Of a stretch of DNA of 64,000 nt, positions 1 through 64,000 are shown in pieces. Each line of letters opens with the position of its first letter. The stretch's first letter is position 1. Source of the DNA: Sacculina carcini (Eukaryota > Arthropoda > Thecostraca > Sacculinidae); contig OU696583.1 of the NCBI GenBank assembly GCA_916048095.2, positions 1,421,001 to 1,485,000 of the forward strand, read 5' to 3'. A model generated the notes under the pieces. That model saw only the letters and a list, made by a program, of their open reading frames with translations, was not told the DNA's origin and searched no databases. The position numbers and the translations under genes are program-made.

Positions 1-165
1 TAGAACAAGAATTGTATTAATACCTATAACAACAATTATGTTAATACCTATAACAACAATTGTATTAATACCTATAACAACAATTGTATTAATACCTATA
101 ACAAGAATTGCATTTATACCTATAACAAGAATTGCATTTATACCTATAACAAGAATTGCATTAAC
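1..165. repeat. 24-bp intronic tandem repeat
   Basis: About seven imperfect copies of a 24-bp unit built around ATTGTATTAATACCTATAAC, with A/G and T/C variants between copies. The array lies in what must be a PDIA6 intron, because the next coding exon starts at 276. Confidence 0.85.
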
Positions 166-275
166 CATTCACATTTCACTCTTGTTGTACATTTTCAATT
201 ACACAAACACGCACACACAACACTGAATTCGCCCGTATGCGGCAATATTTTATTTACACAATTGTGTGTTTGCAG

Positions 276-1103
276 GGCGTGGTGAAGTTGGGCGCCGTCA
301 ATGCCGACGAACACGGCGCACTGGGCAGTCAATACGGCGTGCGTGGCTTTCCCACGCTGAAAATATTCTCGGGCGCTAGCGCCGCCGACAAACACAAGCC
401 GAACGATTATCAGGGAGCACGTTCGGCCAAGGGCATTGTGGACGCAGCGCTGAATGCTGCCAGCGCCGCTGTGCGAGCCAGACTCGGCGATAAGGTGATA
501 TGACAAGACAAATAAATGTAACCAGCTAGACATTGTGGCGTACTGCACACAACTCATCTTAATTGCAGCAACAATCTGACATCATCATCGCTTGCTTTTG
601 CAATCTATTATTGGCTGCAACAAAGTCACACACACACACACATACACACACACACACACACACGAAGATGTACAGTGTGTATGTGTGTGTGTTCTGACTT
701 TGAAACCCTCTCAGGGTATATATGCCAAACAATAGATGATTCACTCACTGAACAAACTAGAGAGATAAAAATCATATATGAACAGCGCTACATGGAACCC
801 AAAATTAATTAATTGGAGACACACACACACACACGCACATGTAATCACATACATACATATGTGTGCATGTTTGTGTGTGTGTGTGTTTCAAAGTCTTCTA
901 GCAGCGGAGGCGGTCGTAGTTCATCATCTTCTGGCAGCGGTGGACAAGACGTTGTACAGCTGACCGACGCCAATTTCGACGCGACCGTTCTCAACTCGGA
1001 CGATGTGTGGCTGGTGGAGTTCTACGCGCCCTGGTGCGGCCACTGCAAGAGCCTCGAACCTCACTGGGCCGAGGCGGCCACCAAACTCCAGGGCAAGGCG
1101 AGT

Positions 1104-1153
<50 letters not shown>

Positions 1154-1209
1154 GTGTGTGTGTGTGTTTTTCTATATATCCATGTGTTTGTGTAGTTAGA
1201 GGTGTTCGT

Positions 1210-1260
<51 letters not shown>

Positions 1261-1297
1261 CTATATATCCATGTGTTTGTGTAGTTAGCGGTGTTCG

Positions 1298-1339
<42 letters not shown>

Positions 1340-1578
1340 CTATATATCCATGTGTTTGTGTAGTTAGAGGTGTTCGTTGTGTGTGTGTTTCTATATAGCC
1401 ATGTGTTTGTGAAGTTATAGGTGTTCGTTGTGTGTGTGTGTGTTTCTATATAGCCATGCGTTTGTGTAGTTATAGGTGTTCGTTGTGTGTGTGTTTGTGT
1501 TTCTATATATTCATGTGTTTGTGTAGTTAGAGGTGTTCGTTGTGTGTGTGTGTGTGTGAGCGTTTTCTTGTAGTGAGA

Positions 1579-1609
<31 letters not shown>

Positions 1610-3033
1610 ATATATATTCATGTGTTTGTGTAGTTAGAGGTGTTCGTTGTGTGTGTGTGTGTGTGTGGATGTGTGAGCGTTTTCTTGTAGTGAGATGTGT
1701 GTGTGGTTTTATTCTTGTTTATTATCGCTATACATTGTATTTGCTGGCTTGGTGTGCGATCGCTTCTTCATTGTGTATGTGTGTGTGTCTGCACAGTGCA
1801 GCGTTTGCAGGATGCGTTCTAGGAATTGATGTGTGCGTTGTGGAGATTGTTATTTCGTCATTTTACAGTGTGTCTATTTATGTGTCCATGTGTGTGCTTG
1901 TGTGTGTGTGGGTGTGTTTTTAGATTCATTTGAGTGTAAAGCGTGATGTAAATGTAATACTGTGTGCACGTGTGTTTGTCTATGCATAACCGTGTGTTGT
2001 GTTGTGTTTGACGGCAGGTGAAGTTGGGCGCACTTGACGCTACCGAACACACAATCAAGGCGGGCCAGTACAATATCAAGGGCTTTCCCACCATCAAATT
2101 CTTCGAGCCAGGATCGGCGTCGGCCTCAGACGCCTCCGAGTACGACGGCGGTCGCACGGCCAATGATATTGTCGCCTGGGCCGAGAACAAAGCGCTGGCC
2201 AACCTGCCGGCGCCCGACATAGTACAGGTGCGTGTCACTCAACTCTGGCAACATGTTTTCAGTGAGTGTCGGCCAATATTGGTCTGTGTCTGCGTGTGTG
2301 TGTGTCAGTGTGTCTATCTCTCTCTGTGTGTGTGAATGTGAGCTCTTCTGAGATCTTCGTATGAAAAGTGCATGATAAATATCTTAGTATAATGTGTGTG
2401 TGTGTTTGTGTTTGTGTGAATGTGAGCGCTTTTGAGACCCTCGGGTGTAAAATGCGTTACAAATGTCTTAATGTAATGTGTATATGTTCTGTGTGTATAT
2501 ATATATATATATGTGTGTGTGTCTGTGTGTCCCACTTACAGCTGACATCGAACGCGGTGCTGAACGAGGCGTGTGGCAAACATTCGCTGTGCGTGCTGGC
2601 GTTTGTGCCTCACATTCTCGACTGTCAGCGCCAGTGTCGACAGGCTCATTTGGACACGCTGCAGCGACTGGGCGAGCGCTACAAGCAGAAACAGTGGGGC
2701 TGGTTGTGGTCGCAGGGCGGACAACAGGCTGATGTTGAGGGTGCAGTGGATATTGGCGGCTTCGGCTATCCAGCTCTGGTGGTTGTCAACTCCAAGAAGG
2801 GATTCTATGCCACCCTGCGCGGCGCCTTCTCGCACGACGGCATCAACGATTTCTTGCGCGATTTGTCGTACGGCCGCGGTTCCACCAGTACAATTCGCGG
2901 CGCGTCGCTGCCATCGGCTGTTGACGTACAGCCGTGGGACGGACAAGATGCACAGCCGCCGACCGAGGAGGACATCGACCTGAGCGATGTGGAGCTCGAC
3001 GATTTGCCGACACAGAAACGCGAAGAGTTGTAA
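276..3033 (+). CDS. PDIA6: Protein disulfide-isomerase A6 (P5), 3' part
   Basis: ER-lumen thiol oxidoreductase of the PDI family; the 5' exons, including the first CxxC, lie left of the window. Visible coding exons are 276-494, 894-1097, 2018-2227 and 2542-3033. Every junction is phase 0 and joins cleanly. The first ends thioredoxin domain a ([12 protein letters not shown], then [16 protein letters not shown]). The second opens domain a' with the active site [10 protein letters not shown]. The third continues it ([12 protein letters not shown]). The fourth is the b-type domain ([17 protein letters not shown]) and the acidic tail ([13 protein letters not shown]). The protein ends KREEL, a plausible variant of the KDEL retrieval signal. 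The intron after 1097 starts GCGAGT, so it appears to be a GC-AG intron. The introns are filled with TG-rich repeats. Family identity is very secure. Confidence 0.95.
1108..1720. repeat. Compound (TC)n/(TG)n minisatellite in PDIA6 intron
   Basis: A (TC)n run is followed by about seven irregular copies of a 50-90 bp unit. Each unit holds TTTCTATATATCCATGTG, then TTTGTGTAGTTAGAGGTG, then TTCG and a (TG)n run of variable length. Most length variation between units is in the (TG)n part. Confidence 0.8.
2338..2480 (+). repeat. Two L2-tail-like hairpin repeats
   Basis: Two adjacent copies (about 2338-2396 degenerate, 2423-2480 intact) of a roughly 55-bp module. The intact copy has GAGCGCTTTTGAGACCCTCG, then GGTGTAAAATGCG, then ACAAATGTCTTAATGTAATG. 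The first and middle parts can pair into a stem. The module resembles the conserved 3' hairpin of L2/CR1-type LINEs and SINEs that share their tails. It sits between TG runs in PDIA6 intron 3. Confidence 0.6.
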
Positions 3034-4206
3034 TGTGTTTGTCCTGTGTGTGTTGAGTGTGTTTCAGTGGTAGATGTGATATTGTTGGTGTTCTTACTAC
3101 GGGAGCCTGTTTGACTCGCTTGGCTAGGCTTGTCCAAGGTGTGTGATTTATACCGCGTTTTCGTCTCTCTCTGTGCTGTATTGTTTACACGGGGTATTTC
3201 CGCCGAGTGCGTGTGTGTGTGTGTGTGTAGGTGGCATTTTCAAATGACCACTGTTGGTTGATTTGTGTTAAAACTCACTTTGATTCACTTCGCGTTTCAT
3301 TTCGGCTCAACATTCACGATTTCAGAGGCAGTGTGCGGTTTGTGTCGAATATATTTTGACTTGAACATACTTTAAGTGTTTCACTTGAATATTGGGATAC
3401 ATTTTTGTGGCCAATATATGCTGAACTATTTGTTTAGTATTTGTTTCACCGCTAGAAAAATACCTACTAATTTTTATCAACAGCTTCAGAATCCTATGTT
3501 TTCTGTGGGAAAATACGCGTTCGTTTTTACTTGTTTCCTTCAAAAACAAACTCGTTCACAATACTGCTTGTATTTGTGTTTGATAACACAGTGACCATTA
3601 ACGTATACATAAACCTGGCAAGTATTTCCTCAAAATGGTAGGACAACACACGTAATACGCAATATACTGAATTGGTATACATTATAGCATCGTAAATAAA
3701 TCGATGACTGGGCACCACAACACCGTATAATCATGATTCGGTTACGCCTCGTATTCCACACTCAAGCTCAACAAAAATACAATCAATACAGTACACGAAA
3801 ATACGACGCCAAATAAAAGCCTCAACTTCCGCCTTATTGCTCACAAACAATTTACGAAACGCACACACACACACACAAACACATGTAAAACAAGCGAAAA
3901 TATTGCTAAACAACGCTAAAAACACTTCCAAAAACACGTAGACACACAGACAGGTGCACAAAACAAGCTTTTCAAGCTCAAAATTCAACACGAAAGACCA
4001 AATATGGCAGAATTCACAACGATAGTTGCATCAATCAAAATCATCAAATCATTATTTTTTGTGCATACCCAGTATTTGTCTGTCATTACTCTGTGAAAAA
4101 TTGTACTGCGCGTTACTGCCAACCGAACACCAAGCTATCACAAAACAACCATGGCAAAACCGACGAAAGAAAATCACATTGATCACAAATCCACCACCAT
4201 AACTAT
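3034..4206. other. Convergent intergenic region PDIA6 / GPR155
   Basis: Tail-to-tail interval holding the 3' UTRs of PDIA6 (+) and GPR155 (-). AATAAA-type hexamers on the + strand occur near 3692 and at 3812-3817 and could serve PDIA6. I see no coding exon here; the short frames are A/T-rich and not conserved-looking. Confidence 0.6.
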
Positions 4207-6888
4207 CTAGTCCGCAAACTCTCCATTTGCCGGCGTCATGTGTGCGCGTAATTCACCGCCGCTTACACCTTCACCAACACCACTAACCAGCTGATAAAAC
4301 ACGGGCCGATCGGCGAAATGGTGTTGTTGACGATAATGGCGCAGCACTCGACCGTCCACCAAATGTCGGCCATACCGCACGGCTTCACCGCGGTCGGCCG
4401 CCAGGCCCACGCGCATCAGCCAGTCGACCAGCTGAACACCGGTGAACACGCGACGATACTGGCGCACACGACACGAACGTACGTCACGCTCCAGCTCGCG
4501 CCGACACTGGACCACGTGATAGGCGACGAATTGGGCGCAAATGGCGCGAGTATCGGCCGCCACGTCAGCTGGCTCGGGTAGCGGCACAGTGTCGCGTCCC
4601 CACACCAGACGGCGCCACCATCGCACCAGCGGCCCCACCACCACCTGGTCGTCGAGACCGAACAGCGCAAATACAAACACGCCCTGACCGAAGTTCAGCG
4701 CACCGTCAATAAAGTCGACCACAGCATACACGCCGACCATTCGCTCCATGAACAAGTTCCACACCGACAAAAACAGACCGACAATCATTGACAAGACGAG
4801 CAGCACTAGCAGTGTGACATGACGCTGCACTTGTAGCAGATGATCGAGCTCTACGGCGCCCACGCCGCCGCCGCTCGCCATCGCCGCCGCAGCATCCGAT
4901 ATCTCCAGACCCTCGTCCTCCAAATAGCCGCGCACCACACTGCGACACTGGCGGCCGCAGCCCGGATAGCAAGGTCGCGATCGACTGCAAGTGAGACGGT
5001 CGGCGGCGCCGGACCTCGACGCACCACGACGCTGCGACACTGCCGAGTGTTGCGGCGTCACATTTCCCCCCTGCTGCTGCTGCTGCTGTCTGTCCTGACT
5101 GTGTTCCTCGCTGCCCGACGACAACAGCGAATCATCAACGGTCGGAGAATCCTGGCCGTCATCGTCCTCGGCTTCTACATCACATTCAACACCACGCTCG
5201 TCTTGATCGCCGCTTGGATGTGCTGTCGCGTCTTGTGTATGCTCGTGTCGATGGTGGAGCACAAGACAAGTCACTGTGACACCCAGCGAAGCCGTCAGAA
5301 TGATAATGGCCGGCACCGATTCGTAACGGCCCAGTTCGAAGCCCGGATCTCCCTCGTACAAGTGGCGGCCGCCGTTGGTAGCCAGCAGAGCGACGGTGAG
5401 CAGTGCCGGCGCCGCCCAGCCGACCGCCACGAATGCCGGCCGACAGCGAAGCACGAAGCACAGCGATCGACGCTGAATCAACACCAGAGCAACGGCCACC
5501 ATCGCCGTCCATACGCGACTGCAAAACACACCGACTACGCGCGGCATGAAGCGCAAGTAGAAAGACGTGGTAGTTTGCGAGTCGGCGATGTAGGTGGATA
5601 GAATGGCGCCGACACACGCCAAGCTCTGCGAAATCACCAGGCAGGCAGTGAAAAAGTGCGGCACACGACGCACCTTGCCGCTCAGCACAAACACAACCAG
5701 CACCCACACACAACAGGCCAGTCCAATGAGGCCAATGTCGGCCAGGTAGACGTTGATGCTGTCTATGTAGTTGGCTGGAGCGACGGTCGAGTAGAGTGAC
5801 ACGACCCATGCCGACACGAACATCAGAGGCGTCGACACAAACGTGCCAATCAGCAACGCGTTGGCCACCACTGGCACAACCAGCTGGTACTGCGTCGCGT
5901 AGACCAGCACACTGGGAGCTGTAGGCAGAATGCCATAGAGGAAGGCGTAGTTGGTGATGTCGACGGTGAAATTGGACGCCGATGAGGAAGAGTGATCGCT
6001 GAGATCCTCCAGCACGCTGATGGTCTGACGGGTGATCAGCGGCATCACCACCGACTTGATCGTGATCAATATCAGGGGAACCATGTACGAGGAAGAGCTT
6101 ACCGAAGATGATGAACGGTTCAGCGGAGACGCCGGCGCACCGGGACGTGCCACCAGACGAAGACCGAGCACAAACAGCGCCGTCGCCGAGAACGACCTGC
6201 CGAATGTGTCGAGGATGTCGAAGAGAACGCGAGGAAGCGGACGTCCAGAGAGAATCAGGTTGCCGAGCAGTCCCAGTACAGTCATGACTACTATCGGGTT
6301 GGTGAGAACTCCGTGCACTGACGACACAACGATACGGCCTATGGAAACCTGGCGATTAATCCGGGTCTCGGCACCAGGGGACGTCACGCACATGTTCCGA
6401 TGTTTCCACAGTTCCATACAGAAAAATCCGATCGGGTTGAGTAGACATAACGAGACCGGTGCCACCAGGTACAGATAGTTAACAAACTCCGGGTGTGTCG
6501 TATCGTAGATGGCCGATATTATAGGGTATCCCATGGCAAAGTCGTTACTCTGAGTGCAGAAAATAGCGAACAAAGCCGCGATGGAAAGATGCGACGGTCG
6601 TGTCAGCAGCCATGTCATCGGTAATACAACGGCAAACACGATACTCTTGGATATGAGCACCGCAAAGAAAAAATTCCACTCGACCAACTGAAAATTCAAT
6701 GTGGTGAGCGACAAGAAGATCAGCGACGGCAACGCAAATTTACCGATGTATATCTCAATACCACGCGCCTGAGTGCTCGATATGAGGTGCAATCGACCCG
6801 CCAGATATCCAGCGAACGTCACACTGAAACACTGCACCACCGCCGGAAACAGCTCATCCAGCACCGATGAAGACGACTGTGTAGACAT
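4207..6888 (-). CDS. GPR155: Lysosomal cholesterol-sensing protein LYCHOS/GPR155, intronless
   Basis: One uninterrupted 893-residue frame. The N-terminal half is the auxin-efflux-like transporter domain with family motifs: LFPAVVQCFSVTFAGYLAGR near the start, then TQSNDFAMGYPI, YLYLVAPVSLCLLNPIGF, YAFLYGILPTAPSVLVYATQ and FVSTPLMFVSAWVV. A GPCR-like set of membrane helices follows. Then come an acidic, Ser/Gln-rich loop, one more membrane pair (FNFGQGVFVFALFGLDD) and a C-terminal DEP domain at about residues 782-868 (GVQLVDWLMRVGLAADRGEA). In vertebrates this lysosomal protein senses cholesterol and signals to mTORC1; that role is inferred here from homology. The start ATG at 6888 fits the family N-terminus. 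The vertebrate gene has many introns, so the single-exon structure is unusual. Confidence 0.95.
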   Translation of the reverse strand: MSTQSSSSVLDELFPAVVQCFSVTFAGYLAGRLHLISSTQARGIEIYIGKFALPSLIFLSLTTLNFQLVEWNFFFAVLISKSIVFAVVLPMTWLLTRPSHLSIAALFAIFCTQSNDFAMGYPIISAIYDTTHPEFVNYLYLVAPVSLCLLNPIGFFCMELWKHRNMCVTSPGAETRINRQVSIGRIVVSSVHGVLTNPIVVMTVLGLLGNLILSGRPLPRVLFDILDTFGRSFSATALFVLGLRLVARPGAPASPLNRSSSSVSSSSYMVPLILITIKSVVMPLITRQTISVLEDLSDHSSSSASNFTVDITNYAFLYGILPTAPSVLVYATQYQLVVPVVANALLIGTFVSTPLMFVSAWVVSLYSTVAPANYIDSINVYLADIGLIGLACCVWVLVVFVLSGKVRRVPHFFTACLVISQSLACVGAILSTYIADSQTTTSFYLRFMPRVVGVFCSRVWTAMVAVALVLIQRRSLCFVLRCRPAFVAVGWAAPALLTVALLATNGGRHLYEGDPGFELGRYESVPAIIILTASLGVTVTCLVLHHRHEHTQDATAHPSGDQDERGVECDVEAEDDDGQDSPTVDDSLLSSGSEEHSQDRQQQQQQGGNVTPQHSAVSQRRGASRSGAADRLTCSRSRPCYPGCGRQCRSVVRGYLEDEGLEISDAAAAMASGGGVGAVELDHLLQVQRHVTLLVLLVLSMIVGLFLSVWNLFMERMVGVYAVVDFIDGALNFGQGVFVFALFGLDDQVVVGPLVRWWRRLVWGRDTVPLPEPADVAADTRAICAQFVAYHVVQCRRELERDVRSCRVRQYRRVFTGVQLVDWLMRVGLAADRGEAVRYGRHLVDGRVLRHYRQQHHFADRPVFYQLVSGVGEGVSGGELRAHMTPANGEFAD

Positions 6889-7689
6889 GTTTGCTCAGTG
6901 GGAGCAGTGCTCGCAAGCACAACAAAAAGATGACGCCAACACTGCTATGGCGAAAAGACCCGGCAATCCCGTGGACCCGACTTGTGGGTTTATAAAAATA
7001 CCAACATTAGGAGGCAATTCTTTAAAGCTTTCCCATCAAAAGTGTAGGCCCATTTCCTGGAAAGTGCATCGCATAGCTTGTTAGCACAAATATATCATCA
7101 TCATCATTATATACGCCATTCACATACAAGATAATAAAACAGGGTACTATATGGCGGGCATGAGAAGCCAAAAGGCTTGTGCAGCCCTGAACAACATAAC
7201 ACAACTGTCAGGCCTCTATTGCAATCTGCAGCGAGAAAACCAAAATATTGACCAAAACAATAGCCTGTAAAACAGCAAAAGGAATATACAAGTAGGGCGC
7301 TGGACGATCCCATAAACAAGAAAACCACAAGAAATAGAATAATGTGAAATACAATATACATGCTTGACCGCCAATATTATTTGTACATAATTAGCGACCC
7401 ACCCGCTCGCCAACTACAGCTCGAGCTGTAACGCAACAGGCACAGAGTAAACATTAACACGCCCCAGGTTTTGCAAACGTCAATTACGCGTCACATCGCA
7501 AAACAACCAGGATATTTCGAAATACCTCACACTACGTTTAGAGTACACATGTCAGTCTGTCTGTCTGTCTGTTTCATTTTCATGTTTTCCATCTATATTG
7601 CTACGGACAAGCGAATTTAAGCCCTCATTTCTATCACACATCCACATATCATTACATATCCAGAGAAATATTTCCTCGAAAAGCTTACG
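6889..7689. other. 5' flank of GPR155
   Basis: About 0.8 kb between the GPR155 start codon and the LINE. It holds an (ATC)n run near 7093-7110 and a (TCTG)n run near 7554-7574. No gene or clear promoter motif recognised. Confidence 0.5.
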
Positions 7690-10620
7690 AGTAGCTTAGG
7701 TGCTCTTCATATTTTACCTTTCGGTCTACTCAATATCCGCTCCGCTCGCAATAAGTCCGCCTATATCTCCGAACTACTCCTTTCTCAGAATCTCTCCTTT
7801 CTCTGCCTGACTGAATCCTGGCTCATGGACTCAGACGTGACTGGCTTTTTGTCCCTACTGCCTCCTACTTACGGCTTTCTTCATGCTTCGCGATCCCCTT
7901 CGGGGTATGCGAAAACTATCGGTGGCGGTGTTGGGATAATATTCAAATCCATGTACTCCCTTTCTTTCTGCTCTGAAATTAAATTCTCTTCCCAGGCCTT
8001 TGAATTCCTTGCTGTTTCTCTATCAATCCCTTCATTGCCTAAATTCGGCATACTAATAGCCTACCGTCATAACCCTTCTGGCACGTCTTCCATGTTTTTT
8101 GACGAACTTGATTCCCTTGTTCTTTGTTTCTCCCAATACTTTTCCCACAACTTTGCTATACTCGGTGATTTTAACTTTTGGATCGACGATCCATCGTCAA
8201 ATCCGTTTGACTCTGATTTTTTCTCCTTTCTTGCTTCCCATGATTTGTCTATATTGAACTCTACTCCTACTCAAACATCCGTCCACACTCTCGACTTGTT
8301 TATCTACCCTTCAGGTATGTCCTAATTTTCTTTGTCTGATCCCTTCACTTTTCCACCCGATTCTGCTCTGTCGGACCATTCCCTCATCACTTTCAATATT
8401 CGCTCTTGTTCTGCTGTTGCTAAACAGTGTTCTCACACCTTCTCTGCTAGAGATTACAAGTCTTTCATCCCTGCCACGTTTCACTCCTTGCTCTACACTC
8501 ATCTAACGCCTACTTCTTATCTCTATCCATCCGCGGTTTCTTTTCGACTTCTTATCTTCTGCTCTTTCTACCATCAACAACGAATTATTTCCGCTAATTA
8601 CTCATCATGTCCGCTCTGCAAATCGTCCCCCTCCCTGGTTCTCGTCTGAATTATTCTCTCTTAGGGCAGCATCTCGTCGCTCTGAACGCCGCTGGCGCCT
8701 CACCCGTTTACCTTCGGATTGGTCTAACTTTTGTTTATCTCGTCGCTCGTTTCTCTCTACTCTTTGCTCTCAAAAAGCCAACTTCTACCGCTCTCGTCTT
8801 TCTTCCAATTCCCGTGCTCCTAGGAATCAGTGGTCAATCCTAAGATCCTTAAGTGCCGGACGTACCTCACCTTGCCCCATACCTGCTTCCGTCTTCGCCA
8901 AATTCTTTCCTGATAAACTAAACTCTATCCGATCTCAACTTCCTACGTCTAGCGTGCCTCTGACTCATACAAAGTCTAATTTAAACCTCTCGAGTTTTTC
9001 GCACATCAATATTTATCATACATCTCGCCTAATTTCTAAGCTGAAAATGTACCGTCGTCCCCTTGATCCTATAAACTTTTCGGCTCTCTCGGATTATGTA
9101 CATATCTTAGCTCCAGTCTTCTGTCATCTGATCAACTCTTCCTTCCTCCATGGATCCTTCTTAGCCGACAAACATGCTATAGTTAACCATATTCTCAAAA
9201 AAACCTTCTCTCGATCCTCACTGTCCTAACAATTATCGTCCTATATCGCTTTTAAGTCTTCCTTCCAAACTCCTTGAGTCAGCTATTCACGAACAACTCT
9301 CTTCTGTGATAAATCCTAGTCTCGACCCATTCCAGTCCGGTTTCGTCTCAAATCATTCTACCGAATCTCTTTTACTTTGCCTTGTAAATGACATCTTCCA
9401 AACCTTTGCCTCTGGTGATTCAGTCCTCCTGGTCCTACTTGATCTTTCCTCCGGCTTCGACCTTGTAAATCACCCTATATTACATAGGTAAACACAAGCA
9501 TACATGCATTCGCGCCCACAAACATATCATAGAGAGGCAAAAGGAGTCAAAGAATGAGTCACGGGATCAAAGGAAATTTCGACAAGATGTTTACGTAGAG
9601 AAGAGGTAAAAGATCCATACGTGAGCGAGGAGGTGATATGAGAAGGGAGCGAGTTATATAATCGAGGACCGTAGAACGAGAACCATTTAGAAGACCAGGC
9701 AGATTCATTGAGGGCGCGAGGACAGCATAGAGGAGCAGAATGACGGGAAGTGGGATTAGAAGAGGGAGAGAGCAGATCAGAAAGATATAAAGGTGGATTA
9801 GGAGCATGTAAGAGTTTGAATATTATGCAGCAGATTTTGAAGTGAATGCGCGATTTAATAGGAAGCCAACGGAATTGAAACAGAAAAGGAGAAGTATGGC
9901 GACAGAAGATAGGATGCAAAACAAAACGACAGGACTGATTTATTACGCACTGAAGAATTTAAAAAAAAAGAATTAGGACAGCTGAAGTGGAGTGAGCTGC
10001 AGTAGTCGAGTCTGGAGAAGATAAGATGATGAATAAGCTTGATTGCAGAGGGCTGATCGAGACAGGGACGGATGGGATAAAGCGAGCGATGAATCAAGCG
10101 ACAAGTGTGAGCAGTAGAAAGGATATTGGTTGAGAAGGAAAGAGAGGAGTAAAAAATAACACCGAGATTTTTAACAGTCACTGAAAGAGACAAGGGGAGG
10201 AAAGGAGGAGCAATACGAGGAGGATGAAGAGCGATATATTCAAATTTAGAAGTGTTCAAGAGGCGACGTGAGGAGGTTCAGGTCGAAATAGCAGAAAGTA
10301 CGTCAGACAAGATATTAGGATGCGAGAGAGAGCAAGGGATATAATTGGATATCGTCTGCATAAATATGAAAAGGAATGGAGTAGCGCCCAAGGATGGGAC
10401 AAAGAGAAGACATGTAGACATTTAAAAGGAGAGGACCAAGCATAGAGCCTTGAGGAACACCGGACTTAAGAGGGAGCACAGTAGAAACGGAGGAATTCTG
10501 ACGGAATATTCTGACATTTGTTTCACTTATATAAACATAAATACTATATTATTTTTATCTCATCCTGTCATCGCACCATTGTATATTTGGCGCTATATTA
10601 AATACATGTTGTTGTTGTTG
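7690..10620 (+). mobile_element. Degenerate L2/CR1-like LINE with inverted central segment
   Basis: Three blocks. About 7690-9490 (+) carries the apurinic endonuclease (LLNIRSARNKSAYISELLLS, CLTESWLMDSD, ILGDFNFWIDD) and the start of the reverse transcriptase (NYRPISLLSLPSKLLESAI, LLDLSSGFDLVNH). About 9490-10505 reads on the minus strand and contains the continuation: GVPQGSMLGPLLL, HIYADDIQLY, LGVIFYSSLSF, and the typical C-terminal region with YGPRLYNSLPSHI. About 10506-10620 returns to the plus strand and has an L2-type 3' end (GGCGCTATATTAAATACATG followed by four TTG repeats). Frameshifts and stops show it is dead. The layout implies an internal inversion with a small deletion at the left junction. 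Confidence 0.85.
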
Positions 10621-11309
10621 ACTCAGGTGCTAAACTCTCGTGCAAGAAGTTTGTGGTTCAAATCCTCGCCAGCGTTTGTCAATAGACTGGTGCACGCGTA
10701 AAATACTAATAACAGCAATTTGTTAGAAAACGTTGCATAATTTCAATTGTATTGAGTAACATTCGAATAATATTCGAATGGGTTGATGAGAAAACGCGAA
10801 ATAACCAGCTGCTGAAACACGGATATTCAATGATGAACGGATATTATTTCACACTTGACTGAAAATCCCCTACGTTGGCATGTGTCCTAGTTGAAATAAA
10901 AAAGCATAAATACGAAAAAATGAATACATTTCAAAAACCTTCAGCGAAACATCACTCCAAGAAGACTGCATCACTGCATCACTGCTATAATGCAGTAACC
11001 AAGGACATGGCAAACATGTTTGTCAACAGGTCAATTGCAGGTTGTAATCACTTGTATTAGTATAAAATAAATTCTGAATTACATTTTGAAACAATACAAT
11101 TTCATTTTTTCATACGTGCATTTTCATTAACATGAAGACTTTGTTCAATTAATTATATATATACGCACTGAATACTGCGTCGTAAATTCGTTCCATCACT
11201 ATACTCGTGGGGTGTTTTGCCGCATTTTGTCTAGCACGTTTTTGTGAGTTGGGGTCCTTTTTGTAAAGCTTATGTGAGGTGAATTCTTTATCATTTGGTT
11301 TTCATTATC
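10621..11309. other. 5' flank of PRPF39-AlkB gene
   Basis: A/T-rich sequence between the LINE tail and the start codon at 11310, including a run of TATA steps near 11150-11165. I recognise no gene here. Confidence 0.45.
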
Positions 11310-14300
11310 ATGGTCAAGAGTAATAAGAAAAAATTAACTAGGGGTACTAGAGGAATACCGTCTGTGTCTAATTTATCTCGCCAAGCTGGCGAGGTTGGTA
11401 GTTCATCTAATGTACCTATGGGCAGGGGTACGCGTGTAAGACAAGTTGTAGATGATGGCGGCACTGACAGTATTCAAAGCTGCCAGAACAACCCTTGTTC
11501 CTCTTTGCCGGTTAATGCTCCTGGACATTTTCCTATTTCTGCGCATGTGTCTGTACGTACCGCTCACAAACCTCCCGATTTGCAGAAATACGCAGCGGAT
11601 GCACCTCTTGATGGCTCTGTGGCAGCGGGTGCGCTTTCTGTCACCGATGCCCTGTGTAACTTTGCTTTGGCACATGCCAGAAACGATACAGCCGATTCTA
11701 GTGCGAAATCGTGTGTCAATGGGCACACATCATTTTCTTCTGTCGTCAATGGCGGTGGTGCTTTGGATTCCACTTCAACTACGAAGACTTCGGTGGAAGC
11801 CAAGGCCAACCCGACGTCTGTACTCACCAGTAGTGTTGTCTCAACCGACGCCAAGATTCCCTTCTTAAGCGAGCCGACTGATGAGGCAGCGGATACAAAA
11901 ATACAGGACGCTCAAAATGCCGAAAACAATCGAACCACGAGCGTATCTTCAGTTAGTCAGCAGATCGCAAACGCTGAAGTATTCACATCGGCTGTGGTTG
12001 ACTCTTCATTGCCTCTTATCTCGCAGCCGAACCAATTGTCTTTTCTCAATCCCACACTCGAGTCTGTCGTCAGTGCGCCGTGTTCGATAACCGACGATGT
12101 GTTGGCCGGTCACTGGCGCGCTGTGCAGCAGGACGCATTGGATTTCAGCGCGTGGACACGGCTGTTGCAGCACGTGGAGGCTGGCGGCGATTTGCGCGAG
12201 GTGCGGCGCGCCTACAACGCGTTTCTGCCCGGCTTTCCGTGCTGTTTTGCCTATTGGAAAAAGTACGCCGAGCTGGAATACCAGCTGGGCAACTGGACGC
12301 GCGCCTTCGCCGTGCTCGACTGCGGCCTCAGTGTGCTGCCGCTGTCGGTCGATCTGTGGCGCGTCTATCTGGACATGTACGACGACCACGCGCACCGGCA
12401 TCAATTGTGCTTGAAGCGGGTCAGTGTGGTGTACGAGCGCGCCGCCAACACGGCCGGTCGCCAGTTCGAATCGGACAGTCTGTGGGAGCGGATCATGTCG
12501 TGGGCGGCCGCCAAGACCGATCCGTCCTACGTTTTTCGGCTGTATCGGCAAGCGGTGTGCACGCCGACGCGCCACTGCGACAAACACTGGGACGCGTGTC
12601 TCGCACACGTGACCAAGCACAACCCGCACTGTCTGGTGTCGTACGACGAGTACTGCGAGATTCGCCGACGCTGCTGTGCTCAGTTGGGCGTCGAGTATCG
12701 CGAGGAGCCGCTGCTCAAGGGCATCAAAGGCTCCAAGGACTTCGCGCTGGTCGAGGCGATGCGCGAGGACATTGTCGAACAGCTGCGGCCGCTGCACGCG
12801 CGCGCCAAGCTCAAAGTCGACAGGGTGCTCAAAATGGAGGACAAGTTGAAGCGGCCGTATTTTCACGTGGTGCCGCTGGACAAGCGACAGTTGCGCACGT
12901 GGCGCGAGTATGTCGAGTTCGAGACCAAGCACGGCCGGCTGAGCGATGTGGTACTGGTGTACGAGCGGTGTTTGGTGGCTTGTGCGCAGTACGAGGACTA
13001 CTGGATGATGTACGCCGCTTTTCTCGAGCGTCAACTGGAGATCAAGCGTTCGGTGCCGGTCAAGACCGATGCAGCTGCCGCGCCGGTGGTCAAATTGGAG
13101 CGCACTGATTCCACAGACGATTCGAGCAACGGCGGAGGCGCAGTGTGTCCGGCATCAGAGCCTAGTCGTTCTGAGTCGGCCGGTGAGTGTGTCACATCCA
13201 CTGAACAACCCGCTGACAGCTCACCGGCGCCAACAGCTCAGGCAACGAGTGACGGCCAGGCGCCTTGTAAGATGGAAACTGACGCCGACAACAAGGCTGC
13301 GGCCGACGGCAAGGATTCAGTTAAAGACGAGCCTTCTTCTCCGACGACGACGACGGCCGACGACATCGGAGATGAAGATCTGGCTGATTTGCCGCGTCAG
13401 CAATGGCCGGTTCAGTTGGATATCAGCATGCACACACTGTCGGTGCACACAGTTCGCAACGTGTATCGGCGTGCCTGTACCGTGCACTGTCGACGCAAGC
13501 CCAACATTCGTCTGCAGTGGGCCAGTTTTGAGGAGGAGCACGGCAGCGTGGACGACGCGCGCGTTCTTGTCACGCACGTGTGCGACGGCTGGCCGACGGC
13601 CGTCAGTGCGCGACTGCAGCTGATCGGACTGGAGCGGCGCGCCGGCAATTTGACGCGCTGTGTGCAGCTGTACGACACGGCCGTGCAGGCCAGCCAAGAG
13701 CAGCCGGCGTTGCGCACGTGGTGGGCGATGAAACAGGCGCGCTTCCACTTCAAGATCCTGCACAAACCAGACCGGGCGTTGGCCGTGTTGCGCAGTGCGC
13801 TGAAACGCGACCGCGCCAACACACGTCTGTTCAACCACATCCTGGATATTTGCTACCAGCGCAACCCGGTGGACATTAAGGGCGTCGGCGCCGTGCTCAC
13901 CCTGGCCATCGGCAACAAGGATATCGCGCCGGCCGATCGACTGGCCTTTCTGCGCAAGCGTGTCGAGTTCTACGAGGAGTTTGGCAGTGTGCAGCAGCTG
14001 CGCGCCGCATCCGTCAGTCTCGCCGCCTTCGATAAGCAACTGCAGCGCGATCAGAAACGCGCCGCTAAAGAAGGCCAGCCATCTTCGACCAAATCGTTGG
14101 ACGCCGATGGCAAGCCGTCGGTCGATGGACACTTGTCTGCGGCGACCAGCGACGATGGCAATCCGACAAGTGGCAAGCGCAAACGCAAGGCTGGTGATGC
14201 GGCGGTGACTGCCGGGGAAACGTCGCTCAGTGTCTGTCCCGGCTGCAGACTGAATCTCAAAGATCCCGTAGCCGTCGGGCTGGCCAGGAATATGGCTGCC

Positions 14301-15839
14301 GGTATGGTGATGTCTGCGCCGATGGGCCAGCCGCCGATGTCGATGCCTCCATCGATGCCACCTCCGCCGGTCATGGCGCCTAACATGATGCCGCCACCAC
14401 CGCCCATGTTTTTCCCAGCTCCGCCTTGTTCTACCGGCACCGCTAACTGGCAGTCACAGCCGGCGTGCTTCAACCCCGTCACCGCTTTCCCGGCACCCTT
14501 TCCGCCCAACATGTCACTGCCCCCCGGCCAGATGGGGCCGATGGCAGGCGACTTGGCTGCGACGAACGCGCCGGTCTCTGCCGGTCCGTCAGACATTGCT
14601 GCCGTCACGGCGTCAGTGGCCGAATCTCTACCACCGCCGCCGCAGCAGCAGCAGCAGCCTCCGCTAGCCGTTGCCACGAATATGGCGGCCGCTATTGCCA
14701 TGTCTGGTTCAGCCGGACCGATGAGCGGCAACAACAATGCAATGCCGAACGGAGGTTGTCGCTCGGCTGTCGGTCCAGTTTTCACGTCACACACGCCGCC
14801 TCCGCAACAGCAGCAGCATATGGTTGTCAACAGCCAGAACTGTGTGCCTGGAGGAGGCGGCGGTGTTGCCATGCCTTTCTGCGCTGCACGGCCCCCGTTC
14901 ATGCAACAACAACAACAACAGCAGCCAATGAGTGGGCCGACATTGTGTCCGCCGTGGTCCAACGCTGCTCGCACGCTCGCACCTCCACAGCAGCAAGTCG
15001 GGCAGCTGTGCGGTGCGGCCTCGTCGTCCATGTCTTCATGGCTGAACGTGCCCGGCTGGTTTGCGGAGCGCGGCGGCTCGCTGTGCATATCGGAGACAAG
15101 CGGTGGTCGCGCCGTGTTGCACTACTCGCCTCGCTTCCTCAGTGAGAAGGGCTACACACGCATGCTCGACTCGCTAGTGACCGTGGTCAACTGGCAGCCG
15201 CGTTGTCTGTCGGCATCGAAGGCCGTGTGCGGCGCCGGCGGAGATGTTCTCTCGTCGGCCATCGAGCGCTACGTGGCGTGGTTCAGTCACGCCGCCGCGC
15301 CGCTCGCCGAGTCCGACCATGCCGCGTGTATCGGTCACTCATCAATGACGCAAGACGTCGGCGATCAGGAGATGTTGGCCGACGATGATGGCGCAACAGT
15401 CAGAGGAGCCGAGGGATTCTACGCCGAGTGGCCGCCCGAACTGTCGGATCTGCTCGGCCGTCTGTCGGCATTCACCGGGCTCCAGTTGAACAGCTGTGCG
15501 TTGACGCTGTTTCGCGGCGGTCGTGATTTTAGCACGTGGCGACACCGGTCGAGCGACGCCGACGCGACGCTCACTCACACTGCCGCAGTGGTCGTGTCGC
15601 TGGGTGCCGTGCGTCCGCTGGAGCTGCAGTCACGTCAAACGTCAGTCTCTGCCGGCGGCGATTGTGCTGCTAGCGGAGGCAACGCAGCAGAGGGGTATAT
15701 GCGACTGCTGCTTCCTACGGGCAGTGTACTCGTTCTGGATGGCAGTGCGATGACCGACTGGGCTCAGCGCGTGCCCGTAGACCGGTCGTGTCAAGGAGAG
15801 CATATCAGTTTGGTGTTTACAAACATGCGCGAAGACTGA
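11310..15839 (+). CDS. PRPF39: PRPF39-like U1 snRNP factor fused to a degenerate AlkB domain
   Basis: A single exon of 1509 residues from the ATG at 11310 (TATCATGG context). Residues 1-277 are Ser/Thr-rich and look disordered. About 278-575 and 695-920 are HAT helical repeats typical of Prp39/PRPF39 (WKKYAELEYQLGNWTRAFAV, LWRVYLDMYDDH, RPYFHVVPLDKRQLRTWREY, EDYWMMYAAFLE, FNHILDICYQRN), split by an acidic linker. PRPF39 helps U1 snRNP recognise 5' splice sites. A basic cluster (GKRKRKAG, about 954) follows, then a Pro/Met/Gln-rich stretch. From about residue 1244 an ALKBH2/3-like dioxygenase fold appears: LHYSPRFLSEKGYTRMLDSL, TGLQLNSCALTLFRGGRDF, VVVSLGAVRPLELQ, LPTGSVLVLDGSAMTDWAQR. The iron ligands are not conserved: no HxD (HRSSD at 1412-1416), Gln1486 where the distal His belongs, and HISLVF instead of the Arg-containing 2-oxoglutarate motif. 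It is probably a pseudo-enzyme. Confidence 0.88.
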   Translation: MVKSNKKKLTRGTRGIPSVSNLSRQAGEVGSSSNVPMGRGTRVRQVVDDGGTDSIQSCQNNPCSSLPVNAPGHFPISAHVSVRTAHKPPDLQKYAADAPLDGSVAAGALSVTDALCNFALAHARNDTADSSAKSCVNGHTSFSSVVNGGGALDSTSTTKTSVEAKANPTSVLTSSVVSTDAKIPFLSEPTDEAADTKIQDAQNAENNRTTSVSSVSQQIANAEVFTSAVVDSSLPLISQPNQLSFLNPTLESVVSAPCSITDDVLAGHWRAVQQDALDFSAWTRLLQHVEAGGDLREVRRAYNAFLPGFPCCFAYWKKYAELEYQLGNWTRAFAVLDCGLSVLPLSVDLWRVYLDMYDDHAHRHQLCLKRVSVVYERAANTAGRQFESDSLWERIMSWAAAKTDPSYVFRLYRQAVCTPTRHCDKHWDACLAHVTKHNPHCLVSYDEYCEIRRRCCAQLGVEYREEPLLKGIKGSKDFALVEAMREDIVEQLRPLHARAKLKVDRVLKMEDKLKRPYFHVVPLDKRQLRTWREYVEFETKHGRLSDVVLVYERCLVACAQYEDYWMMYAAFLERQLEIKRSVPVKTDAAAAPVVKLERTDSTDDSSNGGGAVCPASEPSRSESAGECVTSTEQPADSSPAPTAQATSDGQAPCKMETDADNKAAADGKDSVKDEPSSPTTTTADDIGDEDLADLPRQQWPVQLDISMHTLSVHTVRNVYRRACTVHCRRKPNIRLQWASFEEEHGSVDDARVLVTHVCDGWPTAVSARLQLIGLERRAGNLTRCVQLYDTAVQASQEQPALRTWWAMKQARFHFKILHKPDRALAVLRSALKRDRANTRLFNHILDICYQRNPVDIKGVGAVLTLAIGNKDIAPADRLAFLRKRVEFYEEFGSVQQLRAASVSLAAFDKQLQRDQKRAAKEGQPSSTKSLDADGKPSVDGHLSAATSDDGNPTSGKRKRKAGDAAVTAGETSLSVCPGCRLNLKDPVAVGLARNMAAGMVMSAPMGQPPMSMPPSMPPPPVMAPNMMPPPPPMFFPAPPCSTGTANWQSQPACFNPVTAFPAPFPPNMSLPPGQMGPMAGDLAATNAPVSAGPSDIAAVTASVAESLPPPPQQQQQPPLAVATNMAAAIAMSGSAGPMSGNNNAMPNGGCRSAVGPVFTSHTPPPQQQQHMVVNSQNCVPGGGGGVAMPFCAARPPFMQQQQQQQPMSGPTLCPPWSNAARTLAPPQQQVGQLCGAASSSMSSWLNVPGWFAERGGSLCISETSGGRAVLHYSPRFLSEKGYTRMLDSLVTVVNWQPRCLSASKAVCGAGGDVLSSAIERYVAWFSHAAAPLAESDHAACIGHSSMTQDVGDQEMLADDDGATVRGAEGFYAEWPPELSDLLGRLSAFTGLQLNSCALTLFRGGRDFSTWRHRSSDADATLTHTAAVVVSLGAVRPLELQSRQTSVSAGGDCAASGGNAAEGYMRLLLPTGSVLVLDGSAMTDWAQRVPVDRSCQGEHISLVFTNMRED

Positions 15840-16318
15840 AGCGCGTGTGTGTTGTGTGTTTGTGATCCGTCGTGTATCATTTGAGGTGTTCATCAGCATA
15901 TCATGTGATGTGTGTGCGCGTGTCAGAGATTCATGACGTGTAGCAGTTTTTATGCGGGTTGTTTGTTGACAAGCACCATGTGTACACGTTTTACAGTGGC
16001 TTTTGTTCTTGGTAACTCGCGTTCTTACACGCACTCACTCTTTGTAGGTGTAGTCTCGAGTTGGTACTTAAGTTATCTTTTCGGAGGTGACTTAAATTGA
16101 ATCGCACGTTTTGTTTTGTATTTTCGAGTGTTTTTCGTGCTGTGTATTTGTGTCCGTTCGATTGAATTTGAATACATTTGATTCGATGTTTGTACGCGGC
16201 GTTTGAACTTTATCGTTGACTGGGAAATGCTCTTCAGAATGTCGGCCAAGCGAGCTAAACAGCATCAACTCAAGTTGACCAATCCGTGCGGCTTCAAATT
16301 TCATTATGTATGTTTCGT

Positions 16319-16525
16319 GTTTTCCCCTGCAGTAGGGGATAAGAATACTGCCGCCGTACCCGCTGCGTGTCGTGTGAGGCGACTAAAAGCGGACCCTCTG
16401 CTTGTTCCCTCCCTGTACTTCCATGTCCAAGGGGGAGCGTTAATTCAGCAGAGTTGACACCCCCTTTGATTAATGCAGATGTCTTCTTTCCTATCCCCCT
16501 CTCCCGAATTAAAAAATCGTATTTT
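16319..16525 (+). repeat. Probable SINE-like dispersed repeat
   Basis: GC-rich block in an A/T-rich context containing GGGGATAAGAATACTGCC, then CGTGTCGTGTGAGGCGACTA and a CCCCCTTTGATTAATGCAG segment. The middle module resembles, from memory, a repeat core widely dispersed in invertebrate genomes. Only one copy is in this window, so the assignment is tentative. Confidence 0.4.
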
Positions 16526-16946
16526 TGTTGTTTATATTGTGTTCCATGAATGATCTCATTTGACTAGCCGATAACTATCATAATCACAGTTGGTCTTCGG
16601 ATTGATTGTGCACGTGTCGCATCGTGGGTGGCGCCAGGTTCGTCGCAGCGGTGAATTGCGACACAGCTGCCAGCTCAGCCAGTGAGAGTTGCCAAACATA
16701 TGAGTTTATGTCACTGGTATGATATTGAATTGTTCAAACCTCGCTGGTTTGTTTTTGTGTATCTTCTGAAAGAATAAAATACGTTTAAAACAAATGCACA
16801 ACTTTACTTGTACGTATGCGTGTGTGCGTGTGCATGACAGATTGGTATGACTATCCGCGTGGACACACAAGAACTAGTTAGAATGTTTTCAACTGGACAT
16901 GATGCACCCCACTGATATGCCACCCTTTCTTGGTAAGTCCAGCTAG

Positions 16947-17147
16947 GATTTATTATTATTATATTGTATTATAACTGATTTAATTAGTTTATTCTTTTAG
17001 TTTTTTTTTGAAAAACAAGTGTATATTATTTGCGGTCGTGTGCGGTCGGATTTATTATTATTATATTGTATTATAACTGATTTAATTAGTTTATTCTTTT
17101 AGTTTTTTTGTTGAAAAGCAAGTGTTTATTATTTGCAGTCGTGTGCC
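16947..17147. repeat. Direct tandem duplication of about 101 bp
   Basis: 16947-17047 and 17048-17147 are near-identical, both starting GGATTTATTATTATTATATT and ending near ATTATTTGCGGTCGTGTG. They differ by a few substitutions and one indel in the T run. Confidence 0.9.
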
Positions 17148-17437
17148 TCTATGCAACGTTGCAAATTGGTGATTTTTCGGTACATAAAAATGTGTCACTT
17201 GTTATATACATGTACTTGGACGATCGTGAACTGTTATGAGTGAACTTCGCTTTATATTAAAATTAAATGTGTTGTCAGTAGGCGTTTCATTGAAGCATTG
17301 CTTTTTTGTCGAATAAATATCGTATTCAACTATCATATTTATTTACTGTGATTACTAAAACGAAACATCTTGTTTGCAAATACAACACAAAACAACACAA
17401 TGACAGTGAAAATTTAGTGATGGAACATGTCAGTCAT

Positions 17438-20400
17438 CTATTCGTCCAGATTTTGCGACGTTTCCGGCGTGGTGGGCGCGTCATTATTTGTCGTTTTGGC
17501 CGCCGTCTTCATCGATAAGTAGATAAAACAGCCGACCACGAGCGATACCAGCTGTGAAACAGTATGAAAAAACACCACCCATCAAGCCTGGTCGTTGTTT
17601 CCAGAGAAATATATACTCAAAACTGTGTCATACAAGGGAATAATCAGAGATTTATCATGAATACTCGTAATATTTCTATAAAACAAACAATCAACATATA
17701 TACATCTTGTCTACACATTTTCTTGTCTACACTTTACTATATATACATCTGTTGAATTGTGATTTGTATACATTGTGGAACGGTGCCACAATTGTGAAAT
17801 ATTTGGCTCAAGCGAGTTTCGAACCAACTAACTACCTGAGCGAAAGTCACAAAGACAAACAGTAGAGTGAACCTGGCCACAGTCTCTCTGGCTGATTCGG
17901 ACAAAATTCTAGCGCAACCTCGCCGATAGAAAACGCGCCTCTCCAGAACACCGAGCACTTCAGTGGCTTGTTTGTGGTCGAACCGAAGCACTGAAACGTC
18001 GCGTGTGCGCAACCGACAAATCATAATTGTAGAGAAAATTACATTCAGATATAAATAAAATTTATGAAACCAAAATAGGATTACTTGTTTACCAATTGAA
18101 TAATAATTTGTCCATGTGTATCCTTATACGCATATCTATGAAACTGGCACGTACGAACGAGACGCTAAAATAAAATATCCGCCAAATTCCGCCACCGCCG
18201 CCCTTTTCAGGTTATTTATTGTTCCCTTTCTGGTATTTGGCCCCACTAATAGCACACTCACATTGGTTCAAATTGTCTGCCTCGAACGTGTCGAGCATGG
18301 CGGCGTCCCACCACTGGCGCACTGGAGGCAATTGTGGCGGTGTGGCCACGAATTGCCGCAGGGCCGCGTCAGGAAACGCCTCGGCATGCACGCCATGAGC
18401 CTCGAACATGAGTCTCATGGAAGCCACCTTGCTCGAGGAGTTATAACTATCGTCGTCGTCCGGCGGCGATGACGAAAAGTTGGCGGTGAGTACGTTTGCG
18501 GCTTCGCTTGCGACATTCACAGTTACAGAGGCGGCTGTGTCGCGTGATGAGCTCGTGAGGAAGGAGATAAAGAGGCGCCCTCTTTCGACCAGCAGGCGTC
18601 TTCCTTCCTGCTCCAACTTTTTCTGCGACGTCGAGCTGAGCCGAGTTTCAAACGCACAAAAAGACTATTTATACAGTTCATGCGTAAATGCACGATTACA
18701 GTCGCGTACTTATGTGTGACTCAAACAAAATATGCCAGTTCTGAAGGAGATGGCCAATTGTGAGGAAAATTAACTTTTTAAATATTATGATAAAAGTTTA
18801 TTAGATCCTGTTGAAGCCGATCCCTAGACGTTAGGGGATGTTTGTCGGTTTACGCTAAATGTGTAAGGAATCAAGAACATTAGATTGAGAAAATTTGATT
18901 TAACGAATTTCTTCCAGTCCCTTGCCTCCTGCAAAGGCAGCACATTACATTAGAACGCTAAACCTAATCTAACCTAAAATATATGAAAAATATAGAAACG
19001 TTTTTGTGCGTTATTTAAGCGTTTTTTTTATATAAATTAGCTATTTAATGCTCTTGAATCCTTACACATTTAGCCTAGACCATGTTTGTCGTGGTTGCGG
19101 CGTGATTTTTAACACCAAGTTTGTCATCAGCTGACTCACTTATGCCACAGTTGTTGCAGCAGGGGAAACAGACGCTTGTATTTGTCGTATTGTGCGAGAA
19201 ATTCGAGCGACAACACATGGCTGGCGTTCATCCAGGTTGTGCTTTTTCGCGGCTCGAAAAATACCTGCGCCGACTGACAAGGAACGTCTGAGCAAGCAAA
19301 CCACGTGACAATTAGATATTGCCAGTTTCTGATACAGAAAGTTCGAGAATGTTCCTGAAACTCCGACGGTAAAAGTTTCATTGGAATTTCAGTTGAGGAA
19401 CCATGAGTCTTGATTTTATTTACTCCATTCAATATTTAAAAGCAGTTTGCAAAAATTCGATTGGGTGGGGGCAAACCACCAGTCATCAGTGGCAACCAAA
19501 CCTCTCAGGAAAAAACTAGGCTTTATAAGGGAAAATATCGGTGAGTAATTGATTGATTCAGCAGCTCACCAAGCAGATTCATCCGACAACAACTGTACGG
19601 AGCCCACCTGGGCACGAATTGTCCGTCCCGTCTCATAAACTCGCTGGTTATGCGCCACGTGCACACACACACACACAAACACGAGTCAACAGTCTCTCTC
19701 GATGAAAAAGTTTGCAGTCTAGAAATAATATCTGCAGTGGCGGTGCCAGCAGTTTTCCGATGAGGAGCTGAGGAAAAAGTTGTGGGGGCTTAGCGAAACA
19801 TGAAGAGCTACACTCGAACGCTGACTACATGATATTATAATAAGGGCCAGGACACACTGATTCAGTCCTCGAACTTGAACCATAATTTATGGTGGTAAGA
19901 AATTTTGATCTCCATTATTATCATTTGGGGGGGGGGGCTTGATATATATTTGGGGAGGCTGAAGCCCCCCCCCCTAGACGCCGCTACTGAATATCTGAAA
20001 CCTCAGTGTTTGAACCTTTTGGCAAGTCGTGAGACGGGCACGACTGCACTGAAATCCAGCCAGGGCACAGAATGCCAGTCCTCTGGTGAACGCACACCAC
20101 AACAAGCGTACTCTGTCTGCAAGCGGTTGATGAACGATCTGGCCCGCGCGGATGTCTGTAGAGGAAGCGTAAAAAGCACCGGACAAAGACCACGAACAAT
20201 TCCCAAACAAACAGCACATGCTGTTCGGATCGAATAGTAAATTGTTGAGAAAAACGACATTTTAGTTATACCGTTTGTTCGAACTACTATTCCCACGTTA
20301 GATTGTTGGGCAAAAATATGTATTTAGTATCATTATTTAGTGAATAATACATTTCGAAATATATATTTTGTTATAATAAAAGACCCATGAGGGATAACAT

Positions 20401-21540
20401 TTACACCAGATTATACAGGTATGCAGCAGTATATAGGCGCTAACTTTCAATCCTCTTCAAATAATTAATATCTGGATGAATATATGAAGGTAAGTGAAGA
20501 CATAGCACGTCGTCATGGTGACCTTGTAATCCCGCAGGAAACTTTTGAGACCCAGTGTGACGTGTTGGAGGAACTTGGAGTTGTGCGCGCGCAAATTGGC
20601 CAACATACAGACACACATTGCCACGGCAACAACACACACGCACATCCAGTAGAAAAGCACAGACACCCAAGCATTCCTGTGTGGGCGCACACACACGCAA
20701 ACGAGATGTGATAGAAAATTGGGTAGATAAAGTGGCACGCCAAGGTTGGGGCTTGGAAGAGCTGAAATCCTCCTGAAAATTGTGACAAGCCCCTGAGCCG
20801 CCCAAGAGTCGTGATCATGAGTACTTCAAGCGCATTTCCTCATGTTCCAAAGTCCCGCATCTTTATCATTAGCCCCCATTGTGAAAATCCTGTCTCCGTC
20901 ACTGATGTACTGTCACACTCGAGGATTCACTCGTGAACTATGAGTATCCGAAAAATTAGCGATTGAACACGAGCGGAAAGCATGGCCAATTTAGAAGGAA
21001 TAATAGTAGATCAGAATACATTATTTGTGAAGAAAATGGCTATGCTCACAATCACAAGGGACAGAGTATACGAAACCTTTGTTCCAAATTGTTTATCAAG
21101 ATTTATATAATGCCCCATTTAGTCGCCTACTTCGGACCACCATTTTAAAATATTTCAGTGGGCCATACCTCTCCAAATCGTAGCATCGGTTAGACCTGAA
21201 CTTGGTTAGACTCTTGGTTATTTACGCAGGCTAAGAGTGTGGGCGATGTTGAACGCGATGATGAGGCCGTATCCATCTCCTACCTGCCTTCACTGAAGAC
21301 GCACTCGTAGAAAAGCTTCGATGCGACGGCATGCAGCAGGAGCGATAAGAGAGACACAATAACCAAGGAGGCGACCAGGGAACGCGAGTTGTACACCACC
21401 AGAACATCCCCGATACGCTCAGATTGGCCATGGAGAATTAGGGCGAAAATTAGAACGATATTGCAGACGATGAATGCACAGCAGTTTAGACAGAACAGTG
21501 CAGCGCTGAATAATTTAATGAGTGTGTTTGACAACCTCAT
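17438..21540 (-). CDS. Peripherin/RDS-like tetraspanin
   Basis: Four-pass membrane scaffold protein, reconstructed from seven exons (minus order): 21540-21284, 20676-20523, 20155-20050, 19287-19140, 18635-18262, 17990-17836, 17551-17438. All phases close, giving 435 residues. Exon 1 carries TM1 and TM2 from MRLSNTLIKLF. Exon 2 carries TM3 and the first helix of the large loop (LGLKSFLRDYK). Exon 3 carries the CCG signature in LQTEYACCGVRSPEDW, followed by WLDF, which resembles peripherin-2/ROM1. Exon 4 adds DVPC. Exon 5 greatly enlarges the loop with acidic, Asn-rich sequence. Exon 6 has GCARILSESARETVARFTLL entering TM4, and exon 7 ends TM4 and gives a short tail. The exact loop function is unknown. 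At 435 residues it is longer than typical tetraspanins. Introns contain two MITEs. Confidence 0.85.
18847..19081. mobile_element. 235-bp MITE with 9-bp target duplication
   Basis: Terminal inverted repeats of about 36 bp: the left end contains GCTAAATGTGTAAGGAATCA and the right end, reverse complemented, contains GCTAAATGTGTAAGGATTCA. It is flanked by direct repeats ATGTTTGTC at 18838-18846 and 19082-19090. A 9-bp duplication and GG termini fit a Mutator-like element. It has no coding capacity and lies in a tetraspanin intron. Confidence 0.8.
19735..19989. mobile_element. 255-bp hAT-type MITE
   Basis: Ends CAGTGGCGGTGCCAG and, reverse complemented, CAGTAGCGGCGTCTAG. It is flanked by perfect 8-bp direct repeats AATATCTG (19727-19734 and 19990-19997). 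The right part holds poly(G) and poly(C) runs that can pair. CAGTGGCGG termini and an 8-bp duplication are typical of hAT elements. It lies in the intron after tetraspanin exon 3. Confidence 0.85.
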
Positions 21541-21768
21541 TATGACTGACTCGCACGCAATTCTACACTCTATATTCACTCGTAGAAACTAGATACTCAA
21601 AAAAAGCACCATTTCTAACAACGCAATTCAGTTATGCTGTAAATATGCTGAAAACACGTGCATATCCACTTAACAATCCCCCATTAAAACAACAGTCACA
21701 GTCGTCAATTCATTTATTGACCACAAAACGGGCTATCATTAGAAAACACCAGTGAAAAACAGCAGCCG
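21541..21768 (-). promoter_or_regulatory. Short RPS4-tetraspanin intercistronic region
   Basis: 228 bp between the RPS4 stop codon and the tetraspanin start codon on the same strand. It contains an RPS4 poly(A) signal (AATAAA on the minus strand, 21718-21713). Downstream are acceptor-like sites such as GTGTTTTCAG (first exon base would be 21647) and CTTTTTTTGAG (21595). The layout could be an operon with trans-splicing, or simply close packing. Confidence 0.5.
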
Positions 21769-24700
21769 CTATGTGGACTTCATAGACAGCCTCTTGTCGC
21801 GTTCTTCGGCGATCGACAGCTTCACGCCCTTGCCCTTGGGCAGCGACACATACGCCCGCGTGCCCTTGCCAATGATAAAAACGTTGCACAATCTGCAAAC
21901 GCAATGAAAATCGGCGGAAATTCAGTAAAATGTCGATTGAAAGTCTCAAATTCTATGCAGCGATCTTAATCGTTGAACATTGAACTTCCTAATACAACCA
22001 CCTAAACAAATAGCCCATATATCAAAACGCCCAGAAGTGTGATAATTTTGTGTTAATATAAATCCCCACAACATTTTTATTTATTGTTGGATGTTTCTTA
22101 TTGAATCATATTTAATGTTCTTGATTGTTTTTTATTAGTATTCATTCTTATTTATTGATGGTGGTTATTTACTGAATCACATATTTAATGTTGATTGTTA
22201 TTATTTATTGAGGAACGTGGGCGGTGGCATTATTTTCTCATCATCGTTTCGTTTTCAATTCTCTTTCTAGAATTGTTTTCTTCTCGAACTCTCTTTCTCT
22301 CTGAATATTTTGGTCAGCTTCCGGCACACATGGGGCCACCGCGCACAGGGTGGTAATAGTGCACTTGCACTCTTCCCCCATGCTACTGGATTTGCCTGTA
22401 ATTAATACTAATAACAATCTAACCTGCCTACAACAACCTGAACCCCAAAACCCCCAGAGGGGCGGTGTAGCGAACCCGTGTTTTTCCCCCACAGACTACA
22501 ACACTCACCTGGTGGCAAACTTGTGGCCAACCGTGTCCTTGATGTGCACGATGTCGAAGGCGCCCGGGTGCTTCTCGCGATGAACCACCGTGCCGACACG
22601 ACCCAAATTACGACCCCCCGTCACCATACACAAATTACCTACACAAACACACACACATACATTGAGTTCGTTATTCCATTATTGACAAGCACTAGGCAAT
22701 TTTTATTCCAATATAATTTTACTTACCGTATTTGCCGGTGCATAAGTCGACCCCCTAAAATTCGACGGAAATATACGATATTATGATATGATATCATTTG
22801 TATAAGTCGAGCTCAATTGTTTCATTATATTAAACTTTAAAATTCAATCAGAAATATGCGAAATTTATTGACGAAATGTGTTCAAATTCGCGAGTTTGTA
22901 GCGAGCGATCTATACGCCATTTTAAATATTATTTACTTTGAAGCGCATCCATCACATTTGAAGCGATGAATACGAAGTTAATTTTTAACTCGATGTACAA
23001 GTCGAGGTCGATTTTTGATCGAAAATGGTCGACTTATACACAGGCAAATACGGTATTTCTTATGAGTGTGATGTTTACGCACTCGACCGGGAGGTGTAAT
23101 AGTAATTTGTATATATATATATATATATATATTAATAGTAATTTATTAAGTAATATATATATATATATTAATAGTAAATGTCGTCATTAGTGGGATTATA
23201 TGAGTGGATTAACACAACATTAACATAATGGATTTCCAATCAGAACCAGACGATGCACATTCCTTCAAGAATTATATGGAAAACAAACGAAGAAAGACAG
23301 CATACACACACACACATACGCTACAAACAAGAATGTGTATGTACATGTGTGTGTATGCGTGTGCGAGCGTATGTATATTTGTGCGAGTATATGCAATTGT
23401 ATGTATGCATCTTTGTGTGTGCGTGTGTGTATATGTATGTATATGTGTTTCACTATGTATGTATGTATGTGTTTCACTATGTGTGTATGTGTATGTATGT
23501 GTGTTTCACTGTATGTGTATGTATATGTATGTATGTGTGTTTCACTGTGTATGTGTGTATGCATGTGTGTTTCACTGTGTATGTGTGTATGTATGTGTGT
23601 TTCACTGTGTATGTGTGTGGGTGTGTTTCATTGTGTGTGTGTATGTGTGTTTCACTGTGTGTATATGTGCATGTATGCGTGTGGGTGTATTTCATTGTGT
23701 GTTATATGTGTGTGGGTGTGTTTCATTGTGTGTATGTATGTATGTGTGTTTCACTATGTATGTATGTGTTTTACTGCGCATGTGTGTTTCACTATGTGTG
23801 TATGTGTGTTTCACTATGTGTGTATGTGTGTTTCATTGTGTGTATGTGTACGTATGTATGTGTGTGTTTTACTGTGTGTATGTGTATGTATGTATGTGTT
23901 TTACTGTGTGTATGTATGTGTGTTTCACTGTATGTATGTATGTGTGTTTCACCAGTTTCGAATTTGAGATAGTCCTTGATTTTGCCGGTGGTCAGGTCTA
24001 GTTGAATGGTATCGTTGATTTTGATGTGCGGATCGGGATAGCGAATTGTGCGGCCGTCGTGCGTCACCAGCTGCGGGATGCCCTTCACTCCCTTGCGAAT
24101 GTTGCGCACTCGACACAATTTATACTGTATGACCGCCAAACATACACACACACACACACATGCATGAGTACAAACAAAAGAGATGAGAGAAATTCAATAT
24201 ATTCATAATTAAATACTTGTTTATTACCTGTTATTATTATATATTGTCTATTATAAATTATTATATTTATGTTATCCACACTATATTTACAATTTCTGCC
24301 CATTGTAACTCTTGTTTTGTCGACAATTTCTAGATTTTCTCAAATTTACTCCTGAATTTTCACGCCGTCAGTGATTATTCTACAAAGCAGTATTATAAAA
24401 ACACACACAGAGAAAGACGTTACCGAAGCCTCCTCCTTGGAGATGCGATGAACGGCATAGCGACCCTTCACGTCGTAGACCAGACGGAAATTCTCGCCTG
24501 TCTTGTCAATGGAGATCACATCTGTCGTCCAACACACAAACAAGCAACGTGTTTGGTTAAAGGTCTCAAGTGACAGCTGCTACACGGGAAGAAGTCGAAG
24601 CTTATGAACACACACAGGTGTGTCCCGTGCAGCTCGCTGTCACCGCAGAACCAACCCTCTCCACGCTATGACGCCACAAGGACGTAAGACGTATTAGAGA

Positions 24701-25580
24701 GGACCAGCTCCCCAGAATGCATGACACAACTCATGACTGATATCTGGTACCATCATTTACTGCTGGGTGGACAGGGACTGTTGGATTATAGAATTCACCC
24801 AAGAAATTCTCCTCTCCGCCGGGATTTGAACCACGGAGTCCACAAGGGTTATTTCTGAGTTGTTTTCATACTTCGCAACGAAAACCCGAGAGACAGCGAC
24901 CTGGGAACAATCAGAAAAATTCCCTCCTCCAATGAAAATTGAGCAATGGGAAAAGGTGGATAAGTTTGCATGTCTGTGGTGGCGCTCACCCATAAAGCCA
25001 GCCGGAAAGGTGGAGTCGGTTCGCACCTTGCCGTCCACCTTGACAATACGCTGCATCAAAATCTTCTTCACCTCCTGGCCGTTGAGCGCGTACTTGAGCC
25101 GGTTGCGCAGGAAGATGATGAGCGGCAGAGATTCGCGCAGCTTGTGCGGCCCGGTGCTCGGTCGCGGCGCAAACACACCGCCAAGCTTGCCCAGCATCCA
25201 TGATTTGGGCGCGTTGAGACGCTTCAAGTGCTTCTTGGGACCCCTCGCCTGCAATGCACGCAGGCAGAAAACAATGGATAAACAAACACTAAACAAAATA
25301 TAGCGCATATGGCAGGTGAGACTAAATAGGCGAGACTGGCTCATAGGGTTCATAAATTTGCTTAATCATCATAAATATTAATCACTAGAAAATTAAGCCC
25401 ACAGATAGAAATAAACCCATACATAACCCCGACAGACCAAGTGCCTACAACTGACAAGCACAATCCGAAATTTACTTCTCCTAAAAACCTCAATTCTTCG
25501 TTAAGTTAAAAATCTTAACAATTTATTGAATAAGTAGTATAAAAACGTTGAAAAGGGAGGAAGAAAATATCACCAACCAT
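21769..25580 (-). CDS. RPS4: 40S ribosomal protein S4 (eS4)
   Basis: Small-subunit ribosomal protein. Exons in minus order: 25580-25578 (the ATG alone), 25248-24990, 24521-24424, 24124-23953, 22638-22509, 21892-21769. All phases close, giving 261 residues against 263 in human RPS4X. Signatures are [95 protein letters not shown] (KOW region) and the basic end [10 protein letters not shown]. An ATG-only first coding exon is common in ribosomal protein genes. Its donor GTTGGT is weak, so the start is the least certain part. Introns hold a SINE, a 328-bp MITE and a TG minisatellite. MTF1 starts 633 bp away, divergently. Confidence 0.94.
22315..22432 (+). repeat. Retroposon tail with (ATA)n end, copy A
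   Basis: Contains CATGCTACTGGATTTGCC and TGTAATTAATACTAATAAC. Matching sequence occurs reverse complemented at about 38535-38620 and partly at 51352-51400, marking a dispersed retroposon 3' end with an ATA-type tail. Confidence 0.6.
22726..23053. mobile_element. 328-bp TA-flanked MITE
   Basis: Inverted termini CCGTATTTGCCGGTGCATAA and, from the right end, CCGTATTTGCCTGTGTATAA, each continuing into GTCGAC and flanked by TA. The TA duplication points to a Tc1/mariner-type relative. No transposase is encoded. It lies in an RPS4 intron. Confidence 0.75.
23108..23960. repeat. (TA)n tract and TG-rich minisatellite in RPS4 intron
   Basis: Two (TA)n runs (near 23110-23130 and 23150-23170) precede about 25 irregular units of TGTGTTTCACTGTGTATGTG (23335-23955). 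The TTTCAC element recurs every 20-40 bp. Long Cys/Val frames through this region are artefacts of the repeat. Confidence 0.85.
24561..24842 (-). repeat. tRNA-derived SINE, copy 1 (damaged head)
   Basis: Same body as the copies at 42336, 60545 and 63373 (CAAGTGACAGCTGCTACACG and GATATCTGGTACCATCATTT on the plus strand). The tRNA-like head keeps the B box (GGTTCAAATCC on the minus strand) but lacks the anticodon region. It lies in RPS4 intron 2. Confidence 0.85.
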
Positions 25581-26213
25581 CACTGCTGAACACCACACCA
25601 CGAGAAACGGCCGACACACCGCTGGTTCGAAAAATATCTCATTTGACGATTGTTTGATGAAACTTGAAAAAAGCGTCCAGTTCTAAATATAAATTATAGG
25701 ATTGGCGCAGAGTTTGAGAAAAATTACTTTGAATACATATGTTTTGAAACAAATGTTCTGTCCATTTCTGACGCACATGAGTCCATGACGCATTTTGTTC
25801 AGGTGTTTGGCCTTGAAAGCTTCTTATTTTGTTCCAAGGCTCATCGCAGTTAGTTTGTCTCGATGCCCTACATTGATCGTTTATTTTGGCTGAACTGTAC
25901 TTTCAAATATATGAGCGGTATCTATCTAAATCGATATTTCATGTAACTGGGAATTTTCATTGGATTATATTTGGTTTGTGGAAAATTGATGGTTCTGTAT
26001 GTGCTGAGTGGTTATGAATTCAGCTGTGATATGTAAATTGTTTTCCAGACAGATAGACAGAGAGACAGTCTGGAATCAATCAGTTAACTCACCTGCTGAC
26101 GCTCAGTGGCACTCACAATCGAACAGCACCGACTTTAACCCTGCTATTGTCGCTGTGCTGATGTCCGGGCACCATCAGTTGTGGCGCACAATTGTCCCGG
26201 CAGAATCGGCACT
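25581..26213. promoter_or_regulatory. Divergent promoter region RPS4 / MTF1
   Basis: 633 bp between two oppositely oriented start codons, so both promoters must lie here or in 5' introns. I see no TATA box at an expected distance. A short upstream frame starting at 26161 overlaps the MTF1 start codon. Confidence 0.55.
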
Positions 26214-27197
26214 ATGGACGTGAATGCGACCGGTGACCACGCCGATTCCAGGCTCAACATGGACAAACAGTCTGGGTGAGTGATTTTCCCGTCCGTCTGC
26301 CATGAACCTGTTGTATAATTGTTATGCGTAGTGAGTTGTAATAGTTGTCACGTGTCTTGTAGATTGTATGCCAAGATTGATTGGAGACTGATGGACCGTT
26401 AGAAATTTGAAAAGCAGTGGAAAAAGAGAGAGAGAGCAAGTGATAGGAAGTCAGAGACAGAAGAATCGTAGACTTTTAAGCGTTATTGTTCGTGTAATAT
26501 TGTTTCGTATATAATATATTCTTATTGTTCGTACTGCTCGGAGTTTGATCTTAGAACCTGCTGAAACTTTCATCGGCTGAAATGTACTATCTTTTTATAC
26601 GTTTATATTTAAAAATCATTTAACGTATTTTACGTAATCATTTGTCAAGTCAGAGCGATTTTATAGTGAAGTTTTTTAATTAATTTATTCAATAATCATT
26701 GGTGAATGCTAACTATTCTTGTAAATTGCATGTATCTCTGTGCGCGTGTGCGTTTATATCTTGTGTATATATTGTGTGTCTGTATATGAGTGTTTGTCCG
26801 TATTTGTATTTGTATTTCACACACAACATACTGCTCCACGTGGTGGTTTTTCAGCGCATGTAACAATAACAATAGAAAATCGAAAACAGATTTAAAATGC
26901 ATGGTCAAGTATTAATAATATACATGAACGGTATGATGTGTGGAAATGATCAGAGATGTGGCAATATACATATATACACATATACATAACCTATACATAG
27001 ACATACACATCGTATATATAAACATGCATCATTATATACATATATACATTTATTTACGCATATACAGGTAAAATTATGTTGTAGAACTAAGACAGTACTC
27101 GTGCAAAAAATAAAACAAAATCAAACTGATATGAGACGGTTATAAGCGTAGGCTGCTGGGCACCGAAACTGTGTCTGTATATGAGTGTGTTTGTTTG

Positions 27198-27262
<65 letters not shown>

Positions 27263-27773
27263 CAGATACGTGCACCACACGGTCGACGCCAACTCAATTC
27301 ACATCAAACTGCACCCGGGCGATCAGCACAGCATGCCCTCGCGTCCCAGTCACATGACTGTCACACTGCGATCACGTGATCCTCACACGCTGGCCACCAG
27401 GGTGCAGCGCTATCGTTGCACGTTTTCCGGCTGCCAGCGGTCGTACAGCTCGCGCGCCAACCTCACCAGCCATCTGAAGAAACACAACGGTAAAATAGGA
27501 TCGGTAGCTGTTAACAGTGATAATTAACCTGTTTTAATTGAATGTAATATATATATTTTAATTTATGGCAGCGTCCCAAAAAAGTGCATAGATCAAACAG
27601 CACGATCCAACTCTATACATTGATATATACGAAGTCTCTATATAGAACGATTACGATTTTAATCATAATTCAATTTAATCATGGTCTGCTTCGTCGAAAT
27701 CTTGCTTTTAATTTATAATGATGGTCTATTTATAATCCGAAAGCTATGCGTTTTGTATTTTATCAGTGTATGA

Positions 27774-27837
<64 letters not shown>

Positions 27838-28177
27838 CTTGGTATTCCCGCATACCGACTGGATACCTCGTTCTGTAAATAAGAGATTGTCGTACAACCG
27901 AGATTGTGTTTGCCGTGTATGTATAGTGTGTGTGTGTGTGTGTTTAGTTTATGTATAGTTTATGTGTAGGCATTTATATAGGAATATGTCCTTATTTGCT
28001 ACAATTTGAGACAATTTGTATAAATGGCGCGTTACAAATGTTGAAATATAAAAATGTGTGTATGTGTGTGTGTATTTATAGAACAATTTATTGACGTGTA
28101 TAAGCATGGGCGGTCAGATTTGTGATCTTGGCTTATTAACTGTGCTGAGGCTGAACAACAACTTATTGCGCCAGTTG

Positions 28178-28218
<41 letters not shown>

Positions 28219-28564
28219 TTTGTTCATGTACAAAAAAAACTAAAAACTTGAAAACTATGCCAATGTCATTATTCTCATTGTCTTCATGTGTTGACTATGT
28301 CACACTAGTATATTGTTCATACCTGTGTTCATATCTTCGTCTATGTGTATGGCTGATTTATATATTGCTTTCTGTCTGTCTGTATCTCTGTGTGTCCATG
28401 TATGTATATGTGTGTTAGTGTGTGTGTGGGTGTTTGCTTATAGGTATGTTTGTGTGTGTGTGTGGGTGTATGTGTGTGCAGCGCCTTAGAGACCCTTCGG
28501 GTGTAGGGCGCTATATAAATGTCTTACTGTACTGTACTGTGTGTACTGGTACTGGTACGTGTGT

Positions 28565-28602
<38 letters not shown>

Positions 28603-31600
28603 CAGGCGAGTATAACTTCGTGTGCAAAGAGCCGGGATGTGGCAAGATGTTTCTCACCTCCTACACGCTCAACGTTCATCTGCGTGTTCACTCTCAACAA
28701 CGACCCTACGGATGTGATATTAATAACTGCCAGAAAACATTTCGCACCCTCTACAGGCAAGTTGGTGTATGTTTGTGTGTATGTATGTGTGTATGAGTGT
28801 GTGTGTATGTATGTGTGTATGTGAGTGTGTATGTATGTGTGAGTGTGTGTACGTATGTGTTTGTATGTGTGTGTGTGTACGTATGTGTTTGTATGTGTGT
28901 GTGTGTATATGTGTGTATGTATGTGTGTATATGTGTATATGTATATGTGTCTATTCATGTTGTATATGTGTCTATGTATGTGTGAGTGTGTGTACGTGTG
29001 TGTTTGTATGTGTGTTTGTGTGTATGTGTGTGTGTGTGTGTGTGAGTATGTTTGTATATGTGTATATTCATGTTTGTATATGTGTATATGTATGTGTGAG
29101 TGTGTGTACGTATGTGTTTGTATGTGTGTGTGTATGTATGTGTGTATATGTGTATATGTATATGTGTCTATTCATGTTTGTATATGTGTCTATGTATGTG
29201 TGAATGTGTGTACGTATGTGTTTGTATGCGTGTGTGTATATGTGTCTATGTATGAGTGTATGTGTATATGTATGTTTGTATGTGTCTATGTATGTGTGAG
29301 TGTGTGTACGTATATGTTAGTATGTATGTATGAGTGTGTGTGTGTATGTGTGTGTAGATGTATGTGTGTACGTATGTGTTTGTTGTGTGTGTGTGAGCGC
29401 TTTAGATACACATTGAGGTGTAAAGCACGTTATAAATCTCTTAATGTAACATGCTGGCATGTGTTTGTTTGTCTGTGTATGTGTGTGTGTGTGTGTGTGT
29501 GATTATCTAATGTGTATCAGACTGAATTCTCACAAGCGCATCCACGAAGGCACAACATTCAATTGTAGAGAGGGCGATTGTGTCAAATTCTTCACCACAC
29601 TGTCAGATCTGAAGAAACACCGGCGCGTACATACTGGAGAACGTCCGTTCCTGTGAGTCTCAGCTTCTCATACTACCCTCTCTCTAACATACACTCTCGC
29701 TGACACACACACACACACACTGTATGTATGTATGTATGTGAATTCAACTGTGTAAGTGTTCGTTCATGTGTGTGTATAATTGTTCATGTATCTATTATCA
29801 TTCATGTTCATATATTGGACATGCGCCACATATATTGCTTTATCTTTCTTTATTGTCTACATATTATGATGAGTGGCAAATATATTTACTTTACTTCACT
29901 TTACACACACACACACATTGACACGTACTCACAAACAATTTTCACACACGCACATACACTTATACACATTGATTCACACACACACACATGCAAACACATG
30001 TACACTGGCATGCACACACACACGTACATTTGTGCATAGGTAGGATGCATGTGTGTGTGTGCAATAGTAATGTATTGTCACAGCAAACACAAGAAAATAA
30101 ATATTAATTAAGTGCAGTAGCATAGCCATCTGTCAAGCCAATTTTTTACTTCTTAACAGACAAACAAAAATACACACATTGTTCAAGAAACTTCGCCAAA
30201 AAAACCTTCAAACTAGTTGAACTAGAAAACTTGAAAATAAATAAGAAAATTCACATACTGAGCAGAAAACTCAACGATAAAACTTCACATGGAACTTGAA
30301 AACTTGCACAAACATTAATCTGGAAAAAAACATGAAACTTGTGTGTGTGTGTGTGTCTGTAAAGTAAAGTAAATTGCTTTATTGTACATCCTTTTTCAGG
30401 ATTTTCAGCACAATGTTACAAGAACTTGGAACATGGAACTTGTATGTGTGTGTGTGTGTGTGTGTCTGTAAAGTAAAGTAAATTGCTTTATTGTACATCC
30501 TTTTTTCAGGCTTTTCAGCACAATATTACAAGAACTTGTAACATGAATCTTGTGCGTGTGTGTATGTATGTGTGTGTCAGGTGTCGTGCGGCACAGTGTG
30601 ATCGTGCATTCGCCTTGCAACATCATCAGCTGATGCACGAACGAACTCACTCGCAACACCGTCCGTTTGTATGTCCGGCTGTTGGCTGTACGAGTCGCTT
30701 CTACAGTCGCTCGTCGTTGACCACACATCATAAACGCAAGCACCTCGCCGCACTGCTGGTCTCAAGCGCGCCGCAAACGTCGACAACGGTGTGCTGCTCT
30801 CGTCATCAAGAATTTTCAAAAAAATATTCAGAAGTTTTTCATTTGTTGCAATGGTGGAATTTTTGGACGTCAAAATTGAAAAAAGACACCATTTTGGTTA
30901 AGTTTCCTTTGTTTTTTTACGATATATATTTCGTAACGAGCGTGCAAAACTGAAAACGCCAAGGTTCGACCAATGTTGATTTTCATTCTTGTCTGATTTA
31001 TATTTTGTCCGTTTTTTTTTGCAGACTGTATTTTCGCCGACCAACGCCGTGTATACACTGTCCACCACTACAACACCGTATACTGTCACCAATTCCGTCA
31101 CTATTCAGCCCACAATAACACCATCAGCCCTAACACAACATAGTTATGACGTGCAATGCGAGCGCCCATCGCAAGCTACCGCGGCTTCACCTGGTAACAT
31201 TACCACCTCAGGGGCTGCGGTGGTAACCAACTTGTCGGCCGCCAATCACTTCGGCGCTGGTGGTAATGTTGGTATTTTACCACCTACGTCAATCTCCGCT
31301 GGTAACACACTCGCTGTTACCACTTGTGGTAATGGTAACGCTGGCGTTGTTGAGGGTTTTCTTTGGACTAACGACGCTGCTGGTGGTAATGTTGGTAGTG
31401 GTAATTTGTCGGTCGCGTTACCAGGTGGTAACACGACCGAATGTTGGCATTGTCCCGTATCGGTGGCTGGCTATGTGTGTTGCAAACTTAATCCGCCATT
31501 TTCGCCGCGTTCTGTATTGGAGGCGCCACCAACGCCGCCGCACGCCGCGATTCCTCGGCCTACACCATTCTCCACCGTCACTGGTGGTGCTGGTGTAGGC

Positions 31601-32782
31601 GGAGGAATGGTGGAAAAGTCACCAAACACCACCACAACACCACTCACCACCACAACACCAGCGGTTGAAAGCGATAGCGCTCTCTCTTTGGCCGGGTTTC
31701 TCTCTCAGCTTTCACCCGCCAGTCTTGGCCATCACAGCGGTGATGGTATGGTGGTAACCGGTGGTAACAATCGGCCGGCCAGCGGCGGTGGTGGTAATTA
31801 CCAGCAGGTAATTGCGACAGCTGGTAATATTACCAGCCCAAGCGGATCGCTGGCTATTCAGTTGGGCATGGATGGTGGTAATAATTCGCAGTCGATTTCA
31901 GATGGTATTGGTAGTGGTGGTGGTAAATGTGTTCAGCTGGTAGGTGGTAATGCTGGACATTATTGCGGCGTTTCTGATAGTGGTAATGGTATTAATCTCG
32001 CTAGTGATGATGGTAATGTTGGTATACGCAATAGCTGTAGCGATTGTAATGTTCAATGCTCCCATGCGGCTGGTAACTTCTCTCAGCCTACCACTCGTGG
32101 TAATGCTGGTAATCTTACCACCCAGAGCGATTTTGCTCACTCTTCTAATGCAGTTGATGGTAATGTTGATCTGGTTCTTGGTAATATTGCCCAACTGGTA
32201 AGTGGTAATGACACTGATGGTAACAATGATCCGCTGATTGGTGGTAACCTCATTCAGCTGATTGGTGGTAATCATGAACAGCTAGCTGGTATTAATAATC
32301 CTCAGCTCATAGCTGCTGGTAGTGGTAATGGTAGTGGTAATACTCAGGCGATTGGCAGCAGCGACGTTAATTTGAATGGTGGTAATATTGCTCAGGTTAC
32401 CAGTGGTATTCACACTCAGATGGTAGGTGGTATTAGTGTCCAGCCGTGTGGTAATAACCAGCTCGCCGGTGGTAACAATGCTGAGCTTAGCGGTGGTAAC
32501 AATGCTGAGCTTAGCGGTGGTAACAATGCTGAGCTTAGTGGTGGTAACAATAATCAGCTGAGCGATGGCAATATTGCTCAATCATTGAGTTGCAATCACA
32601 AGCGTTTGTTGCTGGCACGCAGTGTTGAACATCCGTGCAGTGTCACTTTGTGTGTGAACAAATTGCAATTGTTGCAAGATTTTCTCGAGTGTACGTTTCC
32701 GTCGACAGTGGCGTTGGGCGGCGTGTCTGATTTTCTCAAACTGCTGCGTTCTTTGTTGACATGCGACGCGCAGCGGTCGTGA
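26214..32782 (+). CDS. MTF1: Metal-regulatory transcription factor 1
   Basis: Zinc-sensing activator of metallothionein-type genes. Exons are 26214-26275, 27266-27489, 28606-28756, 29521-29652, 30581-30788 and 31025-32782. All phases close, giving 844 residues. The N-terminus has [13 protein letters not shown], a family feature just before the fingers. Six C2H2 fingers span about residues 70-244: [108 protein letters not shown]. The order and spacing match MTF-1. The last exon (residues 260-844) is Thr/Pro-rich, then dominated by Gly-Gly-Asn units. A CSDCNVQC cluster near 596-602 may correspond to the vertebrate C-terminal Cys cluster (tentative). The intron after 28756 begins GCAAGT, a GC-AG intron. 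A poly(A) signal lies at 33287-33292. Confidence 0.95.
27199..27260. repeat. (GT)31 tract abutting MTF1 exon 2
   Basis: Pure dinucleotide run ending 5 bp before exon 2; it occupies the position of the polypyrimidine tract. Confidence 0.95.
28478..28541 (+). repeat. L2-tail-like hairpin repeat
   Basis: CAGCGCCTTAGAGACCCTTC, then GGGTGTAGGGCGCTATATAA and ATGTCTTACTGTACTGTAC. Same module as at 2423, 29392 and 57681, here with the tail most like a canonical L2 end. Confidence 0.6.
28761..29456. repeat. TGTATG-rich minisatellite and hairpin module in MTF1 intron
   Basis: About 0.6 kb of irregular (TG)n/(TATG)n units, with a longer periodicity containing TCTATTCATGTT and TGTGAGTGTGTGTACG. It ends in another L2-tail-like module at 29392-29456 (GAGCGCTTTAGATACACATT). 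Confidence 0.8.
30331..30541. repeat. Tandem duplication of about 105 bp in MTF1 intron
   Basis: Units 30331-30431 and 30432-30541 share (GT)n, GTAAAGTAAAGTAAATTGC, TTTATTGTACATCC and TTTTCAGCACAAT. A partial third unit starts at 30542. Confidence 0.85.
31190..32575 (+). repeat. Gly-Asn coding repeat in MTF1 last exon
   Basis: Dozens of GGTAAT/GGTAAC hexamers in frame encode Gly-Asn, mostly as Gly-Gly-Asn. The end of the block is a nearly perfect 27-bp repeat encoding GGNNAELSG three times (32467-32550). Hexamer density rises towards the 3' end. Confidence 0.9.
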
Positions 32783-33655
32783 AATATCTAACTTGTGTGT
32801 GCTTTTTTGTCGACTACAAGAGACCGATATGCGTATTTCATTGTTCTACAAAACTCTAGGTGTGTGTGTGTTTTTTATATATTTAAAACTGGGCTGGTGT
32901 TAGAATTTATCGCTCAATCGTAACGGTACTTGGATTTCTGGTAAAAGTATTTTCCAGGTGCTTGGTGTTATTTACGCTCAGCTTACTCGTATAAATACTG
33001 CCCGGGTGCTAAAGTGCAGACTTAGTGGGTACCTGAAAATATGCGCTTGTGTGCATTGTTAAGGCTTCTCAGACGGTTCGTGTCATATGCTGTTGTGTAT
33101 TGTGATTATTGTGCAGTTTCAGGGAGGCAATACAGAAATGCGATGAGCTTTCACGAAGCGCTGATTTGTAAATCTTCGAGCTTATTTTGTGTGGTGTTCA
33201 TTGGACGGTTTCGTGTTGCGATTATGTATGCTTAGTTGAACGTTGAGCTACTGTGCTGGCATTGGTTTTTTTACATGCGCTCTCTCAATAAACGACTATT
33301 TTATATCCAAGTTTTTGTATTCACGCTGAATTCAGTTTGGTTTCAGAGAAAAATTGTTATATGGGGAAAGTTCTGAAATTGTGCAAATCGTGAGGACTCA
33401 ATCAGGAAAATATCAGGGAACATACGTTTAGCTAGAGATATAGCTCAGTTAGTCATGCATTTCGAGTGCTCATTATTCCCAGAGTCCCCAGCATCCCGCA
33501 TAACATTGAACATTTTTCTTGACGGAATATGTAGGGATATATTTTAGGTCGCGTGAGATCCAAATCGCGTTAATAAGACTTGCGCTGAACAATAGTAGAG
33601 TATAGCTTTGTTTGTGATTTATCAGGCATATTAGTCCTCAGCTTCAATGTTTCGT
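32783..33655. other. MTF1 3' UTR and downstream spacer
   Basis: AATAAA at 33287-33292 is the likely poly(A) signal, giving a 3' UTR of about 0.5 kb. No other gene is seen before the hAT element. Confidence 0.6.
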
Positions 33656-33663
33656 ATTTTCAT

Positions 33664-35241
33664 TAGAGATGCGACCTCAAAAACTACCGTCGGTTTTAAA
33701 AAAAAAACGTTCTTTGCCAAAAAAACGCGACCAAAAAACACATTCTTTTTGGGTTTTTTTAAGAGTCATGCAAATAATTAAAATTATGGAAATGATATAT
33801 TTGGGATGTTAAATGTTTTTTATCAACACATGAGTTATACATGCTATTAGTGACCCTATCAAATTGAATTATCATTAAATATGCACAATAAAATTGTTAT
33901 AATGTGTCTGAGAGCCCTAATATCATTGCTTGCACGGTACTGTGCGGCACTTCTATGTACAGTACATTTTTGCATTCAATTATTGAGTTAATCATTGTGT
34001 AAGAAAGCAGGGTTTGAGAACCGTTATTATGCTAAAATCTGAAACTGTTTTAAAAAAACAACAGGTGGCATAAATTTTTTTTACATATTACTTTTTTCCT
34101 ACCAGAAATGAACTACGTTGATTATAATAAGTTTCATCATTTCATTCAGCAGATCAATTATTAGCAAAAATATAAGTACAAACACTGCAAACATTTACAC
34201 AAATACTACAAATATACACACAAAATTAGTGTCCCTAATGAGACTACGAATAAAAGCGGGTCGCATTAATCAGAGTGGCAATCCTGACCAGAAAAACGGG
34301 CAATATTTTCGTGTAGGAAAAAAACGACTGAGGAAATATATTCAAAGTACAAAAATGTATTTGAACACAAATCACTACATCAAAGAAGCCATCATCCATA
34401 AAACCAGTTTTAAAAACAGGTTACTAATAAAAAAACACAATTAATTTGGTTCAACTTTCCTTGATATGCCGCCAAGTCGTTTCTAATTCATCTACATGAA
34501 TACTCTACATCTACGAAAACCGTTTTTCAAAAAGTATATTTGGAAAAAAACCATGGTTTAAAAAAACAGTGTAAATCAAGTGGTTTAACCAGCCGCTTAT
34601 ACGTACCAGCAGGCTACTTGCTATACAAAAGGTATTTGAACGTACATCAATCAAATCTATCTTACATAAATACAGTTTTAGAAAACATTGTTTCATTAAA
34701 AACGTTAAATATACGTTTGTCAAAAAACACTTGACCAACAAATTAACTTGTCTTGTTCTGCTGTCAACATTTTCTGAATCTGTACATAAAATAAAACGAA
34801 TTTAAAACCAATTTGAAAAACACCATTGCATTTATTCATAAAAAACATGGTTTCTTTAAAAAAAAGCACATGATTACTAAATGAATTTGTTTTGTTCTGC
34901 TGACAAACTATTTCAAATATCCACATAATTATAACCATCTTTAAAAACATGGGTTTTCCCAATGAAAAAACCTAATCCACCGGATCCGGATGCACTTTCA
35001 AACAGTCTCCTGAGGTATTTATTGATAAATATTTTTGTTTTTTATACTATTATCAAATTATCTTTGAAATAAGACACGTAAAGATGTACAAAACGTCAAT
35101 TAAACTCGTTTCTATGTACTAAAATCCAACATCCGATGACAATTGGGCCTAATTCTAAAAAAACCCGAAAAAACAAAAAAACATAGAAACATGTTTTTTT
35201 GCAAAAAAACGCAACAAAAAAAACGGTTTTTTGCATCACTA
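33664..35241. mobile_element. 1.58-kb non-autonomous hAT-type element
   Basis: Ends TAGAGATGC and, reverse complemented, TAGTGATGC, each followed by A-rich sequence. It is flanked by perfect 8-bp direct repeats ATTTTCAT (33656-33663 and 35242-35249). The interior is A/T-rich with many A-run/CATGG or AAACG/T-run stretches and encodes no recognisable transposase. The 8-bp duplication with a TAG-GATGC end fits the hAT superfamily. Confidence 0.8.
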
Positions 35242-35816
35242 ATTTTCATGCACTTTACCAAAGTATTCGTATTACTGCTTTCAGACCCTTATGATGATAC
35301 GTGCAAAAATGTGACATTCTCTGAACTGGAAATATTCAAACCGTATTCAAACCATTTCATTAAAAAACAATTCATTGTAATTATCGAAAAGCGCTCATAA
35401 TTACGGTAATTTTTTATAATAGATGAGTTATTGAGTATATATATGTTGCCAATTCAACCTAGCGCAACTGATGCATTTACGGTGACTTATGTTACGTATG
35501 TTTACCGTGGTTGCTGTGATATTCGGTATGTTACGTAATCTTAGCTTTTGCGTTTAGATAAAAATAAACCCATTTGCGTATACTGGCATTGCTCATCGGA
35601 ATGCATTTATGAATTGATGAATTGGTAAATTATTCACTTTCCATGTACTGCGTAGGATAAATGCACATTATGGGTTCCATCCTATTTTTGATTTTTTCCG
35701 CTAAAATTTTGGTGTAATTACGGTAACGCTGTGAAATTCTGCATTTGCTGATACTATTGGTTGTAACTGAGTGTCAATTCATGTTGTGATATTTGCAGGT
35801 TTCTTAGTCACGAAGG

Positions 35817-36752
35817 ATGGAGACGAAATACAACCTCAAAAGCCCTGGTGAGTTTACAAGGTCTATTGAACTGTGTTCTTATTATTATTCCGTTATTATT
35901 ATTATTTGCCACATGCAACTGATAATTTTCTACTAGAATTTGCGTGGAAATACGCCATCCGGATTTTCAGCACTGGAAGATAATTCATTATAGTATATAT
36001 TTCACATAGTATTATTTTCACATTATATTTCACATTTGATATTGCTTCGACTGTCTTTTTGTATACGAGTGTGGTTCTGGTACGTTTGCTCGACAAGTGG
36101 AAACTGCTCTCTTGTTTGCTGCATGTAAGCTTGAATACTTGCAGAATTAGACTTAATGTGTGTTTATGCGACTAGGTTTTTATTGATCTAAACGTCTAAA
36201 CGCCTCGGGCTACAATTAACACCTGTCTCACACGCATGCACACACACATGTTTGTATGTGCTGTTTACTCCTGCCTTCCGCAATAACGTAGTTTGTTATT
36301 AATCTTGGAAAAGTGTATCTTGTTATTATTTGTCCATTTATGAAGGACGTCACACATGTACGTCCCAGTCCGTCTGATGTCCCAATTGTCCCAATTCACC
36401 AATTAGTCGTAAATAAGCTTGTGCTTATCGGACTTTGTCACCATTGATCTGTTTAAATGTTTTCAATTGTATGCAATGCTACTGGAATGTGACAATACAC
36501 TTACTTACACACTGCGAATTACTGCTCCGTGTTGTCGCTGTAGTCCACCTCGTAGCCGAGTGGCTAAGACGCACGCTCTGTGCACCAGAGGTTCAGGGTT
36601 CGATTCCCTGGCGAGGTGAAGCGGTTGGTCTCGTTTCTGAAAGTGGTAGCCCAATTGTCGCAAGGCGGGTTTCGTGTGCGCGCAGTCGTGCAGTTTCTGT
36701 ACTGGTCGTGACTGCGAGATAACCCGTGTGTGTGGCGGTCGTGTGTGTGTGT

Positions 36753-36813
<61 letters not shown>

Positions 36814-39800
36814 CAAATGCGTAACATGCAATGCAAATGCAAACATACTTCCAACAGCTGGAAGACGACTGCAGTTTCGCTGGCAAATCTCTTGCGGTCT
36901 GCTTGAAGATTGCAAGTGCGAAAGTGTGGCATAATTTATTTAAGAATATTCAATTGGGTAGTGCACTTGTATGGTGTTATACTTGTATTGTATTTGTATC
37001 GTCTAGTCATTAATAATTAATAATGTGTTTTTATTAGTGTATGTATTGTATTTATTACCCGTCATGTCTTTCGTTATTATATTGTTGCAACAACGTGCTC
37101 ATGCCTTTTCTCATGGCCTGATAATACACGTATCATCATCATCATCAAATGCGTAAATTTACAATTATTTACGCATTTGTCGCCGTGTGTGCGCAGCTGT
37201 CAAGCGTATTATGCGCGAGGCGCAGGAATTGTGCGCTCCCACGTGTGAATATTACGCTCAGCCACTGCAGGACAATTTGTTTGAGTGGCACTTTACGATT
37301 CGCGGCGCTGTTGACTCTCCGTTCGCGGCGGGAGTGTATCATGGTCGTATCATTCTGCCGCCCGAGTATCCGATGAAGCCACCCAATATTGTCATGTTGA
37401 CGGTGAGACCTGTCTCTCACCTGTAATTGTAATTCACCTGTAATTGTAATTCACCTGTAATTGTAATTCACCTGTAATTGTAATTCACCTTCAATTGTAA
37501 TTCACCTGTAATTGTAATTCACCTGTAATTGTAATTCACCTGTAATTGTAATTTACCTGTAATTGTAATTCACCTGCAATTGTAATTCACCTGTAATTGT
37601 AATTCACCTGTAATTGTAATTCACCTGTAATTGTAATTCACCTGTAATTGTAATTCACCTGCAATTGTAATTCACCTGTAATTGTAATTCACCTGTAATT
37701 GTAATTCACCTGCAATTGTAATTCACCTGTAATTTTAAATTCACCTGTAATTTGTAATTCACCTGGAATTGTAATTCACCTGTAATTGTAATTCACCTGC
37801 AATTGTAATTCACCTGTAATTGTAATTCACCTGTAATTGTAATTCATCTGTAATTGTAATTCACCTGTAATTGTAATTCACCTGTAATTGTAATTCACCT
37901 GTAATTGTAATTCACCTGTAATTGTAATTCACCTGGAATTGTCTCTCACCTGTAATTGTAATTCACCTGTAATTGTAATTCACCTGTAATTGTAATTTAC
38001 CTTTAATTGTAATTCACCTGTAATTGTAATTCACCTGTAATTGTAATTCACCTGTAATTGCAATTCACCTGTAATTGTAAATCACCTGTAATTGTAATTC
38101 ACCTGTAATTGTAATTCACCTGTAATTGTAATTCACCTGTAATTGCAATTCACCTGTAATTGTAATTCACCTGTAATTGTAATTCACCTGTAATTGTAAT
38201 TCACCTGTAATTGTAATTCACCTGTAATTGTAATTCACCTGTAATTGTAATTCACCTGTAATTGTAATTCACCTGTTATTGTAATTCACCTGTCATTGTA
38301 ATTCACCTGGAATTGTAATTCACCTGGAATTGTAATTCACATGTAATTGTAATTCACCTGTAATTGTAATTCACCTGCAATTGTAATTCACCTGCAATTG
38401 TAATTCACCTGTAATTGTAATTCACCTGCAATTGTAATTCACCTGTAATTGTAATTCACCTGTAATTGTAATTCACCTGTAATTGTAATTCACCTGTAAT
38501 TGTAATTTGTAATTTGTAAATATTCCTTTATTATTATTACTATTATTATTATTTTTAATTACAGGCAAATCCAGTAGCATGGAAAGAGTGCAAGCACTAT
38601 CCTGCCACCCTGACTCATGTATAAACTGGAATCGCCCAAAAGATTCAGAGAGAACGAGAGTTAAAAAAGAAATGAATAATAGAAAGAGAGTTGGAAAAGA
38701 AAATAATTAATACATAACAATAAATGATAAATCATCAACCGATAACACTTCATAATGTCACTCCGTATTTTAATTAGTTGGAATTGTATTGGAATTATTG
38801 TATTTTTGCATTTAATTGTGTTCTAGGTGTAACTAAATTTTTTATTCTTGGATTTTTATATTCATTTGTATTTATATTGTAATTATTCATAGTGATTGTA
38901 GTAACTTATAACATGCGTATATTTGATGAATTAATCAATTAATATTAATTTGTTTTGGTATAATTTATTGCTCATAATGTCTGTACTCTATCTGTATAGT
39001 TTAAATAATATACTGCTATTTATATAATATGTATATGAATTCATTTTTGAAGTCAATGTGTTTCGATGTATTTGGACGTGAGTTTGTGTGTATGTTTGTC
39101 TGTGTGTTGGATGACCTTTAGCCGAACGGGCGCTTTGAGGTGGGTAAAAAGGTTTGTCTGTCCATCTCCGGCTATCACCCGGAGAGTTGGCAGCCCAGCT
39201 GGTCAATACGTACAGCGCTGATGGCGCTCATTGGCTTTCTGCCCACCGACGGCCAGGGTGCCATTGGTGCGCTCGACTACAGTACCGACGAGCGGCGACA
39301 TCTGGCGGACAAATCGCGAAGCTGGCGGTGTGCCGTCTGCGGACTGGCCTCCGATCTCCTGCTCCCAGCCGTCACTACCGAACAACAAGACCAACAGACG
39401 GATAATAGTGGTGGTACTCGGGCTAGCGCTGGTATACGCGATACCGCTGCGGCTGGCGGGCGTAGTGGAGATTTTGCGGCGGCGACAAATGCGGCGCAGG
39501 TGGGTTTCTGTTTTTTATTGCAAGTGTGAATTAAATTCATCACTATGTTATTACTTGATAAACAACGTTGTGACAATTGACAACAACATAATCTTCAGAA
39601 ATAATTAAGTACACGTGTTCGGATTGTAAGGTTTCGGCAAGGAGAAAACGGTTAAAAATAGGAAAGACAGTCAAGAAACGGAGAGAGATTAGTAAGACTG
39701 AAATTCTTTGGAAGCATATAATTAATATAGTGTTTATTAGTTTTAATATTATAAATTATAATCTAGAATAATATAGTAATATAAATATATATAACATAAT

Positions 39801-40292
39801 ATAATAAATATATAAAATATAATATAATAATAATTTAATATTATATTATAATATAATATTATATTATTTAATTATATAATATTATATAATAATAATAATA
39901 ATTAGAATAATAATAGTATATAATAAATATAATAATTATATAATAATTTATTTAATTATATAATATTATAATATAAATTATAATAATATAATAAAAAACG
40001 CCTATTACAGGCTGTCGCCTCTTCTGCGGTACTCGATGAATCCACTGACAATACCACATACGCGTCGTCCATCACTAACAACGCTACTACCGAGACGAGT
40101 GGTGGCGCGGCCAGACGAGTTTCTGGTGGCGCCACCACTAACACCTCCACGGGTTCGTTGTGGATCAGCGATACGGTCGTGCTGGTATTAGTGGTGGCCA
40201 TAGCGGCCATTTTGTGTCGGCGATTGTTTCTGCTCTACGATGAGTCGGCCTCCTCCCCCCAGACTCTGTCCGATGTGTGGCAGCATCACTGA
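35817..40292 (+). CDS. UBE2J1: ER-membrane ubiquitin-conjugating enzyme E2 J1
   Basis: Tail-anchored E2 of ER-associated degradation. Exons are 35817-35847, 37197-37402, 39122-39499 and 40011-40292. Phases close, giving 298 residues. It starts METKYNLKSP like the vertebrate protein. The UBC fold follows: QPLQDNLFEWHFTIRG, GVYHGRIILPPEYPMKPPNI, then GRFEVGKKVCLSISGYHPES with the catalytic Cys at residue 91, the same number as in human UBE2J1, and WQPSWSIRTALMALIGFLPT. After a Ser/Thr/Gly-rich linker, a membrane anchor spans about residues 259-274 (DTVVLVLVVAIAAILC). Intron 1 contains a tRNA-like element and intron 2 a 1.1-kb minisatellite beginning about 20 bp after the donor. UBE2J1 and UBE2J2 cannot be separated with complete certainty, but the N-terminus favours J1. 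Confidence 0.95.
36546..36618 (+). repeat. tRNA-like sequence (pseudo-tRNA or SINE head)
   Basis: 73 nt with acceptor stems CACCTCG/CGAGGTG, A box TAGCCGAGTGG, B box GGTTCGATTCC and T stem CAGGG/CCCTG. The D stem has a mismatch and the anticodon arm does not form a normal 5-bp stem with a 7-nt loop. It is therefore probably not a functional tRNA. About 100 bp downstream is a palindromic GC-rich stretch (near 36680-36720) that may be the SINE body. It lies in UBE2J1 intron 1. Confidence 0.6.
36739..36812. repeat. (GT)n microsatellite
   Basis: About 36 GT units with one A interruption in UBE2J1 intron 1. Confidence 0.9.
37421..38510. repeat. 17-bp minisatellite in UBE2J1 intron 2
   Basis: Roughly 64 head-to-tail copies of CACCTGTAATTGTAATT, with rare changes (CACCTGCAATTG, CACCTGGAATTG). 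One internal unit near 37937 reads GAATTGTCTCTCACCTG, repeating the sequence next to the splice donor. This suggests the array grew from the donor-adjacent sequence. Confidence 0.95.
38535..38640 (-). repeat. Retroposon tail with (ATA)n end, copy B
   Basis: On the plus strand: (TTA)n then TTAATTACAGGCAAATCCAG, TAGCATGG and AGAGTGCAAG. This is the reverse complement of the block at 22315-22432. It looks like a splice acceptor plus a short exon but is explained by the repeat. Confidence 0.6.
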
Positions 40293-41544
40293 CGCTCCCC
40301 CCATCCTCTCTATCTCTCTCTGTCGCTCTCTGCGTTTCAACTCAAACCAGCAGCAAAGTGCAATTGTGAAGTGAATGGTGCGTCGCTTTTGTCACGCCTA
40401 TATCGACAAGTGTGTGTTTGTGTACTTCTGTGTTTGCTTCTGTATTTACGGCGGGTTTTCACAGTTCGCTTAGAGGTTAATTTAAATTATCATCTATGAA
40501 AATCCCTCTGTGTGTATGTATTTTATATTTCATCTGTTTTTGTGTGTTTGTGTGCGCTTGTGCATATACGCGGTGGTTGGAATTGTAGTGGGCGAGCTAC
40601 GCCTGAATTGCTGTTGGCATTGAGTTGAGGAGTGATTTATGAACTGATGCATTTAATGGGCGGATTATCAACTGCATAATCACGTGCTATCATGCAAATT
40701 GTTCTATGTCCTGTTTTTTCGCTTTCTCTGTGCATGAAATTGTATCTTGTGAGGTGATATTCTGAAAAATATGATCGATTATTCAATAATCTCGCTAAAT
40801 ATCAGTTCTTTGCGTCTACGTGTTTTGTTATTTACTATTTATTAAGCAAGTCAATTAGAATATCGCTGGTTATTTTCTCACGAGAAATAATAATTTTTCA
40901 GTGGATTATTTTACAAGGACGTTAAAGACGTAGAATTGGGCTATTGTATTGGGGACACACTGGAATAGGAGGTTCCCCGGGCATTTTAGCGCGTTTATTT
41001 GCGTCGAATTCAGCGCACATACACGACACAGAAAATCAACGCCAAATTAGCTCACATTCATACAAACACACACACACACATACACACACAAGCAGATTGG
41101 TATTACACGGTGAGAAACAAAATATCCCGTGAAAAAAAAACAGGACAAATTAAATGTAATGTACAATTAAATGTACAATTGCATATTACTGGCCAATATT
41201 ATGTCACAGCCAAGCGCGCGCCATTCAATACACGGTGGGAAATTGTCTAGTGTGAGCGCTCAGAAAGTTTTTCATTTGCAATACCGCTAAATCCATGCGC
41301 CGTTCGATGAAAAAGTATTCACATGGCGACAAAAAACGTCCGCCTTAAGCCAGCGCAAAATGCGGCGTTATTTCGATGATGATTACAAATTGGCAATTAC
41401 AAAAACAACTACTAACAATTACAATTACCCAAACATCCCAGAAAAAAAGATTATCCACACACACACACACACACACACAGAGAGGGCATAAATCTGTCCC
41501 TTTACAACTTGGAGGAAATCCTTCACTCGGCTTGGCTTGACACG
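40293..41544. other. Convergent spacer UBE2J1 / IPO11
   Basis: 3' UTRs of two convergent genes. It contains small CA runs (near 41068-41090 and 41457-41480). No additional gene recognised. Confidence 0.55.
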
Positions 41545-43224
41545 TCACAAACGCACATACTGCGCCACTTGTTGTCGCGTCTCCACGTCGACCTCCTGCA
41601 GCAGCAGCTCATAACGCTGCCGGCCCAGTCGTTCGGCAGTCAAATGCAATGCCTGACGCAACACCACGACCAAACTCTGTCTGTGAACGGCGTCATGCGC
41701 CAACAATTGCCGCATCCGCTGATCGTGCGGCGTAACCGGCTGATCTGCGCCTTCGCCTTCTCCGCCGCCGTTCAGCACATCGGCCTCGGACATCACCAGA
41801 ACGTCGGTCTCGACCAGCGAGCAAGGCGTTGTGGAAACAGTCGATGTTGAAGAGACTGGCGCGATATCGTTGAGTGTTTCGGCCACATTCAACAGCAGAC
41901 AGTTGAAATGGCCAAACACGCTGTTACGACATTCAGGAAGCAGATGACATAATGCCAGCGCGCATAACTTGCGTCGCTCCGCCTACACACACACATACAA
42001 ACACACTTACAGGGTATGTTCGATTCGCACTTCAGAATAATTTGCCTCAAGTACCTCGAGAGAATCAGAAATTGCGTCATTCATGGCGCAGAACAGACAT
42101 TAATTGCGTTTGCTTTTGTTTTCCGGGCTGTTTATTTCGCGCGTAATTTGTTCAGAAATGTAAAAATACTGAACTAAATTTTGAAATATCAACAAGAATA
42201 TCAAGGAATCATATTTGTAATCTAACTGAAGTAACTGAAAAAGGTGCAGCCCAACACGTATAATTTAAATATAGCTCTTACACCACATACGTGGACACTT
42301 CCAAATATCAAGGAATATGCGCCACACAGGTATAAAGGTTAAAGGCCTCAAGTGACAGCTGCTACACGGGAAGAAGTAGAAGCTTATGAACACACACAGG
42401 TGTGTCCCGTGCAGCTCGCTGTCACCGCAGAACCAACCCTCTCCACGCTATGACGCTACAAGGATGGAAGACGTATTAGAGAGGGCCACCTCCCCAGAAT
42501 GCATGACACAACACATGACTGATATCTGGTACCATCATTTACTGCTGGGTGGACAGGGACTGTTGGATTACAGAATTCACCAAATAAAATTCTCCTCTGC
42601 CGGGTTTCGTATATCAATATGTGTCATAATGTGGGTGTGTGACAATGTCCTTGTCTCGCTCACCTGCCATATCATAGGCATGGACGCCAGCCACACGTCC
42701 AACAACTGCGCCAACACGACATCAGCGCCCCCACCGGCCGCCGCCGCAACTAACAACTGCTCGAATATAGATGGCGCTAGCAGCACCACACGCGCCAACA
42801 CCGACAACAACGTTGCCATGACAACCGGCAAGTGTCTATGCCTACTACTACTGCTAACATCACCAACACCGTTGTTGCTCGAATCGCCGCCAGATGGCAG
42901 TAGTGTGCGCAGAGTCCACAGCGCTAGCGATGGAAAATGCGCGAGCGTTGATTCACCGCCAGCCGCGCACAGAGCCGTGTCGAGCAACCGCAGCGCCACC
43001 TGTGCGGACTCGGGCCGAACTAAATCGCGACTGCCGCTGCCACCGCCCTGGCTATTGTCCACCGATTCGGCCTGCACGAATTGGCAACACACAGTGTCCA
43101 ACTGGCAACCATACACGCTGACAACGTGCTGGGGAGCGAGCAGAATATACGCCCGACAGATGGCAGCACCGCTCTCGAAATTCTCACTGCCCAACTCCAT
43201 CAGAGATGGAAGCCGATTGAACAG

Positions 43225-43255
<31 letters not shown>

Positions 43256-46027
43256 GCGGGCGGGAGAATAAGTGAGCGTTCAGTGGAGCCGCGAGAGACG
43301 GCCTGGCTTCGGCAGCGAATAAGCCTGGCCGTCATTCGTGGCAACGCCGCCTCCATTGTATTGTAGTATTGTGAATATGTGTTACGTGTTTGTAAATATA
43401 TTTGTTTGTGTGAAAAAAAAAACACACACACACACACATACACAAGCACACACAGATACACACACACACACACACACAGATACACACACACACACAGAGA
43501 CACACACACACACACACACAGATACACACACACACACAGATACACAAGCACACACAGATACACACACACACACACACAGATACACACACACACACACACA
43601 CATACACACACACACACACACACACATACACAGATACACACACACATACACACATACACATACACACAAACACACACACAAACACACCTGCAGCAGGTCT
43701 GGGTGTAGGCAGGCAGTACGTTCGACTACGGTGCGCCACAATTGTAGCGCATCGTCCAGTAGATACACATGCTGGGGCTGTTGCAGATCTGTGCTCACCA
43801 CCAGTACATCCAGCACTAGCGGACACAGAGCTTGTGTGGCCTCGCCGAGCGCCTCAACCAGGTGTGTGAGTGTTGTGACAATAACAGCGCACAACATACC
43901 CATGTCGGCGCCCGCCACGCATGACGACGACGTATCTGACGCGGCCGAACGCCACAACTGCGGCAAATACGCCAGCAGTGCGTCACAATGCGGACGAATG
44001 GCCGCATCGAGACGTTCAACGACGCACGACACAATATTGAGCACGCGCAACTTGGTGTCGCATTCGGACACTTCGACCAGCAGCTGAAAGAGACGAGCGA
44101 AAATCTCGCTGAGATAGGGCACAAACTCGTCGATGCCAAACTCGAAATCGTCGACGGCATCGCGTAGCGTCTGAGCAGCCGTTAATCGCACGACTAAATC
44201 TTCTCGTTCGGCGTCGAGCAGCTGTGCTATGGCCGCATAGATTGGGGCCCGCATGGCAGGCGCGATTTTCACGCCCACCCAGCGGCCAATCAACCAGAGA
44301 ACGCGTCGCCGCACGATGCCGTACTGCGGCGGCGTGTGTGTGGCCAGCTCGCGCAATAAACCGCCGCGCAGCCAGCCGTCAAAATCGACGTCGTCGTACA
44401 AATCGAACGCCGCCCAGCCGACGGCCGTGTAGAGGGCGTCGCGCGCCAAAATCGCCGCCAATTGCGTCTCGTCCGCGTTGCTATTATCGTCGAAGGTGCG
44501 TCGCATCATGTCTAGCAACAGCGGAGTCATGCGGCCTTTGTACAGACGAAACAGCGCAATGAACAGACACTCGACGTGTGGCGCCAGCGATTGACCCTCG
44601 GCGGCCGCCGGCAGACAAGAAGATGAGGTGGACCGGCCGGCCGAGTCGTCGCTGCAGTAGAAAGCCTCGGGATCGTCGGTCCATGCTTGCAGATCGTCGG
44701 CCGTCAGAGGAATATAGCGCTGCACCAGCTCGTTGAGAATGTGATCCAGCGGCTGCGAGCCGAAAAAATCGCCAATCACCCGCCGGGCCTGCTGTGCGCG
44801 CTGTTGCACAGGTGATGGCGGCGGTGTGGCTTCTAGCTGGGGCGAGGCTTCATTGCCGACGCCGCTGCGATACTGCGGACACAGCAGTATACAGCGCAGC
44901 ACGGCAAGACACAGAACGGTGACGCGGTTGAACAGCAGCGCCTGTCCCTCGGCGCTAAACAACAGCTGACAGCCGAATGCCAGACAATCACCGACGCTGG
45001 CGACCAGCGAGAACGCGTGCTGGTCGATGACATCTAGCAGAAGCTTGAAGTGCACGCCGGCGTATTTGCTCAGCGCCTCGACCAGAACGGCCCGACTGCA
45101 CTGCGGATCACCCTCAACGGCCGGCGCTGAAGAGGTCGTGATCAGCTGATGTCTGGCGATCAATGCGTGTCGACATCGCTCCAACACGGTGCCAATCAGC
45201 GGCTCGACTAGCGTGTCGGCGTGTGAAGGACACCGCGCGCCGTACACCACCAGTCGACGCACGATCTTCAACGACAAACGCGCGCAGCCCACGGTTGTTG
45301 ACGTCATGGTTGACGTTGCAGAGGCACACATTGCAGGCAGTGTGTCGCTGAAGCGCTGCCAGGCAGCTAGAGCGATTGGCAGGAGAGCGTCGGTGAGCTC
45401 GTAGAAAACTCGGCGATCGCTCATCAGTCGCTTGGACGCCAGGGCTCTGGTCACGTGATGCAGGCCGAGCAGCGCGCGCTGGCAACTCAGCTGAATGGAC
45501 ACTCGGTCGCCGCCATCGCCTCCTCCTCCTGATATTACAGCAGCTGTTAGAGTCGGAACAAGTTGCGGCCAGTGGCGAGGACAATCGCCGCGAGCCAGCT
45601 TGGCCACCAAAACGGCTAGCTGCACAGCGACGGCCGGCGTTGGCTCGTGGAGTAGCGCGTGCAGTAGACGCTCACGAATGACGGCACGATCTGCCTGCGG
45701 TACAGCATGAGGCGGCGGCTCGGCGGTCGGTGGATGTCGGCGCCAGCACACGTCAGCGGCGTTTTTGAAGTAGACGACGGCCATCCAGCGCACGGTGGCC
45801 GCGCCACTTTGGTCGCCTGACGCGTCAGCTTGGCAGTAGCAGCACAGCTGCGCCAAAACTGTATAGAAGCCAGGTGATGATTGCCACAGTTTGAGCACGC
45901 ACTCAGCCTGCTTGAGTCGCACCGGATCTTGGCTGGCGGCAGCCTGCAGTGCTTGCGTCACGCTGGCGTCGTTCATCGGTGGCGGTGCGTCACATTGGCC
46001 GCCGCCAGCCAAGCCGTTGCTACACAT
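41545..46027 (-). CDS. IPO11: Importin-11
   Basis: Karyopherin-beta nuclear import receptor; the vertebrate protein imports E2 enzymes and ribosomal protein L12. Exons in minus order: 46027-43688 (780 codons), 43224-42664 and 41982-41545, all phase 0, giving 1112 residues against 975 in human. Family matches are VRWMAVVYFKNAADVCWRRH, KLARGDCPRHWPQLVPTL, ALASKRLMSDRRVFYEL, RRRVLWLIGRWVGVK, DLVVRLTAAQTLRDAVDDFE, CDTKLRVLNIVSCVVERLDA and, across the last junction, MIWQ-AERRKLCALALCHLLP. The start at 46027 has a GGCCACC context. The 2.3-kb first exon contrasts with about 30 exons in vertebrates. A SINE copy lies in the second intron, and the first intron is mostly (CA)n on the plus strand. Confidence 0.95.
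42336..42605 (-). repeat. tRNA-derived SINE, copy 2 (headless)
   Basis: Body matches the other copies (AAGTGACAGCTGCTACACGG, GATATCTGGTACCATCATTT), but the tRNA-like head is missing, so it is 5' truncated in its own orientation. It lies in IPO11 intron 2, about 60 bp from the exon 2 donor. Confidence 0.85.
43225..43687. repeat. (CA)n-rich IPO11 intron 1
   Basis: Largely CA repeats with AGATACACACAC interruptions (43425-43680), plus a short CA run directly beside the exon 2 acceptor. On the coding strand these are GT repeats. Confidence 0.9.
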
Positions 46028-46939
46028 GGTGGCCGGCTGTGAAAAAGCGAATTGAAAAATATACACACGGCACAGGACACTTGAGAGAAAACTTGTTACG
46101 TTGTCGATAAATAAACAGTGTGTGAATACTTGAGTCAGTAGCAAACACGTGCAGAAATACAGAATAGTGCGAATAAAGAACTCACCATAACCACTGTCTA
46201 TACAATACCAATCATTAGAATTTTCGATTGGAGAACTTAAAATTCACAATTAACCATGTCTGCTGTTGTAACAGGAGCGCATCTCTCGTCGATATTCCTA
46301 AACGTTAGTAAAAGCGGTTCACATAAAATGAAATTCTTTATTATTTCGAACAATAAATCGCATATGCACAAATTAGAGCATATTAAGTGATAATAATACA
46401 CTACTGAGAATAATGAAAAAACGTGACAAAATTCCCGGAATTTCCGCCGACTGGCATCTCTCGTAATTTATGGATATGGATAAACAATTCACATACGCGT
46501 TATCATTCATTAGTGTCGTTCACATTGTCGAGTATGTTAGTGTTGGCTGTTGTTAATTAAGTAATTTGAAAGATTGCTTGTCAAACGAAATTTCCCAATG
46601 TTTTTGGGTCTTATACTTTGATATAGTTATAATATTGGTTAGAATTGTATCTGAATCAATTTCATATACCATGCCAGAATTTGTATATAGCTTGTGTGTC
46701 AAATGTACCTCGTACATATACAATACTGTGTTTGTCGGGCGATTTACTTTATTACGACATGCTTGTTTTCCAGATCGCATAAATTTTCAGCTTACATCTT
46801 CCAGGTTGTATGACTGTCTACTGACATGTCTCAAGATTGGCTTATGGTGCGCCGTTTAAAACGACGACAACAGATTTCCTTGTGCTGCTTTGTCGCTGAG
46901 TTTGTATAGGGCCCGTGACAGGGCCACTAGACGGACACG
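46028..46939. promoter_or_regulatory. Divergent promoter region IPO11 / RALGPS
   Basis: 912 bp between opposite start codons, A/T-rich, with no recognisable coding exon. Both genes probably start transcription here. The RALGPS first exon is tentative, so its side is less certain. Confidence 0.45.
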
Positions 46940-61474
<14,535 letters not shown>

Positions 61475-62219
61475 GTAGGCATTTTTTTGCTGCAGTCCAA
61501 ATAGAATCGATCCATGAAAAAGCACAATATAACGCTATTGAATCTAGTCGAATTTGCGGCCAATGGTAGTTGTCGGGTTGTCCGCTAGGTGGCGCTGTCT
61601 GTCACGCACGACGTTTCATTTCGACTGAGCTTATCAATTTGATGTATTACGCGCGTGTGTGTGTGTGTGTGTGTGTTTTGTACTATTTGTACTTTGGTGT
61701 ATCGCCAAAATTGGTGTGTTATTTTTGTTGCGACATGCGAAACCTATGATAACAATTTAAAAGTTGATTTCTAAAATTATTTGCTTACTTTCTACCCAAC
61801 CAATGATTGTATGTGTGTGTGTGTGTGTGTTGGCTCTGTGAATACTTCAGCAATAACACACACACACATACACACATACACACACACACACACACACACA
61901 TAATGTCTTAGCGTTTGACGACATTTCTATGCTTCAACAGAATACATTGAATCTGTGTGTATTAACGGATGGGTATTTGTAATGACAAGAATTTGTGTAT
62001 GTGTGTGTGTCGGTTTAAATGCATACACACATACATACACACACAGTTGAATAATCGTCCTGATATATAAATCCACTCACACATATGCTTGTTTTAGTAA
62101 TAAAACTCCAACTATGAAATGCCAGTGGCAATGAATTATTACATTGGCGATTTAATCACATTTGTCTACACTAAGCCCCAATATGGCACATGCACAATGA
62201 CTGTATGTATGTGTGTGTG
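61475..62219. other. Convergent spacer RALGPS / LRSAM1
   Basis: RALGPS 3' UTR with a possible AATAAA at 62099-62104. Contains short GT and CA runs (61654-61677, 61812-61830, 61856-61902). No gene seen. Confidence 0.55.
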
Positions 62220-63909
62220 TTAAGAGAGAGCGATGAGTAATTTGTGCTCAATGCTCTGTCGACACAACGGACACAATTGCAGAGTTTGAGAGCAGCGCCG
62301 ACAAGTACACGCATGACCGCACGATAAAAACACAACCTCTGTCTAAACACACACACACATACGAACACATTACATTACATTGAGACACAAATACACACAC
62401 ACACGAACACATTACTTTACATTGAGACACACATACACACATTACATTACATTGAGACACACACACACACATATTACTTTACATTGAGACACACACACAC
62501 ACACATTACATTACATTACATTGAGACACACACACACACACACACGAACACATTACATTACATTGAGACACACATACACACACATATTACATTACATTGA
62601 GACACACATACACACACACACACAAACACATTACTTTACATTGAGACACACACACATTACTTTACATTGAGACACACACACATTACTTTACATTGAGACA
62701 CACACATACACACATTACTTTACATTGAAACACAAATACACACATATTACATTACTTTACATTGAGACACACATACACACATATTACATTACATTACATT
62801 GAGACACACATACACACACATTGAGACACACAAATACAAACACACACACAAACACATTACATTACATTGAGACACACATACACACACACACACACATACA
62901 TATATGTGTATACACACATACATATATGTGTATACACACATACACATATGTGTATACACACATACACATATGTGTATACACACATACACAATATGTGTAC
63001 ACGTTTGTAAATATATTTGTTTGTGTCTCAAAAAAAACACATACACACACATATACACCTAGATGAATAGATAGGCTTCTTTATAAGACAATAGTAGACC
63101 AACATTGACATCGACATTGGCCAAATCAAATTAATAATCAATATACAACATGAAACAAATCGAATCAAACACAAAATACACAATCAAATAGAAATAAAAT
63201 ACACTCAAATGAAGCAAATTTTAATCACACGCAAATAAACGAATATATTTACACGCACACTTATATGCTTAGGCATACACCTCGTACACACACACACACA
63301 CACACATGAATATACCTACAAATACACACACACACACACAATGCACCTGACAAGTCACAATTGGCCCCAGTTTAAAGGTTAAGTGTTACAAGTGGCAGCT
63401 GCTACACGGGAAGAAGTAGAAGCTTATGAACACACACAGGTGTGTCCCGTGCAGCTCGCTGTCACCGCAGAACCAACCCTCTCCACGCTATGACGCCACA
63501 AGAACGGAAGACGTATTAGAGAGGGCCACCTCCCCAGAATGTATGACACAACACATGACTGATATCTGGTACCATCATTTACTGCTGGGTGGACAGGGAC
63601 TGTTTAATTATAGAATTCACCAAATAAAATTCTCCTCTGGGCCGGGATTTGAACCACGGATATCTCGCTTGTGAGGCGGATGTTCTAACAACTACACCAG
63701 GGAGTCCAACGAAGTCCAGTTGAGGTCTGAAAACCCACCTGTGTGTGCAGACACACAACACACTCGATCTCAACACGTAATTGCGTCATTTCATTATCAT
63801 CATCCCGGCTTGCAGGATCATCATTGCTGCTATGAGAAGCAGAGGCGCACTCAGTCAGCGGTAATGGTGGGGCAGACGGCCTATCATTCACCCCCGTCTC
63901 ACATTGCAC
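62220..63909 (-). CDS. LRSAM1: E3 ubiquitin ligase LRSAM1, C-terminal exons (partial)
   Basis: TSG101-associated RING ligase linked to endosomal sorting. Two exons are visible in minus order: 63909-63739 and 62336-62220, joined in phase 0; the upstream exons lie right of the window. The first exon carries DRPSAPPLP, a PSAP motif of the kind that binds TSG101, and then the first RING cysteines (ECVVCLHTQ). The second continues VVFLSCGHACTCRRCSQTLQ, then CPLCRQSIEHKLLIALS and a stop. This resembles the vertebrate LRSAM1 end (FLNCGH, CPLCRQDI). The leucine-rich repeat and coiled-coil parts are not visible. The chosen acceptor GACAGAG before GTTGTG is the one that keeps phase. A SINE copy and the CATTACATT minisatellite occupy the intron. 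Confidence 0.82.
62350..62900. repeat. CACACATTACATTACATTGAGA minisatellite in LRSAM1 intron
   Basis: About 15 irregular units of (CA)n followed by ACATTACATTACATTGAGAC or ACATTACTTTACATTGAGAC. The (CATTA)n motif is the reverse complement of the TAATG tail of the hairpin modules at 2423 and 57681. Confidence 0.9.
63373..63708 (-). repeat. tRNA-derived SINE, copy 4 (with tRNA head)
   Basis: Full-length copy with a head on the minus strand (TGGTGTAGTTGTTAGAACA, CCTCACAAGCG, GGTTCAAATCC) and the shared body. It lies in the LRSAM1 intron just outside the RING exon. Confidence 0.88.
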
Positions 63910-64000
63910 CTGCACACACACACACATACATACACACATACATACACACATAGAAAGAAAGATGTCGTACACACACACACATTTACATTTGTCGTACACA

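Follow-up and report, generated by a model that had tools for sequence, protein, structure and literature searches.

A predicted PRPF39 paralog of Sacculina carcini joined in one open frame to an ALKBH2/3-type domain with a degraded iron/2OG site

A single open frame in the genome of Sacculina carcini very probably encodes, to judge from its sequence, a PRPF39-type protein with a fused, catalytically inactive domain of ALKBH2/3 type. The frame lies on the forward strand of the window, the 64,000-nucleotide stretch of DNA analyzed here (C18:1421001-1485000 of a 264-Mb assembly of 43 contigs), where positions 11310-15839 read as 1509 codons and a stop without any internal stop or shift. The fusion is known from one genome, and titles and abstract beginnings in the open-licence literature yielded no other PRPF39-AlkB fusion. 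The reading that we lean towards is that of a diverged, uninterrupted PRPF39 paralog carrying a pseudo-ALKBH3 arm, which may serve as a docking module on the U1 snRNP.

The window protein carries both HAT halves of PRPF39

The preliminary description of this DNA held that one frame links Prp39 HAT repeats, a Pro/Met/Gln-rich linker and an ALKBH2/3-like part, and this architecture was borne out along all 1509 codons (Table 1). The Pfam models HAT_PRP39_N (PF23240; E 2.4e-52, 177.9 bits) and HAT_PRP39_C (PF23241; E 3.3e-44, 150.8 bits) both scored above their cut-offs, and the N- and C-terminal HAT repeats are present at full length. A PDB search matched PRPF39 structure 6g70, which we take to be the mouse protein, at E 6.9e-80 with both HAT halves aligned and complete in each. 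Unlike 6g70, the window protein has in addition an N-terminal extension of 260 aa, an insertion of 130 aa, the Pro/Met/Gln linker and the AlkB domain. The Suf model (PF05843) reached 70 bits in the window protein versus 578 bits in the CSTF3-like protein of contig C9 (L028), which also passes the PRP39 HAT models but with Suf far higher.

Table 1. Features of the predicted PRPF39-AlkB fusion gene, in window coordinates
Feature	Position	Strand	Basis or remark
Open frame	11310..15839	+	ATG 11310, stop 15837-15839; A at -3, G at +4
N-terminal extension, ~260 aa	11310..12089	+	Low complexity by eye; no Pfam match
N-terminal HAT repeats, residues 265-576	12102..13037	+	PF23240, E 2.4e-52; 6g70 residues 86-402
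Insertion of ~130 aa between HAT halves	13038..13436	+	Ser/Thr/Asp/Glu-rich by eye; not in 6g70
C-terminal HAT repeats, residues 710-944	13437..14141	+	PF23241, E 3.3e-44; 6g70 residues 403-640
Pro/Met/Gln-rich linker, about residues 1000-1236	14307..15017	+	Read from the frame translation
ALKBH2/3-type domain, residues 1260-1509, iron/2OG site degraded	15087..15836	+	Sequence, profile, predicted fold
T1399 and F1401 replacing Asn and Tyr (N-x-Y, 2OG pocket)	15504..15512	+	Columns 185, 187; Asn/Tyr 19/19
R1411-HRSS-D1416 replacing HxD	15540..15557	+	Columns 197-202; His to Arg, 3-residue insertion, Asp alignable
Q1486 replacing the distal iron His	15765..15767	+	Column 274; His 19/19
H1498 and T1504 replacing both Args of RxxxxxR	15801..15821	+	Columns 286, 292; Arg 19/19 each
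AATAAA, possible polyadenylation signal	16773..16778	+	Read directly from the sequence

The C-terminal part matches ALKBH3 in sequence and predicted fold

A single-sequence PDB search (phmmer) with the C-terminal domain returned ALKBH3 as the best match (E 3.9e-7); ALKBH3 took ranks 1-4 of the 16 matches and ALKBH2 the other twelve (best E 0.011). ALKBH3 was also found when the whole protein was used as the query (E 4.8e-6). Profile comparison against 19 bacterial ALKBH2/3-type proteins (20 loci fetched, 19 used, some partial) gave E 3.8e-16 over 182 columns, spanning residues 32-271 of the 273 in the domain. The Pfam AlkB model PF13532 scored 21.5 bits on this part, under its cut-off of 31.2, and was unlisted in the scan of the whole protein; the NCBIfam scan gave no AlkB family.

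Fold prediction from the domain sequence alone reached a pLDDT of 33.6. With the 19 relatives aligned, pLDDT rose to 69.5 and pTM to 0.70, with 84 of the 273 residues below 50. In a Foldseek comparison of this model with the PDB, ALKBH3 filled rows 1-9 (E from 3.0e-12; TM-score 0.68-0.76 by target and 0.53-0.57 by query; rmsd 6.1-7.7), and the rows after ALKBH3, to row 25, were mostly ALKBH2. Across all ALKBH3 matches the rmsd was 4.0-7.7 in gapped alignments, and many of the ALKBH3 and ALKBH2 matches are structures solved with DNA. Because the input alignment consisted of AlkB proteins, the fold match of the model is not independent proof; the phmmer match and the profile comparison are independent of it. 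Together, sequence and predicted fold point to an ALKBH2/3-type fold over the whole domain, in agreement with the fold first proposed and with the structural check suggested for it.

A bacterial protein matched the domain at 46 bits and 40% identity (query residues 80-197), and a human ALKBH3 fragment at 34 bits and 29%; since the query lengths differ and the human fragment is the one animal ALKBH3 in the comparison, these scores do not decide on a bacterial origin. Scanning viral contigs with the domain gave no relative. A study of AlkB evolution suggests an early emergence of ALKBH2 and ALKBH3 in their clade (PMC8868631).

A probably conventional PRPF39 and three other AlkB genes detected in the genome

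Genome searches, in which only the best candidates were scored, placed the HAT region at five sites: the window gene, three places on contig C2 and the CSTF3-like gene on C9. The three C2 places belong to one intron-bearing PRPF39 of about 21 kb, with no AlkB match nearby. With the window protein and a mouse fragment as queries, seven coding pieces of this gene were recovered at E < 1e-3 and two weaker ones at 0.009 and 0.40; by eye, the piece borders were mostly GT/AG, the end after the eighth piece being an exception. Over 402 common columns the C2 peptide shares 178 identities with mouse, the window protein shares 141 with mouse, and window and C2 share 147, in a comparison where the C2 peptide was assembled from nine pieces with partly guessed ends and mouse was the only outside sequence. 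The window copy is thus not the gene of this genome closest to mouse PRPF39, and on these alignments we regard the gene on C2 as the conventional PRPF39 and that of the window as a diverged paralog. The initial proposal of an AlkB domain on a U1 snRNP factor stands as far as the PRPF39 type is concerned; it has to be amended in that the carrier is a diverged second copy in a genome that also has an ordinary, intron-bearing PRPF39.

With seven to nine pieces in the C2 copy, retroposition of PRPF39 is possible. Intronlessness is insufficient as proof of it: a transporter-DEP gene of the window, found in one copy, and the CSTF3-like gene also have long uninterrupted frames. Among the handful of genes seen on C18, C2 and C9, long uninterrupted genes occur together with the intron-bearing PRPF39, a mixture that would fit the loss of introns from one gene at a time.

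Four queries, namely human ALKBH2, human ALKBH3, a bacterial relative and the domain of the window protein itself, found no ALKBH2/3-type sequence in the 264-Mb assembly beyond the window gene, which the ALKBH2 query matched weakly (E 0.118); an ALKBH2/3 gene split into small exons could escape these searches. PF13532 detected three other AlkB genes, resembling ALKBH8, ALKBH6 and ALKBH1, the last two names being presumed from motifs. This model may miss degraded AlkB domains, because the window gene itself was unlisted at E 0.001. ALKBH8 is a tRNA enzyme with an RRM-AlkB-methyltransferase order and, like the window protein, has its AlkB domain joined to other domains. The ALKBH8-like gene of this genome (L001 544-2460, minus strand, on C2) is one uninterrupted frame of 639 aa with AlkB and methyltransferase parts, and it keeps the HxD motif, unlike the window AlkB domain.

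Most of the iron/2OG site has been replaced

To describe conservation in the AlkB domain, we used columns with a conservation of 90% or more among the bacterial rows, dropping those with fewer than 12 bacterial letters (n = 50). The window domain keeps the same residue in 22 of these. Seven of the columns are iron/2OG positions, whose roles we take from the AlkB literature; all seven are invariant in the 19 bacterial rows, and only the Asp is kept. Among the remaining conserved columns 21 of 43 are kept, including all five Trp. Unlike ALKBH3 and ALKBH2, which are its top sequence and fold matches, the window domain has six of the seven iron/2OG residues replaced, is acidic and is fused to a splicing factor. 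It has neither the HxD...H iron ligands nor the N-x-Y and RxxxxxR 2OG residues of an ALKBH2/3 enzyme. The loss of the iron site claimed at the outset holds for the distal His, both Args and the HxD His, but it is less complete at the HxD Asp, which can be aligned with D1416, and H1412 adjoins the expected place of the HxD His. From the alignment, HxD appears to have been disrupted by substitution and a 3-residue insertion and not wholly erased, and its Asp may survive.

These replacements bear on the possibility that the AlkB part is a functionless passenger drifting in decay, whether or not the fusion is expressed. The change at 28 of the 50 conserved columns is consistent with decay, as is the position of the window paralog as the more diverged PRPF39, and the difference in retention between the core and the iron/2OG site, in the expected direction, is not significant on its own (one-sided hypergeometric probability ~0.09, by hand). 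Nevertheless, the frame is intact over 1509 codons, the five conserved Trp and the strand pattern are retained, and the AlkB part has a coding-type codon score of 0.20 per codon in frame 0, with -0.17 or less in all remaining frames. We regard decay as rather unlikely, while giving it real weight.

The AlkB domain is acidic

The aligned region of the window AlkB domain has a net charge of -9, a pI of 5.22 and a Lys+Arg content of 7.7%, versus a net charge of 0 to +7, a pI of 7.27-10.84 and 10.6-15.2% Lys+Arg in the 19 bacterial relatives, which include partial sequences. The C-terminal part of ALKBH2 is basic (pI 10.62), and that of human ALKBH3 is near neutral (net -1, pI 6.72). In both the alignment and the model, an acidic stretch of low confidence separates two parts of the AlkB fold.

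The preliminary description had suggested a nucleic-acid-binding role for the dead AlkB domain, perhaps in sensing RNA close to 5' splice sites. Such a role would suit a domain that resembles ALKBH3 and ALKBH2 structures most closely in fold, many of which contain DNA, and whose HAT partner belongs to a U1 snRNP factor family. The acidity of the domain weakens this reading, since Lys+Arg falls below that of 19 of 19 bacterial relatives and the fold is interrupted by an acidic stretch; the proposal thus found no support here and we consider it unlikely. Charge is nonetheless weak evidence, because the near-neutral C-terminal part of human ALKBH3 means that an acidic pI alone does not exclude binding. 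For the AlkB domain, protein docking appears as likely as RNA binding, or likelier.

Coding potential supports one continuous gene

A codon score, for which two further long frames in the window served as the training set, ranked frame 0 top in all eight segments of the gene, some of which overlap and two of which were won by small margins. The N-terminal extension scored below zero in all six frames (frame 0 at -0.21, the next at -0.26), and the linker was near zero (-0.035 versus -0.058). Because these scores are negative and the margins small, it is the absence of stops that carries the coding status of both regions. This touches on whether the fusion is a gene-model artefact, in which two separate genes or transcripts share a frame by chance: the linker between the HAT and AlkB parts is of low complexity and gives hardly any codon signal, and the fusion is read from DNA. 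From base composition, however, the last 510 codons would stay open by chance with a probability of ~1.3e-6, and every other frame of the same stretch is broken by 7-22 stops, which makes an artefact very unlikely. Also very unlikely is an AlkB domain that retains oxygenase activity through an atypical metal site (HRSSD for HxD, and other ligands), for which D1416 and the nearby H1412 might be invoked, as the distal His is Gln and both Args and the Asn and Tyr of the 2OG pocket are replaced.

A candidate docking module on the U1 snRNP

Yeast Prp39 and Prp42 and human PrpF39 dimerise through the C-terminal half of their HAT repeats, and Prp39-type proteins of yeast and human contact U1C (PMC5648754). 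By analogy, the HAT part of the window protein would join the U1 snRNP via U1C, and the paralog might act alone or, in the manner of the yeast Prp39-Prp42 pair, form a heterodimer with the ordinary PRPF39. The likeness lies in the two Prp39-type paralogs per genome; pairing in this animal is only possible. The yeast chains have 629 and 544 residues, versus 1509 in the window protein, and neither is known to carry an AlkB domain.

The dead AlkB domain would then offer a surface for docking, with a protein as a likelier partner than RNA, and through the paralog U1 could gain an additional contact at particular 5' splice sites. We put this docking mechanism forward tentatively, as somewhat short of an even prospect. 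A broader scenario, speculative and on balance doubtful, is that the only remaining ALKBH3-type repair gene became an arm, devoid of catalysis, on a second PRPF39. The U1 snRNP would then contain an asymmetric, Prp39/Prp42-like dimer whose pseudo-dioxygenase member serves to recruit or recognize some partner at a subset of 5' splice sites.

If expressed, the fusion would be a splicing factor with a domain of a demethylase family whose chemistry has been dispensed with, and an AlkB-family pseudo-enzyme tied to the first step of the spliceosome. It would provide an animal counterpart to the two Prp39-type paralogs of yeast, let one ask what an AlkB fold does without iron, and may explain the fate of the ALKBH2/3-type gene of this animal.

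Other features of the window

An Rfam scan of the window gave 0 matches at gathering scores. On the minus strand, positions 4210-6894 hold an intronless frame of 893 aa with membrane-transport (PIN-like) and DEP domains, found in one copy in the genome and presumably resembling GPR155/LYCHOS. Also on the minus strand, 43385-46243 hold a frame of the importin-beta family (IBN_N, importin-11-like TPR), mostly in one exon and running into a CA/TG repeat, which we take to be IPO13-like. By eye, the remains of a LINE-type retrotransposon, with endonuclease- and reverse-transcriptase-like frames, occupy 7621-10277. Very long repeats of CA/TG type recur in the window, for example at 1107-1617, 23224-23998, 43367-43866 and 59183-60541, and yield long open frames in which Cys alternates with Val or Thr with His.
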